This document shows, in pieces, positions 1 through 64,000 of a stretch of 64,000 nucleotides of DNA. Every line of letters begins with the position of its first letter. The stretch's first letter is position 1. The position numbers and the translations under genes are program-made. Origin of the DNA: Bacteroides ovatus (GTDB lineage: Bacteria > Bacteroidota > Bacteroidia > Bacteroidales > Bacteroidaceae); the NCBI RefSeq assembly GCF_001314995.1, contig NZ_CP012938.1:124001-188000 (forward strand), written 5' to 3'. The notes under the pieces were generated by a model. It saw only the letters and a program-made list of their open reading frames with translations. It did not search any database and was not told where the DNA came from.

Positions 1-740
1 TGATTTTTGTGCCCGAAAACTTCAATTTCGGGTTCGAAAGTACTCTTTAGTTCTTCACGGGTGATGCCGCAAAGTGTGGCGTAAGAATAGTCGAGACTAA
101 TATCATTCAACTGATTCAAATCGCTGAATACGCTGACTTGTGAGAACTTCGTAACTCCGGTCAGGAAAACAAAACGGAGATATGCGTCGGCGCTTTTTAG
201 TACTCCATAAAAGGCTTTTAATGTCTGACGATAGTCTTCGAATAATTTCGGACGGGTAATAGCCTGCAAAAGCGGTTTGTCGTATTCGTCCACCAATACG
301 ACGACACCTTTTCCTGTTTTCAAGGAAGCTTGTTCGATTACATAACTAAAGCGCTCCTCAGGGCTACGGTCTTTTTTCTCATTGCCGTAAATAGCTTCCC
401 ATTTTTCTAAATATTGGTTTAGCATTGCAATTAAATCTGCTGCCGTTTCATATTTTTTGGCATTCAGATCAAGATGTAAAACAGGATGTTGTTCCCATTT
501 CGTCTCCAGTTGTTCAATAGCCAAACCATCGAATAGCTCTTTTTTTCCTTGAAAATAAGCATCGAATGTAGAAATTAATAAGCTTTTACCAAAGCGACGC
601 GGCCTGCTTAGAAAATATGGCTTTCCTAGGTTAGCCATACGCCATATAAGTGCTGTTTTATCCACATAAAGATAATTATCCTTCCGTATCCCTTCGAATG
701 TCTGTATTCCAATAGGAAGTTTACGCATCAAGTTGTCCAT
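1..740 (-). CDS. AAA-ATPase-like / PD-(D/E)XK family protein (partial, N-terminal 246 residues)
   Basis: Reading leftward from the ATG at 740, an open frame runs off the window edge. It begins MDNLMRKLPIGIQTFEGIRK, continues with a phosphate-binding-loop-like RPRRFGKS, and has a hydrophobic strand ending VVVLVDEYDKPL, a Walker B-like site. This combination is typical of the Bacteroides AAA-ATPase-like family (Pfam AAA-ATPase_like), whose missing C-terminus normally carries a PD-(D/E)XK nuclease-like domain. Many paralogues occur per genome and their role is unknown. A -7 box TATCTTTG lies on the minus strand at 767-774, 27 bases before the ATG. The family call is secure; the biological role is not. 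Confidence 0.8.
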   Translation of the reverse strand, partial: MDNLMRKLPIGIQTFEGIRKDNYLYVDKTALIWRMANLGKPYFLSRPRRFGKSLLISTFDAYFQGKKELFDGLAIEQLETKWEQHPVLHLDLNAKKYETAADLIAMLNQYLEKWEAIYGNEKKDRSPEERFSYVIEQASLKTGKGVVVLVDEYDKPLLQAITRPKLFEDYRQTLKAFYGVLKSADAYLRFVFLTGVTKFSQVSVFSDLNQLNDISLDYSYATLCGITREELKSTFEPEIEVFGHKN

Positions 741-894
741 ATCCGATGATTTTAGAGTTTCTTAGGCAAAGATACAATATGCAAATGAGAATTTAGGCAG
801 AAGACGAACATAATCTTTTCAGAATAAATTCAGTATTGTGCCTTTCTTTTGCCGGAGATAATTTGTTATCTTTGTAACTTTAACCCGAAAATCA

Positions 895-1551
895 ATGAGT
901 AGAATATTATTAAATACTAAGACTTGGCTATTATTTGTGCTGTTGCTTGGAATATCACTTTCTGCATGGGCACAAAGTGACGATTTTAATACATGGACTA
1001 AATTCAAGGTAAACCATAAGATAGATTCCCGGTTTTCAGTTTCAGGTGATTTGGAATTGCGCATGAAAGATGATGTGAGTAAATTGGATCGTTGGGGGCT
1101 GACTGTTGGCGGAAGTTACCGACCCTATTCATTTTTGAATCTGGGGGTTGGCTATGAAACCCATCTTCGGAATTTGGGTGACTCGGACTGGAAGTTCAGG
1201 CATCGCTATCATATAACTGCTACTGTCAGTTTTCGTTATCAATGGTTGAAAGTAGCTGTAAGGGAAAGATTTCAGCAGACTTTTGATCGTGGCAACTCTG
1301 AAACTCGTTTGCGTTCCCGCTTGAAATTATCTTATGCTCCTACAAAAGGAATTGTTTCTCCCTATTTCTCTGTTGAAATCTATCAGAGTTTGGATGACGT
1401 TTCTTTTTGGAGAGCCGATCGTATGCGTTATCGTCCCGGAGTAGAAATAGCTTTGGCCAAACGTTGGTCGTTGGATGCATTCTATTGTTATCAATATGCA
1501 TCTTCGCAAGGCAGACACATTGCCGGAATAGAAGTGGGATATTCTTTCTGA
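895..1551 (+). CDS. DUF2490 family outer-membrane beta-barrel protein
   Basis: This 218-residue protein has a signal peptide at about residues 1-26 (hydrophobic core LLFVLLLGISLSA, then WAQ). The rest alternates polar and aromatic residues, with many amphipathic strands and a C-terminal phenylalanine (VGYSF), as expected of an outer-membrane barrel. Segments such as WTKFKVNHKIDSRFSVSGDL match the DUF2490 pattern I know from Bacteroidota; its function is uncharacterised. A -7 promoter box TATCTTTG lies at 867-874, about 20 bases before the start, so the gene is probably transcribed alone. No neighbour suggests a pathway. Confidence 0.8.
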   Translation: MSRILLNTKTWLLFVLLLGISLSAWAQSDDFNTWTKFKVNHKIDSRFSVSGDLELRMKDDVSKLDRWGLTVGGSYRPYSFLNLGVGYETHLRNLGDSDWKFRHRYHITATVSFRYQWLKVAVRERFQQTFDRGNSETRLRSRLKLSYAPTKGIVSPYFSVEIYQSLDDVSFWRADRMRYRPGVEIALAKRWSLDAFYCYQYASSQGRHIAGIEVGYSF

Positions 1552-1854
1552 AATTAGCAGGCTCTTAATATAATAATGTGAGAGTTTAATTCTTTGTTCC
1601 TGACTAGTCGTTTGTAACTTGTTGATTGTTTGCGTTATAGATGAAAATGTGAAATTTTCCTATAGAAACTATACTCCGACTTAATATAATTATATACTTT
1701 TGCTTTCAAGACATCAAAATGATATCTTGAAATTGATGATTCCTCAGTACAACAGACGTGTTGTTCAGTATCCCATAACCGAAAGCGAATACTTCCTCTT
1801 ATGCTATTCTTTCTGTTCAATCAAAAGTTTCTATTGGAAAATTAAAAAATAAAT
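1552..1854. other. 303-base AT-rich intergenic region
   Basis: No convincing gene is present. A possible -7 box TACTTTTG lies at 1695-1702, about 150 bases upstream of the fimbrillin-like gene, but no TTTG is seen at the right distance upstream, so this is a weak promoter candidate. The short frames crossing the region on the minus strand have no recognisable content. Confidence 0.4.
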
Positions 1855-3762
1855 ATGATGAAACTATTTTATAACCTACAAAGGGGCGTGGGTTTACTTG
1901 TTTTTTGTACTATCTTGCTTAGTGCTTGTGTGAACCATATTTCGGAGGAAGAGGAGGATAGTGTTAATAATGGAGATATTCCATTGAAATTTATTGCCGA
2001 TATTCGTGAATCAGTTGGTACCCGTATGGCAAATAATAACTTTGCTGAAGGGGATGAAGTCGGTCTGTTTGCTCTTGCCGGAACCACTACAATGCAAGAA
2101 GAACGTTATGTGGATAATCTTCATTTCATACGTTCATCCAATGGTGAGTTTGAATCTAACGAGTCGGTATACTATCCGGATGATGGAGTTACATTGAATT
2201 TAATCAGTTATTATCCTTATCAAAAGAGTGGCGTGGGGATAGGGGAGAGCACCATGCAGGTGGCGGTTTCAACGACTCAAAATATTCCTGACGATTATTC
2301 ACATTCTGATTTCCTAATTGCTTCTAAAGAAGAGGTCTTAGCCAGTAAGGAGGCGGTCGCTCTGACCTATAATCATCAGTTTTTTCGTCTGAAAATTGTT
2401 CTTATTCCTGGAGAGGGGGAGAATTTGGAAGATATGTTATCCGTTAAGCCTACGCTTTCGGTGAGTGGCTTTTATACTAAAACAAGTTATGATTTTCAGA
2501 AAAAGACTTTCTCTGGTTATTCCGAAGAGAAAGATATTATTCCTGCAGGAGAATGGGAGATAAAAGACGGACGACTGATAGGAAAGGAATTTATTTTGAT
2601 ACCGCAGGAGGCGACTCCGGGATACCAATACATAACGTTGGAAGCTGCAGGAAAGCTATATATAAGCCCATTACCATCTACTTTACAATTAAAAAGTGGA
2701 AAGCAGCGCGAATTGGAAATAAAGTTTGTATCAGCCGAAGATGTATTAATGAGCAAAGTGAATGGGGAAATCGGAGATTGGGACGGAACCGAAATAGATC
2801 ATACAGAATCAGTCACGCTTCATAAATACATAGATGTTTCGAAGTTAACTTTTGAAAAGTCGAATGTGTATAAAGTGTTACATTCGGGAAAGCAAGTAGC
2901 TGAAATATGTAAGGAGTATCTTGTTACTCCGGAATTTTCTTCGCAGGCAATCGTTGCCTATCCGATGAAAAAAGATGGTAGTGTGGACTTATCTCAAGGT
3001 GTTGTAGCACAGTTGCTAGGGAAATCCGGAAAAGTGAATGGAGGAAGCGTATCATGGAATATGGAAGATTACTCATTGGCCTATGTTGACGGAATTTTGC
3101 CGATTCGTAATAATGTATATGTGATGGCAAACGGAACCGTTTCTTTATCTGTTACGACAGCAGATGACGTACTATCTGTTTTGGCTTTGGAAGATATCGT
3201 TCGTGATGTACGTGGAGGAATCATTCATAATTATCCGTTAGTGAAGATTGGAACACAATATTGGATGCGGGATAATCTGGAGGCATCTTCGTATGTTGGC
3301 GGTGAAGCACTTCCCAGACTGGATGCAGTGACAGCGAATGTTGTCGGATATCTGCAATCTACTACGGAACACTATTTTTATACAGCTAATGTAGTACTTT
3401 CTAATAAAATTCTGCCTGCTCATTGGAGTATACCGGATTGGAAAGACTGGAACATTTTAAAAGACTATCTGAATGGAGAGGCTTCTTTGCTGAAATCAGG
3501 TACTTGGTTACCTTTGAAAGCGGGAGAACAGGTACAGCCTGCAACTAATTTATCCGGTTTTAATGGAATACCTGTAGGAATGTATGTGGGGGCTTTTCAA
3601 ACTGATTACGAGAAAAAACATCTGGCATATTGGACACTGGATAATGCAAATGCCGCTATCGATATCAAGGTTTTCTATCTGAAAAGTGATACGGATATCA
3701 TTGAAGAATCTAATGCAGGTGTTGATACAAAAGCCTTTGCCATTCGTTGCATCAGAAAGTAA
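1855..3762 (+). CDS. Fimbrillin-family lipoprotein with a C-terminal FISUMP-like segment
   Basis: This 635-residue protein has a type II signal peptide ending LLSAC, with the lipidated cysteine at residue 25. Residues about 40-300 resemble the fimbrillin-like fold: a TRMANNNFAEGDEVGLF segment is the usual opening of this family, which includes major or tip subunits of Mfa/Fim-type fimbriae and many orphan surface proteins. The C-terminal third contains IGTQYWMRDNL and WSIPDWKDWNIL, typical of the Fibrobacter succinogenes major paralogous (FISUMP) domain. No fimbrial assembly genes lie next to it, so it is probably an orphan surface lipoprotein and may not be a polymerised pilin. A SEEEEDS acidic patch follows the cysteine, consistent with export to the cell surface. 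Confidence 0.75.
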   Translation: MMKLFYNLQRGVGLLVFCTILLSACVNHISEEEEDSVNNGDIPLKFIADIRESVGTRMANNNFAEGDEVGLFALAGTTTMQEERYVDNLHFIRSSNGEFESNESVYYPDDGVTLNLISYYPYQKSGVGIGESTMQVAVSTTQNIPDDYSHSDFLIASKEEVLASKEAVALTYNHQFFRLKIVLIPGEGENLEDMLSVKPTLSVSGFYTKTSYDFQKKTFSGYSEEKDIIPAGEWEIKDGRLIGKEFILIPQEATPGYQYITLEAAGKLYISPLPSTLQLKSGKQRELEIKFVSAEDVLMSKVNGEIGDWDGTEIDHTESVTLHKYIDVSKLTFEKSNVYKVLHSGKQVAEICKEYLVTPEFSSQAIVAYPMKKDGSVDLSQGVVAQLLGKSGKVNGGSVSWNMEDYSLAYVDGILPIRNNVYVMANGTVSLSVTTADDVLSVLALEDIVRDVRGGIIHNYPLVKIGTQYWMRDNLEASSYVGGEALPRLDAVTANVVGYLQSTTEHYFYTANVVLSNKILPAHWSIPDWKDWNILKDYLNGEASLLKSGTWLPLKAGEQVQPATNLSGFNGIPVGMYVGAFQTDYEKKHLAYWTLDNANAAIDIKVFYLKSDTDIIEESNAGVDTKAFAIRCIRK

Positions 3763-3835
3763 ATCGACGAAAAAGGCTTCTCTTTTCCATAAATTGCTTA
3801 TATTTGGGAAGTAAAACTAACTAAAAGAGAGAACT

Positions 3836-4327
3836 ATGAAGAAGATAATAAATCCCTGGAAAGGTTTGGAAGGGTACAACTGCTTTGGTTGTGCTTCCAA
3901 TAATGAAGCCGGATTAAAAATGGAATTTTACGAAGATGGTGACGAAGTGGTAAGCATTTGGAAACCACGTCCCGAATATCAAGGCTGGATTGATACCTTG
4001 CATGGCGGTATTCAAGCTGTCTTGATGGATGAAATCTGTGCCTGGGTTATACTTCGTAAACTACAAACCACGGGGGTGACGTCGAAGATGGAAACTCGTT
4101 ACCGAAAATCGATTGATACCAAAGATTCTCATATCGTATTACGCGCGTCTATTAAAGAGGTAAAGCGGAACATCGTTATTGTTGAAGCAAAGTTATATAA
4201 TAAGGATGGAGAAGTCTGTACAGAATCAGTTTGTACTTACTTTACTTTCTCGAAAGAAAAGTCGAAAGATGAAATGCATTTTTCGAAATGTGATGTAGAA
4301 TCGGAAGAGATATTACCATTAATTTGA
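3836..4327 (+). CDS. PaaI-type hotdog-fold acyl-CoA thioesterase
   Basis: This 163-residue protein begins MKKIINPWKGLEGYNCFGCA. Its central sequence GWIDTLHGGIQAVLMDEICAW carries the HGG...DE motif of PaaI/YbgC-like hotdog thioesterases, in which this helix lines the acyl-CoA pocket and supplies the catalytic acid. It probably hydrolyses an acyl-CoA; the substrate cannot be read from sequence. A -7 box TATATTTG lies at 3799-3806, 29 bases before the ATG. The gene is followed by the his promoter, so it is probably monocistronic. Confidence 0.8.
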   Translation: MKKIINPWKGLEGYNCFGCASNNEAGLKMEFYEDGDEVVSIWKPRPEYQGWIDTLHGGIQAVLMDEICAWVILRKLQTTGVTSKMETRYRKSIDTKDSHIVLRASIKEVKRNIVIVEAKLYNKDGEVCTESVCTYFTFSKEKSKDEMHFSKCDVESEEILPLI

Positions 4328-4356
4328 AATAAAAACTTAAGTTTTTGTGATAAATG

Positions 4357-4388
4357 TTTGGTAGTATCAAACAAATACTTTACTTTTG
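4357..4388 (+). promoter_or_regulatory. Promoter of the histidine operon (-33 TTTG, -7 TACTTTTG)
   Basis: TTTG at 4357-4360 and TACTTTTG at 4381-4388 are separated by exactly 20 bases. This matches the Bacteroides sigma-ABfr consensus (TTTG, 19-21 bases, TAnnTTTG). Transcription should start near 4394, about 15 bases before the leader peptide start codon. Confidence 0.8.
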
Positions 4389-4408
4389 TCGCAGTTAATA
4401 AAAGAAAT

Positions 4409-4456
4409 ATGAAATATACAGCTACACATCATCATCATCATTTTCCTAACGAATAA
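4409..4456 (+). CDS. hisL: Histidine leader peptide, 15 residues with five consecutive His
   Basis: The frame ATG...TAA reads MKYTATHHHHHFPNE. Five CAT codons in a row (4427-4441) lie eleven codons or fewer from the start, between a good promoter and a terminator upstream of hisG. By analogy with enterobacterial hisL, ribosome pausing at these codons would sense charged tRNA-His. There is no strong Shine-Dalgarno sequence, which is normal for Bacteroides. The position, composition and downstream structures make chance unlikely. The hisL name is by functional analogy. Confidence 0.85.
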   Translation: MKYTATHHHHHFPNE

Positions 4457-4532
4457 TCGGTGGGCGTGGATGATATTGTGTATAACTATATAAACGATAA
4501 CGAAGGCTTACCGAATGCGGTAAGCCTTTTTT
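4457..4532 (+). promoter_or_regulatory. his attenuator: antiterminator and intrinsic terminator
   Basis: The terminator is an 11-bp perfect stem, 4503-4513 with 4518-4528, around a four-base AATG loop, running into T4527-4532. The alternative antiterminator pairs 4457-4465 (TCGGTGGGC) with 4506-4514 (GCTTACCGA), nine pairs including two G-U, and uses up the 5-prime terminator arm. The antiterminator arm begins one base after the leader stop codon. A ribosome that finishes the peptide would cover it and allow termination, whereas one stalled at the His codons would leave it free and let transcription enter hisG. Confidence 0.8.
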
Positions 4533-4585
4533 GTTTTTCAACGCAGATTGTATTTGTAATTAATAATTAGTAATTAAATAAAGTC

Positions 4586-5437
4586 ATGTTAAGAATCGCA
4601 GTACAAGCCAAAGGACGTCTCTTCGAAGAGACAATGGCACTTTTAGAAGAGTCAGATATCAAGTTAAGCACTACTAAACGTACCTTGTTGGTACAGTCTT
4701 CTAACTTTCCTATCGAAGTTCTATTTCTTCGTGATGATGATATTCCGCAAACGGTAGCTACCGGGGTAGCTGATTTGGGAATTGTTGGTGAGAACGAGTT
4801 TATGGAAAAGGAGGAAGATGCGGAAATTGTCAAACGTCTGGGATTCAGCAAATGTCGTCTGTCACTGGCTATGCCGAAGGATATTGAATATCCCGGTTTG
4901 TCATGGTTTGAAGGCAAGAAGATTGCTACCTCTTATCCGGTTATTCTTCGTAACTTCCTGAAAAAAAATAGCGTAAATGCCGAAATACATGTGATAACCG
5001 GTTCGGTAGAGGTGTCTCCGGGTATTGGATTGGCTGATGCCATTTTTGATATTGTAAGTTCCGGTTCTACTTTGGTCAGCAACCGCTTGAAAGAAGTGGA
5101 AGTTGTAATGAAGTCGGAAGCATTGTTGATTGGCAACAAGAACATGAGCGAAGAGAAAAAAGAAGTGCTCGAAGAATTGCTGTTCCGTATGAACGCAGTA
5201 AAAACAGCTGAAGATAAAAAATATGTATTGATGAATGCTCCAAAAGACAAACTGGAAGAAATCATAGCTGTATTGCCCGGTATGAAGAGTCCTACAGTGA
5301 TGCCATTGGCACAGGAAGGCTGGTGTTCTGTTCATACAGTACTTGATGAAAAACGTTTTTGGGAAATTATCGGAAAATTGAAAGGACTGGGAGCAGAAGG
5401 TATTTTGGTACTGCCGATTGAAAAGATGATTGTATAA
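4586..5437 (+). CDS. hisG: ATP phosphoribosyltransferase, long form (HisG)
   Basis: HisG catalyses the first step of histidine synthesis, joining ATP and PRPP to give phosphoribosyl-ATP. The 283-residue length fits the homohexameric long form, with a C-terminal ACT-like regulatory domain (about residues 210-283) that binds histidine. The start MLRIAVQAKGRLFEETMALL and the ATGVADLGIVGENEF and GSVEVSPGIGLADAIFDIV segments (PRPP-binding loop) are characteristic. It is the first structural gene after the attenuator, so it would be under both attenuation and probable allosteric control. hisD follows 41 bases downstream. Confidence 0.97.
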   Translation: MLRIAVQAKGRLFEETMALLEESDIKLSTTKRTLLVQSSNFPIEVLFLRDDDIPQTVATGVADLGIVGENEFMEKEEDAEIVKRLGFSKCRLSLAMPKDIEYPGLSWFEGKKIATSYPVILRNFLKKNSVNAEIHVITGSVEVSPGIGLADAIFDIVSSGSTLVSNRLKEVEVVMKSEALLIGNKNMSEEKKEVLEELLFRMNAVKTAEDKKYVLMNAPKDKLEEIIAVLPGMKSPTVMPLAQEGWCSVHTVLDEKRFWEIIGKLKGLGAEGILVLPIEKMIV

Positions 5438-5478
5438 ATAGATAGGAACGAAAATTCGTTCCTGATAAAATATGAACC

Positions 5479-6768
5479 ATGAAATTGATTAAATATCCCT
5501 CAAAAGAGCAATGGACAGAACTTTTGAAACGTCCGGCACTAAATACGGAAAGTTTGTTCGATACTGTTCGTTCTATTATAAATAAGGTAAGGACAGAAGG
5601 CGATAAAGCAGTATTGGAATATGAGGCTGCTTTTGATAAAGTAACCTTGTCCGCACTTGCTGTGACTCCTGAAGAGGTTCAAGCCGCCGGGACATTAGTA
5701 AACGATGAACTAAAGGCTGCCATTTCTTTAGCTAAACAAAACATTGAAACATTCCACTCTTCCCAGCGTTTTGTCGGGAAGAAGGTAGAGACAATGAATG
5801 GGGTAACTTGCTGGCAAAAATCAGTGGGAATCGAAAAGGTCGGCTTATATATTCCGGGTGGAACAGCACCGCTTTTCTCAACTGTATTAATGTTGGCTGT
5901 TCCGGCTAAAATTGCAGGATGCAAGGAAATCGTACTTTGTACGCCTCCCGATAAAAATGGAAATATTCATCCGGCTATCCTTTTTGCTGCGCAATTGGCA
6001 GGTGTCAGCAAAATATTCAAGGCTGGTGGTGTGCAGGCTATTGCCGCTATGGCCTATGGAACGGAGAGTGTCCCCAAAGTATATAAGATATTTGGCCCCG
6101 GCAATCAATATGTGACAGCTGCCAAACAGTTGGTAAGCCTGCGTGATGTAGCTATTGATATGCCTGCCGGTCCTTCAGAAGTGGAAGTCTTGGCTGATGC
6201 ATCTGCCAATCCGGTTTTTGTAGCAGCAGATCTTTTGTCACAGGCAGAACACGGAATAGATAGCCAGGCTATATTGATTACCACTTCCGAGAAACTTCAA
6301 ACAGAGGTGATGGAAGAAGTGGAGCGTCAATTAGCAGAACTTCCCCGTCGTGAAATTGCGGCGAAATCACTGGAGAATAGTAAATTGATTTTAGTGAAGG
6401 ATCTGGATGAAGCATTGGAACTGACTAACGCGTATGCTCCGGAACATCTAATCATAGAAACGGAGAACTATATGGAAGTGGCCGAACGTGTGATAAATGC
6501 AGGTTCTGTCTTCTTAGGTTCATTAACTCCCGAGAGTGCCGGCGACTATGCTTCCGGAACGAATCACACCCTGCCGACCAACGGTTATGCCAAAGCCTAT
6601 AGCGGTGTAAGTCTGGATAGTTTTATCCGTAAGATTACATTTCAGGAAATCCTCCCGGAAGGAATAAAAGCTATCGGTCCTGCTATTGAAGAGATGGCGG
6701 CTAATGAACAGCTGGATGCACATAAAAATGCCGTCACAGTTCGTCTCAAAGCAATTCAAAATTCATAA
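5479..6768 (+). CDS. hisD: Histidinol dehydrogenase (HisD)
   Basis: HisD is a 429-residue zinc- and NAD-dependent enzyme that oxidises L-histidinol to histidine in two steps. Diagnostic segments are [45 protein letters not shown] (Rossmann-type NAD site) and [15 protein letters not shown] with the zinc-binding Gln/His pair. Further catalytic histidines lie in YAPEHLIIE and SGTNHTLPT. The length is normal for the family. It lies between hisG and hisC in the operon; hisC starts 16 bases after the stop codon. Confidence 0.97.
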
Positions 6769-6784
6769 TTTAAAACTTAAAGAA

Positions 6785-7825
6785 GTGAAAACGTTACAAG
6801 AACTAACCCGACCGAATATCTGGAAATTAAAACCCTACTCTTCGGCACGAGATGAATATAAAGGAGTTACAGCCTCTGTTTTCCTGGATGCAAACGAAAA
6901 CCCTTACAATACGCCTCATAATCGCTATCCGGATCCTATGCAGTGCGAACTGAAGACGTTGTTGTCGAAAATCAAAAAAGTATCTCCCAAGCATATTTTT
7001 CTTGGAAACGGTAGCGATGAAGCCATCGACTTGGTTTTTCGTGCATTCTGCGAACCGGGAAAAGATAATGTCGTAGCCATCGACCCTACTTATGGTATGT
7101 ATCAGGTTTGTGCCGATGTGAACGATGTGGAATACCGGAAAGTATTACTGGATGATGACTTCCAGTTCTCTGCCGATAAACTGCTGTCGGCTACCGACGA
7201 ACACACCAAATTGATTTTCCTTTGCTCGCCTAATAATCCAACAGGAAATGACTTGCTCCGTTCTGAAATTGTAAAGGTACTTTGTCAGTTCGAAGGATTG
7301 GTGATGTTGGATGAGGCTTACAATGATTTTTCCCAGGCTCCGTCTTTCCTCGAAGAGCTGGATAAATATCCCAACCTTGTCGTATTCCAAACATTCTCCA
7401 AGGCTTGGGGATGTGCTGCAATTCGCTTGGGAATGGCTTTTGCTTCCAAAGAAATTATAGACATTCTTAGTAAAATCAAATATCCCTATAATGTCAATCA
7501 GTTGACTCAACAACAAGCTATTTCTATGTTGCATAAGCACTATGAGATAGAACGTTGGGTGAAAACGTTGAAGGAAGAGCGTGATTATCTGGAAGCGGAA
7601 TTTGAAAAACTTCCATGTACCATTAAACTGTTCCCGTCCGATGCGAATTTCTTTTTGGCAAAAGTGACGGATGCCGTGAAAATCTATAATTATTTGGTAG
7701 GGGAAGGAATAATAGTGCGTAATCGCCATAACATTTCACTTTGCTGCAACTGTTTGCGTGTGACTGTCGGTACTCGTGTCGAAAATAATACCCTATTGGC
7801 AGCTCTTAAAAACTATCAAGGATAA
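6785..7825 (+). CDS. hisC: Histidinol-phosphate aminotransferase (HisC), GTG start
   Basis: This is a PLP-dependent fold-type I aminotransferase converting imidazole-acetol phosphate and glutamate to histidinol phosphate. It has NPTGNDL (phosphate and substrate site), [10 protein letters not shown], and [15 protein letters not shown] containing the Schiff-base lysine. The frame is open upstream to an ATG at 6686, but that would overlap hisD by 83 bases and add an unrelated N-terminus. The GTG at 6785 gives a 346-residue protein beginning [20 protein letters not shown], the usual HisC start, and I prefer it. hisB begins 4 bases after the stop. Confidence 0.95.
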
Positions 7826-7828
7826 TTT

Positions 7829-8953
7829 ATGAAGAAGAAAGTATTATTTATAGATAGAGACGGCACGTTGGTGATCGAACCTCCTGTAGATTACCAACTC
7901 GACTCATTGGAAAAACTGGAATTCTATCCGAAAGTATTCCGTAATTTGGGCTTTATCCGCAGTAAGCTCGATTTTGAATTTGTGATGGTCACTAACCAGG
8001 ATGGATTGGGTACACCTTCTTTTCCGGAAGAAACATTCTGGCCTGCCCATAACTTGATGCTTAAAACATTGGAAGGGGAGGGGATTACTTTTGATGAGAT
8101 TCTGATAGACCGTAGTTTTCCTGAAGATAATGCGCCCACCCGCAAACCGCGTACCGGAATGTTGACGAAGTATCTGGATAATCCGGAATACGATCTTGCC
8201 GGAAGTTTTGTAATAGGCGATCGTCCCACAGATGTGGAACTTGCCAAAAATATCGGTTGCCGGGCAATTTATTTGCAAGACTCGACCGAAGCTCTGAAAG
8301 AAAAAGGATTAGAAGAAGTCTGTGTTCTTGCAACTACTGATTGGGATCGGATAGCCGAATTCCTTTTTGCCGGAGAACGGAAAGCGGAAGTACGTCGTAC
8401 TACAAAAGAAACAGATATTTATGTTGCTTTGAATCTTGATGGAAATGGAACTTGTGACATTTTTACCGGTCTTGGCTTTTTCGATCACATGCTTGAGCAG
8501 ATTGGAAAACATTCTGGCATGGACTTAACCATCCGTGTTAAAGGAGATTTGGAAGTAGATGAACATCATACGATCGAAGACACTGCTATCGCACTGGGCG
8601 AATGTATCTATCAGGCTTTAGGTAGCAAACGAGGGATTGAACGTTATGGCTATGCCTTACCGATGGATGATTGTCTTTGTCAGGTTTGTCTGGACTTCGG
8701 TGGTCGTCCCTGGTTAGTTTGGGATGCTGAATTCAAGCGTGAGAAGATAGGAGAGATGCCGACGGAAATGTTCCTTCATTTCTTTAAGTCACTAAGTGAC
8801 GCGGCAAAGATGAATTTGAACATCAAAGCGGAAGGACAGAATGAACATCATAAGATAGAAGGAATTTTTAAAGCCCTTGCCCGTGCTTTGAAAATGGCAA
8901 TTAAAAGAGATATCTATCATTTTGAACTTCCATCTAGTAAGGGTGTGCTTTAA
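7829..8953 (+). CDS. hisB: Bifunctional histidinol-phosphatase / imidazoleglycerol-phosphate dehydratase (HisB)
   Basis: This 374-residue fusion has an N-terminal HAD phosphatase (residues about 1-165, nucleophile motif FIDRDGT at residues 7-13, later [13 protein letters not shown]) and a C-terminal IGP dehydratase (about 185-374) with the two metal-binding signatures [15 protein letters not shown] and [16 protein letters not shown]. It catalyses the sixth and eighth steps of histidine synthesis. Such fusions are known in enterobacteria and Bacteroidota. Its TAA stop overlaps the ATG of the next gene by one base, implying translational coupling. Confidence 0.97.
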
Positions 8954-9543
8954 TGTTTTTTAGAATCATATCCATATTGCTTATGCAAAAGCAAATCCCA
9001 CTATGCTTATTGGCGATAGTCTTATCCGTCTCTCTTTTCGGTCAAAATCTGAAAGCGGATAAGATTATTCTGTCTGATAGTGATTTGACAAATTTGTATC
9101 AAATAGATTCGGGCGTATATCGTTCGGAGCAACCTTCAAAAGAGGGCTTTAAAGCTTTAGAAAAGTATGGTATTGGAGAAGTACTTAATCTACGAAACAG
9201 ACATAGTGATGATGACGAAGCAAAAGGAACAAGTATAAAACTTCACCGGGTAAAAACTAAAGCACATTCGATTAGTGAAAAGCAATTGATACAGGCATTA
9301 CGCATTATTAAAAATCGTAAAGCGCCTATTGTTTTCCATTGTCACCACGGCTCTGACCGTACAGGGGCTGTTTGTGCGTTTTATCGTATCATTTTTCAGA
9401 ATGTTTCAAAAGAAGATGCAATCCATGAAATGACTGAAGGAGGCTATGGCTTTCATCGAATTTATAAGAATATTATTAGAAGAATCAAGGAAGCAAATGT
9501 GGAGCAAATAAGAAAAGAAGTAATGGAAGGTGGAGAGTTATAA
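8953..9543 (+). CDS. Secreted dual-specificity/tyrosine phosphatase-like protein
   Basis: This 196-residue protein has an N-terminal signal-like hydrophobic stretch (about residues 15-30) and a cysteine-phosphatase loop HCHHGSDRTG, in which C130 and R136 form the CX5R active site. IDSGVYRSEQPSKEGF and VLNLRNRHSDDDEAKGT match the DSP/PTPase branch near plant- and fungal-like atypical DSPs (general acid D in the second segment). The start codon overlaps the hisB stop, so it is co-translated with the his genes. An alternative start at 8983 gives a more typical signal peptide. The substrate is unknown. An exported phosphatase cannot act on cytoplasmic histidinol phosphate, so the operon link is unexplained. 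Confidence 0.85.
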   Translation: MFFRIISILLMQKQIPLCLLAIVLSVSLFGQNLKADKIILSDSDLTNLYQIDSGVYRSEQPSKEGFKALEKYGIGEVLNLRNRHSDDDEAKGTSIKLHRVKTKAHSISEKQLIQALRIIKNRKAPIVFHCHHGSDRTGAVCAFYRIIFQNVSKEDAIHEMTEGGYGFHRIYKNIIRRIKEANVEQIRKEVMEGGEL

Positions 9544-9546
9544 TAT

Positions 9547-9656
9547 GCCATATCTTTACCATCGCTCTGTCACAGCTGTGCCACCGTATTGTCACAACCA
9601 TGCCATCATGCTGGCACAGTTGTGCCAATGCGGTGGCACAAGCCTATTGATAGGAC
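9547..9656. repeat. 22-base-period degenerate tandem array containing a 62-base inverted repeat
   Basis: Between the convergent phosphatase and nadE genes, units start at 9547, 9569, 9591, 9613 and 9635, exactly 22 bases apart. The three central units share G[T/G]CACA at positions 1-6 and TGCCA at positions 11-15; units 2 and 3 (9569, 9591) match at 15 of 22 positions. The outer units are weaker. Laid over this is a near-perfect hairpin, 9578-9605 with 9611-9639 (GTGCCACCG paired with CGGTGGCAC at the base), which may also terminate transcription although it has no T-run. Confidence 0.7.
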
Positions 9657-9660
9657 GTCC

Positions 9661-11586
9661 TTACAAGGCCTCTATTTCTTTAAGCCACATGGCTGAACTG
9701 GCATCGCTCGGCATTCTCCAATCTCCTCTCGGGCTGATAGAAATACTTCCTACTTTAGGACCGTCCGGCAAGCAAGAACGCTTGAACTGTTGATTAAAGA
9801 AACGACGGAAGAAGGTAGAAAGCCATTTCTTGATGGTTTTTTCATCATACATATCTTTGAATGCAATATTTGCCAGATAGAATATCTTGGAAGGCCGGAA
9901 ACCGAAACGTAAGAAATAATATAGGAAGAAGTCATGTAGTTCATAAGGACCCACCAAATCTTCTGTTTTCTGTTTAATTTCTCCGTTTTCATCTGCCGGA
10001 ATCAGTTCCGGACTGATGGGAGTATCTACAATATCGAGTAAAGTCGCTTTCGAATTTTCATCCATGCCATTTACTGCCACCCATTGTACCAAGTATTTTA
10101 CGAGAGTTTTAGGGACACTCGCATTCACTCCATACATGGACATATGATCGCCATTATATGTTGCCCATCCTAGTGCAAGTTCTGATAAATCTCCTGTACC
10201 AATAACCATTCCCCAAGTCTGGTTCGCCACATCCATCAATATTTGTGTACGTTCGCGTGCTTGAGAATTTTCGTATGTGACATCGTGTACATTAATATTA
10301 TGGTCTATATCCTTAAAATGTTGAATGCAAGCATCTTTGATACTGATTTCACGAATAGAGATACCCAGCGATTTCATTAGATCGATGGCATTATGATAAG
10401 TACGGTCGGTCGTTCCGAATCCTGGCATCGTAATGCCGAGAATATCCTTTCTGGACAATCCCAACTTATCAAAAGTCTTCACACATACAAGTAATGCCAA
10501 TGTTGAATCCAACCCGCCAGAGATACCGATTACAGCAGTTTTAGCTCCTGTATGGACAAGCCTTTGTGCCAATCCCGCTACCTGTATGGAGAACACTTCT
10601 TCACAATGTTCATTTAGCTCTATTCCTTGCGGTACAAAAGGATGAGAATTAAACTTCCGGGTTAAGGTTAGCTCTTTGCTGTTGACAAATTCAGTCGCAA
10701 TAGAAACCGCCTTTTTATCCCCTAAGTTTGCTTGATTAGCTGCAAAGGTTGTATTTATCCTGCGTTCTGCCCGGATACGTTCCACATCAATTTCGCTGAT
10801 AATCAGCTGTTCTTTCATGCTGAAACGTTCGCTGTGTGCAAGCAGTGAACCGTTTTCATAAATGAACCCGTTACCGGCAAAAACTACATCGGTAGTAGAT
10901 TCTCCAAAGCCACAAGACGAGAATACATATCCGGCAATACAACGTGCAGATTGTTGGCTGATGAGAGAACAAAGATAATTATTCTTTCCAATACCTTCAT
11001 TATCAGCAGACATATTGAAAAGAATTTCTGCACCTTGCAGTGCTAATGAAGAACTCGGAGGTATAGTAGACCAAAGGTCCTCGCATATCTCGATGCCAAA
11101 AGTCGTATCTGAAGTCTCAAAAAGCAGATTAGAACCTATCGGAACGATTTGTCCACAGAGACGTACATTATTTGTTGTCAACTGAAGCGCCGAGGTAAAC
11201 CAACGTTGTTCGTAGAATTCTTTATAATTCGGGAGATAGGTTTTAGCGGTAACTCCTAACACTTTTCCTTTTTGAATCACTGCAGCTGCATTAATCACTG
11301 TCGAGTTGACCACCACAGGCATGCCAACAATAGAAATAATGTCTAATTGGCGGGTGTTATTCAGGATTTGCATCAGTCCCATTTCTGCTTCTTCCAGTAA
11401 AAGTTGTTGTCCGAATAAGTCACCGCAAGTATATCCGGTAATACTCATTTCCGGAAAAATAATGATCTGCACTCCTTTTCCTTCGGCTACTGCAATCAGA
11501 CTTTCTATCTTCTCTACATTGAATTTGCAGTCGGCCACTTTTACGTGTGGCACAGCTGCGGCTACTTTTACAAATCCGTAGTTCAT
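9661..11586 (-). CDS. nadE: Glutamine-dependent NAD+ synthetase (NadE)
   Basis: This 641-residue enzyme has two domains. The N-terminal nitrilase-type glutaminase (about residues 1-290) has glutamate in IIIFPEMSITGY (E46) and cysteine in FGIEICEDLW. The C-terminal ammonia-dependent synthetase carries the ATP-pyrophosphatase P-loop ISGGLDSTLALL and GTGDLSELALGW. It converts deamido-NAD, ATP and glutamine to NAD, the last step of NAD synthesis. The length matches the long form. A -7 box TATTTTTG on the minus strand at 11615-11622 is about 29 bases before the ATG. It converges on the his operon. Confidence 0.96.
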   Translation of the reverse strand: MNYGFVKVAAAVPHVKVADCKFNVEKIESLIAVAEGKGVQIIIFPEMSITGYTCGDLFGQQLLLEEAEMGLMQILNNTRQLDIISIVGMPVVVNSTVINAAAVIQKGKVLGVTAKTYLPNYKEFYEQRWFTSALQLTTNNVRLCGQIVPIGSNLLFETSDTTFGIEICEDLWSTIPPSSSLALQGAEILFNMSADNEGIGKNNYLCSLISQQSARCIAGYVFSSCGFGESTTDVVFAGNGFIYENGSLLAHSERFSMKEQLIISEIDVERIRAERRINTTFAANQANLGDKKAVSIATEFVNSKELTLTRKFNSHPFVPQGIELNEHCEEVFSIQVAGLAQRLVHTGAKTAVIGISGGLDSTLALLVCVKTFDKLGLSRKDILGITMPGFGTTDRTYHNAIDLMKSLGISIREISIKDACIQHFKDIDHNINVHDVTYENSQARERTQILMDVANQTWGMVIGTGDLSELALGWATYNGDHMSMYGVNASVPKTLVKYLVQWVAVNGMDENSKATLLDIVDTPISPELIPADENGEIKQKTEDLVGPYELHDFFLYYFLRFGFRPSKIFYLANIAFKDMYDEKTIKKWLSTFFRRFFNQQFKRSCLPDGPKVGSISISPRGDWRMPSDASSAMWLKEIEAL

Positions 11587-11876
11587 CTTATACCTTATTT
11601 ATATATAATGGGTGCAAAAATAGGAAATAGTTTTGAATAATTATCTTTTCTGTGTTGAATCCTCTCAATAAGCTATTTGGTATGAGTTACGATATTGTTG
11701 TTTAAACAATTAAAACAGCTATTAAAATGAACGTTAATATTTAATTATCCTTGAAATATACTATGGATTTACTTCTTTAATGGACTATATGTACTTAAAT
11801 ATGTAGCAAAAAGACATTAGTGGAAATATGGTATAAAATATGCGACATATAGTTTCATTTATTTAAATATAATATA

Positions 11877-11884
11877 TATCTTTG
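11877..11884 (+). promoter_or_regulatory. Probable promoter -7 box of the SusC operon
   Basis: TATCTTTG matches TAnnTTTG exactly. At the expected -33 position (11853-11856) the sequence is TTTC, a one-base mismatch to TTTG. This is the best promoter candidate upstream of the nine-gene operon. Confidence 0.55.
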
Positions 11885-11964
11885 TAGACAAAATAAAACG
11901 ATATTGAAGTACACCTAAACAGAACAAGTGATATTAGTGTTTAATTTATAACTTAAGAGAGCAG

Positions 11965-12048
11965 ATGGTCAAACCTTTAATTCACACAGCAACAACACGA
12001 AAAGTCTATTTGGATATTTGGCGCAATATTAAGAATTTGCCAAGTTAG
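11965..12048 (+). CDS. Candidate 27-residue upstream peptide
   Basis: The frame ATG...TAG encodes 27 residues beginning MVKPLIHTATTRKVYLDIWR. It lies about 75 bases after the likely transcription start of the SusC operon and 185 bases before susC. It is basic, contains a tryptophan and has no runs of rare or repeated codons. I do not recognise it. It could be a translated leader peptide, a real microprotein or chance. Conservation of the reading frame among related species would settle it. Confidence 0.3.
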   Translation: MVKPLIHTATTRKVYLDIWRNIKNLPS

Positions 12049-12232
12049 TCTATTCCTATTCTATATTTATAGATAATAATAGCCTATCCCGGGTCGGTGC
12101 AGAATATGCTTAAAACCGATTTTTGGGGAAGGGGTGTATTGTTATTTCCTACGCAAAGATAAGCGTATTCCTCATTGTAGATAAATCTATAAAAATAAAT
12201 CAATTTCATTAATTTTAATTCAAGTATCAAAG

Positions 12233-15166
12233 ATGAGAAAATCAATTCTCTTGTTTGTACTCTTTACTCTGACAAGTATCCCCCTGTTGCTTTTTGCGCA
12301 GGGTGGATATCAGGTAACCGGACATATTATCTCGGCGGAAGATAATCAGCCGATGATTGGTGTGTCTGTTTTGGAGAAGGGTACGACGAACGGAGTAATT
12401 ACCGATATGAATGGTAATTACAGTATCACAGTGACGAAGTCTCCTGCTACTTTGCAGTTCTCTTATGTCGGTATGAAAACGATAGATAAGCAGGTGACTG
12501 CTTCTACTCGTATAAATTTGACAATGGAAAACGATGCACAGATGGTGGAAGAAGTGGTAGTTGTCGCGTATGGTGTACGTAAGAAAGGAACAATCGCAGG
12601 TTCTGTATCTACGGTAAAAGCTGAAAAGATGGAAGATGTTCCTGCTCCGAGTTTCGACCAGGCACTGCAAGGACAGGCGCCAGGATTAATGGTGCTTTCT
12701 GATTCTGGTGAACCCAGTAAGGCAGCCACTTTTCGTATTCGCGGAACAAATTCAATTAATTCGGGAAAAGATCCTCTTTTTATATTGGATGGAGTAGCTA
12801 TTTCAAGTTCGGATTTCAATACAATTAGTCCTAATGATATTGAAAGTATTTCAGTATTAAAAGATGCTTCTTCTACTTCTATTTATGGGGCACGTGCTTC
12901 CAATGGTGTGGTCGTTATTACATCCAAGCGCGGGCGTATGGGGGAAGCGGCTAAGGTTACTTTCCGTACACAGCTCGGATTTTCTCAACTAGCCTCAAAA
13001 GATTGGGATCAGATGAATACGGATGAACGCATTCAATTTGAGAAAGAAGTTGGACTGGATAAAGGACAAGATTATGAAAAGTTGAGTAAGACAAATATCA
13101 ACTGGCTGGATAAAGTGTACAATGATACTGCCCCTTTGCAGAATTACGAGTTATCTGTAAACGGAGGCACGGAGAAATTGAATTATTATGTTTCAGGAAG
13201 TTATTACGATCAAGATGGCATTGCAGTAGGGTCTACATTCGAACGTGTCGGTTTTCGCGCCAATGTAGAGGCAAAAGCTAATAAATGGTTGAAGATAGGA
13301 ACAAATTCAATGTTTGCCTATCAGGAAGTTGAACAGAGTGATGATGGAGAGTATGCGTTATGGGCTCCTATTTCCGCGTCTTTTTTTATGTTGCCTTACT
13401 GGAACCCTTATAAGGAAGATGGAAGTCTGGCACTTCAGGATGACGGGAGTTGGAAGGGAACGACAGAAAATCCGTTGGCATGGATGGCAAATAATCCGTT
13501 GTCGAATAAGAAATACAAACTTTTATCCACTTTTTATGCCGAGGTTACTCCGGTAAAGAATCTGACAATCCGTTCACAGCTAAGTGCTGATTATGGTCAT
13601 ACTACCTCTTTTTATCAAAGTTTCCCCAGTTACAAGCCAAATAATAATTATGGAGGTGCGCAGCGTAGCTCGTTTGATATGCTTAACCTGATGATTACAA
13701 ATACGGCAAACTACCGTTTTATGTTGAATGATGTTCATTCATTCAATTTTATGGTTGGTCAGGAAGGTGAAAACTATCATTATGAAGGTTTCCAGTTAAC
13801 TACTCGGGGACAGACAAATGATATTTTGACAAACTTAGCTTCAGGCTCAACTGCTTCATCATGGTCAGATCCTGTCACAGAATATTCTTTTCTCTCTTTC
13901 TTTGCCCGGGGCGAATACAATTATGATGACCGTTACTATGCTGATTTCTCGATTCGTGGGGATGGATCTTCACGTTTTGGTACCGATAACCATTGGGGAG
14001 CTTTCTGGTCAGTCGGTTTTATGTGGAACCTTCGTAAGGAGAAGTTCATGCAAAAATATGATTGGCTTACTAATGCGCAAATTGCGGTTAATACAGGTAC
14101 ATCCGGTAATTCTTCTATTAATAACTATGAGCATCTGGCTTTAGTTTCCGGTGGATATAAGTATGATAACGAATCAGGTATTGCAATTTCCCAGTTAGGA
14201 AATGAAGAATTGAGTTGGGAGTCTACATGGGCTACTAATGTGGCGTTGCATTTAGGTTTTATTGATCGTATCAATTTGGATGTGGAGTTTTATAATAAGA
14301 AAACGACCAATATGTTGATGGCGGTTCCTATTTCTTATACATCTACCGGTTTTGGGACCCGTTGGGATAATGTGGGAGCCATGCGGAATCGTGGTGTAGA
14401 AATTAATGTCGGCGCAGATGTACTCCGCATCAAAGACTTTAAATGGAATGTGAATGCCAATGTATCCTATAATAAAAATGAAATAACCGAGCTCTATAAT
14501 GGGGTGACAGAATATGTAGCTTCCGATACCGGTAGAATGGTTGCGGTAGGTCATCCGTTAGGAGAATTTTATCTGAACCGTTATGCGGGAGTTAATCCGA
14601 TTAATGGAGATGCTTTATGGTATACCAAAGACGGTGAAATTACTATGGAATATAATGAAAGCGACAAGGTGATGCTGGGCAAAACACATGAAGCTCCCTG
14701 GCAAGGTGGTTTTGGTACTACACTTTCCTGGAAGGGATTTTCACTTTCCGCACAGTTCACATGGGTGGCTGATCGCTGGATGCTTAATAACGACAGAGTC
14801 TTTCAGGAGAGTAACGGACTGTTCAGTGCCTATAACCAGTCAAAACGTATGCTTTACGACCGATGGAAAAAACCGGGAGATGTGACTGATATTCCCCGTT
14901 ATGGAGTAACTCCCCAACTGGATTCACGATTCCTTGAAGATGCATCTTTCCTGCGTCTAAAGAATTTGATGCTCAGCTATACGTTCCCACAGAAATGGTT
15001 GAAGCGGACTAGCTTTTTGAATAGTGCCCGTATTTATGCGCAGGGACAGAATTTGTTGACATTTACAAATTTCACGGGTATGGATCCGGAGTCTACGTCC
15101 AATGTGTACAAGGCCCAATATCCGATGTCACGTCAGTTCACATTCGGACTGGAAGTTTCATTCTAA
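12233..15166 (+). CDS. SusC/RagA-family TonB-dependent outer-membrane transporter
   Basis: This 977-residue protein has a signal peptide (about 1-22), then a carboxypeptidase-like regulatory domain (VTGHIISAEDNQPMIGVSVL, about 27-105), a TonB box region (MVEEVVVVAYG), a plug domain (about 115-235, with SISVLKDASSTSIYGARAS) and a 22-strand barrel ending in phenylalanine (LEVSF). With its SusD partner 9 bases downstream it would form the lidded import complex of Bacteroidota. The cargo is not encoded in an obvious motif. The neighbouring protease and lipoproteins argue for peptides and not glycans, since no glycoside hydrolase or lyase is nearby. It is the first gene of the operon. Confidence 0.95.
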   Translation: MRKSILLFVLFTLTSIPLLLFAQGGYQVTGHIISAEDNQPMIGVSVLEKGTTNGVITDMNGNYSITVTKSPATLQFSYVGMKTIDKQVTASTRINLTMENDAQMVEEVVVVAYGVRKKGTIAGSVSTVKAEKMEDVPAPSFDQALQGQAPGLMVLSDSGEPSKAATFRIRGTNSINSGKDPLFILDGVAISSSDFNTISPNDIESISVLKDASSTSIYGARASNGVVVITSKRGRMGEAAKVTFRTQLGFSQLASKDWDQMNTDERIQFEKEVGLDKGQDYEKLSKTNINWLDKVYNDTAPLQNYELSVNGGTEKLNYYVSGSYYDQDGIAVGSTFERVGFRANVEAKANKWLKIGTNSMFAYQEVEQSDDGEYALWAPISASFFMLPYWNPYKEDGSLALQDDGSWKGTTENPLAWMANNPLSNKKYKLLSTFYAEVTPVKNLTIRSQLSADYGHTTSFYQSFPSYKPNNNYGGAQRSSFDMLNLMITNTANYRFMLNDVHSFNFMVGQEGENYHYEGFQLTTRGQTNDILTNLASGSTASSWSDPVTEYSFLSFFARGEYNYDDRYYADFSIRGDGSSRFGTDNHWGAFWSVGFMWNLRKEKFMQKYDWLTNAQIAVNTGTSGNSSINNYEHLALVSGGYKYDNESGIAISQLGNEELSWESTWATNVALHLGFIDRINLDVEFYNKKTTNMLMAVPISYTSTGFGTRWDNVGAMRNRGVEINVGADVLRIKDFKWNVNANVSYNKNEITELYNGVTEYVASDTGRMVAVGHPLGEFYLNRYAGVNPINGDALWYTKDGEITMEYNESDKVMLGKTHEAPWQGGFGTTLSWKGFSLSAQFTWVADRWMLNNDRVFQESNGLFSAYNQSKRMLYDRWKKPGDVTDIPRYGVTPQLDSRFLEDASFLRLKNLMLSYTFPQKWLKRTSFLNSARIYAQGQNLLTFTNFTGMDPESTSNVYKAQYPMSRQFTFGLEVSF

Positions 15167-15175
15167 AATAAATCA

Positions 15176-16699
15176 GTGATGATAAGAAAAATAAAATTAT
15201 ATATAGCTTTGGTTGCGGTATTGCTTTCGGCATCTTCCTGTCTTGACAAATATCCGCAAGATGCTATTCCGCAAGATGATGCTATTAAGACAGTGAGCGA
15301 TGTGCGTCAAGCTTTGATCGGTATTTATGCGCAGTTTAAAAACAGCAGCCTATATAGCGGTTACTTGACCTTGTTACCTGATATTCAGACAGATCAGGTT
15401 TACGCTGTTAAAGGATATACGAATGTCTATGGTGATGTATGGCGTAATGAGATATTAGCTATCAATAAACAGGTGGAATATGTGTATGGTGGTTTGTATG
15501 CCGTTATCGGACGTTGTAATTTCGTTCTTGATAACATGGCTGCCGTAGAAGCGGCTACTTCCGATGACGAACAACTGGATAAGTTGGATAACTACAAGGG
15601 ACATATTTATTTTGCCCGTGCGCTGGCTTATTCGGAACTGCTGAAGTGTTTCTGTAAAGCTTATGACAGTGATGAAGAGGCTGCCAATGAACTGGGAGTT
15701 GTATTACAGTCCAGTTACGTTAATCCGGGACCTGTAAAACGTGCTTCTTTAAAAGATTCCTATCAGTTTGTTTTGGATGATTTGGCTAAAGCTGCTGAAT
15801 ATCTGGCTGCGGATGATGATGATACTGCGGTTATCTATAATTCTGCATATTTCACGGTTGGTACAGTCAATGCTTTGTATGCTCGTATGTACCTGTATAT
15901 GCAGAAGTGGGAGAAGGCCGTTGAGTATGCCACTAAAGTGATAGATAGTAAGAAGTATGCATTAGCTGATGCTACAAAGAACAGTTATTCGGTTACTTAC
16001 AATGATTTTGCGTATATGTGGCAGTATGATAATTCTACTGAAATCATCTGGAAAGTAATGTTTGAGGTAAATTCCTATGGAGGCGCATTGGGTACCGTAT
16101 TCCTCAATTATGATTATACATCTTATAAACCGGATTATGTACCGGCTAAATGGGTATTGGATGCCTATGCTAATGCTGATTTACGCTACAATGCCTATTT
16201 TGGTTCGGTAACAACCGGCTTCTCCCATGCGTTAACCTGGCCGCTTTTGATCAAATATATGGGTAATCAGGATTTTATAAGCCAAAGAGTATTATGTGTT
16301 TCCATGCCGAAGCCGTTTCGGTTGGCAGAGCAATATTTAATTCGTGCAGAGGCTTATTGCCGGATGGGAACAGCTTATTATGGAAAAGCCGGAATTGATA
16401 TTTCTACTTTACGTATGGCTCGTTATTCTTCCTACGGTGGTTCTACCACACTAACAGAAGAGAACTGGTTTAAGACTGTCAGTGAAGAACGTATGAAAGA
16501 ACTCTTTATGGAAGGTTTCCGCCTTAATGACTTGAAACGTTGGCATGAGGGATTTGAACGTAAAGAACAAACCTCGACTGTCTCTCCGGGCAATACGCTG
16601 AAGTTAGAGAAAGACGATCCGCGTTTTGTATGGCCTATCCCGCAACATGAGTTGGATGCTCCAGGTGTGGATTTAATGCCTAATGAAAGCAATAAATAA
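15176..16699 (+). CDS. SusD/RagB-family surface lipoprotein
   Basis: This 507-residue protein has a type II signal peptide ending ASSC (lipidated C22), followed by LDKYPQDAIPQDDAIKTVSD, the normal SusD N-terminus. TPR-like helices follow, and the C-terminal consensus EERMKELFMEGFRLNDLKRW and DPRFVWPIPQHEL is present. It acts as the substrate-capturing lid over the SusC barrel. Its place 9 bases after susC is the standard pair arrangement. Ligand specificity cannot be predicted from sequence. Confidence 0.95.
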   Translation: MMIRKIKLYIALVAVLLSASSCLDKYPQDAIPQDDAIKTVSDVRQALIGIYAQFKNSSLYSGYLTLLPDIQTDQVYAVKGYTNVYGDVWRNEILAINKQVEYVYGGLYAVIGRCNFVLDNMAAVEAATSDDEQLDKLDNYKGHIYFARALAYSELLKCFCKAYDSDEEAANELGVVLQSSYVNPGPVKRASLKDSYQFVLDDLAKAAEYLAADDDDTAVIYNSAYFTVGTVNALYARMYLYMQKWEKAVEYATKVIDSKKYALADATKNSYSVTYNDFAYMWQYDNSTEIIWKVMFEVNSYGGALGTVFLNYDYTSYKPDYVPAKWVLDAYANADLRYNAYFGSVTTGFSHALTWPLLIKYMGNQDFISQRVLCVSMPKPFRLAEQYLIRAEAYCRMGTAYYGKAGIDISTLRMARYSSYGGSTTLTEENWFKTVSEERMKELFMEGFRLNDLKRWHEGFERKEQTSTVSPGNTLKLEKDDPRFVWPIPQHELDAPGVDLMPNESNK

Positions 16700-16724
16700 T
16701 GTATAAAGATAATATAGAGAAACA

Positions 16725-17615
16725 ATGAAACTATTAATAACAGGGATCGTAGCACTGATAACGCTGGCTGTCGGATTCTGGGGATGTAATGATCTCTCCC
16801 GAACGACTTACAGCGGTTCCGACTACGTGATGTTCTCCGATACATTATCTATGTATCCGGTGCAGGACAGCGAGAAATGGTTTGAAATTCCGGTAGTAGC
16901 TACAAATATATGCGATTATGACCGTTCTTTTGGCGTAGAAGTAGACGATAAGGCTAGTAATGCAATTGAAAAAAAGCAATATGTGGTTGAATCAAATACG
17001 GTAACCATTAAAGCAGGGGAACGGGTAGCAAAGTTTCGGATGAAGGGTATTTATGAGAACATTGATAAAACGGATTCTTTGTCGGTTACGTTCAATTTGC
17101 TTGCCAAAGATGAAAATGTATGGGATTTGTACGGTACCCGTACTCGTGTTCAAATGCAAAAAGCATGTCCTTTCGAACTTAGTACATTTGAAGGCTATTG
17201 TCTATTGACTTCCTCTTTCTTTAGTGCATATATGACGAATACGGAACATCGGTTATTACAAGCGGAAAGAGACAAGACTGAAGATAATACTATAATATTA
17301 CATGATTTCTTCTATAAGAATTATGATCTTAAAATTAAGTATGATCCTTCCGATCCGTTGAAACCATTTGTAGAGTTTGATGATCAAATTATAGGTAGTA
17401 CGGCAGAAGCCTTCGGAACCATTTACGGTAATGGAAAGCTGATGTGTACTCAGCCTGTTGCGTACGATTCTTATTATAATGTATGCCAGAAATTTGTATT
17501 CTTATATAGCACTATTTATGTGGTGGGTAAAGGTACGGTAGGTACTTATGTGAATATTCTGGAGTGGATTAGTGATGAAGAAGCGGAGCAGTATAAAAAA
17601 GAGGAAGGACTCTAA
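16725..17615 (+). CDS. SusCD-associated surface lipoprotein (DUF4984/DUF4843-like, tentative)
   Basis: This 296-residue lipoprotein has its lipidated cysteine at 21 (VGFWGC). After it comes YSGSDYVMFSDTLSMYPVQ, a beginning I associate with lipoproteins encoded just after SusD genes and assigned to DUF families of unknown function. The N-terminal half looks like an immunoglobulin-like beta domain (FEIPVVATNICDYDRSFGVE). It lies 25 bases downstream of susD. A peptide-binding SusCD system of B. thetaiotaomicron (BT2261-BT2264, as I recall) has two lipoproteins in the same order bound to the complex, so this may be a stable subunit. The exact DUF number is uncertain. Confidence 0.7.
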   Translation: MKLLITGIVALITLAVGFWGCNDLSRTTYSGSDYVMFSDTLSMYPVQDSEKWFEIPVVATNICDYDRSFGVEVDDKASNAIEKKQYVVESNTVTIKAGERVAKFRMKGIYENIDKTDSLSVTFNLLAKDENVWDLYGTRTRVQMQKACPFELSTFEGYCLLTSSFFSAYMTNTEHRLLQAERDKTEDNTIILHDFFYKNYDLKIKYDPSDPLKPFVEFDDQIIGSTAEAFGTIYGNGKLMCTQPVAYDSYYNVCQKFVFLYSTIYVVGKGTVGTYVNILEWISDEEAEQYKKEEGL

Positions 17616-17634
17616 ACTATAATCGGAAATAAAT

Positions 17635-19197
17635 ATGAAAGATATAATAAAATATTATTTGCAATTGATTGTGTTGATGTTCTGTCTCTTCACGTCTGCT
17701 TGTAGTGATGATGATGAGACTGTAACACCTGTGTTTCCGGATTTGCAGAAAATAGAATGTGCAGTCGGAGATACCAAGACACTGACTTTTGAAGCTACTG
17801 ATAACTGGATATTGATTTCGTCGTCGTTGTGGTGCTATTTTGAACAAGATGGTGAACAGACCTTCACTTGTTCAGGTGGTGTTGGCGAACAGACTGTCAC
17901 CATTCATATTAGTGATGATGCTACGGAACTGATGAAATCCTATAAGGCGGAGTTGACAATGACGATGGCGGGAAGTCGGCAGGTAATAGCAGAAGTGACA
18001 CGTCCGTCTACAGGTTATGAGTTGCATGCATTCGATGCTGAACAAACTATAGAATATACAGCGGAAAATCCTTATGTGCAAGATTATGGTGGTAAAGCAT
18101 ACTTTTGGGTTAGCTCAAACGCTGATTGGATTGTAGAAAGTTCGGAGAGCTTAGATTTAAGTAAAACGAATATTTCTGGAGAAGCAGGTAATAATGTGAA
18201 AATTACTCCGCTTTTGAAACAAGGTACTGAAAATCGTAAAACAGCTTGGACACAGGAACTTATTTTTAAGAATAGGAAAGGGGAAGTAATTTCAAAATTA
18301 CCGGTTCATTACGATGGAATTCCTGCCGATAAAATAGAATTTAGCAATGATAATATTTATTCGAATAAGATTAAAGCTTCTGTAGATGGCGAATCATATA
18401 CATTTAAGAATCAGTCTTATGAGGCTGAAGGAGTACCTTTAACAGTCATCGCCAGAAATGATGAGTATACTTATGTTTGTGTAGAATATACATCAACTAT
18501 GGGACCAGAGACAGGTTGGAATGAAGAATGGAGTTTTAAGTTACTTACAGGCTTTAAAAATTGGTTGTGGATAGAGGATGATAGTGAAGGGAATTTGATG
18601 ATCGCAGCAAAAAGTAATGATGGTGCTTCTCGTAGCGCATATTTGATGGTATTTCCAAATTTGGTATATGCTGAAGTCGAAAATGATTTTGAAAATAAAG
18701 TATTTTCGAAGGAAGGCATTGTAGGAGAATATAGTAATTATATTGGAGCACTTATAGAACAAGATGCATTTGTTGCTACTTCAGGACTTTCAATTATGGA
18801 CTCATATACATTTAGACCGTTATATGATGGTGCTGGAAATGCAATACAGGCAGAACCCTATGCTGGCGAAATGACAGAGAATGAATTGATTGAAAAGTAT
18901 GGTACTTCTAATGTTTATACAGTCTATTCGTTCACTTTAGGAATGTCTTATACTCAAATATTTGTTTTACCTAATGGATATACTGGATCTAACTTGCAAG
19001 CTACTACTATATTGAACGGAAAAAATACTGCATGGTCTGGAATTAGCTTAGAACCAGGACAGAATTCATCTGGACAAATGGGAATCAATATTTATGGTAT
19101 GAATTCAGAAGCAAATGGAGATGAAATGTGTATAACGATTAAGAATGGAACAGAGCCATATGCTGTATTATTAATTGAGACACGCTATAGTGACTGA
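17635..19197 (+). CDS. SusCD-associated surface lipoprotein (DUF5003-like, tentative)
   Basis: This 520-residue lipoprotein has its signal peptide ending TSAC (C23) followed by SDDDE, an acidic stretch fitting the Bacteroidota surface-export signal. The N-terminal part (about 40-240) contains two repeats resembling BACON/Ig-like beta domains (FEATDNWILISSSLW and YFWVSSNADWIVESSES). The C-terminal part resembles no enzyme I know. It is the fourth gene of the operon, 19 bases after its neighbour, and is positionally equivalent to the second accessory lipoprotein of the B. thetaiotaomicron peptide-importing complex. Role inferred: ligand capture or complex stabilisation. Confidence 0.65.
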   Translation: MKDIIKYYLQLIVLMFCLFTSACSDDDETVTPVFPDLQKIECAVGDTKTLTFEATDNWILISSSLWCYFEQDGEQTFTCSGGVGEQTVTIHISDDATELMKSYKAELTMTMAGSRQVIAEVTRPSTGYELHAFDAEQTIEYTAENPYVQDYGGKAYFWVSSNADWIVESSESLDLSKTNISGEAGNNVKITPLLKQGTENRKTAWTQELIFKNRKGEVISKLPVHYDGIPADKIEFSNDNIYSNKIKASVDGESYTFKNQSYEAEGVPLTVIARNDEYTYVCVEYTSTMGPETGWNEEWSFKLLTGFKNWLWIEDDSEGNLMIAAKSNDGASRSAYLMVFPNLVYAEVENDFENKVFSKEGIVGEYSNYIGALIEQDAFVATSGLSIMDSYTFRPLYDGAGNAIQAEPYAGEMTENELIEKYGTSNVYTVYSFTLGMSYTQIFVLPNGYTGSNLQATTILNGKNTAWSGISLEPGQNSSGQMGINIYGMNSEANGDEMCITIKNGTEPYAVLLIETRYSD

Positions 19198-19214
19198 TAG
19201 AGAAATATATTAAT

Positions 19215-21869
19215 ATGAAAACGAAGATATTATTTATAAGAATGTTTGTCCTTTCCTGTATGCTGTTTACTTTAGGGTTTACAGTAGGAAGTTGCTCTGA
19301 CGACGACGATGCTGTACTTCAGGCAGGATATGGATATGCTCAGTTCAAACTCTATAAGAGCTGTTTGGCAGAAACGAAAGTGACGCGTGCTAGTACGAAT
19401 GAACTGAACTATTTGCGTGATGCGCAAAAAATGAAGATTGTGCTCATCAACCAGGAAGACGGTACTGAAGTTGTGCAGACTGTAGGTCTTGAGGCAATGG
19501 GAGACGATAGTGAATTTGGTCTGCGAAGTGAAAAACTTCAGTTGATGGCAGGTACTTATCAGATTGTCGGGTTCTATCTATATAAGGCAGATGGGACTAC
19601 ACAGGATTTGAAACAAATTCTTTCCGGAGAACCGGATGAAAAGACGATTATTACTGTAATCAATGGCGGATTAGCTGTACAAGATATACATGTGAAAGTA
19701 GTTAAGCGGGGTATGGTGAAATTTACTGTGACCAAGAATTTTCTACCATCCACTCGTGCTGCATTAGGAGAGGATTATCTTTTCTCTGATATCAAGTATA
19801 TTAATGTAACAGTGCAGGAGCAATTTACGAAAAAAGATACGACTTTTTCTAATGTTGCCGTAGAATATACAGAGAAACTGGATGGCAATGGAACGAAAAT
19901 TTCCGTAGCCGTCAGTGATTCAATTTTTCGACTTTCTGCGGGTAAGTATAAAGTCAAGAATTATACGACTATAAAGAAGAATAAAGGTTCTTTGGAATAT
20001 GGAGAGGTGAATGGGGCTGATTTTGAAGTTTCGGATAATGTGACTACAGAAGTTAAGATTCCGGTTAATTTCAGCAAAACTACTGGTAGTATCAAAGATT
20101 ATCTTGTTTTGAAAGAAATTTGGGAAGCCTTGGGAGGTCCGGCAATACCTGAAAAGAACCAAAAAGGATGGCGTTATTCAGGTGTTACATATCCTTTAGG
20201 AACTAACTGGAACTTTGATAAGGATATTGATTTATGGGGCGATCAACCAGGTGTCGAATTGGATGCCAAAGGACGTGTCGTGGGACTTTCTATCGGAGCA
20301 TTTGCTCCTGAAGGCGATATTCCCGAATCCTTAGGAGACTTGACGGAACTTAGAACTCTGTCATTAGGTAACCATTCCGATCAGGTAGGTGATAATATCA
20401 TTGAGGAAACAATGGGACTTGAACTGACGGAAGCGCAGAAGAATTCTGTACGGAGCGATTTCTATAATAAGTTTGTAAAGAATGATATTGCATTGTACTT
20501 TTCTGAACCTATACAAGCTGCCTTGAAATGGCAGAAAGAGGGAATACCTACAACTTTCTCACCATCTGTTGTAAACGATAAGGCGAGTCGTCCTTCTTTA
20601 AAAGATGTACCGGCTAACCGATTGACCAATGGAATACATAAAATTCCAGTTACCATTGGAAATCTAAAGAACTTGCAATACTTATATATTGCCAACGGTA
20701 AATTTGAGGGATTTGAAGAAGGGACTGATCTTGGCAAATTGGAAAACTTGACAGACCTTGAAATTTACAATTGTCCGTCTATGAAGAAACTTCCGGAAGA
20801 GCTGCAACAATTACCCAACCTTCAATCATTCAATTTAGCGAGCAATCCGAATTTGGGAGATTTTCATGAGGATTTAGGTGAGTTTGTGGCTAGCGAAAAT
20901 ATAAGCAAAACGTTACAGATCTTCTATTTAACTTTCAATAACCTGACTGTTTTACCGGATATGTCGATGGTGAAAAAACTAGGTAAACTGGATTGTGCGT
21001 ACAACAAAATTAAAACGATTGAGAAAGCATTTGGTAGAGATGTGAACTTGGTGCAATTATCAATGGACCATAATCTGATTGAAGAATTGCCACGTGATGA
21101 AAACGGTAGCTTCTGTGGATATGCCGATGTGGAGTCATTCTCTTTTGCTTATAATAAATTGAAAAAGTTCCCGAATATATTTAGCTCACAATCTGTATAT
21201 GTTATGTCTTCGGTTAATTTTTCATTCAATGAGATAGATGGATTTGAAGGTGAAGAAGACGGCACATTCAAGGGCGTGAATGCCAATACGATTGCCATAG
21301 GCGGTAATAAACTGAAGAAATTCCCGACTATACTATTCAAAACCAATTCACAAGTGTCTGCTTTAGGATTGAATGGTAACGGTATAGAAGAGATTCCGAA
21401 GGGTACATTTAGTGCTTCAAAATATTCGTATATGATGAAAACGCTTGACTTGACTTATAATAAGCTGTCAAAGTTACCGGATGATTTTAATGGTAGAAAT
21501 ATGCCTTTCCTTTATGGAGTGGATGTAAGTAACAATCGTTTTACGGAAGTTCCTACCGGACCGATGGATGCAGCTACATTAACAGTGTATGCTGTCCGTA
21601 GTCAGCGCGATGAGAATGGTAACCGTTTGTTAAGAAAATGGCCGTCTAATATATCTTTATGTCCAAGTTTGCGACAGTTCTGCATAGGTGGAAATGATTT
21701 GCGAAAGATTACTGATACGATTTCATCGTATATTATAGTCTTTGAGATAAAGGATAATCCGAATATCTCTCTTAATCTTTCCAATGTCTGCAATATGATT
21801 AAGGCGGGAGCATATCTACTTATTTATGACCCGGAGCAGGATATTCGCGGATGTGATTATGTGAAATAA
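19215..21869 (+). CDS. Leucine-rich-repeat surface lipoprotein (DUF4458-like N-terminus)
   Basis: This 884-residue lipoprotein has C27 in VGSC followed by SDDDD. Residues about 35-300 form a beta-rich region with a YAQFKLYKSC start, of the DUF4458 type. From about 330 to 860 there are irregular leucine-rich repeats, recognised by recurring LxxLxxLxxxxN patterns such as LDLTYNKLSKLPDDF and LGLNGNGIEEIPKGTF. LRR scaffolds bind proteins or peptides, in line with a proteolytic uptake system. It is in the operon, 17 bases after the preceding gene. No catalytic motif was found. Confidence 0.85.
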   Translation: MKTKILFIRMFVLSCMLFTLGFTVGSCSDDDDAVLQAGYGYAQFKLYKSCLAETKVTRASTNELNYLRDAQKMKIVLINQEDGTEVVQTVGLEAMGDDSEFGLRSEKLQLMAGTYQIVGFYLYKADGTTQDLKQILSGEPDEKTIITVINGGLAVQDIHVKVVKRGMVKFTVTKNFLPSTRAALGEDYLFSDIKYINVTVQEQFTKKDTTFSNVAVEYTEKLDGNGTKISVAVSDSIFRLSAGKYKVKNYTTIKKNKGSLEYGEVNGADFEVSDNVTTEVKIPVNFSKTTGSIKDYLVLKEIWEALGGPAIPEKNQKGWRYSGVTYPLGTNWNFDKDIDLWGDQPGVELDAKGRVVGLSIGAFAPEGDIPESLGDLTELRTLSLGNHSDQVGDNIIEETMGLELTEAQKNSVRSDFYNKFVKNDIALYFSEPIQAALKWQKEGIPTTFSPSVVNDKASRPSLKDVPANRLTNGIHKIPVTIGNLKNLQYLYIANGKFEGFEEGTDLGKLENLTDLEIYNCPSMKKLPEELQQLPNLQSFNLASNPNLGDFHEDLGEFVASENISKTLQIFYLTFNNLTVLPDMSMVKKLGKLDCAYNKIKTIEKAFGRDVNLVQLSMDHNLIEELPRDENGSFCGYADVESFSFAYNKLKKFPNIFSSQSVYVMSSVNFSFNEIDGFEGEEDGTFKGVNANTIAIGGNKLKKFPTILFKTNSQVSALGLNGNGIEEIPKGTFSASKYSYMMKTLDLTYNKLSKLPDDFNGRNMPFLYGVDVSNNRFTEVPTGPMDAATLTVYAVRSQRDENGNRLLRKWPSNISLCPSLRQFCIGGNDLRKITDTISSYIIVFEIKDNPNISLNLSNVCNMIKAGAYLLIYDPEQDIRGCDYVK

Positions 21870-21899
21870 GAAACGGATAAATAATAAAAAAGAATCTAT

Positions 21900-23609
21900 A
21901 TGAAACCATTGTTTAAAATATATTTATACCTCTTTGCAGGTTTGCTCTTTATTGCAGCTTGTAATGATTCGGATGAAGAGGGGATTACTGGTTTCACCAT
22001 TGATACCCAAGAAGTCACATTAGGTGCTATAGGAGGAATGGAGCCGGTTAAAGTGGCTTCAGGCACCAAATGGGTAGCAAAGGTAAACCAACCTTGGGTG
22101 AAGGTGATGCCTGCTAACGGTGTAGGAAGTACTAATTGCGAAATTGTAGTAGATTCTACACTTTCTAATGATGTGCGGCACGCTGTCGTGACATTTGTGC
22201 CGGAAGGACAACCGAAACAGGAATTGAAGATACATCAGACCGGATATGGAAAAATGATCGGACTGGATAAATATGAAGTCGAAGTTGCCAACATGGCCAA
22301 CGATGATAAAAGGTATTTTGATATATCCGTGACTACGAATGTAAAGTTCAAAGTGGAGTATTCACAGGCGATAGGATCTTGGGTTACTACTAATAATAGA
22401 ACACCTGATGTTTTTTTGGATTATGGAGCTCGTCCCCGTACTCTTAAAATGCGATTCAAATGGGACATGAATACTGACCCGCAAGAGAGAATAGCTTCTA
22501 TAAAATTCCTTCCGGTAAACGCGGAAGATGAATTGGAAAAAGAAGTGACATTGACTGTAAAGCAGGAAGCTGCACCTGAAATAACAGATGATAGACGAGG
22601 TGATTCTATTGCTATTGTCATTGCAAGTACAAAGATGCGCTCAATGATGAATTGGGATGCCAGCGAACGTCTTGACTACTGGTTAGGGGTGACAGTTTGG
22701 GAAAGAACAGATAAAGACGTAACACCCGAAAAAATTGGACGTGTACGTTCTGTTGAATTCAGATTGCTGAATACAAAAGAAGTGTTGCCTGTTGAAATCG
22801 GTAAAATTAAGTATCTGGAGACATTGGTTATCTATGGCAATACGAACACTAGTTTACTTCCTTCTCCTTATCGTATAGGAAATGCATTGGCTGAATTAAA
22901 GTATCTGAAAAATCTGACAATAAGTGCATTGGGCATTACAACTATTGATAAAAATGAATTAAAAGAACCTTGCAAGGTTTTAAGGACTTTGGATGTAAGC
23001 GGCAATAATTTTACGAGTATTCCGTATGATTTGACTCCTACTAATTATCCGGAACTACTTAACTTAAGTTTAACGGGGAATCGTCGATATAGTTCAATTA
23101 CTGATTTGAGTACTGAAACGCGCGACAATCCAGGGTTACGTATAGATGCTTCTTCTTCTTCATTTAAGAATTTATTGAAGTGGGAAAAGCTGAAATCTTT
23201 GTCATTATCATATAATTTGATTTATGGTCAACTACCAACATTTATTAATAGCTATAATGGTAGTCTTGAATATGGTGTATCTGCTTACACAGATGAGGAT
23301 ATCCTGAAAAACGATACATTAATGAGTGCTAGCGATGAGGTTAAAGCAAAACTAAAAACAATTCCGAAAATTTTGCCTAATGCCGAATTGTTCTCTATTA
23401 ACTTGAATTTCTTGACTGGTGATGATTTGCCGGATTGGTTACTCTATCACCCACGTTTTGCACGTTTTGATCCATTCACCTTGATTTATACGCAAGATTC
23501 AGGTAAAGATATGAAGGGCAATATTCCTGGCTTTAAGAATGAACCGTCAAACTTGGAATGGTTCTATGAACGTTATCCGAAAGCCAGACCTACATTAACC
23601 GATAATTGA
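21900..23609 (+). CDS. BACON and leucine-rich-repeat surface lipoprotein
   Basis: This 569-residue lipoprotein (IAAC, C21, then NDSDEE) has a BACON domain at about residues 30-118 (GTKWVAKVNQPWVKVMPANG then LKIHQTGYG). A second beta domain is at about 119-225, and degenerate leucine-rich repeats run from about 270 to 520 (LRTLDVSGNNFTSIP, LKSLSLSYNLIYGQLP). Like its upstream neighbour it is probably an adhesive or ligand-binding surface protein. It lies 30 bases after that gene and 11 bases before the protease start. Confidence 0.85.
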   Translation: MKPLFKIYLYLFAGLLFIAACNDSDEEGITGFTIDTQEVTLGAIGGMEPVKVASGTKWVAKVNQPWVKVMPANGVGSTNCEIVVDSTLSNDVRHAVVTFVPEGQPKQELKIHQTGYGKMIGLDKYEVEVANMANDDKRYFDISVTTNVKFKVEYSQAIGSWVTTNNRTPDVFLDYGARPRTLKMRFKWDMNTDPQERIASIKFLPVNAEDELEKEVTLTVKQEAAPEITDDRRGDSIAIVIASTKMRSMMNWDASERLDYWLGVTVWERTDKDVTPEKIGRVRSVEFRLLNTKEVLPVEIGKIKYLETLVIYGNTNTSLLPSPYRIGNALAELKYLKNLTISALGITTIDKNELKEPCKVLRTLDVSGNNFTSIPYDLTPTNYPELLNLSLTGNRRYSSITDLSTETRDNPGLRIDASSSSFKNLLKWEKLKSLSLSYNLIYGQLPTFINSYNGSLEYGVSAYTDEDILKNDTLMSASDEVKAKLKTIPKILPNAELFSINLNFLTGDDLPDWLLYHPRFARFDPFTLIYTQDSGKDMKGNIPGFKNEPSNLEWFYERYPKARPTLTDN

Positions 23610-23620
23610 TTTTTTTAATT

Positions 23621-25690
23621 ATGAAAAGAATATATTTAGTTCTAATAGCTACTATAGCAATCACTTTTGTATCCTGTTCCGATCAGGAGATAGATACAGT
23701 GAAACCTGATGCCGGACAAGTAGCTCCTATCATTGATTTACCTGAAGGAGCTACTCAAGGTAGAATATTGGTGAAATTTAAACCGGAAGCGGCATCCTTT
23801 TTGGATGCTGCTACCACCCGCTCTGTCGGGGCTGCTTTGACTCGTTCAGGAATTTCGGATATGGATGCCGTTCTGCAGCGAATCGGCACTTCTAAACTGG
23901 AACGTATTTTTCCGGTGGACAATCGTACGGAAGAGCGTACTCGCAAGGCGGGATTGAATCTTTGGTATATTATCCATTTTGATAAAGATACGGATTTGGA
24001 GCAGGTAGCCAAAGACTTGTCACAAGTAGCAGACGTGGCAAAAGTCCAGTTCACCCGCGCTATTCAGCGTTCTTATGATCCGAATGTGCGGGCAACTGTA
24101 CTCACCAAGCAGGCAATGACCCGTGTGGTGCATACAACTCGTGCTGTGAATACCGATGCGAACGATCCTTTTTTTAATCTACAATGGGGATGTAAGAATG
24201 ATGGTTCTATTCTTCAGAATGGAGAAAAAAATGATAAAGGAGATAATGTAGTACCTGCTGTAATGGGTGTTGATGTAAATTGTGGGGAAGCCTGGAAGCT
24301 TTGTACGGGTAATCCTTCCATTGTTGTTGCTGTGCTTGATGAAGGTGTGATGTACGACCATCCTGACTTGGAAGGAAATATATGGGTGAATGAGGATGAA
24401 ACATTTGCTTCAAAGGAAGATGCTGATGGAAATGGTTATGCCGGTGACCGCTATGGCTACAACTTCACAGATGATAAAGGCTATATCTCTTATGACGACC
24501 CGAATGATACCGGACATGGGACTCATGTGGCCGGGATTATCAGTGCAGTGAGGAATAATGGTGAAGGTATTAGTGGCATTGCAGGAGGGGATAAAGCCAA
24601 TAATAGAGGTGGTGTAAAAATCATGAGTTGTCAGGTCTTTTCCGGTTCTAAAGGATGTGACTTGTATCAGGAAGCGAAAGCTGTGAAATATGCAGCAGAT
24701 AACGGTGCCGTTATTTTGCAGTGTAGTTGGGGATATAATTCGGGGCTTTCCAATCCTATTAGTGGGTATACCCCGGGGTTTACTTCTGATAAAGATTGGG
24801 TCGATGCTGCTCCGTTGGAAAAAGAAGCCTTCGATTATTTTCTTCATAATGCCGGTTCGCCAAACGATGTCATAGACGGAGGTATCATTGTATTTGCCGC
24901 AGGTAATGAATATGCAGCTATGGCCGGATATCCGGGAGCTTATCCTGATTATATATCTGTAGCCGCTTTGGCTGCCGACGGGACTCCTTCCTGTTACTCC
25001 AACTATGCGATGGGCGTTTCTATTGCAGCTCCGGGTGGTGACAGTGATTATCATCAGAGCTCGAAAGGAAAAATATATTCCACATTACCTCCTTCTGCCA
25101 ATGAAGATGGTGGGGAAAATTCTCATTACGGATATATGGAAGGAACATCGCAGGCTTGTCCACATATTTCGGGAGTAGCGGCATTGGGACTTTCTTATGC
25201 AGCTGAATTACATCGTCATTTCCGTGCAGATGAATTCCGTAAAATGATATTGGAGTCTGTCAATCCGGTGGAACCCTATTTTAAAGAAACGAAAGTTTAT
25301 TGGTACACAAATGCTTCGTTCGGACAAATAGCTGCCGGACAAATGGAGCCTGCCGCTTATGCGGGCAATATGGGAACAGGGTTGATTGATGCCTATAAGC
25401 TGTTGAAAGCAGTTGAAGGAGGTGGTGTGGAGATGACTGTACCTAATATGTATGTGGCCGTCGAAGCTACAAGTAAAATCAATTATTCCCGTTATTTCAA
25501 AAATGGAGAGAATATGACCTTTACCTGTACAGTTGATGATAACTCAATTGCTACCCTTACGACAGAGAACAACATTACTTTCACTTTGAAAGGCTTGAAA
25601 GTTGGTTCTACAAAAGCTACAGTCAAGGCGAGTGACGGCACCAAGCAAGATTTTTTCATCACTGTTCGTAAGAACGATAGTTGGATGTAA
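23621..25690 (+). CDS. Surface-anchored subtilisin-like (S8) serine protease lipoprotein
   Basis: The frame is open from a TTG at 23606, but the ATG at 23621 gives a proper lipoprotein signal peptide MKRIYLVLIATIAITFVSC (C19, then SDQEID), so I start there (689 residues). A propeptide-like region (about 45-150) precedes the S8 catalytic domain. The triad is D240 in AVLDEGVMYDHPDL, H299 in GHGTHVAGI and S510 in GTSQACPHISG, all intact. A C-terminal Ig-like domain (about 610-689) follows. The protease would cut proteins at the cell surface and feed peptides to the SusCD pair encoded upstream. DEG in place of the common DTG at the Asp motif is a tolerated variation. Confidence 0.9.
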   Translation: MKRIYLVLIATIAITFVSCSDQEIDTVKPDAGQVAPIIDLPEGATQGRILVKFKPEAASFLDAATTRSVGAALTRSGISDMDAVLQRIGTSKLERIFPVDNRTEERTRKAGLNLWYIIHFDKDTDLEQVAKDLSQVADVAKVQFTRAIQRSYDPNVRATVLTKQAMTRVVHTTRAVNTDANDPFFNLQWGCKNDGSILQNGEKNDKGDNVVPAVMGVDVNCGEAWKLCTGNPSIVVAVLDEGVMYDHPDLEGNIWVNEDETFASKEDADGNGYAGDRYGYNFTDDKGYISYDDPNDTGHGTHVAGIISAVRNNGEGISGIAGGDKANNRGGVKIMSCQVFSGSKGCDLYQEAKAVKYAADNGAVILQCSWGYNSGLSNPISGYTPGFTSDKDWVDAAPLEKEAFDYFLHNAGSPNDVIDGGIIVFAAGNEYAAMAGYPGAYPDYISVAALAADGTPSCYSNYAMGVSIAAPGGDSDYHQSSKGKIYSTLPPSANEDGGENSHYGYMEGTSQACPHISGVAALGLSYAAELHRHFRADEFRKMILESVNPVEPYFKETKVYWYTNASFGQIAAGQMEPAAYAGNMGTGLIDAYKLLKAVEGGGVEMTVPNMYVAVEATSKINYSRYFKNGENMTFTCTVDDNSIATLTTENNITFTLKGLKVGSTKATVKASDGTKQDFFITVRKNDSWM

Positions 25691-25698
25691 ACTCTATT

Positions 25699-26457
25699 AT
25701 GAAACGATATCTTGCCGAAACCATCGAACTTGGGCTGTTCCTTCTTATTTACCTGTTTCCTGTGCATAGCTTTGCGCAGGAAACAGTCGAACAAGTCTTG
25801 CAGTTTGAACATACAGTAATGAATATAGGAACTTTATCAGAAGACGATGATCCGGCAATGTATCATTTTAAATATCATAATGTAAGCAAGAAGCCTATAT
25901 ACCTTTCCAAGTTAACTACTTCCTGTGGTTGTACGGTAGCCAAATATGATAAAAAGGTAGTGCAACCGGGAGAGCAGGGAGAAATCATATTGGTCTTTCA
26001 TCCAATGGATCAGGCTGGTGATTTGTATAGGGAAGCGTTTGTTTATACCGATCTTTCGAAGGAGCATCCTACAGCTAAGTTGGCACTCGTCGGTAAGGTA
26101 TTGCCTACCGCTGACCGATGGAGGGACTATCCTGTATATATAGGGAACACATTACGGCTGAAAAGAAAGGATTGGCAAGTCAGGATACTTTCCCGAGAAG
26201 GGAGGCAAGTGGAAAGATTTGTATGCGTTAATACAGGGAAACAGCCTTTGAGGTTATCAGCCTTGTTGTTACCGGAATACATTCACTTCCATACAGAACC
26301 GGAAATTATTTCTCCGGGAATAGAAGCTGATATGGTTCTTTCTATTGATAAGGGCTTACTACCTCAAAAGAATGAAATTACATTTCATTTTATGTTGGAT
26401 GGTATTCCTGTCCGGCCTTGCGAAAGGAGAATACAGGTGAAACTATTGTTACAATAA
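25699..26457 (+). CDS. DUF1573 domain periplasmic protein
   Basis: This 252-residue protein begins at ATG 25699; an open TTG at 25681 would overlap the protease gene and is less likely. The signal peptide ends HSFAQ. The DUF1573 domain (about 27-125) is shown by FEHTVMNIGTLSEDD, YLSKLTTSCGCTVAKYDK and VVQPGEQGEIILVFHP. It has an ASH/MSP-like immunoglobulin fold. Function is unknown, but the domain is often encoded in Bacteroidota nutrient-acquisition loci. A second, degenerate beta domain covers about 150-252. It is eighth in the SusC operon. Confidence 0.85.
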   Translation: MKRYLAETIELGLFLLIYLFPVHSFAQETVEQVLQFEHTVMNIGTLSEDDDPAMYHFKYHNVSKKPIYLSKLTTSCGCTVAKYDKKVVQPGEQGEIILVFHPMDQAGDLYREAFVYTDLSKEHPTAKLALVGKVLPTADRWRDYPVYIGNTLRLKRKDWQVRILSREGRQVERFVCVNTGKQPLRLSALLLPEYIHFHTEPEIISPGIEADMVLSIDKGLLPQKNEITFHFMLDGIPVRPCERRIQVKLLLQ

Positions 26458-26472
26458 TAATTATTATAAAAT

Positions 26473-26973
26473 ATGTATATGAAAAATATATTCAAAATGA
26501 TGTTACTGCTCACTATGGCATTATTTATGTCATGTGGAGACGACGATGAAGTGAAGCTTCCTGATACGAAGGATGTAAATTATGCGAATATTGCAGGGAC
26601 TTGGCGATTGAGTGAATGGAATGGAGAAAAGATAGACGGTGATACACGATACTATTATATCAAGTTTGACCGGAAAGAGAAAGACGGAAAACGTTCTTAT
26701 ACCATTTATACAAACCTCAACAGTGCTACGTCCCAGCAAATTCCCGGCTCCTTTACTCTGAATAAAGAGGAGGATTACGGAGATGTTATTAGCGGTACTT
26801 ATTATTACCAGCTTGATACGGACGATGAATGGGAATATTCATATATCGTTTCGGGGTTAACTGATATTTCAATGGTATGGACTGCTAAAGAGGATATGGG
26901 GGAAATAAAAGTTTATACTCGATGTGAGGATATACCATCAGATATCTTAACCGGAACACGAACTTCATTCTAA
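26473..26973 (+). CDS. Small lipoprotein with lipocalin-like beta-barrel
   Basis: This lipoprotein of 166 residues from ATG 26473 (or 164 from 26479) has its lipid cysteine in ALFMSC followed by GDDDEV. The mature part carries the GTWRLSEWNGEKIDGD motif typical of short lipocalin-like proteins of Bacteroidota, then beta strands with a WTAKEDMGEIKVYTRCED end. It is the last gene of the operon and is followed by a strong terminator at 27002-27046. Function is not known. Confidence 0.75.
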   Translation: MYMKNIFKMMLLLTMALFMSCGDDDEVKLPDTKDVNYANIAGTWRLSEWNGEKIDGDTRYYYIKFDRKEKDGKRSYTIYTNLNSATSQQIPGSFTLNKEEDYGDVISGTYYYQLDTDDEWEYSYIVSGLTDISMVWTAKEDMGEIKVYTRCEDIPSDILTGTRTSF

Positions 26974-27001
26974 TCTTGATACTTTTAGTATCTTTTATAA
27001 T

Positions 27002-27046
27002 AAAACCGTTTAAGTCAGTTTCTTGCACTTAAACGGTTTTGTTTTT
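27002..27046 (+). terminator. Intrinsic terminator of the SusC operon
   Basis: A 14-bp perfect stem, 27002-27015 (AAAACCGTTTAAGT) with 27027-27040, is separated by an 11-base loop and followed by GTTTTTG. It ends the nine-gene operon. Confidence 0.85.
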
Positions 27047-27094
27047 GTATTAATCTTCAGTAGTACAGATTATATATAAAAAAACGAAGATTTA

Positions 27095-27126
27095 TTTGGA
27101 AATAATATTGAAACTCTTTATCTTTG
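27095..27126 (+). promoter_or_regulatory. Promoter of the PerR-like regulator gene
   Basis: TTTG (27095-27098) and TATCTTTG (27119-27126) are separated by exactly 20 bases, a perfect Bacteroides promoter. A partial PerR-box-like inverted repeat, TTATAATTGTAATGA, lies at 27135-27149 directly over the expected transcription start, suggesting autoregulation. Confidence 0.75.
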
Positions 27127-27176
27127 CATTGAATTTATAATTGTAATGAATACAACTTTGAAAGAAAGGGAAGATA

Positions 27177-27605
27177 ATGAAGCCATACGATCGATTATTA
27201 GAACATAATATCAAGCCGTCCATGCAGCGTATCGCTATCATGGAATATCTGATGGATAATCCGATTCATCCATCAGCTGATGATATATATACTGCACTAT
27301 CTCCCTCGATGCCGACACTTTCAAAAACTACGGTTTATAATACATTGAAATTGTTTTCGGAGCAAGGAGCAGCCTTGATGCTTACAATTGATGAGAAGAA
27401 TACGAACTTTGACGCAGATACTTCCGTACATTCTCATTTTTTGTGCAAGCGTTGTGGACACATTTATGATCTGAAATGCCCGGAAGCCATAAAGAAAGTG
27501 GAGAATATAGACATGGATGGTCACCAGGTATCAGAAGTTCATTATTATTATAAAGGTATTTGCAAGAATTGCTTAAGTAAAGATAAAGAAACACGTATTG
27601 ACTAA
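27177..27605 (+). CDS. Fur-family (PerR-like) transcriptional regulator
   Basis: This 142-residue protein has an N-terminal winged-helix domain (about 1-80; QRIAIMEYLMDNPIHPSADD, LSKTTVYNTLKLF recognition helix) and a C-terminal dimerisation domain. The structural zinc site is made of two CxxC pairs (CKRCG near 94 and CKNC near 130). Regulatory-site histidines and aspartate are in VHSHFLCKRCG and FDADTSVH. Its position 22 bases upstream of a rubrerythrin gene, and the operator-like repeat at its promoter, favour PerR (peroxide sensing) over Fur or Zur, but metal specificity is inferred. Confidence 0.85.
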   Translation: MKPYDRLLEHNIKPSMQRIAIMEYLMDNPIHPSADDIYTALSPSMPTLSKTTVYNTLKLFSEQGAALMLTIDEKNTNFDADTSVHSHFLCKRCGHIYDLKCPEAIKKVENIDMDGHQVSEVHYYYKGICKNCLSKDKETRID

Positions 27606-27627
27606 TTAATTTAAAATTGAGAAGAAA

Positions 27628-28188
27628 ATGAAAAAATTTAGATGTACTGTATGCGGTTACGTTCATGAAGGTGACGCAGCTCCTGAAAAATGCCCATTGT
27701 GTAAAGCTCCTGCCAGCAAATTCGTAGAAGTTGTTGAGGTAGAAGGTGGCGCATTGTCTTTTGCTGACGAACACGTTATTGGTGTGGCAAAAGGTTGTGA
27801 CGAAGAAATGATTAAGGACCTGAACAATCACTTCATGGGAGAATGTACTGAAGTTGGTATGTATTTGGCTATGAGCCGTCAGGCAGACCGTGAAGGTTAT
27901 CCTGAAGTAGCTGAAGCTTTCAAACGTTACGCTTGGGAAGAAGCTGAACATGCTGCTAAGTTTGCGGAATTGTTGGGCGACTGCGTATGGGATACTAAAA
28001 CGAACCTGCAGAAACGTAAAGATGCTGAACAAGGTGCATGCGAAGACAAAAAACGTATCGCAACTCGTGCTAAAGCTCTGAATCTGGATGCTATCCATGA
28101 CACTGTACACGAAATGTGCAAAGACGAAGCTCGTCACGGTAAAGGTTTTGAAGGATTGTACAACCGTTATTTCGGTGATAAGAAATAA
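27628..28188 (+). CDS. Reverse rubrerythrin (rubredoxin domain first)
   Basis: This 186-residue protein has an N-terminal rubredoxin domain (about 1-36) with [10 protein letters not shown] and CPLCKAP binding one iron. A ferritin-like four-helix di-iron domain follows, with ExxH-type ligands in [26 protein letters not shown] and [13 protein letters not shown]. This order is the reverse of classical rubrerythrin. It reduces hydrogen peroxide, protecting anaerobes during oxygen exposure. It is co-transcribed with the PerR-like gene 22 bases upstream and followed by a terminator at 28208-28246. Confidence 0.9.
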
Positions 28189-28207
28189 TTAAGCCTAATA
28201 AACTCTT

Positions 28208-28246
28208 AAAAGGTCTGTATTCTGCAACGAATACAGACCTTTTTTA
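28208..28246 (+). terminator. Intrinsic terminator after rubrerythrin
   Basis: A 15-bp perfect stem, 28208-28222 with 28229-28243, has a six-base loop (TGCAAC) and runs into T28240-28245. Confidence 0.88.
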
Positions 28247-28282
28247 TTTATATTTGTCTATCAATTTTTAAATACCACAGTT

Positions 28283-28918
28283 ATGAGAAAAGTACAACTA
28301 TTGTTAGTTTGTTTAATGCTTTCGGTGGCTGCTTTTGCTGCTGACAAAGTGATTAAATTGCCGAAGCCTAATTTAAACCGTACCGGTGCGGTGATGAAGG
28401 CATTGTCTGAACGACATTCAACTCGCGAGTATGCTTCTAAATCATTGAGTCTGTCGGATCTGTCTGATTTGTTATGGGCTGCTAATGGGATAAACCGTAA
28501 GGAATCCGGAATGAGAACAGCTCCGTCGGCGTTGAATAAGCAGGATGTGGATGTATATGTAGTATTACCTGAAGGAAGTTATCTGTATGATGCTAAAAAT
28601 CATCAGTTGACTCTGGTTGCTGAAGGAGATCATCGTGGAGCAGTAGCCGGTGGACAGGCATTTGTGAAAACAGCTCCGGTGTCCTTGGTGTTAATCAGTG
28701 ATCTTTCCAGATTTGGAGATGCGAAGAGTGCACGCAGCCAGTTGATGGGGGCTATGGATTCCGGCATCGTTTCTCAAAATATTTCAATATTCTGTTCCGC
28801 TGCTAACATAGCAACAGTGCCACGCGCTTCGATGGACAATGAACAATTGAAGAAAGTTTTGAAATTGAAAGATAGCCAAATGCCAATGATGAATCATCCT
28901 GTGGGATACTTCAAATAA
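28283..28918 (+). CDS. Exported nitroreductase-family (SagB/ThcOx-like) flavoprotein
   Basis: This 211-residue protein has a signal peptide of about 20 residues (VQLLLVCLMLSVAAFAA). Afterwards come the nitroreductase-fold signatures LSERHSTREYASKSLSL (FMN phosphate contact), LSDLLWAANGINR and SAANIATVPRASMD. It would bind FMN and use NAD(P)H or another donor. The predicted export to the periplasm is unusual for a flavin oxidoreductase but is common among Bacteroides members of this family. It is monocistronic, between two terminators. Confidence 0.85.
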   Translation: MRKVQLLLVCLMLSVAAFAADKVIKLPKPNLNRTGAVMKALSERHSTREYASKSLSLSDLSDLLWAANGINRKESGMRTAPSALNKQDVDVYVVLPEGSYLYDAKNHQLTLVAEGDHRGAVAGGQAFVKTAPVSLVLISDLSRFGDAKSARSQLMGAMDSGIVSQNISIFCSAANIATVPRASMDNEQLKKVLKLKDSQMPMMNHPVGYFK

Positions 28919-28935
28919 GGATTGGCAAGATATAC

Positions 28936-28976
28936 AAAAGAGTGACGGTATCCCGCAAGGATACCGTCACTCTTTT
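28936..28976. terminator. Bidirectional intrinsic terminator
   Basis: An 18-bp perfect stem, 28936-28953 with 28959-28976, has a five-base loop (CGCAA), an A-run on the left and a T-run on the right. It serves the convergent nitroreductase and thioredoxin genes. Confidence 0.85.
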
Positions 28977-29030
28977 CCTATTATAGCGTTACTATCCCGA
29001 CCGGATAGCGTCACTATATTTTCTTCTTTA
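28943..29030. repeat. 22-base-period degenerate tandem array
   Basis: Units start at 28943, 28965, 28987 and 29009. Units 2, 3 and 4 begin CGTCACT, CGTTACT and CGTCACT. Units 1 and 3 share TATCCCG at positions 7-13 and GGATA at 17-21. Units 2 and 3 also share ATAG at the end. Part of unit 1 and unit 2 forms the terminator stem at 28936-28976. The array stops at the end of the thioredoxin gene (stop at 29028). Confidence 0.6.
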
Positions 29031-29492
29031 CTTCAAGAGAAATTCATCAATCGCTTTTTTGTAAGTTGCCTTGTCAGCAGCTCCACGGAAAAGCTGTGGA
29101 TCTCCTTTCATGGGAATGAATACAAACAATGGAATACTTGTTGCATTAAATAAAGCTGCCAGTTCTTTTTGTTTATCTACATTGACTTTGTAGATGACAA
29201 TTTTTCCGGCATATTCCTTTGCCAATTCTTTCATGATAGGAGCTGTTTGGCGACATGGTCCGCACCAATCTGCATATAAGTCGATGATGGCGGGCTTATT
29301 ACCTTTATAATTCCACTCCTTTGATTTCTCATAATCGAAGACGTCTTTCAGAAACATATCTTTGTCCATTACGACGACTTCACCGTTACCTGTTACCTCT
29401 TTTTTACCTTGATTAGTTTCCCTACTGTCATTGAATGCGTATACAATTACACTTGCCATGACGAGGGCTACCATTACTAATACTTTCTTCAT
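29028..29492 (-). CDS. Exported thioredoxin-like protein
   Basis: This 154-residue protein has a signal peptide (about 1-20, VLVMVALVMASVIVYA), then a thioredoxin fold with the redox motif in DLYADWCGPCRQTAP and the cis-proline loop TSIPLFVF. It would act as a periplasmic disulfide reductase or redox partner. It follows the cytoplasmic thioredoxin gene by 17 bases, so the two are co-transcribed and form a cytoplasmic/periplasmic pair. Its electron supply across the membrane is not encoded here. Confidence 0.9.
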   Translation of the reverse strand: MKKVLVMVALVMASVIVYAFNDSRETNQGKKEVTGNGEVVVMDKDMFLKDVFDYEKSKEWNYKGNKPAIIDLYADWCGPCRQTAPIMKELAKEYAGKIVIYKVNVDKQKELAALFNATSIPLFVFIPMKGDPQLFRGAADKATYKKAIDEFLLK

Positions 29493-29509
29493 TCGTTATT
29501 ATTATCTTT

Positions 29510-29809
29510 TTATGTATAATGCTTCTCGATAACCCCTTGCAGTTCGCTACTATGGATTATGCCGGAATGTCTCCAGACAGCCTCTCCATTCTTGAACAGT
29601 ATAAAGGTCGGTACAGCTTGTATGCGATATTTAGTAGCCAGGTCTTCATGCTGGTCAACGTCTATCTTTGCAATACGTGCTTTATCTCCCACAATAAGTT
29701 TTAGTTCTTCTAAAACCGGTTTCATTGCTTTGCAAGGTCCACACCATCCTGCAAAGAAATCAACTAAAACGGGCACTGGTGACTGTATTAAATCTTCAAA
29801 TTTTTCCAT
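29510..29809 (-). CDS. trxA: Thioredoxin
   Basis: This 99-residue protein is a compact cytoplasmic thioredoxin without signal peptide. It has the active site FFAGWCGPCKAMKPVLEEL, the buried KIDVDQHEDLATKYRIQ segment and cis-proline AVPTFILF. It reduces protein disulfides using thioredoxin reductase. A -7 box TATATTTG on the minus strand at 29853-29860 gives a leader of about 35 bases. It is first in a two-gene operon with the exported homologue. Bacteroides carry several trx genes, so the trxA label is by family. Confidence 0.9.
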   Translation of the reverse strand: MEKFEDLIQSPVPVLVDFFAGWCGPCKAMKPVLEELKLIVGDKARIAKIDVDQHEDLATKYRIQAVPTFILFKNGEAVWRHSGIIHSSELQGVIEKHYT

Positions 29810-29977
29810 AATCTTTTCTTTCTTAGAGTTAAAAAGCAGTCTTTGAAGACCGCAAATATAATTTCTATTTTATTATATAACGAGAAAAAGCTGATTTTGT
29901 TCATGAAATAGTAATCATAGAGTCATCATCTTGTAATGTGAAAGAGGGAATTTTGCGTATCTAAAAATAATGGAACT

Positions 29978-31105
29978 ATGAAATTTTTATTTATTGTTCA
30001 AGGTGAGGGGAGAGGGCATTTTACACAGGCAATCACTCTCGAAGAAATGTTATTGCGCAATGGGCATGAAGTAGTGGAAGTCTTAGTCGGGAAAAGCTCG
30101 ACACGTACTTTGCCGGGATTTTTCAATCGGAGTATTCATGCACCGGTGAAGCGATTCATTAGTCCGAACTTTCTGCCTACGGCAGATAATAAACGGGCGA
30201 ACCTGACGAAAAGCTTTGCATACAATTTATTAAGATTACCGGAGTATCTTCGTAGCATGTATTATATAAATCAGCGGATCAGGGAGACAGGGGCGGAAGT
30301 TGTCATCAACTTCTACGAGCTTTTAACCGGACTTACCTATGCACTCTTCCGTCCCTCCGTTCCGTATATTTGTGTTGGGCATCAGTATCTGTTTTTACAT
30401 CGTGATTTCGAGTTTCCGGATAAAAATTCGTGCCAGTTATGGATGCTGCGTTTCTTTACCCGGATGACCGCTCTAAGATCTTCGAAGAAACTGGCTTTGT
30501 CTTTCCTGGAAATGGAACAGGATGATATGAATCAAATAGTGACCGTTCCTCCATTGATTCGTCAGGAAGTGACCGCTATCCGTCCGGAAAAGGGTGATTA
30601 TATTCATGGATATATGGTTAATTCCGGGTTTGCTGATAGCGTGGAGAGTTTTCATGCGAAACATCCGGAAGTTCCTTTAACTTTTTTCTGGGATAGATCG
30701 GATGCTGAAGAGGTGACACGGATTGACGAAACATTGAGTTTCCATCAAATAGATGATGTGAAGTTTCTTAATGCTATGGCGGGTTGTAAGGCTTATGCCA
30801 GTACGGCAGGCTTCGAGTCTATTTGCGAAGCAATGTATCTTGGAAAACCTGTATTAATGGTTCCAGCACATATTGAACAAGACTGCAATGCCTATGATGC
30901 AATGAAAGCGGGGGCAGGAATAATCAGTGATTCCTTTGATTTGCAGCCGTTGCTTCGTTTTGCAGGAGAATATACTCCGAACCGTCATTTCGTTTATTGG
31001 GTTCGTAGCTGTGAACGTCGGATGATCCGTGAACTGGAGAAACTGGCAGCTTCACATTCAGAAATAACTTCAATACCAACATTCACTAATTATTTACCAA
31101 TATGA
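29978..31105 (+). CDS. Glycosyltransferase-like protein (GT-B, UDP-glycosyltransferase type)
   Basis: This 375-residue protein begins MKFLFIVQGEGRGHFTQAIT, the glycine/histidine-rich N-terminal motif of GT1/GT28-type GT-B enzymes. Its C-terminal half has ACKAYASTAGFESICEAMY-type sequence (STAGFESICEAMYLGKPVLMVP), the nucleotide-sugar binding loop with conserved glutamate. No signal peptide is present. Donor and acceptor are unknown; lipid or envelope glycosylation is possible. Its TGA overlaps the start of the next small gene in ATGA. Confidence 0.85.
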   Translation: MKFLFIVQGEGRGHFTQAITLEEMLLRNGHEVVEVLVGKSSTRTLPGFFNRSIHAPVKRFISPNFLPTADNKRANLTKSFAYNLLRLPEYLRSMYYINQRIRETGAEVVINFYELLTGLTYALFRPSVPYICVGHQYLFLHRDFEFPDKNSCQLWMLRFFTRMTALRSSKKLALSFLEMEQDDMNQIVTVPPLIRQEVTAIRPEKGDYIHGYMVNSGFADSVESFHAKHPEVPLTFFWDRSDAEEVTRIDETLSFHQIDDVKFLNAMAGCKAYASTAGFESICEAMYLGKPVLMVPAHIEQDCNAYDAMKAGAGIISDSFDLQPLLRFAGEYTPNRHFVYWVRSCERRMIRELEKLAASHSEITSIPTFTNYLPI

Positions 31106-31284
31106 AACTAAACAGAACGGATTATGTGCTTGAACGCGCATCAGATGGTGGCTACTATGCCTGGTTGACTGTAAATATGCAATGTAATGCTTATGGGGAA
31201 TCTCCTGAAGAAGCAGTTCAGAATTTACAGAATATAATGAATGAGATGATTGACGAGATGTATATGGTGGAAGAGTTTATATAA
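31102..31284 (+). CDS. HicB-like small protein
   Basis: This 60-residue protein overlaps the glycosyltransferase stop by four bases (ATGA), strongly suggesting a coupled real gene. The sequence YVLERASDGGYYAWLTVNMQ followed by GESPEEAVQNLQNIMNEM resembles the partial RNase H-like fold of HicB antitoxins and their stand-alone relatives. No HicA toxin is adjacent and there is no C-terminal DNA-binding segment, so it is probably not part of a toxin-antitoxin pair. Function unknown. Confidence 0.7.
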   Translation: MKLNRTDYVLERASDGGYYAWLTVNMQCNAYGESPEEAVQNLQNIMNEMIDEMYMVEEFI

Positions 31285-31294
31285 ATTGAAAATA

Positions 31295-31360
31295 GAGAAT
31301 TAAAAATTGAGAAATATAATGCCAGATGGCATAACTTTTATTTCTCAATTTTTAATTCTC
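31295..31360. terminator. Large bidirectional hairpin between convergent genes
   Basis: Two 22-base arms, 31295-31316 and 31339-31360, are perfectly complementary (GAGAATTAAAAATTGAGAAA against TTTCTCAATTTTTAATTCTC). They are separated by a 22-base loop which itself holds a small stem, ATGCCA/TGGCAT. It lies between a plus-strand and a minus-strand gene and probably terminates both. Confidence 0.7.
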
Positions 31361-31370
31361 AACTCTCAAT

Positions 31371-33527
31371 TTACTCAATGCTAAGTTCGTCGATGATATG
31401 AGAGGCTCCTGCGTATTTATCGATGATAAACAAGGTATAGCGGATGTCAACACAAGCGGCTCGCTGCGATGAAGGACGGAAAGCAATGTCTCCTGTTAAG
31501 CCTTCAAAGTTGCGGTCGAAAGCAGTTCCAACCAGCTGACCTTTGCTGTTAAATACTGGGCTGCCGGAGTTTCCTCCTGTATTATCGGTGTTTACGATAA
31601 AGCAGACAGGCATTTCACCGTTTTTGCCATAACGTCCATAATCCTGGGATTTATATAACTCTTTTAGCTTTTGAGGCACTACGAATTCCCAGTTTCCCTG
31701 ATCTTCTTTTTCCATCACACCTTTGAGGGTGGTATGAGCATCATATACCACACCGTCAGCCGGTTCATAAGAAAGCACCTGGCCGTATGTCAATCGTAAA
31801 GTAGAGTTCGCATCCGGATAAATCGGCGTTCCTTTTTCCTGTCTCATGTCCATCATGCCTTTCACCCATACTTTATGAGCTGCGTCATAGTTCTGATTGG
31901 CTTCTTTCATGGCAATGGCTGTTTTCAGAATTCCGTCGGTAACAGAATATTTGAATAATACCATCCAGTCATATCCTATTTTATACAAACTTGGTTTCTT
32001 GATAAACTTCTCAAAGTTTTTAGGATTGCCGAAAATGGACTGTTCGAAACAGGCATCAACGAAGGCGTCAATACTTCCCTTGAAACGAGAATTGATGATT
32101 TCGAAGATGTTGATTCGTTGTTCTGCAGGAATGTAGTTGGCATAAGTCTTCAGCATTTCTTTCGCTACCATCCGTTCCACGTCGGGGAAAGGGACAGAAG
32201 CAAAATACTTATCACCTTCTTTCTTCAGTTTTAGTTTTGCTTCTTTTATCTGTTCTTTATCTTTCGATTTCAGAGCGGTAACCAATTCTGTCGTGGAAGG
32301 GATACGCATAAAATCAAGGGCGGTGACCAATGCTTCATTGATAGCCTGCTGATGATATAGCGCATCGCGTCGGTGAGATACAATAGAGCGAATCTCATCA
32401 AAGGCTTTCTGATACGAATCATCTCCCTTTTCACGGCCGCGGGCTAATAGTTCTTCTTGCTGTGCACGTTTGGTATCCAGTACATTGAGGCGTATCAGTC
32501 CTTCATTCATGCCGATTGCATTTTTCCAATAATTGGCCGAAGAAGCATATTTGCTTGCATAATGAATACGCACTGCCGGATCTTTCAGCATTTGCTCCAT
32601 AAGTACTTTCTGACGGGCTCCGCGTACATGCTGGCGCATGAAATTGGTCGTTTGCATCCGTTCTTCCACTTCGTCGGCAATCATATACCGCCAGTTACGT
32701 CCGGGGAATCCCATGACAAAGGTGAAATCTCCTTCCTGAACTCCGGCGAGGCTGATCTTCAGATGTTTTTTCACTTGCAGAGGAACGTTGTCTTTAGAAT
32801 ATTCTGCCGGTTTTCCATTCTTGTCCGCGTAAATACGGAAGAGAGAAAAGTCGCCTGTGTGACGAGGCCACATCCAGTTGTCGGTATCAGCTCCGAATTT
32901 ACCGATGGAAGAAGGAGGAGCCCCTACCATACGAATATCACTGTATACTGTTTTGATGAACAGATAATATTTGTTTCCTCCATAAAAAGCCTTGAGCTCC
33001 AACTTTGTTGCAGGAGTTATTTCTATATTCTCGGCTTTGGCAAAACGTTCTGCTACGTTGCCAAGATAACTTGGAGATAGATAATTAACACCATCCGGGT
33101 CCGGATCTTTTTTCAGTTGTTCGTTGACGTAATCCGTCACATCGAGAATCCGGTCGATAAAAGTGACGGTTAATCCCGGAGTAGGGAGTTCCGCATCACG
33201 GTTCATAGCCCAGAAACCATCTGTCAGATAGTCATGTTCTACATTACTATGTTGCTGGATAGCTCCATAACCACAGTGATGGTTAGTCAGTACCAGTCCT
33301 TCGGAAGAGATAACTTCTCCCGTACATCCTCCTCCGAAGTGTACAACAGCGTCTTTTAGAGAAAGACCATTTGCGTTGTATACTTCCTCTATCGGAATTT
33401 CGAGGCCAAGTTCGCGCATGGAAACTGCGTTCTGGGTTTTCAGATCGGTTAGCATCCACATGCCTTCGTCGGCGTGGATGCTAAGAGTGGCCAGTGAAAA
33501 TAGGACAAATAGGATTTGTTTTCTCAT
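31371..33527 (-). CDS. S46-family dipeptidyl-peptidase, DPP11-like (predicted Asp/Glu specificity)
   Basis: This 718-residue protein has a signal peptide (about 1-18) and mature start DEGMWMLTDL. It has a chymotrypsin-fold catalytic domain with His in [13 protein letters not shown] and Ser654 in GGNSGSPVF, interrupted by an all-helical domain as in all S46 enzymes. At S+18 (residue 672, AFDRNFE) it has arginine. In the characterised Porphyromonas enzymes, Arg673 defines DPP11, which releases dipeptides with acidic P1 residues. It is directly adjacent (0 bases) to its paralogue upstream, so they are co-transcribed. It would act in the periplasm on imported oligopeptides. Confidence 0.92.
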   Translation of the reverse strand: MRKQILFVLFSLATLSIHADEGMWMLTDLKTQNAVSMRELGLEIPIEEVYNANGLSLKDAVVHFGGGCTGEVISSEGLVLTNHHCGYGAIQQHSNVEHDYLTDGFWAMNRDAELPTPGLTVTFIDRILDVTDYVNEQLKKDPDPDGVNYLSPSYLGNVAERFAKAENIEITPATKLELKAFYGGNKYYLFIKTVYSDIRMVGAPPSSIGKFGADTDNWMWPRHTGDFSLFRIYADKNGKPAEYSKDNVPLQVKKHLKISLAGVQEGDFTFVMGFPGRNWRYMIADEVEERMQTTNFMRQHVRGARQKVLMEQMLKDPAVRIHYASKYASSANYWKNAIGMNEGLIRLNVLDTKRAQQEELLARGREKGDDSYQKAFDEIRSIVSHRRDALYHQQAINEALVTALDFMRIPSTTELVTALKSKDKEQIKEAKLKLKKEGDKYFASVPFPDVERMVAKEMLKTYANYIPAEQRINIFEIINSRFKGSIDAFVDACFEQSIFGNPKNFEKFIKKPSLYKIGYDWMVLFKYSVTDGILKTAIAMKEANQNYDAAHKVWVKGMMDMRQEKGTPIYPDANSTLRLTYGQVLSYEPADGVVYDAHTTLKGVMEKEDQGNWEFVVPQKLKELYKSQDYGRYGKNGEMPVCFIVNTDNTGGNSGSPVFNSKGQLVGTAFDRNFEGLTGDIAFRPSSQRAACVDIRYTLFIIDKYAGASHIIDELSIE

Positions 33528-35687
33528 TTATTCTACGATTGTCATTTCATTGATTAGGTGTCCGCAGTTTCCTAACTTTTCCAGAATGAACAGGACATAA
33601 CGGATATCCAGGTTAATACAACGTTGTAGGTTGTTGTCGAAATTGATGTCACCGCTTAATGATTCCCAGTTGCCATCAAAAGCACAACCGATCAGTTCTC
33701 CGTTTTCATTCAATACCGGGCTGCCGGAGTTACCACCGGTGATGTCGTTGGTCGACAGGAAGCAGACAGGCATATCACCATTTGGCAAAGCATAACGGCC
33801 ATAATCTTTCTTTTCAATCAGTTCTTTCAGTTTGGCAGGTACAACGAATTCACGGTCTTCCGGATTTTCTTTTTCAAGAATACCTTTAGTGGTCGTATAG
33901 TAGTTGTAGTGTACGCCGTCTTTCGGATCATAAGGTTTCACGTTACCATAGGTCAGACGAATGGTGAAGTTTGCATCCGGATAAGAAGGTACAGGCAACT
34001 TCATTTCACCTAGACCACGGATATAAGTTTTGTGCAGCAAAGCTAGTTCCCGATCCATATCCTTGAGTTGGGAAGCCAGTGTATCCATTAAGTCGTATTT
34101 AGACTGGCAGTATTGCAGTGCCAGATCATTGTCAATCGCTTTCACTGAAGGCTTCTTTGTAAACTTCTCGAAGTTTGCCCGGTTGGCAAAAATAGAGTTG
34201 TCATACATATCATCAACGAATTTGTTATAATCGCCTTTATATTTCTGCTCAATAACCTTATAAATAGAAGGACGTTGGTTTGCCGGAATCATTTCAGCAT
34301 ATAAGGGGAACAAGGCTTTCGCTACCTTGCGGTCTACTTCATGATCGTAATCTTTGTTATGGATGCTTTCGTAAGTGCTTTCCAAGGCTTTCATGCGTGC
34401 TTCGATTACAGAATCGTTTTTCTCAAGCAATGCTTCGCGTGTTTTAGTCAACATCACATTGCCAAATTCGATAGCTCCGAAGAAAGTCTCTCTCAAACAG
34501 GTGTACTGATAGTTGAGAGGAGTTGTCTTAGCTACCAGGTCATCAATGTTCTTCACTACCGCTGCATATTCAGCATTGTTTTGTGCTTTTGCAAACTCTG
34601 CGAATTTGGCTTCTTGTGCAGCTTTTGTTCCCAATACATCATTATCGATGATGGCCTTATTCATGCCGATGGAGTTTTTCCAATAGTTGCTGGAACCCGC
34701 ATACTTGTTAGCATATTGAATACGGATTTTGTCACTGGCATTCATTACCTCTTTCAGGACAGCCAAACGTGCACCACGAATACGGATACGTGGATCGTTT
34801 TCCGATTCCATACATTCTTTTACTTCTGATACGGTCAGGTAGCGGCTCGTACTTCCGGGGAATCCCATAATCATTGCATAATCTCCTTCTTTCAATCCTT
34901 TGATAGAGATAGACAAATGTTTCTTGGTTTTCAGTGGGACGTTACTCTCGCTGTATTCTGCAGGTTCACCATTTGCATCTGCATAAATACGGAACATGGA
35001 AAAGTCACCGGTATGACGCGGCCACATCCAGTTGTCTGTTTCACCACCAAACTTACCGATAGAAGAGGGTGGAGCGGCTACCATACGTACATCCGGATAT
35101 ATTTTCTTATAGAAAAGATAGAATTTATTTCCGGCATAGAACGGAAGAGCTTGCGGAACAATTCCCTTTTTGTCTGCCAGGTCACTTTTAAAATAAAGAT
35201 CATGAGCCAGCTTTTGAAGGAATATATTGCTGAATGATTCGGATTCGGTGATTTCTTTCGCCGCGATCTTGGCATTGACAATATCCGTAATATCTTCGAT
35301 ACGTTCGATAAATGTGAATTGCAATCCCGGAGTAGGGAGTTCTTTGTCTTTGGAAGTAGCCCAGAAACCATCAGTCAGATAATCGTGCTCAACACTACTA
35401 TGTTGCTGGATGGAGGCGTAGCCACAATGGTGATTGGTCAGAATCAAACCTTCGGGTGAGATAATTTCTCCGGTACATCCGCCTCCGAATATACCTACGG
35501 CATCTTTAAGAGAAATTCCATTCGGATTATATAGGTCCTGTGCTTCCAGTTTTAATCCTTGTTTTTTCATCATGTCTATGGAGTGTTGCTGTTGCATCAG
35601 TTGCAATAGCCACATACCCTCATCCGCTTTAACGGAACATACAAAAAGCGCAGCCAGCGCTAATAGATAAAGTCTTAGTCTGTTCAT
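33528..35687 (-). CDS. S46-family dipeptidyl-peptidase, DPP7-like (predicted hydrophobic specificity)
   Basis: This 719-residue protein has a signal peptide (about 1-21, [16 protein letters not shown]) and mature start [10 protein letters not shown]. Catalytic His is in [13 protein letters not shown] and Ser654 in GGNSGSPVL. At S+18 (residue 672, AFDGNWE) it has glycine, the residue found in DPP7, which prefers hydrophobic P1 residues. It is similar along its full length to the next gene and clearly a tandem duplicate. Together the two would strip dipeptides with hydrophobic or acidic second residues from peptides. It is first in the two-gene operon. Confidence 0.92.
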
Positions 35688-35719
35688 TATTTAATGATAA
35701 AATTAAAATATATGATTGG

Positions 35720-36964
35720 TTAGTATTCAATTTTCAAATCTCCGTTCTTCAGTGCTTCCATGATATTAGCAGGCGGACGTTGATTCATCAGTTCGTTTTT
35801 CATAAAGTCCATATAAGGAGCTACATGCTTAAAGAACTGGTAATAGCCTTTGCATAAGTAATTCAATCCCGGTTCGCCTTCTGCCGTTTGGCTGAAACGA
35901 TTTTTCGGGCATTCTCCGTTGCAGGCAAACAGGAACTCACATTCCTTGCATTGAGTAGGGAGAGACTGATATTTCATGTTCCCGAAATTGTGCTGACGCT
36001 CGCTATGCATCATTTCCACCAGAGTTTTACTATAAATGTTACCTAATTTATATTCGGGAAATACAAAATGGTCGCACGAATAAACATCTCCGTTGAATTC
36101 CATCACACCGGCATGACCGCAGGTCTTTGCCATTGTGCATATACCAGGCTGTTCGCCCATCCAGTTCGCCAGAGTCGAATCGAATATTTGTACATAGTAC
36201 TTGCCTACATCTTCTTTCACCCATTCGTCGAAAAGAGCACAAAGGAAGTTGCCCCATTGCTCCGGAGTGATCGAAAAATCGGCAAGAGTTCCGGCTTTAT
36301 TTTCTGCAAGAGAAGCGAGGTGACGACCGTCCTCATGTGAGAGAATACGTTCAACGATAGGAGCGAACTGGATATACTGACAACCGATTTCTTTGAAGAA
36401 ACGATAAAAGTCTAGTGGATAGTCGGCATTGAAGTCATTAATAACTGCCATCGCATTCCATTCCACCCCATGTTTTTTCAAAAGATTGATGCCTTGCATC
36501 ACTTTCACAAAAGAGGGTTTTCCCATTTTATTTTTGCGATACTCGTCATGAAACTCCTGGGGACCATCGATAGAGACTCCTACCAGCCAATTATTTTCAC
36601 GGAAGAACTCGCACCATTCGTCGGTGAGCATGGTTCCGTTGGTTTGGATGCAGTTGTCGATCGTTCGTCCGCGGGCATACTTTTTTTGTAGTTCCATCGC
36701 CTTTTTATAGAAGGAGAGCGGTCGCATCAGCGTTTCTCCTCCGTGCCAGGTGAAAAGCACCTGCGGCATGGTTTGTGAGTTAATGTACTCGTCGATAAAC
36801 TTTTCCAGAAGTTCATCGCTCATTACGTGTTTCAGATTGTCTTTGTATAGGTTGGCCTTTTCCAAATAGTAGCAATAATCGCATGCTAGATTACATACGG
36901 CACCTACAGGCTTTACCATTACATAAAGCGGTTTGGCAAAAGGGGCAAATGTTGATGTTTTCAT
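35720..36964 (-). CDS. chuR: Anaerobic sulfatase-maturating radical SAM enzyme (anSME)
   Basis: The open frame extends to 37192, but the conserved protein starts at ATG 36964 (MKTSTFAPFAKPLYVMVKPV), giving 414 residues; upstream sequence is AT-rich filler. Radical SAM cluster cysteines are C24, C28 and C31 (CNLACDYC). A SPASM-type C-terminal domain with two auxiliary clusters is shown by CGHAGVMEFNGDVYSCDHF and CKECEFLFACNGECPKNRF. It oxidises a Cys or Ser in sulfatases to formylglycine, needed for host glycosaminoglycan and mucin desulfation. It is extremely similar to the B. thetaiotaomicron enzyme (chuR/anSMEbt) as I remember it. A -7-like TAATTTTG lies only 5 bases before the ATG. Confidence 0.93.
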   Translation of the reverse strand: MKTSTFAPFAKPLYVMVKPVGAVCNLACDYCYYLEKANLYKDNLKHVMSDELLEKFIDEYINSQTMPQVLFTWHGGETLMRPLSFYKKAMELQKKYARGRTIDNCIQTNGTMLTDEWCEFFRENNWLVGVSIDGPQEFHDEYRKNKMGKPSFVKVMQGINLLKKHGVEWNAMAVINDFNADYPLDFYRFFKEIGCQYIQFAPIVERILSHEDGRHLASLAENKAGTLADFSITPEQWGNFLCALFDEWVKEDVGKYYVQIFDSTLANWMGEQPGICTMAKTCGHAGVMEFNGDVYSCDHFVFPEYKLGNIYSKTLVEMMHSERQHNFGNMKYQSLPTQCKECEFLFACNGECPKNRFSQTAEGEPGLNYLCKGYYQFFKHVAPYMDFMKNELMNQRPPANIMEALKNGDLKIEY

Positions 36965-37121
36965 GACCGCAAAATTAGATAAACTAAATGAAAAAAATAG
37001 CCTTATACCTATGTTTATAAGGATTATTAAAGAAAAGAGTCTTACAAGATTTAAATATTGATAAAATGTTTCTTTGAATTCTGAATCAGTTGTACCTTTG
37101 TACCCAGAATTTAATGAATAG

Positions 37122-37856
37122 ATGAACGTGAATAAAATTTTGCCTTTTTTGCTTTTGCTTCCGTTTCTGGCTTCCTGTACCAGTAAGTACAAGATTGAAG
37201 GAACATCTTCAGTGAATAGTCTGGATGGAAAGATGCTGTATCTTAAATCTCTGCGTGATGGCGAGTGGGTGAAGCTGGATTCTGCTGAAGTGGTGCATGG
37301 TCTGTTTTCAATGAAAGGGAAAATAGATTCCGTACAGATGGTGACGCTTTATATGGATGAAGAAAGCATTATGCCGATCGTTCTAGAAAGTGGAAAAATA
37401 ACAGTTACTATCAGCAATACGGACTTGAAGGCAGTGGGAACTTCTTTAAATAATGCGTTGTACGAGTTTATCAGCAAAAGAAACCAATTAGAAGAAAGTA
37501 TCAGCGAACTGGAGCAGAAAGAAACCCGTATGGTATTGGATGGAGGGGATTTGGATGAAATTCACAGTCAGCTGGTGGTGGAAGGTGATTCACTGATGCA
37601 AGCGATGAATCAGTATGTGAAAACGTTCATTTCCGACAATTACGAAAATGTATTGGGACCCAGTGTATTTATGATGCTTTGCAGCTCTTTGCCCTATCCT
37701 ATTATGACTCCGCAGATAGATGATATTATAAAGGATGCTCCTTACTCTTTTAAAGATAATAAGCTGGTAAGAGAATTCCTGTCTAAAGCAAGAGAAAACA
37801 TGAAGTTGATAGAAGAACATCAACGATTGGAACAAAATGCTTCAACAAATAAGTAA
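37122..37856 (+). CDS. DUF4369-type lipoprotein
   Basis: This 244-residue lipoprotein (FLASC, C19) has the beta-rich sequence LDGKMLYLKSLRDGEWVKLDSAEVVHG and LYMDEESIMPIVLESGKITV, characteristic of the DUF4369 domain that often precedes thioredoxin-like (AhpC/TSA) domains in Bacteroidota. Here the thioredoxin part is absent; residues about 120-244 are helical and charged. A -7 box TACCTTTG lies at 37093-37100, 22 bases from the ATG. The gene end is followed within 20 bases by the promoter of the TPR regulator. Function unknown. Confidence 0.8.
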   Translation: MNVNKILPFLLLLPFLASCTSKYKIEGTSSVNSLDGKMLYLKSLRDGEWVKLDSAEVVHGLFSMKGKIDSVQMVTLYMDEESIMPIVLESGKITVTISNTDLKAVGTSLNNALYEFISKRNQLEESISELEQKETRMVLDGGDLDEIHSQLVVEGDSLMQAMNQYVKTFISDNYENVLGPSVFMMLCSSLPYPIMTPQIDDIIKDAPYSFKDNKLVREFLSKARENMKLIEEHQRLEQNASTNK

Positions 37857-37898
37857 TACTTGAGTTTTTTGTGTATTTTTGCACAAAACTCAAGTAAA

Positions 37899-39654
37899 GT
37901 GAAAACGACTACTGTTTCGGTATACGCCGCTTTCTTTTTTATTTTAGTCTTATCAGTTTCTTGTCATAGAGATTCGGAGGCCCCTGATGCGGCATTCCAG
38001 AGGATTGAAATGTGCATGGAATCTCTTCCGGATACAGCTCTGTATCTATTAAAGTCAATACCTCATACTGAAAAATTGCGTGGAAAGTTGCAGGCGGATT
38101 ATGCACTTTTATTGACGCAGGCGATGGATCAGAACTATGTGAAGTTTACTTCTGACTCATTGATTGCACTGGCGCTGAATTACTATACTGTAGAGCGTGG
38201 TGACTCTGTTACGCGTGCTAAAGCGCAGTATTATTATGGAAGAGTGCTGCGTGAATTGGGCAAAGATGAAGAGGCTTTGACGTTTTTATCTTCGGCAAAA
38301 GGAAATGTTCGGGAATATTCAATGTTGTAAGATGTTTGCAATGGCTACTGATGAGATAGGGATGATTAACCGGAAAAAGAAATTGTATCAGGAGTCGTTG
38401 AAGAATTTTCGGGAGTCATATACGATCTATGAAGAGTTGAAAGATTCTTTGAGTCTTGTCAGAGCCGGGCAAAATATAGGCCGGGCTTATTTGTTTCAGA
38501 ATAAATGGGATAGCTGCTATTTCTATTATACTTACGCTTTAGAACTAGCCAGGGAAAAGCAATATCCGTCTGAAGTTTCCATTTTACATGAGTTGGGGAT
38601 ACTGTACCGTTCCATGGGAGAACTGAAAAAGTCAGAACGCTATTTTCTTGCTGCTTATGAAAAAGAAACGGATGAAGAAAGGAAATACGTGGAGTGTATG
38701 TCTCTCGGCTATTTGTATATACAGATGGGCGATGCAGAGAATGCCCGGAAATATTTTAAGATGAGTATCTATTCTTCTAAAGAATATACCCGTATTGACG
38801 CATATAACAATTTATACTTTCTTGAAAAAGATATTGATAATTTTGAAGAAGCGATTATCTACCATGAAAAAGCGGACTCTATCGTGAATGTATTGGATGA
38901 AGTCGATTCGCAGGAGTTGATAACAGAACTGCAAAAGCAGTACGAGAACGAGAAACTCCGGAATGATAATCTACAACTGAAAGTGGACCGTACAGTTTTT
39001 ATATTTTGCGGTACGGTTATTTTCCTGATTGTGGCCTTCTATATGTGTTATTACTACTACAAAAGTAAAAATCACAGGAAGAAGATTGCCGAAATCGAAT
39101 CCCAGATTAGAGATAATGAAGAGGAGATAAAGCGATACCAGCAGGAGATGGAAGAAATCCAGGAGTTGAAAGATCAAGTACTGGAAGAGAACCGCATACT
39201 GGAAGAAAATCGAATGAAGGTAGGCGAGTTGAATGGAAAGATTGTACTTCTAAGTATGCAGAACAAAACCTTATCGGGACTGTTGAAAGAACTGGGAGGA
39301 GAATTAACTGTCGGACCCTCTTCTGAACAGTACATATCCGCTTTTCGTCTGCTGCTTGCTATCAAAGAGGGAACATTAAGAGGTAAATTGTCTAATGGAG
39401 AACGCTATAAATTGTTTAGCCTGTTTGATTTACTCTATTCTAATTACGTTACCCGGTTGCTTGACAAAACTCCTTTATTAACTAAACATGATCTTGAGAT
39501 CTGTTGCTTTCTTAAATTTGGACTGACCAATGAAGAACTGGCGCGTATTTTTCAGACCTCTTCCGATTCTGTTACCAAAGCAAAAGGAAGGCTGAAAGGT
39601 CGATTAGGCATTTCTCCACAAGAAGATTTGAATGTGTTTTTAAGGGATTTTTGA
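37899..39654 (+). pseudogene. TPR-repeat membrane regulator with LuxR-like C-terminal HTH, split by a one-base frameshift
   Basis: Two overlapping frames form one protein. The first, from GTG 37899 (MKTTTVSVYAAFF..., lipoprotein-like SVSC), ends at 38330. The second is open from 38305 to 39654. Skipping one G in the AAAAGG run at 38297-38302 joins ...FLSSAK to EMFGNIQ...KMFAMATDEIGM, restoring a continuous protein of about 584 residues. It contains TPR repeats, one transmembrane segment (FIFCGTVIFLIVAFYMCYYYY), a coiled coil, and a C-terminal HTH (LTKHDLEICCFLKFGLTNEE and SSDSVTKAKGRLKGRLG). A -7 box TATTTTTG is at 37874-37881. Inactivation, phase switching, programmed shifting or an assembly error are all possible. 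Confidence 0.8.
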
Positions 39655-39764
39655 TAAATAAAAAATGAATTGTCCGGGTCATTAATAGAACGCTAATCTG
39701 TATTTGATTGAAATGTAAGTGTTTACGAAAAATCAGGCGCACTGATTTTGTCCGGGTGACTTTT

Positions 39765-39795
39765 TTTGTGTTTTCGGATGCATGCTGTACTTTTG
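39765..39795 (+). promoter_or_regulatory. Promoter of the small GT-like gene
   Basis: TTTG (39765-39768) and TACTTTTG (39788-39795) are separated by 19 bases, a full Bacteroides promoter. The 10-base repeat TTGTCCGGGT ends 7 bases upstream of it at 39757, with another copy at 39670-39679. Confidence 0.75.
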
Positions 39796-39819
39796 ACACA
39801 ACAAAAACCAAATAGCTAT

Positions 39820-40296
39820 ATGAAAAATCCTAATGAATTATCTGCCGCCTCTTCTTTGAGAGGTGACGAATTGCAGTTAATAGAACAAAAAGCCAGCATT
39901 GTTGTCGGAATAGCAAATTCTCGCACCAGGTTACGGATAGGAATTCTATTAAGTAAATATTCAGAGTATCAGGTGGATTATATATCCTCCGAGAGTGAGA
40001 TCGGTAAACTGATTGAAGAAGCCGACTTGATTATTGGTGCGGGGATTACCGCTTACGAAGGGGTATTGCGCCGAAAGCCGGTGATTGTAGTGGGTGATTA
40101 TGGCTTGGGAGGTCTGGTTACTCCGGATACATTCCGCAAGCATTATAACAATCGGTTTAGAGGGAAGATTAATGGTGTCAGAAATGAATCTTTCTCATTA
40201 GAGAATTTAGAAAAGGAAATTTATAAAAGTTTTAATTTGACTTTTCAAGAATTACAAATGATGTCAAACCAAACCATAACCTTGCAAAACATCTAA
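39820..40296 (+). CDS. Conserved small protein resembling the C-terminal lobe of GT-B glycosyltransferases
   Basis: The frame is open from 39766, but the promoter boxes at 39765-39795 place the start at ATG 39820, giving 158 residues beginning MKNPNELSAASSLRGDELQL. The only recognisable part is ADLIIGAGITAYEGVLRRKP followed by VIVVGDYGLGGLV. It resembles the nucleotide-sugar binding half of GT-B enzymes (G...E...KP), without the N-terminal lobe. A stand-alone catalytic role is unlikely; it may be a sensor or a regulatory fragment. It lies directly downstream of the TPR regulator and probably answers to it. Confidence 0.6.
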   Translation: MKNPNELSAASSLRGDELQLIEQKASIVVGIANSRTRLRIGILLSKYSEYQVDYISSESEIGKLIEEADLIIGAGITAYEGVLRRKPVIVVGDYGLGGLVTPDTFRKHYNNRFRGKINGVRNESFSLENLEKEIYKSFNLTFQELQMMSNQTITLQNI

Positions 40297-40344
40297 ATAT
40301 CTGAATTTCTTAATTTAATAGTTTGATGCATAAAACTGGTTAGG

Positions 40345-40374
40345 AATATGGGGGTGCGTGAGCATCCCCATATT
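40345..40374. terminator. Bidirectional hairpin terminator
   Basis: A 13-bp stem with one G-U pair, 40345-40357 (AATATGGGGGTGC) with 40362-40374, has loop GTGA. It lies between the convergent GT-like gene and the acyltransferase gene. Confidence 0.7.
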
Positions 40375-40394
40375 TATATAAGATTATGTACTGA

Positions 40395-41153
40395 CTATCG
40401 GTCTTGATCTTCGTTTTTCACCATTCCCTTGTATTGTTCCGGCAGGGCGCTTTCAACCGCAGCGTAGGCCTCTGCCATGGTTGCCTTGATATTTTCCATT
40501 CCTTTCCCTTTGGGAGGAATAGGCTCGTGAATAGTCAGAATCATGCGATGACGGTGTATCCATTTGCCTGTGCGTGGCAGAATCTCGAATGAGCCGTCAA
40601 TGGTGACGGGTACAACCGCCAACTGTAAATCATCAGCCAACTGGAAAGCGCCTTTCTTAAAGTATCCCATGTGTCCTGTAAATGTACGCGCTCCTTCAGG
40701 AAAGACTACGAGAGAAACCCCGTCTTTCAATGAGTCTTTTGCCTGCCGGATTGTTTCCAATACTTTTTTAGGACCAGATCTGTCTACAAAGATATGTCCT
40801 GCACTTTCACAGGCTTTTCCTACAAACGGCAGTTTGCGCAGGCTTTTTTTCATCATCCACTTAAAGTTTCTTCCGATGAAGCCGTAAATAAGGAAAATAT
40901 CAAATGAACCCTGATGGTTAGGTACGAAAATATAGGAAGTCTTGTCATGCAACTTTTCACGTCCCTCAATCTTCACGGGAATCAATAGAAACAGACAAAT
41001 TAATTGTGACCAAATCTTCCCCGGATAATATCCCCAGATGTGGGCTCCTCCCAAGAGAGAACCTACAATAGTGACGATTGCCGTGAGGATGGTCAACACT
41101 AATAAAATAGGCAAAGCGATGCAAATCTGATAAATATAATACAGTATCTTCAT
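40395..41153 (-). CDS. 1-acyl-sn-glycerol-3-phosphate acyltransferase (PlsC family)
   Basis: This 252-residue protein has an N-terminal membrane segment (about 8-32, ALPILLVLTILTAIVTIVGSLL). The acyltransferase motifs are NHQGSFD (HX4D catalytic pair), FVDRSGPKK, FPEGARTFTG (phosphate-binding) and VVPVTIDGSFEILP. It would transfer an acyl chain to lysophosphatidic acid in phospholipid synthesis at the inner membrane. A -7-like TATATTTG on the minus strand lies at 41174-41181, in the divergent region shared with sbcD. A second, shorter family member is at 62480-63034. Confidence 0.9.
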   Translation of the reverse strand: MKILYYIYQICIALPILLVLTILTAIVTIVGSLLGGAHIWGYYPGKIWSQLICLFLLIPVKIEGREKLHDKTSYIFVPNHQGSFDIFLIYGFIGRNFKWMMKKSLRKLPFVGKACESAGHIFVDRSGPKKVLETIRQAKDSLKDGVSLVVFPEGARTFTGHMGYFKKGAFQLADDLQLAVVPVTIDGSFEILPRTGKWIHRHRMILTIHEPIPPKGKGMENIKATMAEAYAAVESALPEQYKGMVKNEDQDR

Positions 41154-41273
41154 AGGGTTGGATTTTTATCCTGCAAATATACATGATTATTGGTAAAAAA
41201 GAGAGGCAGATGTGATATAATCTTTTTGATTGTGTTATTTTTGCCTCTTGTTATTAGAGATAGTTACAAAATT

Positions 41274-42527
41274 ATGATACGTATATTACATACTGCCGAC
41301 TGGCATCTGGGACAAACCTTTTTTGGTTATGATCGCACGGAAGAACATGGAGTATTCCTGAATTGGCTGGCAGAAGAAATTCGTCAGAAAGAGATTGATG
41401 CATTGATTATAGCCGGAGATGTTTTTGATGTTTCCAACCCTTCCGCAGCATCCCAAAGCATGTATTATCAGTTTATTTATCGGGTGACAGCAGAGAATCC
41501 GTATTTGCAGATTGTCATTGTTGCCGGCAATCATGATTCGGCAGCACGCCTGGAGGCTCCTTTGCCTCTGTTGCAAGCTATGCGGACGGAAGTCAGAGGG
41601 GTAGTTCGCAAGCTCGAAGGCGGAGAAATCGATTATGACCATTTGACTGTGGAACTGAAGAACCGGAAAGGGGAAGTGGAATTGCTTTGCATGGCAGTTC
41701 CTTTTCTGCGTCAGGGAGATTATCCGGCCGTGCAAACGGAAGGCAATCCGTATGCGGAGGGAGTTCGCGAACTTTATGCACAACTTTTGCAAAGGCTATG
41801 GAAGCGAAGGACGGAGAATCAGGCGATTCTTGCCATCGGTCATTTGCAGGCTACAGGATCGGAAATTGCAGAGAAGGATTATAGCGAGCGTACCGTGATT
41901 GGTGGGCTGGAGTGCGTATCTCCGGAAACTTTTTCCGAACAGATAGCTTATACGGCATTGGGACATATACATAAAGCGCAGCGAGTGTCCGGAAGAGAGA
42001 ATGTGCGGTATGCCGGAAGTCCCATTCCGATGTCTTTTGCCGAGAAACATTATCATCATGGAGTCGTGATGGTGACTTTCGACGGAGGTTGTGCGGTGGA
42101 CATTGAACGGTTGGAATGCCCGAAATTAATACCTTTGTTGAGTGTCCCGAACGGAGAACCTGTTTCACCGGAAGCCGTCTTGGAAGCCTTGAAGGAACTA
42201 CCCGAGACAGAAGCCGTAGCCCCATATCTGGAAGTAAAGGTATTGTTGGAGGAACCGGAACCCATGCTTCGGCAGGAGATTGAAGATGCACTGGCAGATA
42301 AAAACTATCGGTTGGCGCGTATTGTTTCTACCTATCGCACTGAAACTGGAAATACGACGAAAGAAAATGAAAACTGGAAGAGGGGGTTGCAGGAAATGTC
42401 TCCCTTGCAGATTGCACAGTCTGCCTTTGAGAAGATTTATCAGGTGGAAATGCCTGTAGAACTGACAGGTTTGTTTGAAGAGGCCTATTTGGCTGCTACC
42501 CGTAAAGAAGAGGAGGAAGAAGAATGA
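41274..42527 (+). CDS. sbcD: Exonuclease SbcD (Mre11-type nuclease subunit)
   Basis: The frame is open to 41190, but the conserved start MIRILHTADWHLGQTF is at ATG 41274 (417 residues), 31 bases after a -7 box TATTTTTG (41236-41243). Metallophosphoesterase motifs are present in order: DWHLG, IIAGDVFD, VIVAGNHDS, IGHLQATG and ALGHIHKAQ, supplying the two-metal site. With SbcC it cleaves hairpins and processes double-strand ends during DNA repair. Its stop overlaps the sbcC start (ATGA), so translation is coupled. Confidence 0.95.
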   Translation: MIRILHTADWHLGQTFFGYDRTEEHGVFLNWLAEEIRQKEIDALIIAGDVFDVSNPSAASQSMYYQFIYRVTAENPYLQIVIVAGNHDSAARLEAPLPLLQAMRTEVRGVVRKLEGGEIDYDHLTVELKNRKGEVELLCMAVPFLRQGDYPAVQTEGNPYAEGVRELYAQLLQRLWKRRTENQAILAIGHLQATGSEIAEKDYSERTVIGGLECVSPETFSEQIAYTALGHIHKAQRVSGRENVRYAGSPIPMSFAEKHYHHGVVMVTFDGGCAVDIERLECPKLIPLLSVPNGEPVSPEAVLEALKELPETEAVAPYLEVKVLLEEPEPMLRQEIEDALADKNYRLARIVSTYRTETGNTTKENENWKRGLQEMSPLQIAQSAFEKIYQVEMPVELTGLFEEAYLAATRKEEEEEE

Positions 42528-45391
42528 AAATACTAGCTATACGATTGAAGAATCTGACCTCGATAGAAGGAACGGTAGAAGTGGATTTTATGGCAGAACC
42601 ATTACATTCTGCAGGTATCTTTGCCATTTCAGGACCTACCGGTGCAGGTAAGTCTACTTTATTAGATGCCTTATGCCTGGCATTGTATGATAAGGCTCCC
42701 CGCTTTGCTACTTCAGTGGAAAATGTGAACCTGGCAGATGTGGGAGACAATCAGATTAATCAGTCTGATGTTAGAAATTTGCTGCGCCGGGGGACAAGTG
42801 ATGGTTATGCGGAAGTCGATTTTTTAGGTATTGACGGACGGCGTTACCGTTCTCGTTGGTCGGTGAGGCGGACAAGAAACAAGATAAACGGTTCTTTGCA
42901 GCCACAAACGCTGGAAGTGAAAGAACTGGATACGGAGAAAGAATTTCAAGGTACCAAGAAAGAGTTGTTGATTCAGTTGGTGGAGTTGGTTGGCCTGACG
43001 TATGAACAGTTCACCCGTACAGTATTATTGGCACAAAATGATTTTGCTACATTTCTGAAATCAAAAGGGGCGGCAAAAGCAGAATTACTGGAGAAGTTGA
43101 CAGGAACCGGTGTGTATTCCCGGATTTCTCAAGAGGTCTATGCCCGGAATAAGGCGGCACAAGAAGAGGTGACCTTGATTCAGAATCGGATGAATGTGAT
43201 CGAATTGATGCCGGAAGAAGAGCTGCTTGCTCTGCAAAAAGAGAAAGAACTATCGACTGAAAAGCGTGCGGCAGGGATTAAACTGCTGGCAGAACAGAAT
43301 GAACAACTGAATGTGGTTCGTTCATTAAAAATACAGGAAGAACTTTGTAAGAAAAAGCAGCAGGAAGAACAGGAGGAACAGGCTAGGGAGAAAGTTCTGC
43401 AGGGTGCATTGACTTCCCAAGAGGAAGGATTGGTGCATTTTAAGGCACAATGGGAGGCCATACAGCCGGACTTGAAGAAAGCACGTCAATTGGATGTACA
43501 GATACAGTCTCAACAAAGCAGCTATATACAGTCGCAGCAGATTTTACAAGCGGCTAACAGGCAGGTGGCGGAGCAGGAACAAAAAATGCGAGTGGCTGCG
43601 GAACAATTACAGGTGTCTTATTCTTCTCTGAACCGCTTATTAAGCCATGTAGGGATAGAAGAAGCACTGCAACTTGAACAGGTGGAAGAGATTCTACGGC
43701 AAGAAGAAAACAAACTGGCTGCCGCTACAAGTACGAATGAGGAACGTTTGTTGCGCTTAAATTCTTTCGGATATCCGTTATTGGCCGAAGAACAGGTGAA
43801 GTTGCAAAAAGAGTTGACTCGTCAGCAGAATATCCGGCAATTAACGGAAACGCAGACGAAAGCAAAGACGGAAATAGAAAGACTGGAGAAAGAAGTGGCC
43901 AATTGTCTGAAACAATTGACGGAGCAAGAAACTGCATTGAAAGTTACTCAACGTCTTTACGAAAATGCACGTATGGCAGTGGGAAAAGATGTGAAAGCAT
44001 TGCGCCGGCAATTACAGGAAGGGGAGGCTTGTCCGGTTTGCGGTAGCACAGCGCATCCTTATCATCAGGAACAGGAGGTGGTAGATACTCTTTTCCGGAG
44101 TATAGAGCAGGAGTATAATGTAGCATCAACCAACTATCAGCAGATGAATAACCGGAGCATTGCTCTGCAACGTGATTTGGCGCATCAAAAAACGGTGGAC
44201 GGACAGATCGCGGAACAGTTGGCAGCATTATATAAAGCAGGGATTGAAGCCGGAAACGAAGAGCAAATACAACACCGTTTGGCGGAACTGGCAATACGTA
44301 TTTTGGAATATCGCAATCTTTATGCAGAATGGCAGCGCAGCGATGAAGAAATTAAAAAGATGCGTGCACATTGTGAAGCCCTCCGTGAGAATGTTTCTCT
44401 CTGTCGTTTGGCTATGCAGAAAGTATCGTCTGCCAAAGAACAGCTGGTAATCTTACAGAATGCTGCTTCGGCCGAACTAAAGAGATTTGAAGTGATAGAG
44501 AAAGCGCTGAATGTGCTTCGTCAGGAACGTTCGCAGCTATTGAAAGGAAAAAGTGCGGATGAAGCGGAAGCTGCCGTAGCAAAAAGAGAGAAAGAACTGA
44601 ATCTCGCTTTGGAGAAAGCACGTAAAGAAGTAGAGGCGGTACACAACCGGCTTTCCGGTTTGCAAGGAGAGATGAAGCAAATTGCACTGGCTATAGGAGA
44701 GTTGCAGGAACAGTATAAAAAGATAGAGTCTCCCGAACTGCTTCCCGAAATAATAAAGAAGCAACAGGAAGAAAACCTGAATATAGAACGTGCCCTTTCT
44801 ACTATGGAAGCCCGCCTGCTACAACAAGCAAAGAATAAACTGACTGTGGAACAGATTGCGAAGGAACTGGCAGAGAAACAAACTGTTGCCGAACGTTGGG
44901 CAAAATTGAATAAACTGATTGGCAGTGCGGATGGAGCGAAATTTAAAGTGATTGCTCAAAGTTATACTTTGAATTTGTTGTTGCTTCATGCCAATAAACA
45001 TTTATCCTATCTCTCTAAACGCTATAAGCTGCAACAGGTACCCGATACGTTGGCACTTCAGGTAATAGATTGCGATATGTGTGATGAAATACGGACCGTG
45101 TACTCTCTTTCAGGAGGTGAATCGTTCCTGATTTCTTTGGCACTGGCTTTAGGTTTGTCTTCCTTGTCAAGTAATAATCTGAAAGTTGAATCTCTTTTTA
45201 TTGATGAAGGTTTCGGCTCTTTGGATGCGGAAAGTTTGCGTACAGCGATGGAAGCATTGGAACAATTACAGATGCAGGGGCGGAAAATAGGAGTAATCTC
45301 TCATGTGCAGGAGATGAGTGAACGGATTTCTGTTCAGGTGCAGGTACATAAGAAAGTGAATGGAAAAAGTGTGCTTACCGTGGTGGGGTAA
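42524..45391 (+). CDS. sbcC: Exonuclease SbcC (Rad50-type ATPase subunit)
   Basis: This 955-residue SMC-like ATPase has a Walker A motif GPTGAGKST at residues 37-45. Long coiled coils follow, with a zinc hook CPVC at 503-506 in their centre, then the signature LSGGESFLISLALALGLSSL and Walker B region ESLFIDEGFGSLD near the C-terminus. ATP-driven opening controls the SbcD nuclease. It is coupled to sbcD by a four-base overlap. The last codons sit in a 12-bp hairpin (45368-45398). Confidence 0.95.
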   Translation: MKILAIRLKNLTSIEGTVEVDFMAEPLHSAGIFAISGPTGAGKSTLLDALCLALYDKAPRFATSVENVNLADVGDNQINQSDVRNLLRRGTSDGYAEVDFLGIDGRRYRSRWSVRRTRNKINGSLQPQTLEVKELDTEKEFQGTKKELLIQLVELVGLTYEQFTRTVLLAQNDFATFLKSKGAAKAELLEKLTGTGVYSRISQEVYARNKAAQEEVTLIQNRMNVIELMPEEELLALQKEKELSTEKRAAGIKLLAEQNEQLNVVRSLKIQEELCKKKQQEEQEEQAREKVLQGALTSQEEGLVHFKAQWEAIQPDLKKARQLDVQIQSQQSSYIQSQQILQAANRQVAEQEQKMRVAAEQLQVSYSSLNRLLSHVGIEEALQLEQVEEILRQEENKLAAATSTNEERLLRLNSFGYPLLAEEQVKLQKELTRQQNIRQLTETQTKAKTEIERLEKEVANCLKQLTEQETALKVTQRLYENARMAVGKDVKALRRQLQEGEACPVCGSTAHPYHQEQEVVDTLFRSIEQEYNVASTNYQQMNNRSIALQRDLAHQKTVDGQIAEQLAALYKAGIEAGNEEQIQHRLAELAIRILEYRNLYAEWQRSDEEIKKMRAHCEALRENVSLCRLAMQKVSSAKEQLVILQNAASAELKRFEVIEKALNVLRQERSQLLKGKSADEAEAAVAKREKELNLALEKARKEVEAVHNRLSGLQGEMKQIALAIGELQEQYKKIESPELLPEIIKKQQEENLNIERALSTMEARLLQQAKNKLTVEQIAKELAEKQTVAERWAKLNKLIGSADGAKFKVIAQSYTLNLLLLHANKHLSYLSKRYKLQQVPDTLALQVIDCDMCDEIRTVYSLSGGESFLISLALALGLSSLSSNNLKVESLFIDEGFGSLDAESLRTAMEALEQLQMQGRKIGVISHVQEMSERISVQVQVHKKVNGKSVLTVVG

Positions 45392-45398
45392 GCACACT
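45368..45398. terminator. Hairpin overlapping the sbcC stop codon
   Basis: A 12-bp perfect stem, 45368-45379 (AGTGTGCTTACC) with 45387-45398, has a seven-base loop. It includes the sbcC TAA at 45389-45391 and lies between convergent genes. No T-run follows, so it is either a weak terminator or an RNA-protecting hairpin. Confidence 0.5.
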
Positions 45399-45436
45399 CC
45401 TTACTACTTAGTATGAATTATTCAGGTTGGATTCTT

Positions 45437-46012
45437 TTACATTAATTCGTTCAGTTCGCTTAAATTCTTTTTGATTTCGTGGATACGATTTAAGAACTTC
45501 TTGCGATAAATCCATAAGATCAATCCCAGTCCTCCGCCCCATAACAGGATGAAGAAAGCAATCATGCCCATTCCATATTGCCACACTTGCCAGTAGATAA
45601 ATGAAAGTATAGCCAGGACTAGGAGAAAGGCAATAGCAATCAATCGTTCCCTGATGGTCCATCGATGGATACGGTTTACGCGGCTGATTACTTCTACCAA
45701 AGGCATCTCGTCTATTTGTGTCCGTTGGAGGAAACGGGTGGTGACGATATCCCAGCAAAGGGCAGGAATCCATGCGAAAATGATAATGATATAGATCGGG
45801 TTTAATCTGTTGTGCAACAGTACCTCCGCTAAAAATAAGATCAGTATCGGCAGAGAAATCAGAATAAGCTTGATGTTCAGTCTGGCAATGGCATGGATAC
45901 CTTTGTCCGCATGCCTTATCAGCTTTTCAAGCTCTTCTTCTTTGATGAACTCTTTGTCTTTCAAGTGTTCATCCAGGGCATTCCAAGATTTTTTAAGTTC
46001 TTCCAGTTCCAT
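45437..46012 (-). CDS. Membrane protein encoded with an ECF sigma factor
   Basis: This 191-residue protein has a charged helical N-terminus (MELEELKKSWNALDEHLKDK, about 1-40) followed by four predicted membrane helices grouped in two pairs (LILISLPILILFLAEVLL, IYIIIIFAWIPALCW, LIAIAFLLVLAILSFIYW, GMIAFFILLWGGGLGLILW). It begins 5 bases after the sigma factor gene, so it may be its membrane-bound partner or anti-sigma factor. It lacks the FecR-type or zinc-binding anti-sigma domains. This pairing is common in Bacteroides; its role is inferred. Confidence 0.75.
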   Translation of the reverse strand: MELEELKKSWNALDEHLKDKEFIKEEELEKLIRHADKGIHAIARLNIKLILISLPILILFLAEVLLHNRLNPIYIIIIFAWIPALCWDIVTTRFLQRTQIDEMPLVEVISRVNRIHRWTIRERLIAIAFLLVLAILSFIYWQVWQYGMGMIAFFILLWGGGLGLILWIYRKKFLNRIHEIKKNLSELNELM

Positions 46013-46017
46013 ATATC

Positions 46018-46530
46018 TTATTCCTCCTTTTTCATTCTTTTAAGTTTGTCTTTGATGCGACTTAGTTTGGTCGCTACATTGGTAACCGTCAGTCCGGTGA
46101 TTTCTGCTATTTCCTCGTAACTTTTGTCTTCGAGATAAAGCAGGATAATTGATTTGTCGAGTTGTCCCAGTTGGTTAATCATCTGATAAAGCTGTTTCAA
46201 CATTTCGTTGATCGGGTCGTGTGCTTCTATGGCCCAGTCGGTATCTCTGGTGAGGCTGACTATTTCCGGCACATTCTTTTCTTTACGATAGAAGCTGATA
46301 CAGGTGTTGAGGGCAATACGGTAAATCCAGGTGGAAACCTTACATTCTTTTCTGAATTTGGGATAGGCTTTCCAAAGATTCAGTACCACATCCTGATACA
46401 GATCATTGAGAGGAGCATTGGGATTGGCATACAGATAGCATACCTTGTAGATCACCCGTTCATATTCGCGGATCACCGACAAAAACTCTTGTTCAATAGG
46501 GGCGCTAACCTCTGCTGTTTGTTCTCTCAT
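46018..46530 (-). CDS. ECF-type RNA polymerase sigma factor
   Basis: This 170-residue protein has region 2 (about 20-90; VIYKVCYLYANPNAPLNDLY and STWIYRIALNTCISFYR, which open and bind the -10 element) and region 4 (about 115-168; LGQLDKSIILLYLEDKSYEE, then a TVTNVATKLSRIKDKLKR recognition helix). It is immediately followed by a four-helix membrane protein that may sequester it. No co-encoded FecR or SusC gene is present, so it is not of the nutrient-uptake type. Target genes are unknown. Confidence 0.92.
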   Translation of the reverse strand: MREQTAEVSAPIEQEFLSVIREYERVIYKVCYLYANPNAPLNDLYQDVVLNLWKAYPKFRKECKVSTWIYRIALNTCISFYRKEKNVPEIVSLTRDTDWAIEAHDPINEMLKQLYQMINQLGQLDKSIILLYLEDKSYEEIAEITGLTVTNVATKLSRIKDKLKRMKKEE

Positions 46531-46598
46531 GGAATCTATGATTACTTTTCTGGTTAGTTAGTCGTGAGAAAAGGAGAAAAATCACAGGGGAATAAGGA

Positions 46599-47507
46599 CT
46601 ATTGGAGATTAGCTGCCAGAAACTTACACATTTCTTCGATACTTTTTCCCCGACGGCGGGCATAATCTTCAAGTTGGTCTTCTCCAATCTTTCCGACGGA
46701 GAAGTATTCGGAAGCCGGATGTGAAAACATAAGTCCGCAAACAGAAGCGTGCGGGTACATAGCTCCGTTTTCGGTCAGCGAAATGCCTATCTGCTTCATG
46801 TCCAACAGTTCATCCAACAGGAAGTTGACAGATTGATCCGGTAAAGACGGGTAGCCGACAGCAGGACGAATGCCCTGATACTTTTCGACCAGTAAGTCCG
46901 CTATGCCTAAATTCTCGTCTTTGGCATATCCCCACGCTTCTTTGCGCACATATTCATGCATCTTTTCTGTTGCTGCTTCTGCCAGTCGGTCGGAGAGGGT
47001 TTGGACAAGCAGGTGTTTATAAGGGTCCTGTTCGTACAATCCTTCCATGTCCGCATCAATGGAAGAGGCAAAAGCACCGATGGTATCCGGGATGCCGGAA
47101 GAGATCGGGCGGATAAAGTCACTGAGACAAAGAAAAGGACTACCGTCTCTTTTCGGCGTTTGCTGGCGCAGTAAAGGAAAAGTGATGAACCGGTCTTTTT
47201 CTTTCTCAATAATCAGGTTATCCCCGTCAGAGTTTGCCTTGCAAAGCTTAAAGATGGTCTTTACTTCATAATCCCGGTCAAGCAGATCGAGCATCCGGTT
47301 GGCCTCTTTGAATAGCTGCATTGCTTCGGAAGCTTTATTACGTTCTTCTTCCGGGAAAGTTGTCAGCCACGAAGCACGGCAGGCATCACATCCGTGAATG
47401 TTGGCGATGGCTGCAAAACGTGGCTGGAACCCCCATGCGTGGAAAAAGTAAATCCAGTTGATGTAGGGAGTGACTGTATGTATTTTATAAGACAAAATGG
47501 TACTCAT
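46599..47507 (-). CDS. Stand-alone vitamin B12-dependent methionine synthase activation domain
   Basis: This 302-residue protein matches the C-terminal AdoMet-binding reactivation domain of MetH. It has IRPAVGYPSLPDQ (SAM-binding RPxxGYP motif) and SHPASEYFSVGKIGEDQLEDY followed by ARRRGKSIEEM near the end. The N-terminus (HTVTPYINWIYFFHAWGFQP) is also typical. It would reductively methylate oxidised cobalamin in a separately encoded MetH. It is transcribed 25 bases after pyrC. Having this domain as a separate protein is seen in Bacteroidota; the partner gene is outside the window. Confidence 0.88.
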   Translation of the reverse strand: MSTILSYKIHTVTPYINWIYFFHAWGFQPRFAAIANIHGCDACRASWLTTFPEEERNKASEAMQLFKEANRMLDLLDRDYEVKTIFKLCKANSDGDNLIIEKEKDRFITFPLLRQQTPKRDGSPFLCLSDFIRPISSGIPDTIGAFASSIDADMEGLYEQDPYKHLLVQTLSDRLAEAATEKMHEYVRKEAWGYAKDENLGIADLLVEKYQGIRPAVGYPSLPDQSVNFLLDELLDMKQIGISLTENGAMYPHASVCGLMFSHPASEYFSVGKIGEDQLEDYARRRGKSIEEMCKFLAANLQ

Positions 47508-47532
47508 AGGCTTGTTGAAAGCGAGCTGCTGT

Positions 47533-48870
47533 TTATCTGAATCTTAATTCCTGTCCGCGATAAGTCTCGTCTATTTCTCCGTTGTTATATAACAGATGTC
47601 CGTTTACAAATGTTTTCTCTACTTTCCAGTCGAATGTGTGTCCCTCTAATGGGCTCCATTTACATTTGCTTAGAATACAATCGGTTGTTACAGTCCATTC
47701 GCTTCCGGGACGGACTAATACCAGGTCAGCCTGATAGCCTTTGCGAATGAATCCTCTGTTTTGTATCTCATACATCTGCGCAGGAGCATGAGCCATCTTT
47801 TCTACTACTTTTTCGATAGTAAACACTCCTTTTTCTGTCAACTCCAACATGCTGACGAGTGAGAACTGAATCATCGGCATTCCGGACATTGCTTTTAAGG
47901 CACCGCCTTCTTTTTCGCTAAGTAAATGTGGGGCATGATCTGTGGCAATAGCATCAATCAAACCGCTATTGACAGCCTCTCGCAAAGCTTTCCGGTCTTG
48001 CGCTGTCTTAATGGCAGGGTTGCATTTGATGCGGGCACCCAGTGTCTGATAGTCCTCTTCCGTAAAGAGCAGATGAGAAACACAGGCTTCTGCCGTGATC
48101 TTTTTTTGTACCAAAGGTACATTAGAAAACAGGCTCAACTCTTTAGCTGTGGAAATATGCATGATGTGCAGGCGGGCGTTTGTCTCACGTGCCAACTGCA
48201 CTGCCAGTTCGGATGAACGATAGCAAGCTTCTTCCGAACGAAGGAGCGGATGAAGAGCCAAAGGTACGTCGTCTCCGTATTCTTTCTTATATTTATCCGT
48301 GTTTTCTTTGATAATTCCCTGATCTTCGCAATGAGCAGCGATGAGCAGATCGGTTCCACCGAATATATTACGCAGACTGGCCATCCGGTCTACCAGCATA
48401 TTGCCGGTGCTTGAACCCATAAATAACTTCACTCCACAAACCCGGTGTTTATCCAGTTGTGCAAACTGGGTATAGTTATTATTCGTTGCTCCGAAATAGC
48501 AGGAATAGTTGACTGCTGACTTTTCACCCAACAGAACAAATTTTTCCTCCAAAGCCTCCAATGTGGTAGTTTGCGGATTGGTATTGGGCATATCCATGAT
48601 AGAGGTGACACCTCCTGCTGCCGCAGCACGACTTTCTGTGGTGATATCTGCCTTATGAGTCAGTCCGGGATCGCGGAAATGCACATGTTCGTCGATAGCA
48701 CCCGGCAAAAGATAACACCCGGTTGCGTCTATTATCTCGTCGCAGGGGGCAGTTGCGTTTTCTTCACCAACCAATATTTCGGCTATCTTTTCATTCTCGA
48801 TTACTACTGAACCCAGAACTTTTCTTCCTTCGTTGACAACAACGGCGTTTTGAATCAGTGTACGTTTCAT
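47533..48870 (-). CDS. pyrC: Dihydroorotase (PyrC, class I)
   Basis: This 445-residue amidohydrolase has the metal-binding HVHFRDPG, CHLLFTEEDY and ATDHAPHLLSEKEGG motifs and substrate-contact segments IMDMPNTNPQTTT and VKLFMGSSTGNML. It cyclises carbamoyl-aspartate to dihydroorotate in pyrimidine synthesis. Length and motifs fit the class I (long) type. Its ATG overlaps the stop of the glycosyltransferase upstream by four bases, so the two are translationally coupled. Confidence 0.95.
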   Translation of the reverse strand: MKRTLIQNAVVVNEGRKVLGSVVIENEKIAEILVGEENATAPCDEIIDATGCYLLPGAIDEHVHFRDPGLTHKADITTESRAAAAGGVTSIMDMPNTNPQTTTLEALEEKFVLLGEKSAVNYSCYFGATNNNYTQFAQLDKHRVCGVKLFMGSSTGNMLVDRMASLRNIFGGTDLLIAAHCEDQGIIKENTDKYKKEYGDDVPLALHPLLRSEEACYRSSELAVQLARETNARLHIMHISTAKELSLFSNVPLVQKKITAEACVSHLLFTEEDYQTLGARIKCNPAIKTAQDRKALREAVNSGLIDAIATDHAPHLLSEKEGGALKAMSGMPMIQFSLVSMLELTEKGVFTIEKVVEKMAHAPAQMYEIQNRGFIRKGYQADLVLVRPGSEWTVTTDCILSKCKWSPLEGHTFDWKVEKTFVNGHLLYNNGEIDETYRGQELRFR

Positions 48871-49610
48871 TTCTTTTGTGGGAATTTATGGAACCAACTA
48901 TTTACTTTTAATTTTATCACACCAAATATGGCTTCTCCAAAGATGCTGCTATTCATTTTAGAAGTCCCTAATTCACGATTAATAAAGATAACGGGAACCT
49001 CGATAATTTTGAAACCACACTTATAAGCAGTGAATTTCATTTCAATCTGAAAGGCATATCCTTTGAAGCGAATATGATCTAAATCGATTGTTTCCAACAC
49101 CTGGCGGCGGTAGCAAACAAATCCGGCAGTGGTGTCATGTACAGGTATTCCGGTGATAAACCGCACATATTTAGAGGCAAAGTATGACATCAATACCCGT
49201 CCCATCGGCCAATTCACTACATTCACTCCGCTGACATAACGGGAACCGATGGATACATCTCCTCCTTGTTCCGAACAAGCCTGATACAAACGGGGTAAAT
49301 CATTCGGATTATGACTGAAGTCTGCATCCATTTCAAAAATATACTCGTATGCGTGTTCCAGTGCCCATTTAAATCCGGTAATGTAGGCAGTACCCAGTCC
49401 TAGTTTTCCTTTACGTTCTATCATAAAAAGCTGTTCGGGAAATTCTTGTTGCAGTTTTCTTACGATGGTTGCCGTTCCGTCCGGAGAGCCGTCTTCTATG
49501 ACCAGAATATGGAATACTTGGGGAAGGCCGAAAACGGCACGGATGATATTTTCTATGTTCTCCCGTTCATTATAGGTGGGGATAATTACAATGCTATCCG
49601 ATGTCTGCAT
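48867..49610 (-). CDS. Polyprenyl-phosphate mannosyltransferase-like GT2 (DPM1 type)
   Basis: This 247-residue protein is a single GT-A domain without C-terminal membrane helices. Motifs are VIIPTYNERENIENII, VIEDGSPDGTA (DXD-like nucleotide site), EMDADFSHNPNDLPRL (catalytic DAD) and IPVHDTTAGFVCYRR. These are the signatures of soluble dolichol/polyprenol-phosphate-mannose synthases, which make the lipid-linked sugar used in protein or envelope glycosylation. A -7 box TACTTTTG on the minus strand is at 49634-49641, about 24 bases before the ATG. It heads the run GT, pyrC, MetH activation domain, sigma factor, membrane protein. Confidence 0.9.
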   Translation of the reverse strand: MQTSDSIVIIPTYNERENIENIIRAVFGLPQVFHILVIEDGSPDGTATIVRKLQQEFPEQLFMIERKGKLGLGTAYITGFKWALEHAYEYIFEMDADFSHNPNDLPRLYQACSEQGGDVSIGSRYVSGVNVVNWPMGRVLMSYFASKYVRFITGIPVHDTTAGFVCYRRQVLETIDLDHIRFKGYAFQIEMKFTAYKCGFKIIEVPVIFINRELGTSKMNSSIFGEAIFGVIKLKVNSWFHKFPQKK

Positions 49611-49796
49611 ATAGATACTATAAAATTTAGAAACAAAAGTAGTTCTTTTTCCTTTAGTTATAGCTGAACTAAGGAAAATTTAACGTGTTTCATGCCCCAT
49701 GCGGAATAAGACGGCAGATACCTTATTATAATACTTCTGTTCTTTGGGTGTATACTCCCAATCTTTTTTGTAATTTTGCGGGGAAATTTTATAGGT

Positions 49797-52700
49797 ATGA
49801 CAATAACTGAGTTGCAACAACAATATGCTGCCCATCCCAATATGGCAGTAATGAAGCGCTTGTTGAAGGACACTTCCGTTCAGACTGTTTTTTGCGGAGG
49901 ACTGTGTGCATCCGCCGCTTCTCTTTTTTCTTCTGTACTGGTGCAAGAGGGTGGTTGCCCGTTTGTATTTATTTTAGGTGATCTTGAAGAAGCCGGATAT
50001 TTCTATCACGACTTGACGCAGATATTGGGTACGGAAAGAGTATTGTTCTTTCCATCTTCATTCCGTCGCTCCATCAAGTATGGACAAAAAGATGCGGCCA
50101 ATGAGATTTTGCGTACAGAAGTACTTAGCCGCTTGCAAAAGGGGGAAGAGGGATTATGTATCGTTACGTACCCGGATGCATTGGCGGAGAAAGTGGTGTC
50201 GCGCAAGGAATTGAGTAATAAAACGCTGAAGCTGAATGTAGGAGAGAAAGTGGATACCACTTTCATCACCGATGTGTTGCATAGTTATGGTTTTGAATAT
50301 GTAGACTACGTATATGAGCCGGGACAATATGCTGTTCGCGGTAGTATTATCGACGTTTTCTCTTTTGCTTCGGAATATCCTTATCGCATCGATTTCTTTG
50401 GTGATGAAGTGGAAAGTGTTCGTACCTTTGAAGTGGAGTCTCAATTATCCCGTGAGAAGAAAGATGGAGTGTCTATCGTTCCCGATTTGGCGGTGACAGG
50501 AGATGTAGCGACTTCTTTTCTGGATTTTATCCCGAAAGAGACTACCTTGGCGATGCGCGATTTTCTTTGGTTGCGCGAGCGAATCCAGGTGGTACACGAT
50601 GAGGCGCTGACTCCACAGGCAATAGCCGTTCAGGAGGCCGAAGAGAATGGTGGCATTACATTGGAAGGGAAATTGATAGACGGCAGCGAGTTTACTGTAC
50701 GGGCACTCGATTTCCGCCGGTTGGAATTTGGTAATAAACCGACCGGAACGCCCAATGCCAGCGTTACTTTCAATACATCTGCCCAGCCTATCTTTCATAA
50801 GAATTTCGATCTGGTAGCTTCTTCTTTTAAGGATTATCTGGAAAAAGGCTATTCGCTTTATATCTGCAGTGACAGCATGAAGCAAACAGATCGTATCAAA
50901 GCTATTTTTGAAGATCGGGGTGATAAGATTAATTTTACTCCCGTAGAACGTACCATTCACGAAGGTTTTGTAGATAACACACTGCGGCTCTGTATCTTCA
51001 CAGACCATCAGTTGTTTGATCGTTTTCATAAATATAATCTGAAAAGTGATAAAGCCCGTTCGGGAAAAGTGGCACTATCCTTGAAAGAACTGAATCAGTT
51101 CACTCCGGGAGACTATGTGGTGCATACGGATCATGGTATCGGACGTTTTTCCGGCTTGGTACGTATTCCGAATGGTGACACTACGCAAGAGGTTTTGAAA
51201 CTGGTGTTTCAAAATGAAGATGTGGTGTTCGTCTCTATTCATTCCCTGCATAAGGTTTCCAAATATAAAGGTAAAGAAGGAGAGGCTCCCCGGCTTAACA
51301 AATTAGGTACAGGTGCATGGGAGAAACTGAAAGAACGTACGAAGAGTAAAATCAAGGACATTGCCCGCGATTTGATAAAATTGTATTCGCAGCGTCGTCA
51401 GGAAAAAGGTTTCTCTTACAGTCCCGATAGTTTCTTGCAGCGTGAGCTGGAAGCATCCTTTATTTATGAAGATACACCGGATCAGAGTAAGGCGACGATT
51501 GATGTCAAGGCAGATATGGAAAGTGACCGCCCGATGGACCGTCTAGTCTGTGGCGATGTAGGATTTGGAAAAACAGAAGTTGCGATTCGTGCGGCTTTCA
51601 AAGCTGTTGCCGATAATAAACAAGTAGCCGTTCTGGTTCCGACAACAGTACTTGCTTACCAGCATTTTCAGACTTTCCGTGAACGTCTGAAAGGCTTGCC
51701 GTGTCGGGTGGAATATTTAAGCCGCGCACGTACTGCCGCACAGACCAAAGCTGTATTGAAGGGATTGAAAGATGGAGATGTCGGTATTCTGATAGGTACC
51801 CACCGTATCTTGGGAAAAGATGTCCAGTTTAAAGACTTGGGATTGTTGATTGTGGACGAAGAACAGAAATTCGGTGTCTCTGTCAAAGAAAAGCTGCGCC
51901 AGTTGAAAGTGAATGTGGATACACTGACTATGACTGCTACTCCAATTCCCCGTACCCTTCAATTTTCATTGATGGGTGCACGCGACTTGAGTGTGATTTC
52001 TACTCCGCCACCCAACCGCTATCCGATTCAGACCGAAGTGCATACTTTTAATGAAGAAGTGATAACGGATGCCATCAATTTTGAGATGAGCCGCAACGGT
52101 CAAGTCTTCTTTGTCAATAACCGGATTGCGAACTTGCCGGAATTGAAAGCGATGATCGAACGTCATATCCCGGATTGCCGTGTAGCGATTGGACATGGAC
52201 AGATGGAACCGACAGAGCTGGAGAAGATTATTCTGGATTTTGTCAACTACGACTATGATGTACTCTTGGCAACTACAATCATCGAAAGTGGTATTGATAT
52301 TCCGAATGCCAACACTATCATTATCAATCAGGCGCAAAACTTTGGATTGAGTGATCTCCATCAGATGCGTGGACGGGTAGGGCGTAGTAATAAAAAAGCT
52401 TTTTGTTATCTGCTGGCTCCTCCGTTAGGTAGTTTGACAGCCGAAGGAAGGCGACGTCTTCAAGCAATTGAAAACTTTAGTGATTTGGGAAGTGGCATTC
52501 ATATCGCCATGCAGGATTTGGATATTCGTGGAGCCGGAAATCTGCTTGGAGCCGAACAAAGCGGATTTGTTGCCGATTTGGGATATGAGACATATCAGAA
52601 AATTCTTACTGAAGCTGTCCATGAGTTAAAGACAGACGAGTTTGCAGAACTGTATGCGGATGAAATCAAGGGCGAAGGACAAATTAGTGGAGAAGAGTTT

Positions 52701-53159
52701 GTAGACGAGTGTCAGGTAGAAAGCGACCTCGAACTATTGTTGCCTGCCAACTACGTAACAGGCAGCAGCGAACGTATGTTGCTCTATCGCGAACTGGATG
52801 GACTGACATTGGACAAAGATGTGGAAGCTTTCCGTGCTCGTCTGGAAGACCGCTTCGGACCGGTTCCCCGGGAAACGGAAGAACTACTCCGTATTGTGCC
52901 TCTACGCCGTCTTGCAGCCCGTTTGGGTGCAGAGAAAATCTTCCTGAAAGGTGGGCGGATGACCTTGTTTTTTGTTTCCAATCCGGATAGTCCGTTCTAT
53001 CAAAGTAAGGCTTTTGGTAAAGTGATAGACTATATGATGAAATATACTCGTCGTTGTGATTTGCGTGAACAGAACGGCAGACGGAGTATGCTGATTAAGG
53101 ATGTTACTAATGTGGAAACGGCGGTCAGTGTGTTGCAGGAGATTGTGGCTTTGCAATGA
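49797..53159 (+). CDS. mfd: Transcription-repair coupling factor Mfd
   Basis: This 1120-residue protein starts at ATG 49797; an open TTG at 49776 overlaps the -7 box TAATTTTG (49771-49778), so the ATG is preferred. Domains are UvrB-homology (about 1-420), an RNA-polymerase-interacting CarD-like domain (GDYVVHTDHGIGRFSGL, about 440-510), a helicase with Walker A GDVGFGKT at 586-593, DEEQ box VDEEQKFG and motif VI QMRGRVGRS, and a C-terminal TRCF domain that masks UvrA binding. It removes stalled RNA polymerase and recruits excision repair. Confidence 0.97.
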   Translation: MTITELQQQYAAHPNMAVMKRLLKDTSVQTVFCGGLCASAASLFSSVLVQEGGCPFVFILGDLEEAGYFYHDLTQILGTERVLFFPSSFRRSIKYGQKDAANEILRTEVLSRLQKGEEGLCIVTYPDALAEKVVSRKELSNKTLKLNVGEKVDTTFITDVLHSYGFEYVDYVYEPGQYAVRGSIIDVFSFASEYPYRIDFFGDEVESVRTFEVESQLSREKKDGVSIVPDLAVTGDVATSFLDFIPKETTLAMRDFLWLRERIQVVHDEALTPQAIAVQEAEENGGITLEGKLIDGSEFTVRALDFRRLEFGNKPTGTPNASVTFNTSAQPIFHKNFDLVASSFKDYLEKGYSLYICSDSMKQTDRIKAIFEDRGDKINFTPVERTIHEGFVDNTLRLCIFTDHQLFDRFHKYNLKSDKARSGKVALSLKELNQFTPGDYVVHTDHGIGRFSGLVRIPNGDTTQEVLKLVFQNEDVVFVSIHSLHKVSKYKGKEGEAPRLNKLGTGAWEKLKERTKSKIKDIARDLIKLYSQRRQEKGFSYSPDSFLQRELEASFIYEDTPDQSKATIDVKADMESDRPMDRLVCGDVGFGKTEVAIRAAFKAVADNKQVAVLVPTTVLAYQHFQTFRERLKGLPCRVEYLSRARTAAQTKAVLKGLKDGDVGILIGTHRILGKDVQFKDLGLLIVDEEQKFGVSVKEKLRQLKVNVDTLTMTATPIPRTLQFSLMGARDLSVISTPPPNRYPIQTEVHTFNEEVITDAINFEMSRNGQVFFVNNRIANLPELKAMIERHIPDCRVAIGHGQMEPTELEKIILDFVNYDYDVLLATTIIESGIDIPNANTIIINQAQNFGLSDLHQMRGRVGRSNKKAFCYLLAPPLGSLTAEGRRRLQAIENFSDLGSGIHIAMQDLDIRGAGNLLGAEQSGFVADLGYETYQKILTEAVHELKTDEFAELYADEIKGEGQISGEEFVDECQVESDLELLLPANYVTGSSERMLLYRELDGLTLDKDVEAFRARLEDRFGPVPRETEELLRIVPLRRLAARLGAEKIFLKGGRMTLFFVSNPDSPFYQSKAFGKVIDYMMKYTRRCDLREQNGRRSMLIKDVTNVETAVSVLQEIVALQ

Positions 53160-53209
53160 TAAGTGGACTCTGATAATTGGTGTTTTTTAATGAGATTCAA
53201 AAGAATAAG

Positions 53210-53241
53210 TTTGTTTTATTACATAAGTCTGTTTATCTTTG
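53210..53241 (+). promoter_or_regulatory. Promoter of the toxin-antitoxin pair
   Basis: TTTG (53210-53213), a 20-base spacer and TATCTTTG (53234-53241) form a full consensus promoter, starting transcription about 22 bases before the antitoxin ATG. Confidence 0.75.
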
Positions 53242-53269
53242 AACTCATAATAATTTAGGTATTACAGAT

Positions 53270-53482
53270 ATGGCTGCAAAATATGAACCACAGGAAAATG
53301 AGATGCCGGAACAGGTTAATGAACCGATAGCTGCTTATCAAAGGACAGCTTCTGATATGAGTCTTTATATCCCTACGGAATATGAAAGAGAGATTATCAT
53401 GCGTTCGGAAAAGGATTATGAAGAAGGTCGGTTGTATACTCAAGAAGAGGTCGATAAGCAGGTGAAACAATGGCTAGATTAA
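53270..53482 (+). CDS. Probable type II antitoxin
   Basis: This 70-residue protein has an acidic, mostly disordered N-terminus (EPQENEMPEQVNEP), and its C-terminal half (EREIIMRSEKDYEEGRLYTQ) has the helix and EGRLYTxEEV pattern of Bacteroides antitoxins that pair with RelE/ParE toxins. It overlaps the toxin gene by 13 bases. It has no evident DNA-binding fold, so autoregulation would need the complex or another factor. Confidence 0.75.
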   Translation: MAAKYEPQENEMPEQVNEPIAAYQRTASDMSLYIPTEYEREIIMRSEKDYEEGRLYTQEEVDKQVKQWLD

Positions 53483-53766
53483 AGATTGTGTGGACAGAAA
53501 CTGCTACAATTGTTTTGCGGCGGATTTTGACTTTCTATCGTGTAAGAAACGGAAATTCCAAATATAGTCGTTCTATCTATACAATGATAAACGATGTTCT
53601 GAAGTTAGTTGCCAAATATCCATATATATACAAAGCTACTTCTGTGCCTAATATACGTGTTTTTCATTGTGATTACTTTAAGGTATATTATAGAGTGCTT
53701 GAAGAATATATTCTTGTGGAAGCTATTTTTGATACTCGCCAAGATCCTGATAAAGCCCCTTTTTAA
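53470..53766 (+). CDS. RelE/ParE-superfamily toxin
   Basis: This 98-residue protein reads KIVWTETATIVLRRILTFYRVRN at the N-terminus and has NIRVFHCDYFKVYYRV plus a C-terminal IFDTRQDPDK. The last segment (D.R.DP.K) is the usual end of ParE/RelE plasmid-stabilisation toxins in Bacteroidota. Such toxins cleave ribosome-bound mRNA or poison gyrase; sequence alone does not decide which. It overlaps the antitoxin by 13 bases and converges on the YgiQ gene with only 4 bases between them. Confidence 0.82.
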   Translation: MARLKIVWTETATIVLRRILTFYRVRNGNSKYSRSIYTMINDVLKLVAKYPYIYKATSVPNIRVFHCDYFKVYYRVLEEYILVEAIFDTRQDPDKAPF

Positions 53767-53770
53767 GAAT

Positions 53771-55630
53771 TTATCTTTTCTTTCCGTATAACTTGTCTAT
53801 CAAATCTGAACGTCCGATACGTCTCAACTCATTGATGATGTTTTTTCGTTCTTCCGGTTTGTACCAGAAAAAGAATTGGCGTTGTGCAAGTTTCTCCCGT
53901 TGGGTTTTGGCACTGAATATCGGTTCTAGCGTGTATGGATGGAATCCGCTATACCAGGCTTCGGTAGCCACTGTCATCGGAGTAGGAGTGAAGTCCTGCA
54001 CTTGTTCCAGGTGGAAGTCCAGACGTTTGGTGATAACGGCAAGTTCCGCCATGTCTTCTTCATTGCATCCGGGATGCGAAGAGATAAAATACGGAATCAG
54101 TTGTTGACGCAGATTTTCTTCCCGGTTGATGCGGTCGAATATCTTTTTGAATGTTTCAAATTGCTCAAAAGAAGGTTTGCGCATTACGGATAATACCCGG
54201 TCACTGGTATGCTCCGGAGCTACTTTTAACCGGCCACTCACATGATTGACTATCAATTCACGGGTATATTCGGCAGTGCTACGGTTGATAGCTTCATCTT
54301 TGCTTTGATGAAGTAACAGGTCATAGCGTACACCGCTACCGATAAACGATTTTTTGATTCCGGGCAAGGTATCCACGGCATGGTAAATATCCAGTAAAGG
54401 GCGGTGATCGGTATTCAAATTCGGACAAACTTTCGGGTGAATACATGACGGTCGTTTGCATTTTTTGCAAATAGCTTCATCTTTCCCTTTCATCTGATAC
54501 ATATTAGCGGAAGGACCTCCCAAATCACTTAAATATCCCTTGAAATCGGGTAACTGAATAACTTCTTTTACCTCTTTCAGTATAGACTCTTTGCTTCGGC
54601 TGACAATAAACTTTCCCTGATGGGCGGAAATGGTACAGAATGCACAGCCGCCGAAACATCCCCGGTGAATGTTGATGGAAAATTTAATCATATCGTATGC
54701 CGGAATCCGTTTCCCTTTGTATTTTGGATGAGGCAGGCGGGTATATGGTAAATCAAACGAATGATCGAGGTCTTTCTGGCTCATCGGAGGATAGGGAGGA
54801 TTGACTACGACTATCTTATTCCCTACTGCTTGTGTGATTCGTGAAGCCGAATATTTGTTGGATTCTTCTTCGATATGTCGGAAGTTACTAGCCTGTTTCT
54901 TTTTATCTGCCAAACATTCTTCGTGTGAATAAAGTTGAAGGTCATCTTCGGCAGATGTCCATTCTGTTGCACGACAAAGATAGGCTGTCTGGGGCACAGA
55001 TCCGATAATTGTTCTAAATTTGCTGCTTGTCAGTACAGGTTCTTCAGTGGTGAGCAGGCTTTTCATATTTTTCACCAGGTCTGCAAGAGGCTTTTCTCCC
55101 ATTCCGTAGATGAGCAGATCTGCTCCGCTGTCGCACAAAATACTCTTTTGTACTTTGTCCTGCCAATAATCGTAATGACTCAATCGCCTTAAGCTAGCTT
55201 CGATTCCTCCAATGACTACCGGAACATCCGGAAAAAGTTTCTTTAGTATCTGGCTGTAAACTGTAGAAGGATAGTCCGGGCGCATATCCGGTCGGCCGTC
55301 CGGAGTATAAGCATCTTCACTGCGTAGGCGTTTGTTGGCGGTATATTTATTAACCATTGAGTCCATGCATCCGCCGGAAATACCGAAGAATAGCCGTGGA
55401 CGTCCCAACTTCTTGAAGTCGCGTAGGTCGTCACGCCAGTTAGGTTGGGGAACGATGGCTATTTTCAAACCTTCCGCTTCGAGAATGCGTCCGATAACGG
55501 CAGCACCAAAAGAAGGATGATCCACATAAGCATCAGCACTGAATAGAACGACATCCAATTCATTCCATCCGCGAAGTTCAACTTCTTTTTTGGTAGTGGG
55601 TAACCAGTCGGTCAATCGATATTCTTTCAT
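53771..55630 (-). CDS. YgiQ-family (UPF0313) radical SAM protein
   Basis: This 619-residue protein has an N-terminal cobalamin-binding-like domain (VVLFSADAYVDHPSFGAAVI). The radical SAM core carries the cluster motif NIHRGCFGGCAFCTISAHQG, preceded by PYPPMSQKDLD and followed by SDLGGPSANMYQMKGK. A second cysteine set (CKKCKRPSCIHPKVCPNL) is typical of YgiQ. The reaction is unknown. The -7 box TATCTTTG on the minus strand (55635-55642), with TTGG at 55661-55664, is only 4 bases from the ATG, suggesting a leaderless or nearly leaderless mRNA. Confidence 0.92.
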   Translation of the reverse strand: MKEYRLTDWLPTTKKEVELRGWNELDVVLFSADAYVDHPSFGAAVIGRILEAEGLKIAIVPQPNWRDDLRDFKKLGRPRLFFGISGGCMDSMVNKYTANKRLRSEDAYTPDGRPDMRPDYPSTVYSQILKKLFPDVPVVIGGIEASLRRLSHYDYWQDKVQKSILCDSGADLLIYGMGEKPLADLVKNMKSLLTTEEPVLTSSKFRTIIGSVPQTAYLCRATEWTSAEDDLQLYSHEECLADKKKQASNFRHIEEESNKYSASRITQAVGNKIVVVNPPYPPMSQKDLDHSFDLPYTRLPHPKYKGKRIPAYDMIKFSINIHRGCFGGCAFCTISAHQGKFIVSRSKESILKEVKEVIQLPDFKGYLSDLGGPSANMYQMKGKDEAICKKCKRPSCIHPKVCPNLNTDHRPLLDIYHAVDTLPGIKKSFIGSGVRYDLLLHQSKDEAINRSTAEYTRELIVNHVSGRLKVAPEHTSDRVLSVMRKPSFEQFETFKKIFDRINREENLRQQLIPYFISSHPGCNEEDMAELAVITKRLDFHLEQVQDFTPTPMTVATEAWYSGFHPYTLEPIFSAKTQREKLAQRQFFFWYKPEERKNIINELRRIGRSDLIDKLYGKKR

Positions 55631-55634
55631 GCTG

Positions 55635-55664
55635 CAAAGATACGGATAATAAAAAACATCCCAA
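55635..55664 (-). promoter_or_regulatory. Promoter of the YgiQ gene, abutting its start codon
   Basis: Minus-strand TTGG (55661-55664) and TATCTTTG (55635-55642) are separated by 18 bases. The -7 box ends 4 bases before the ATG at 55630. The -33 element overlaps the first unit of the neighbouring 22-base repeat array. Confidence 0.6.
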
Positions 55665-55741
55665 TGATTTTTTTATTCATTGAGATGTTTAACTTCAATC
55701 ATCAGGATGTTTTCTTCCAATCATTGGAGTGTTTTCTTAAA
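55654..55741. repeat. 22-base-period tandem array (three direct units plus one inverted)
   Basis: Direct units start at 55676, 55698 and 55720, exactly 22 bases apart. They share TCAT at positions 2-5, a G-rich centre and GATGTTT or AGTGTTTT at positions 9-17, then CTT. Units at 55698 and 55720 agree at most positions. The preceding 22 bases (55654-55675) match the unit on the opposite strand (ATCATTGGGATGTTT read on the minus strand) and can pair with the following unit. The last unit covers the stop codon of the TusA-like gene. Confidence 0.7.
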
Positions 55742-55961
55742 ACTTCCCGTTGATTGTGAACTGTAATGTCATTTGTTCTCCGTCATAGATTTCACGGAAG
55801 CCGATACCTTGCTCGGACAGATATTCCTTTAGATCCTGAAACGCATCAGCATGGTTCATGATAATCTCTATCGTTTCACCCGGAGTGGCAGTGCACATCG
55901 CTTTTATTGCAGGAATCAGCGGACTGTATGCTGTTATTCCGCAGGTATCTACCGTAATCAT
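55737..55961 (-). CDS. TusA/SirA-like small protein lacking the catalytic cysteine
   Basis: This 74-residue protein reads VDTCGITAYSPLIPAIKAM at the N-terminus, then PGETIEIIMNHADAFQDLKE and GIGFREI. This order (D..G....P.....A, then PG..I.V..D......I..F....G) is the TusA/SirA fold. However, the Cys-Pro of active TusA is replaced (AYSP); the only nearby cysteine is C7. It is therefore unlikely to be a standard sulfur carrier. Its ATG overlaps the TAA of the upstream 105-residue gene by one base, so the two are coupled. Confidence 0.65.
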   Translation of the reverse strand: MITVDTCGITAYSPLIPAIKAMCTATPGETIEIIMNHADAFQDLKEYLSEQGIGFREIYDGEQMTLQFTINGKF

Positions 55962-56278
55962 TATTCCTCCTCTTCTTCCGCTTCCGGACTGGAGAGCCAG
56001 GTAAGATAAAGCTTGATGAGCTGTTGCAAGCCGAATGCCTTCATATTATTGTGATAAATCACGTCAATACAAAGGTCCAACAAGTCTTTACTGTCTTCCT
56101 CCTGACTGGCGATAAGGGAGCGGATATTAAGTTTCAACTTATCCAGAACTGCTTCATCTACAATACCGGTACTGTCGATAAGATGACGGAACAGAGCATA
56201 TTTCTCAATTGTTCTCAAGTTTTCATTAGATACTTCTATGCTGCGTGTACCGCTGGGATTTGCTTGTATAGTATACAT
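55961..56278 (-). CDS. Conserved small protein coupled to a TusA-like protein
   Basis: This 105-residue, mainly helical, acidic protein (MYTIQANPSGTRSIEVSNEN..., ending EAEEEEE) has no signal peptide. I do not recognise the family. A -7 box TATCTTTG on the minus strand lies at 56310-56317, about 31 bases before the ATG. It shares a one-base stop/start overlap with the TusA-like gene, so the two products are probably made in a fixed ratio and may interact. Confidence 0.65.
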   Translation of the reverse strand: MYTIQANPSGTRSIEVSNENLRTIEKYALFRHLIDSTGIVDEAVLDKLKLNIRSLIASQEEDSKDLLDLCIDVIYHNNMKAFGLQQLIKLYLTWLSSPEAEEEEE

Positions 56279-56357
56279 TGTTTTTTAGTTTTAAAGGTTA
56301 TTATAGTAGCAAAGATAGAATTTAAAATGAGAAACGGATTAAAAAAAAGGATATTTT

Positions 56358-59267
56358 TTATTTTTGAGTAAAGAATCCCAGAATGCCTGCCATAATGGTT
56401 GCCCGGTCTGCTTCGGACTGGATACTTTCAAAAGGAAAGCCCAATACAAAAGTACGGTAGTTTCCTTTGTAGGCAATACCTGCACTCTGATTGCCGGGTG
56501 CATACGTAAATACGGGGAAAGCAGTATCTACGGGAACAATACAATCGGCAGCAGGTACAGCATAACTGCTTTCATTAGGCAGACGTGGGATTGTAATAGT
56601 ACGGCCCAATCCTTTAATCTGATTCGAACTCTTATCCGTCAGGCTACCTTGATAACCATATTTCAGTATTTTCTCCGTAAACTCCCGGTTTCCTTGTGTT
56701 CCACTCATATCACTTCCTACATAAGCACCACTGACAAACAGGTTACCTCCCGCTTGGCAATAACTGGTCATAATCCGTTGCATAGCCGAAGAGAATGTCT
56801 TGTAATATGCTTTACTTGCAGGATCTTCTTTTTCCAGTCCCAAAATATAATCTACCACCGGATAATCTTCTAATGTAACCAATCCGTTCTCTACTGCTTC
56901 GTCGCTGCATGATACGAAACTATATTTTCCGGCTGCCTGAATTGCTTTTCCGTGAATAAAAGGATAGTCGAACGTGTTTCCTGCAATTTTCATTCCTTCT
57001 AATTCGTTTCCGCTATGTCCCAGACTTCCTTTTCCTTCTTTACCGGCTTGTGTACGGTCGAAGCCGGTTTGTGCTCCGCAAAATGAAATATTCGATATAT
57101 ACGGAACGCCGGGATCTTGCATTAGATCGAATCCAGCTTTATCAGAAGTGTTAACGACCGCCGGACCGCTGATTCTGTCAAAGCCATTGATGATGATTAC
57201 TTTTCCCTGTTCACGTTTGGCTTTATAGGCAGAAAGGATTTCAGAAGGAAAACTTTCCCCACCCCGGTTTACAGCAGTTACTTTGAATGAATAAACAAGT
57301 CCCGGTTCTATTTTAACGGTGTGGGACGTTTTGCTGACTAAAGTGCCATTGTCAAAACCTCCATAACCGATGCGGGTATATACAATGTATTCCCGTGGTC
57401 GTGCAGTCGGTTCTTGCGGATCGTCTTCGCCTTTCCATGAAAGTTCTAATGTATTCTTTTTCTTTCCAAATTGAATGGCGAAATTGCTCACAGGCAGAGG
57501 CTGAACAATGTATTCTTTATCGTGCTGGTTGGTAATGAACTGCAAAATTCCTTTGTAGATGGCACGTCCCACTGTAAATTTAAAGTTCGGATCATGTCCT
57601 AACTGCATATCTGCGAAGTTCTGGTGGGAGAGTAGTTCAATAATCGTAGAAGGCGTAGCCGGAAGACGTGTTTCGCTATAATTCCGGTTCCACATGCTGC
57701 GGCGTGTCCACGGCAAGCTGTAGCTTGAATAAATATCTTTCTGAATCTGTGTCAGCAGAATGTCTGCCAGATCACGTGAGGCATACCGGTCTGTTCCTGC
57801 ATTCAGTTTGCCATTATTGAAATCGGTGGTGTAAATGCCGAGTGATCCGATCAGTTCGTCTGTTTTGCTGCATCCGGCGTCACTGTGCAATGCCATCGTC
57901 ATTTCCAAAGGTACGCCCAGACCCGACTGTTGTGGGTTATAGACGGAACTGCCCGATAAATAATTGATAACGTTAGAGCGTGTGTTGATATCGTCTGTAT
58001 AGTCGTTTTCACCTTTTCGTCCGGCATATACTTCGTATGGCATTCCCGCCCATTGAGCAGAGTAGCGTGCTCCTTCCAAGTAACGCGGTAGCCCGCTGAT
58101 TTTTCCTCCACGGGCAATGTTTCCCATTCCCCCTCCAAAACGTACTGCATCGGCGCATACAACCCCATGTTCGCTGCTCTCGTTACTAAGTACCACCATG
58201 CCGTAGTCGTTGCTCCCTTTATCGAATTCAAAAGTTCCGAGGTAAACCCATGTGCCTCCACCTATTTTCTGATTAACTTTAAATTCGGTTACTCCTCCGT
58301 TATGGAATACCAGATATTTGGCGTCGCTTACACTGTTGGGCAATGTTTGGTAGGAAACATAAACAGCATACTTGCCTGTTGCCGGCAGAGTAGGCACCCA
58401 TTCGGCAAATACCTGGTCTTTATTCTTCTTTTTCTTTCTCTCTGTCGGAATAAAACGACAGGTTCCGTCAGTGAAAGGATTTTCTCCATCTTTATAGATT
58501 GTTTTCTTCTGAGCAAATCCTTTTACCGGAGCATTTGCCCAATTAATCTTTTTACCCCCCATTTCCAAATAAAGGGAAGCATTGGGGGTATCATTATCTA
58601 CAATGATTTCATTCTTTTGTGTATCTCGTTCGCGGGGAGTATAGACAATCGCTCCTGCATTTTCCAGCATTGGAATTACATAAGGAAGGACAAAAGATTG
58701 AGTGAACATGTCTTCTGTGGTGCAGAATAATCGGGGACGTTGCCATCCCCATTCGTTTTTATCATTTTTGAAATAGTTGCCGTGGCTTTGCCAGATTGCA
58801 ATGTGGCGGTCTTGTAGTCCGCGTGAGATTTCATTAGGACGTGAAGTGTTTTTCACCCAGGGAGCTCCTTTATAATCTACATTTAAGGATAACCGCTCCT
58901 TATCCTTTTTCTTATTCTGGTAGAAATTAGGTACCAAATCTTCAATGGGTTTCCCATCCGCATAAATGGTGAGTTGGTAATAATGAACGGGACCCGGAAG
59001 CAATTCTTTAACTTGATTATAAATGTTTTCTACAGTTTCCGGACGGAAAGGCTGGTAGGCGAAACTCTCCGATGCATAGATTGCAATCGTCTTACGGTCG
59101 TAATTAATATCGAAGCTATTCAGTTTAGGAGTGCTGATTTTGGCTGTTGCGGTATATTGGTTGAAGTAATCCGTCAGCCGCTCTTTTACATTTCTTTCAA
59201 TATCCTGCGCAAAAAGAAAAGTTGCACAGAATGTAAGGCCTAGAAAAAATACTATTATTTTCTTCAT
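56358..59267 (-). CDS. Large secreted golvesin/amidase-like protein (often labelled xanthan lyase)
   Basis: This 969-residue protein has a signal peptide (about 1-20, VFFLGLTFCATFLFA). The N-terminal part includes IAIWQSHGNYF and later EMTMALHSDAG, resembling the split metal-binding histidines of N-acetylmuramoyl-L-alanine amidase (Amidase_3). Between these is a golvesin/Xly CBD-like domain (about 280-385; GKYAVYVSYQTLPNSVSDAK, GTWVYLGTFEFDKG). A fibronectin type III-like domain follows (about 615-690; YSFKVTAVNRGGESFPSE), then a C-terminal alpha/beta domain. A peptidoglycan hydrolase or envelope-remodelling role is most likely; the xanthan lyase name used in databases is probably misleading. 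Confidence 0.7.
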   Translation of the reverse strand: MKKIIVFFLGLTFCATFLFAQDIERNVKERLTDYFNQYTATAKISTPKLNSFDINYDRKTIAIYASESFAYQPFRPETVENIYNQVKELLPGPVHYYQLTIYADGKPIEDLVPNFYQNKKKDKERLSLNVDYKGAPWVKNTSRPNEISRGLQDRHIAIWQSHGNYFKNDKNEWGWQRPRLFCTTEDMFTQSFVLPYVIPMLENAGAIVYTPRERDTQKNEIIVDNDTPNASLYLEMGGKKINWANAPVKGFAQKKTIYKDGENPFTDGTCRFIPTERKKKKNKDQVFAEWVPTLPATGKYAVYVSYQTLPNSVSDAKYLVFHNGGVTEFKVNQKIGGGTWVYLGTFEFDKGSNDYGMVVLSNESSEHGVVCADAVRFGGGMGNIARGGKISGLPRYLEGARYSAQWAGMPYEVYAGRKGENDYTDDINTRSNVINYLSGSSVYNPQQSGLGVPLEMTMALHSDAGCSKTDELIGSLGIYTTDFNNGKLNAGTDRYASRDLADILLTQIQKDIYSSYSLPWTRRSMWNRNYSETRLPATPSTIIELLSHQNFADMQLGHDPNFKFTVGRAIYKGILQFITNQHDKEYIVQPLPVSNFAIQFGKKKNTLELSWKGEDDPQEPTARPREYIVYTRIGYGGFDNGTLVSKTSHTVKIEPGLVYSFKVTAVNRGGESFPSEILSAYKAKREQGKVIIINGFDRISGPAVVNTSDKAGFDLMQDPGVPYISNISFCGAQTGFDRTQAGKEGKGSLGHSGNELEGMKIAGNTFDYPFIHGKAIQAAGKYSFVSCSDEAVENGLVTLEDYPVVDYILGLEKEDPASKAYYKTFSSAMQRIMTSYCQAGGNLFVSGAYVGSDMSGTQGNREFTEKILKYGYQGSLTDKSSNQIKGLGRTITIPRLPNESSYAVPAADCIVPVDTAFPVFTYAPGNQSAGIAYKGNYRTFVLGFPFESIQSEADRATIMAGILGFFTQK

Positions 59268-59290
59268 ACTTGTTGCTTTTTTGCTAAATG

Positions 59291-59366
59291 CAGATTATCA
59301 CGGATTATCGCAGATTGTTTTATTCTATTTTTCTTTGCGAAAATCTGCGTTAATCCGCGTTTAATT
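59291..59366. repeat. Inverted repeat with 10-base internal periodicity
   Basis: Arm 59299-59316 (CACGGATTATCGCAGATT) pairs with 59342-59359 (AATCTGCGTTAATCCGCG) at 16 of 18 positions. Each arm is itself built of near-identical 10-base steps (GCAGATTATC, ACGGATTATC; and AATCTGCGTT, AATCCGCGTT). It lies in the 194-base gap upstream of the golvesin-like gene. It resembles a widely scattered CTGCGTTAATCCGCG-type element I have seen in Bacteroidota. Confidence 0.65.
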
Positions 59367-59382
59367 CTCCCCGCAAAAATAA

Positions 59383-59420
59383 ACAAAAAAGAGCGAGAAG
59401 TATCGAAACTTCCCACTCTT
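59383..59420 (-). terminator. Intrinsic terminator of the NagB/PIG-L gene
   Basis: Read on the minus strand, a 13-bp stem with two G-U pairs (59408-59420 with 59389-59401) has a six-base loop and is followed by a T-run (59390-59385). Confidence 0.75.
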
Positions 59421-59461
59421 CTTTCATTGTTTTATATTCTCTTAATTAAGAATGATTACTC

Positions 59462-61453
59462 TTATAATGGAACATATTCTACAAATGCTTCCATTGCTTC
59501 GTAAGAAGCCAATCCCAATTGATCGTACAAAGTAGCTGTACCACGGTTACGATCTTCGCTACGTTGCCAGAACAAACGTTCGTCGTTACCCAGGAACGGA
59601 GCACTTTCCATTTGCGACTGATGTTTCAGGATAGAGTTACGTTTTGCACGAAGTTCTTCCGGACTGATAGGCACTGCCATTTCAATATTCTCGATTTCCC
59701 ATTCAGCCCACGCACCACGGTACATCCAGATACGACAGTCTTTTAGCCATTTGGCACCTTCTTCTTTTTCAAGATCGACAGCAGCAAATACAGCGTCTGT
59801 ACATACACGGTGAGTTCCATGTGGGTCGGCTAAATCACCAGCAACAAAAATCTGGTGAGGTTTTATTTCACGGAGCAAGTTGCGTACAATTTCTACGTCT
59901 GCTTCACTGATTGGGTTTTTCTGAATCTTACCTGTTTCATAGAATGGCAGATCGAGGAAGTGGCAACGTTCCAGCGGTATATTATTATAAGTACAAGCTG
60001 TACGGGCTTCACCACGACGAATCAGACCTTTGATAGTCAGAATATCACGACTGTCCATATCACCGTCTTTCTTCTCCTTCAGGAAATTGCGTATTTCTAT
60101 ATATTTTTCATTGATAACCAAATCTTCGCTATTATTGAAGAGCTGATTGAATCCATTGATAAAATGCATGAAACGAACTACTTCTTCGTCACCTACGGCG
60201 ATATTACCGGAAGTTTCGTAAGCTACGTGTACTTCGTGCTTTTGTTCTACCAAACGGCGAAGCGTACCACCCATTGAAATAACATCATCATCCGGATGCG
60301 GAGAGAAGATGACCACACGTTTCGGATACGGTTTTGCGCGTTCCGGACGATAGGTATCATCAGCATTAGGCTTACCGCCCGGCCATCCGGTAATGGTGTG
60401 CTGCAAATCATTGAAGATTTTGATATTTACATTGTACGCAGAACCGTAAAGTGCTAGAAGTTCACTCAAACCGTTTTCGTTATAGTCTTTATTTGTCAAC
60501 TTCAAAATCGGTTTGCCGGTCAACTGACACAACCAAACGATTGCACTGCGGATTAATTTATCATTCCATTCGCAAGAAGTGACTAACCATGGACGTTGGA
60601 TACGTGTCAGGTTCATAGCGGCTGAAAGATCAAGAGCTACATGTGCATTATTGTGAGTTTGCAGATAAGAAGCAGGAATTGTGTCAGTGATCGGACCTTC
60701 CACACACTCTTTAATCATAGCTGCTTTGTTTTCACCCCATGCAAGCAGATAAACTTTCTTTGCGCCAAGAATAGTAGCTACTCCCATTGTAATGGAGCTG
60801 ATCGGCGTATTATCCAGCGTTCCGAAAATCTTGGATGCCTCGTTTCGTGATGCATTATCTAACAAAATCAGACGAGTGGTAGAATTCAGTCGGGAACCCG
60901 GTTCGTTGAACGCAATGTTACCTACACGACCAATCCCTAACAAAGCAATATCAATACCTCCGAAGCTTTCAATGCGTTGTTCATACAGACGGCAATATTC
61001 GAAGATGGTATCTTTGGCAATGCTTCCATCGGGAGTGAATATATTCTGCTTGTCAATGTCGATGTGATCCAGCAGCATACTCTTCAAAGCATTGAAGTTA
61101 CTGTTGATTGCATCGGGAGACAACGGATAATACTCATACATATTAAATACGATCACATTGCGGAAGCTAAGTCCCTCTTCCTTATGCATACGGATAAGCT
61201 CGGTATATACGTGGCTGGGTGAATCTCCTCCGGGAAGAGCCAATACACAGAAACGTCCTGCCTTTTGTTTCTCGCGGATGGTTTGTGCTATTTCGCGCGC
61301 AATATAGTTAGCACCTTCTTCTACGGATTCGTAGATGTCCGTAGGGATTTTTTCGAGTCTTGTCAAGACTGATTTTTCAAATGCATTCTCCGGTCTGTAG
61401 TATCTGGGGGAGACCCGGTGGAGACTGATTTGAGAACTAAGATTTGTTTTCAT
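59462..61453 (-). CDS. nagB: NagB-like glucosamine-6-phosphate deaminase fused to a PIG-L/LmbE deacetylase
   Basis: The frame is open to 61519, but a -7 box TATCTTTG on the minus strand at 61509-61516 starts transcription downstream of that, so ATG 61453 is the real start (663 residues). Residues about 45-300 are NagB-like (LALPGGDSPSHVYTEL, IGRVGNIAFNEPGS). From about 378 there is a PIG-L domain with HPDDD at 386-390 and later DPHGTHR (zinc ligands). NagB converts glucosamine 6-phosphate to fructose 6-phosphate and ammonia; PIG-L enzymes remove N-acetyl groups from sugars. The fusion suggests one protein that deacetylates and deaminates amino-sugar phosphates, but this is inferred. Confidence 0.88.
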   Translation of the reverse strand: MKTNLSSQISLHRVSPRYYRPENAFEKSVLTRLEKIPTDIYESVEEGANYIAREIAQTIREKQKAGRFCVLALPGGDSPSHVYTELIRMHKEEGLSFRNVIVFNMYEYYPLSPDAINSNFNALKSMLLDHIDIDKQNIFTPDGSIAKDTIFEYCRLYEQRIESFGGIDIALLGIGRVGNIAFNEPGSRLNSTTRLILLDNASRNEASKIFGTLDNTPISSITMGVATILGAKKVYLLAWGENKAAMIKECVEGPITDTIPASYLQTHNNAHVALDLSAAMNLTRIQRPWLVTSCEWNDKLIRSAIVWLCQLTGKPILKLTNKDYNENGLSELLALYGSAYNVNIKIFNDLQHTITGWPGGKPNADDTYRPERAKPYPKRVVIFSPHPDDDVISMGGTLRRLVEQKHEVHVAYETSGNIAVGDEEVVRFMHFINGFNQLFNNSEDLVINEKYIEIRNFLKEKKDGDMDSRDILTIKGLIRRGEARTACTYNNIPLERCHFLDLPFYETGKIQKNPISEADVEIVRNLLREIKPHQIFVAGDLADPHGTHRVCTDAVFAAVDLEKEEGAKWLKDCRIWMYRGAWAEWEIENIEMAVPISPEELRAKRNSILKHQSQMESAPFLGNDERLFWQRSEDRNRGTATLYDQLGLASYEAMEAFVEYVPL

Positions 61454-61601
61454 AAAGTTGTTAATTAAGTTATGTAAGATTAGCGTCCTTACGACTGTAT
61501 TTTCACGACAAAGATACAAAAGAAGTCTATATAATTAACTACCGAGTTCTAGGTATTGTTGCTGCAAGAATCTGTTTTTAACATTTGTTATTTTGCCAAT
61601 G

Positions 61602-62378
61602 TTACAGATGGAATTCGTCTGCATCTTTCCATACCGGGAACTTCTCTCTGAATTGGTTGAGAGTGTTCAGATTAAGACTCACAGTAGCTATTCCTTCCTT
61701 TTCATCTGGAAATGAGCCGATTTCTTCTCCGAAAGCAGAATAAACTCTACTTCCTCCATTATATGTAAGCTGATATCCGTCTATACCCACCCTGTTGACA
61801 CCGCATACATAGCATTGATTTTCCAAAGCACGCGCCCGGAGCAGAGTGTCCCAAACCAGACGGCGGGGGATAGGCCAGTTGGCTACATATATTAAAAGGT
61901 CGTACTCGTTGTTTACGTTCCGGCTCCATACAGGAAAACGGAGATCATAGCAAACCAACAGGCAGATATTCCATCCACGATAGGGGATGATAAGTCGTTT
62001 GTCACCGACCGAAAAATGTTCGGCTTCCCTTCCCATACGAAACAGGTGACGTTTGTCATAATAGAATTCTTCTCCTTCCGGTGTCAGGAAGAAGGCCCGA
62101 TTATAGAACTGGTCGTTTTCAGTTGCTATATAACTTCCACAAATGGCTAGCTGAAATTGGGCAGCCCATTGTTTGAGTATTGTAATGGTTGCTCCGGAGT
62201 TCGGCTCTGCCAGCATTTTACTCTGCATGCTGAATCCGGTGGAAAACATCTCCGGTAAAACAACAATCTCCGTTATTCCACGAAGACTTTGCAGCTTTTC
62301 GTGGAGCAAACGGAGATTTTCTTGTTTATTTTCCCAAACAATATCGGTTTGTATGATAGAAATACGGATAGACTCCAT
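61602..62378 (-). CDS. Nitrilase-superfamily omega-amidase (YafV/Nit2-like)
   Basis: This 258-residue protein has the three catalytic residues of the carbon-nitrogen hydrolase fold: Glu in VVLPEMFSTGFSM, Lys in YYDKRHLFRMG and Cys in LLVCYDLRFPVWSR. It most resembles YafV/Nit2-type omega-amidases, which hydrolyse alpha-ketoglutaramate or alpha-ketosuccinamate in the methionine salvage and transamination cycle. Start MESIRISIIQTDIVWENK is standard. A run of TAAGTAT repeats follows its start region on the right. Confidence 0.9.
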   Translation of the reverse strand: MESIRISIIQTDIVWENKQENLRLLHEKLQSLRGITEIVVLPEMFSTGFSMQSKMLAEPNSGATITILKQWAAQFQLAICGSYIATENDQFYNRAFFLTPEGEEFYYDKRHLFRMGREAEHFSVGDKRLIIPYRGWNICLLVCYDLRFPVWSRNVNNEYDLLIYVANWPIPRRLVWDTLLRARALENQCYVCGVNRVGIDGYQLTYNGGSRVYSAFGEEIGSFPDEKEGIATVSLNLNTLNQFREKFPVWKDADEFHL

Positions 62379-62384
62379 GATAAC

Positions 62385-62480
62385 TAAGTATTAAGTAATA
62401 AGTATTAAGTATTAAGTATTAAGCCGTGCGGATAAGTATATCAAAAGCTACGATTAATACTTAATACCTAATACTTAAAT
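62385..62480. repeat. TAAGTAT heptamer repeats with inverted copies
   Basis: About five near-identical TAAGTAT/TAAGTAA heptamers run from 62385 to 62424. Inverted copies (AATACTTAATACCTAATACTT) lie at 62456-62476, allowing a long AT-rich hairpin between the acyltransferase stop and the start of the amidase gene. Confidence 0.7.
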
Positions 62481-63034
62481 CATATTTCTCCAAGAGCAAA
62501 ATTCTCCGGATGTTTTCCTTTGAAATCCTTGAAATAAAGTTTGATTTCTCTCATGTCCTTATTAATATCTCCTGACGGCATGATAGCTTTCGTTGCCGAA
62601 ATCGTTTTCTTGCTGTAATCAATACCAATCAGGACGATAGGAACCTGTGCTTTCAAAGCTATAAAATAAAAACCTTTTTTCCAGTTTGGATTCGCTTTGC
62701 GGGTTCCTTCGGGAGTGATAGCCAAATTAAACTTTTTATATTTAGCAAAATTATGAACCATCTGATCTACTAGCGAAGTTTTTCGGCTACGGTTGACGGG
62801 AATTCCGCCAACTGCTTTGAAAAAAACTCCAAGTGGAAAGAAAAACCATTCTTTTTTCATCATGAAACTTGTCTTACGGCCTATAGCACCATAAAATAGT
62901 TTTCCAATAAATAAATCAAGGTTTGTTGTGTGTGGAGCGGCACATATCACGCATTTATCATAATTAGGCACCGTAACGTTTGTCTTCCATCCTAACAGGC
63001 GGTAATAGATAAAGCTATAAATTGCTTTTTTCAT
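62480..63034 (-). CDS. Short PlsC-like acyltransferase
   Basis: This 184-residue protein lacks the usual N-terminal membrane helix. It has APHTTNLDLF (HX4D catalytic pair), GGIPVNRSRKTS, ITPEGTRKANPNWKKGFYF (phosphate-binding PEGTR) and VPIVLIGIDYSKK. It is a compact member of the glycerolphosphate acyltransferase family, probably using lysophospholipids or other amphipathic acceptors; the exact acceptor is unknown. It is transcribed with, or just before, the amidase gene on the minus strand. Confidence 0.85.
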   Translation of the reverse strand: MKKAIYSFIYYRLLGWKTNVTVPNYDKCVICAAPHTTNLDLFIGKLFYGAIGRKTSFMMKKEWFFFPLGVFFKAVGGIPVNRSRKTSLVDQMVHNFAKYKKFNLAITPEGTRKANPNWKKGFYFIALKAQVPIVLIGIDYSKKTISATKAIMPSGDINKDMREIKLYFKDFKGKHPENFALGEI

Positions 63035-63041
63035 TCTGTTG

Positions 63042-63311
63042 TTAGTTCAATTTCCCTATAGCTTCAATAATCTCGTTTACCTTTGCATTAAAATCAGCAC
63101 GGAATTTCTTATAAAAACCTTTCACGTTGCCCGGTTCTGTGTGGCTGATGCGAGTGACAAACTCATCCTGCATCTTCAGTACCTCTGCCATCAGTTCATC
63201 TGCTTTTACCTTGTCTGTGCCAGGGATAAACATACTGTTGATTAAACACTCGGTGAATAATTCTCCTGCGATATAGTTTACGTTCTTTTTGAGTTCTCTT
63301 CTACTTGCCAT
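63042..63311 (-). CDS. Conserved small helical protein
   Basis: The frame is open to 63401, but MASRRELKKNVNYIAGELFT from ATG 63311 (89 residues) is the likely conserved start; the upstream part is AT-rich and out of character. The protein is charged and all-helical, with no membrane or signal segment. Bacteroidota proteins of this appearance are conserved single-copy unknowns. A near-consensus TATCTTTA lies on the minus strand about 40 bases upstream. The acyltransferase gene follows 7 bases downstream, so they may be co-transcribed. Confidence 0.7.
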   Translation of the reverse strand: MASRRELKKNVNYIAGELFTECLINSMFIPGTDKVKADELMAEVLKMQDEFVTRISHTEPGNVKGFYKKFRADFNAKVNEIIEAIGKLN

Positions 63312-63931
63312 AATCTTTACATTTAATGGTGAATAATAAAAATACTTGCGGTAAAGATAGGCACTTTCTTTGATTCTAGCGAATAATATAGGGAAAAACA
63401 TTATTCAGGCCTTCATCTTCTTAACTCTATCTCTTCATTTAAATAATTTCACAGGCTATTATTGATGGAATAACGGTTTGATTGTGATCCTGAATAGTAT
63501 TTATATGATTTACTTGTTAATCTGCGTTTCAATAAATTCCTATTTAGTTCATTTCGGATCACTAATGAGTAATTTATTTAGTTCAACAGTTGATAGGGTA
63601 AGTCACTTACTTAACCAATGTTGGTTATGTATGAGCCAAATGTTATTTTTAGTGAAGCGGTAGCCCGAGAAATAATATAGAATTTACCTAACGGACAAAC
63701 GTACGTTATCTACCGTGTGAATATCCGTTACCCACCGGACGAGCATCAACAACCTGCCGGACGAGAGTCGGTCATCTGCCGGACGAACAACTCATGAGGG
63801 ACACGGGAATAGAAACGGCACCGACAAAGTGATCCGGACCGACAGCGGTAGCAACCAAAGCCATTTTCTCTGCCCTATATTATTGCTATTATTTATAACA
63901 GAAATAATACTTTTCTCTTCTCTACTTTACT
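63312..63931. other. 620-base region with no supported gene, holding a 22-base repeat array
   Basis: The left part (63312-63660) is AT-rich without a recognisable product. The centre (63685-63794) is a tandem array with higher GC than its surroundings. The right part is AT-rich. AATAATATAGGG at about 63392 and its reverse complement CCCTATATTATT at about 63873 form a distant inverted pair of unknown meaning. Confidence 0.5.
63685..63794. repeat. Five-unit 22-base tandem array
   Basis: Units start at 63685, 63707, 63729, 63751 and 63773. Positions 7-14 read ACGGACAA, CCGTGTGA, CCGGACGA, CCGGACGA and CCGGACGA. Positions 1-6 are also similar (TACCTA, TATCTA, TACCCA, AACCTG, CATCTG), while positions 15-22 vary. 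The 22-base step does not keep a reading frame, so it is not a coding repeat. Confidence 0.8.
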
Positions 63932-64000
63932 CTACTGGTTTTCGTTGGCTTTTCCCCCTTTACTGGCAGGCGTTTCAGCGCTTTGTACAGCCCTCTTTGG
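63932..64000 (-). CDS. Possible C-terminal end of a protein entering from the right
   Basis: On the minus strand, a frame open from the window edge ends at TAG (63932-63934) after 22 codons, reading PKRAVQSAETPASKGGKANE then NQ. The hydrophilic, Ala/Gly/Lys-rich sequence is plausible as the tail of a DNA-binding or secreted protein, but it is too short to recognise. Confidence 0.3.
   Translation of the reverse strand, partial: PKRAVQSAETPASKGGKANENQ

Follow-up and report, generated by a model that had tools for sequence, protein, structure and literature searches.

The question raised by the DNA in front of the histidine operon of Bacteroides ovatus is whether the region separating hisG from a thioesterase-like gene (3836-4327, Pfam 4HBT) is a ribosome-mediated transcription attenuator and, if so, whether it works with two competing helices or with the three-state logic of the classical systems. 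The window analysed here is a stretch of 64,000 nucleotides from a genome consisting of a single contig of 6,472,489 bases, and unlabelled positions are those of the window. A sequence-only reading had proposed his-operon attenuation by a leader peptide, in a design simpler than the four-segment one and with no need for a protector helix. The individual elements which it named (the promoter boxes, the 15-codon ORF, the five CAT codons, both pairings and the T-run) were all found in place. The leader lies directly upstream of hisGDCB, the genes of which were identified by NCBIfam models:

4586..5437, plus strand: hisG, first gene of the operon (TIGR00070, TIGR03455)
5479..6768, plus strand: hisD (TIGR00069)
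6686..7825, plus strand: hisC (TIGR01141), listed from a TTG, the true start probably being later
7829..8953, plus strand: hisB, bifunctional (NF003937)

A tyrosine/dual-specificity phosphatase-like gene (8953-9543, plus strand; Pfam Y_phosphatase3 and Tc-R-P) overlaps the last base of hisB with its start and is apparently the fifth gene of the operon; it had no NCBIfam match. A second his cluster is present in the same genome (L287; G000:C1:1693500-1699500, minus strand), in which hisF was identified by TIGR00735 and further ORFs are presumed, from their resemblance, to be hisH, hisA and hisI. A search of the genome with the genus model R1 (see below) returned no match in this cluster up to an E-value of 10, which suggests that it lacks a leader of the hisG type.

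The features of the hisG leader are as follows:

4357..4360, plus strand: -33-like promoter box TTTG (sequence, conservation of spacing)
4381..4388, plus strand: -7-like promoter box TACTTTTG, of the form TAnnTTTG (sequence, conservation)
4409..4456, plus strand: leader peptide ORF MKYTATHHHHHFPNE, 15 codons from the ATG at 4409, with the stop codon TAA at 4454-4456
4427..4441, plus strand: five His codons (CAT)5, the putative sensor and part of the 5' strand of the protector
4423..4482, plus strand: protector hairpin, -19.3 kcal/mol (minimum free energy fold, pair counts in alignment A1), with helices 4423-4428/4477-4482, 4431-4436/4469-4474, 4439-4441/4466-4468, 4445-4447/4462-4464 and 4450-4452/4457-4459
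4457..4465, plus strand: antiterminator 5' arm TCGGTGGGC
4503..4528, plus strand: intrinsic terminator hairpin of 11 bp with a 4-nt loop, and a T-run at 4527-4532
4506..4514, plus strand: antiterminator 3' arm GCTTACCGA, overlapping the terminator (pairing, conservation)

The two boxes are separated by a spacer of 20 nt and are taken to represent the Bacteroides promoter consensus (TTTG / TAnnTTTG), while 129 nt lie between the stop codon of the ORF and hisG. The 151-nt leader is predicted to fold with -43.1 kcal/mol (z = -5.82), and none of 200 shuffles was equally stable.

How often such a combination would arise by chance was gauged within the window and the genome. With a crude filter, a His-rich short ORF was found in 82 of 1272 overlapping 400-base stretches on both strands of the window, and an ORF together with a terminator in eight, two of which are the hisG leader itself; nearly the same filter is passed by 133 of 166 hisG upstream stretches. 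The other window sites passing it (stretches from about 800, 34800 and 56500, plus strand) are probably due to chance. The genome has 63 sites with a run of four consecutive CAY codons and 44 with the reversed pattern; such a run is not rare, so it is the ensemble of elements which counts. Among 30 of these 63 sites (L167-L196, middle 600 bases), a His-rich ORF with a terminator was found only at hisG.

A comparison of hisG upstream regions across Bacteroidota, a check which the sequence-only reading had itself suggested, was made on 166 stretches, namely 72 from the genus, 47 from the rest of the order and 47 from the rest of the phylum, sampled from 114, 74 and 210 genomes with a hisG match, respectively. 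The first 27 loci of each set are its best HisG matches, and in two loci (L010 and L150) a contig end truncates the stretch. A short ORF rich in His codons is present in 148 of the 166 loci (68 genus, 38 order, 42 phylum), some of those outside the genus being doubtful by eye (e.g., L047, L130, L132, L139 and L146). Both ORF and terminator were present in 133 loci (66, 35 and 32), and 102 (58, 16 and 28) also had an antiterminator arm at a shuffle p of 0.05 or below, where about 7 of the 133 would be expected by chance. When counted over 59 families of genomes, 49 have the leader, 43 the terminator and 25 a significant arm. By the criterion used, no leader was found at 18 loci (10 families), and the arm threshold was missed by 31 of the 133 loci with a terminator, 19 of these being among the 35 from the order. 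The misses within the genus were L010 (truncated by a contig end), L020 and L124 (each with an ORF of two His codons) and L089 (no leader), while L029 and L093 were not passed by the terminator finder. With regard to the promoter, all 66 genus loci have TAnnTTTG in the 75 nt which precede the first His codon, as do 26 of the 35 order loci and 13 of the 32 phylum loci; the background for this box on the plus strand of the window is 0.056 per 70 nt. TTTG or TTTC is located 17-23 nt 5' of it in 61, 17 and 7 loci of the three sets, respectively. That the His run, the terminator and the antiterminator are conserved within the genus, and in other families as well, supports the attenuation by a leader peptide which had been proposed.

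The antiterminator (TCGGTGGGC with GCTTACCGA; 9 bp including two G-U pairs, -12.7 kcal/mol) and the terminator (AAGGCTTACCG at 4503-4513 with CGGTAAGCCTT at 4518-4528; 11 bp, -17.1 kcal/mol, then TTTT) are mutually exclusive, positions 4506-4513 being common to both. Their conservation was examined in alignment A1, which comprises 62 genus sequences (66 loci, reduced to 63 when identical stretches were dropped, and L011 left out). Pairing of the terminator in A1 amounts to 96.0%; both sides have changed in 29 cells, including both-side changes at two pairs, and its covariation score was reached by none of 500 shuffles. For the antiterminator, 98.0% of cells are paired, compared with at most 54.7% when the arms are slid; no pair in A1 has changed on both sides, and the covariation score was equalled by 471 of 500 shuffles, as would be expected of a strand obliged to fit two partners. 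Support for the antiterminator lies instead in its invariance, the slide control and its replacement between lineages. In lineages with other terminators the arm and the codons were seen by eye to change along with them, as in L070, where CCCGTTTGAG is found with CTCAAGCG, and in L073, where CTTACC-AGAC-GGTAAGC is located 5' of GGCTTACCG.

A third conserved structure, the protector hairpin at 4423-4482, was absent from the sequence-only reading. In this hairpin the antiterminator arm, together with its 3' flank, is paired to the His codons and to those which follow. It is the best fold of the pre-terminator RNA and is present in all 66 genus loci with a terminator. In A1 it is 78.6% paired, compared with at most 57.2% when slid, 40 cells have changed on both sides, and its covariation score was reached by none of 500 shuffles; pairing over the 62 sequences is 97.0% in the inner helix, of which the arm itself forms part, and 62.6% in the middle part. 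In pre-terminator folds the arm has an upstream partner in all 66 genus loci, in 30 of the 35 order loci and in 29 of the 32 phylum loci, while the His codons have a downstream partner in 66, 26 and 29, respectively. The z-scores of the protector region are moderate, with medians of -1.86 (genus), -1.78 (order) and -2.26 (phylum), and reach -1 or below in 47 of the 66 genus loci.

The consequences of ribosome position were computed with a model which takes the equilibrium fold at one chosen transcript end, where the terminator 5' strand has just been made, and which assumes the ribosome edge to be 10 nt past the A site. The number of arm bases, out of 13, computed to lie on the terminator arm was 0.12 for the ribosome-free RNA and 0.34 when the ribosome stands at the stop codon; it rose to 9.71 when the ribosome stands at the first or last His codon, or when the protector 5' strand is removed. 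Codon by codon, the exposed fraction of the arm is 0.75 through the His run and the following Phe codon, and 0.03 at the stop. For the ribosome-free state, the stall at the last His codon and the stop state, in that order, the median exposures were 0.01, 0.74 and 0.02 for 58 genus loci, 0.07, 0.73 and 0.00 for 16 order loci, and 0.46, 0.75 and 0.00 for 28 phylum loci, so that the ribosome-free state is less clean in the phylum set. A stall gain of at least 0.2 was seen in 48 of 58 genus loci compared with 12 of 28 phylum loci. When the footprint was set to 7, 10, 13 or 16 nt past the A site, the arm exposure during a stall was 0.4 or more in 101, 99, 95 and 84 of 102 loci, respectively, and the stop state left at most 0.1 of the arm exposed in 49, 88, 93 and 93.

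These results bear on the explanation which survives best beside the three-state one, namely that only the antiterminator and terminator compete and that the arm is covered directly by the ribosome when it reaches the stop codon, no protector being involved. It would account for the stop codon ending right before the arm in this leader, for the computed masking at the stop (0.34 of 13 bases paired) and for the arm being only half hidden without a ribosome in the phylum set. However, the protector is the best pre-terminator fold here and throughout the genus loci, with pair changes on both sides, and in its absence an untranslated leader would leave the arm open (9.71 of 13) and allow read-through. 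Moreover, the adjacency of stop codon and arm, on which the simpler design had been based, is true of this leader but is not a conserved rule, as in other genus members the stop lies within or past the arm. The two-helix design is thus considered unlikely, and its claim that no protector helix is needed is not supported: on the computed folds the leader is, in the genus, a classical three-state attenuator and not a simpler one.

The preferred reading, to which a probability of roughly 0.88 is assigned, is that the hisGDCB leader is a ribosome-mediated transcription attenuator with classical three-state logic. Found together at the locus are a His-run ORF before the operon, a terminator, and an antiterminator and a protector which are each exclusive pairings, the protector being less clear in the phylum set. 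From the sequence, its conservation, the exclusive pairings and the computed folding, we infer where transcription starts, that the ORF is translated, and that ribosomes stall and the polymerase reads through, in the following manner. RNA polymerase would start near 4395 and a ribosome would translate the His-run peptide. When charged tRNA-His is short, the ribosome would stall on the CAT codons and break the protector from its 5' side, so that the arm at 4457-4465, which lies 15 nt downstream of the last CAT codon, remains available to 4506-4514; the antiterminator so formed would block the terminator and hisG would be transcribed. When histidine is plentiful, the ribosome would reach the stop codon and cover the arm, and the terminator would form. 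With no ribosome loaded, the protector hairpin would hide the arm and the terminator would form too. The leader most likely switches on the histidine biosynthesis genes when histidine is scarce, as judged from its sequence and the folding model.

A control mode other than competing helices, whether by Rho, by reinitiation at hisG or by a nascent peptide sensing free histidine, is considered very improbable at this locus. Eight relatives (L061, L062, L064, L135, L137, L141, L142 and L143) have a His-rich ORF before hisG and no terminator by the criterion used, which perhaps reflects weaker terminators or another form of control, so that other modes may exist in the phylum. Here, however, an intrinsic terminator with compensatory changes is present, the 129 nt from the stop codon to hisG are long for reinitiation, and the peptide outside the His run differs between families. 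Least probable of all is the reading in which the hairpin is the usual terminator of the thioesterase gene, the His-rich ORF beside it is due to chance and the hisG promoter is located downstream: the gene does end at 4327, a terminator-like hairpin does precede hisG and His-rich short ORFs are found in 82 of 1272 window stretches, but the ORF, arm, protector and terminator are retained as a set in different families and a promoter-like box shortly precedes the ORF in all 66 genus loci.

Returning to the three-state attenuator, the distance from the last His codon to the start of the arm was found to have a median of 13 nt (s.d. 3.3) in the 102 loci passing the arm test, on which alone it was measured. 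It lies within 10-16 nt in 86 of the 102 loci, compared with 15% of shuffled spacers. As related sequences are not independent, the count by families is the fairer one, and 18 of 25 family medians fall within this range. The position of the stop codon relative to the arm is more variable (s.d. 8.6). By eye, the stop codon lies within the arm in genus loci L105, L125 and L126, past the arm in L032, L103, L109, L114 and L123, and at or beyond the end of the arm in family f113. A kept His-to-arm distance with a floating stop codon amounts to a natural mutation series which measures the reach of the ribosome. It is put at even odds that these leaders form a Bacteroidota-wide his attenuator class without an Rfam family, in which selection keeps the distance from the last His codon to the arm at 10-16 nt (the ribosome's reach) and the stop codon and arm sequence drift, which occurs in tandem in at least one genome and which has an origin apart from the enterobacterial one.

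On inspection, two complete His leader units in tandem were seen before one hisG (L157:80-413, minus strand), the first with the peptide MHPEMRTIKAHTALHHHHHHLNGMEK and a terminator, the second with MKNMKLHTVHHLHHHHWAGIPLWKCCSMP and a second terminator; R1 matches both weakly (35.2 and 29.3 bits).

The distribution of the leader was also followed in 80 named loci; a His-rich ORF is present in 24 of them, 20 of which have a terminator as well. Leader and terminator were found in 16 of 17 loci from Bacteroides, Mediterranea, Phocaeicola or Paraprevotella, the sole miss being a Mediterranea locus with two His codons. Within 300 nt of hisG they were found in none of 48 loci from Prevotella, Prevotellaceae and Xylanibacter (among L210-L275), a count which follows from all 20 loci with leader and terminator being labelled otherwise, and three of the 48 (L210, L248 and L260) have a His-rich ORF without a terminator. 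Named loci outside both groups had both elements in 4 of 15 cases. This suggests that the control has been lost or moved in the Prevotella lineage; the loss may not be complete, as one Prevotellaceae locus (L258) has a weak R1 match beyond 300 nt (23.7 bits, E 0.0013).

The genus model R1, made from A1, scores 119.6 bits at its own site, and nothing else in the genome exceeds 31.3 bits, that match being the other strand of the hisG leader site. Two further R1 matches in the genome (L283 and L284) look like ordinary gene-end hairpins and were not taken as copies. Reverse-strand matches at true sites reach 34.3 bits, which is attributed to the palindromic nature of terminators, and only forward matches well above this value therefore mean much. 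Forward matches of 40.4 to 73.7 bits were obtained for ten loci outside the genus sample (L217, L208, L045, L223, L034, L037, L220, L073, L066 and L058), including L066 from family f111 and L073 from f144. L070 (f113), at 18.1 bits, is no better than the E. coli his leader (18.3 bits, E 0.027), and R1 thus does not demonstrate a common origin of the leaders throughout the phylum. A Bacteroidota his-leader family, perhaps more than one, could nevertheless be defined; A1 and R1 could seed such an RNA family and help to annotate short ORFs in gut genomes. In Bacteroides, where gene control is less well known than in enterobacteria, the leader offers a clear, testable case of translation-coupled termination, and as such would be evidence that the ribosome follows the polymerase closely enough in this genus to steer folding.

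With regard to described systems, the Rfam scan of the window gave nothing at gathering score. Neither His_leader (RF00514) nor Bacteroid-trp (RF01692) had a window match at gathering (49 bits each), and RF00514 was absent from the 14 matches up to an E-value of 10 in 4300-4600; weak matches to Phe_leader (22.1 bits) and Thr_leader (17.8 bits), both with a cut-off of 55 bits, were not taken as membership. In the literature searched, with most subscription journals outside its scope, no description of a Bacteroides his attenuator was recognised. An abstract by Vitreschak and colleagues from 2004 reportedly names some Bacteroidetes attenuators. The transcriptome of B. thetaiotaomicron is described as including short ORFs in 5' UTRs which are reminiscent of leader peptides, and the main text of that paper has neither "hisG" nor "histidine" (PMC7366714).

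The earlier remark that his attenuation is less documented in Bacteroidota is a fair one, a hisG element having been reported, in the passages compared, from Flavobacteriaceae (PMC9723704). This upstream structured element, from the same phylum and in front of the same gene, is listed there among elements which other genera share and which no Rfam family matches; strong indications of attenuation by leader peptides in front of amino-acid operons are reported as well. The comparison is one by description, anatomy and Bacteroides lying outside the passages compared (PMC9723704).

Bacteroid-trp is a named family (RF01692; Weinberg, 2010; PMC2864571) from the same phylum and is present in the same genome as the his leader, where its only match was found at G000:C1:1454077-1454221 (L280:1501-1645; 113.5 bits) with WWW codons. 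The ORF 3' of it presumably is trpB, which it resembles. The two leaders are alike, by inspection, in having a leader peptide whose run of regulatory codons lies inside the 5' strand of a long hairpin, and then a terminator; they differ in that Trp codons take the place of His codons. In addition, the distance from the last Trp codon to the start of the best arm of Bacteroid-trp is 25-27 nt in each of the 23 parsable loci of 30 (the seven left out include the trp locus of this genome), with 5 of the 23 arms passing the shuffle test, and the spacing seen in the his leaders is thus not shared with it.

Attenuators of his and trp operons are a known kind of control, and the enterobacterial his leader (RF00514, E. 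coli hisL) works by ribosome-mediated logic. The E. coli leader (L318) scores 131.6 bits with RF00514, unlike the window, L024, L066 and L070, which fall below the gathering score. It is nonetheless like the leader described here in having a His-run leader peptide and a strong terminator before hisG. As the kind itself is textbook the surprise is limited: the hisGDCB leader most probably belongs to a known kind of system, the his-type attenuators.
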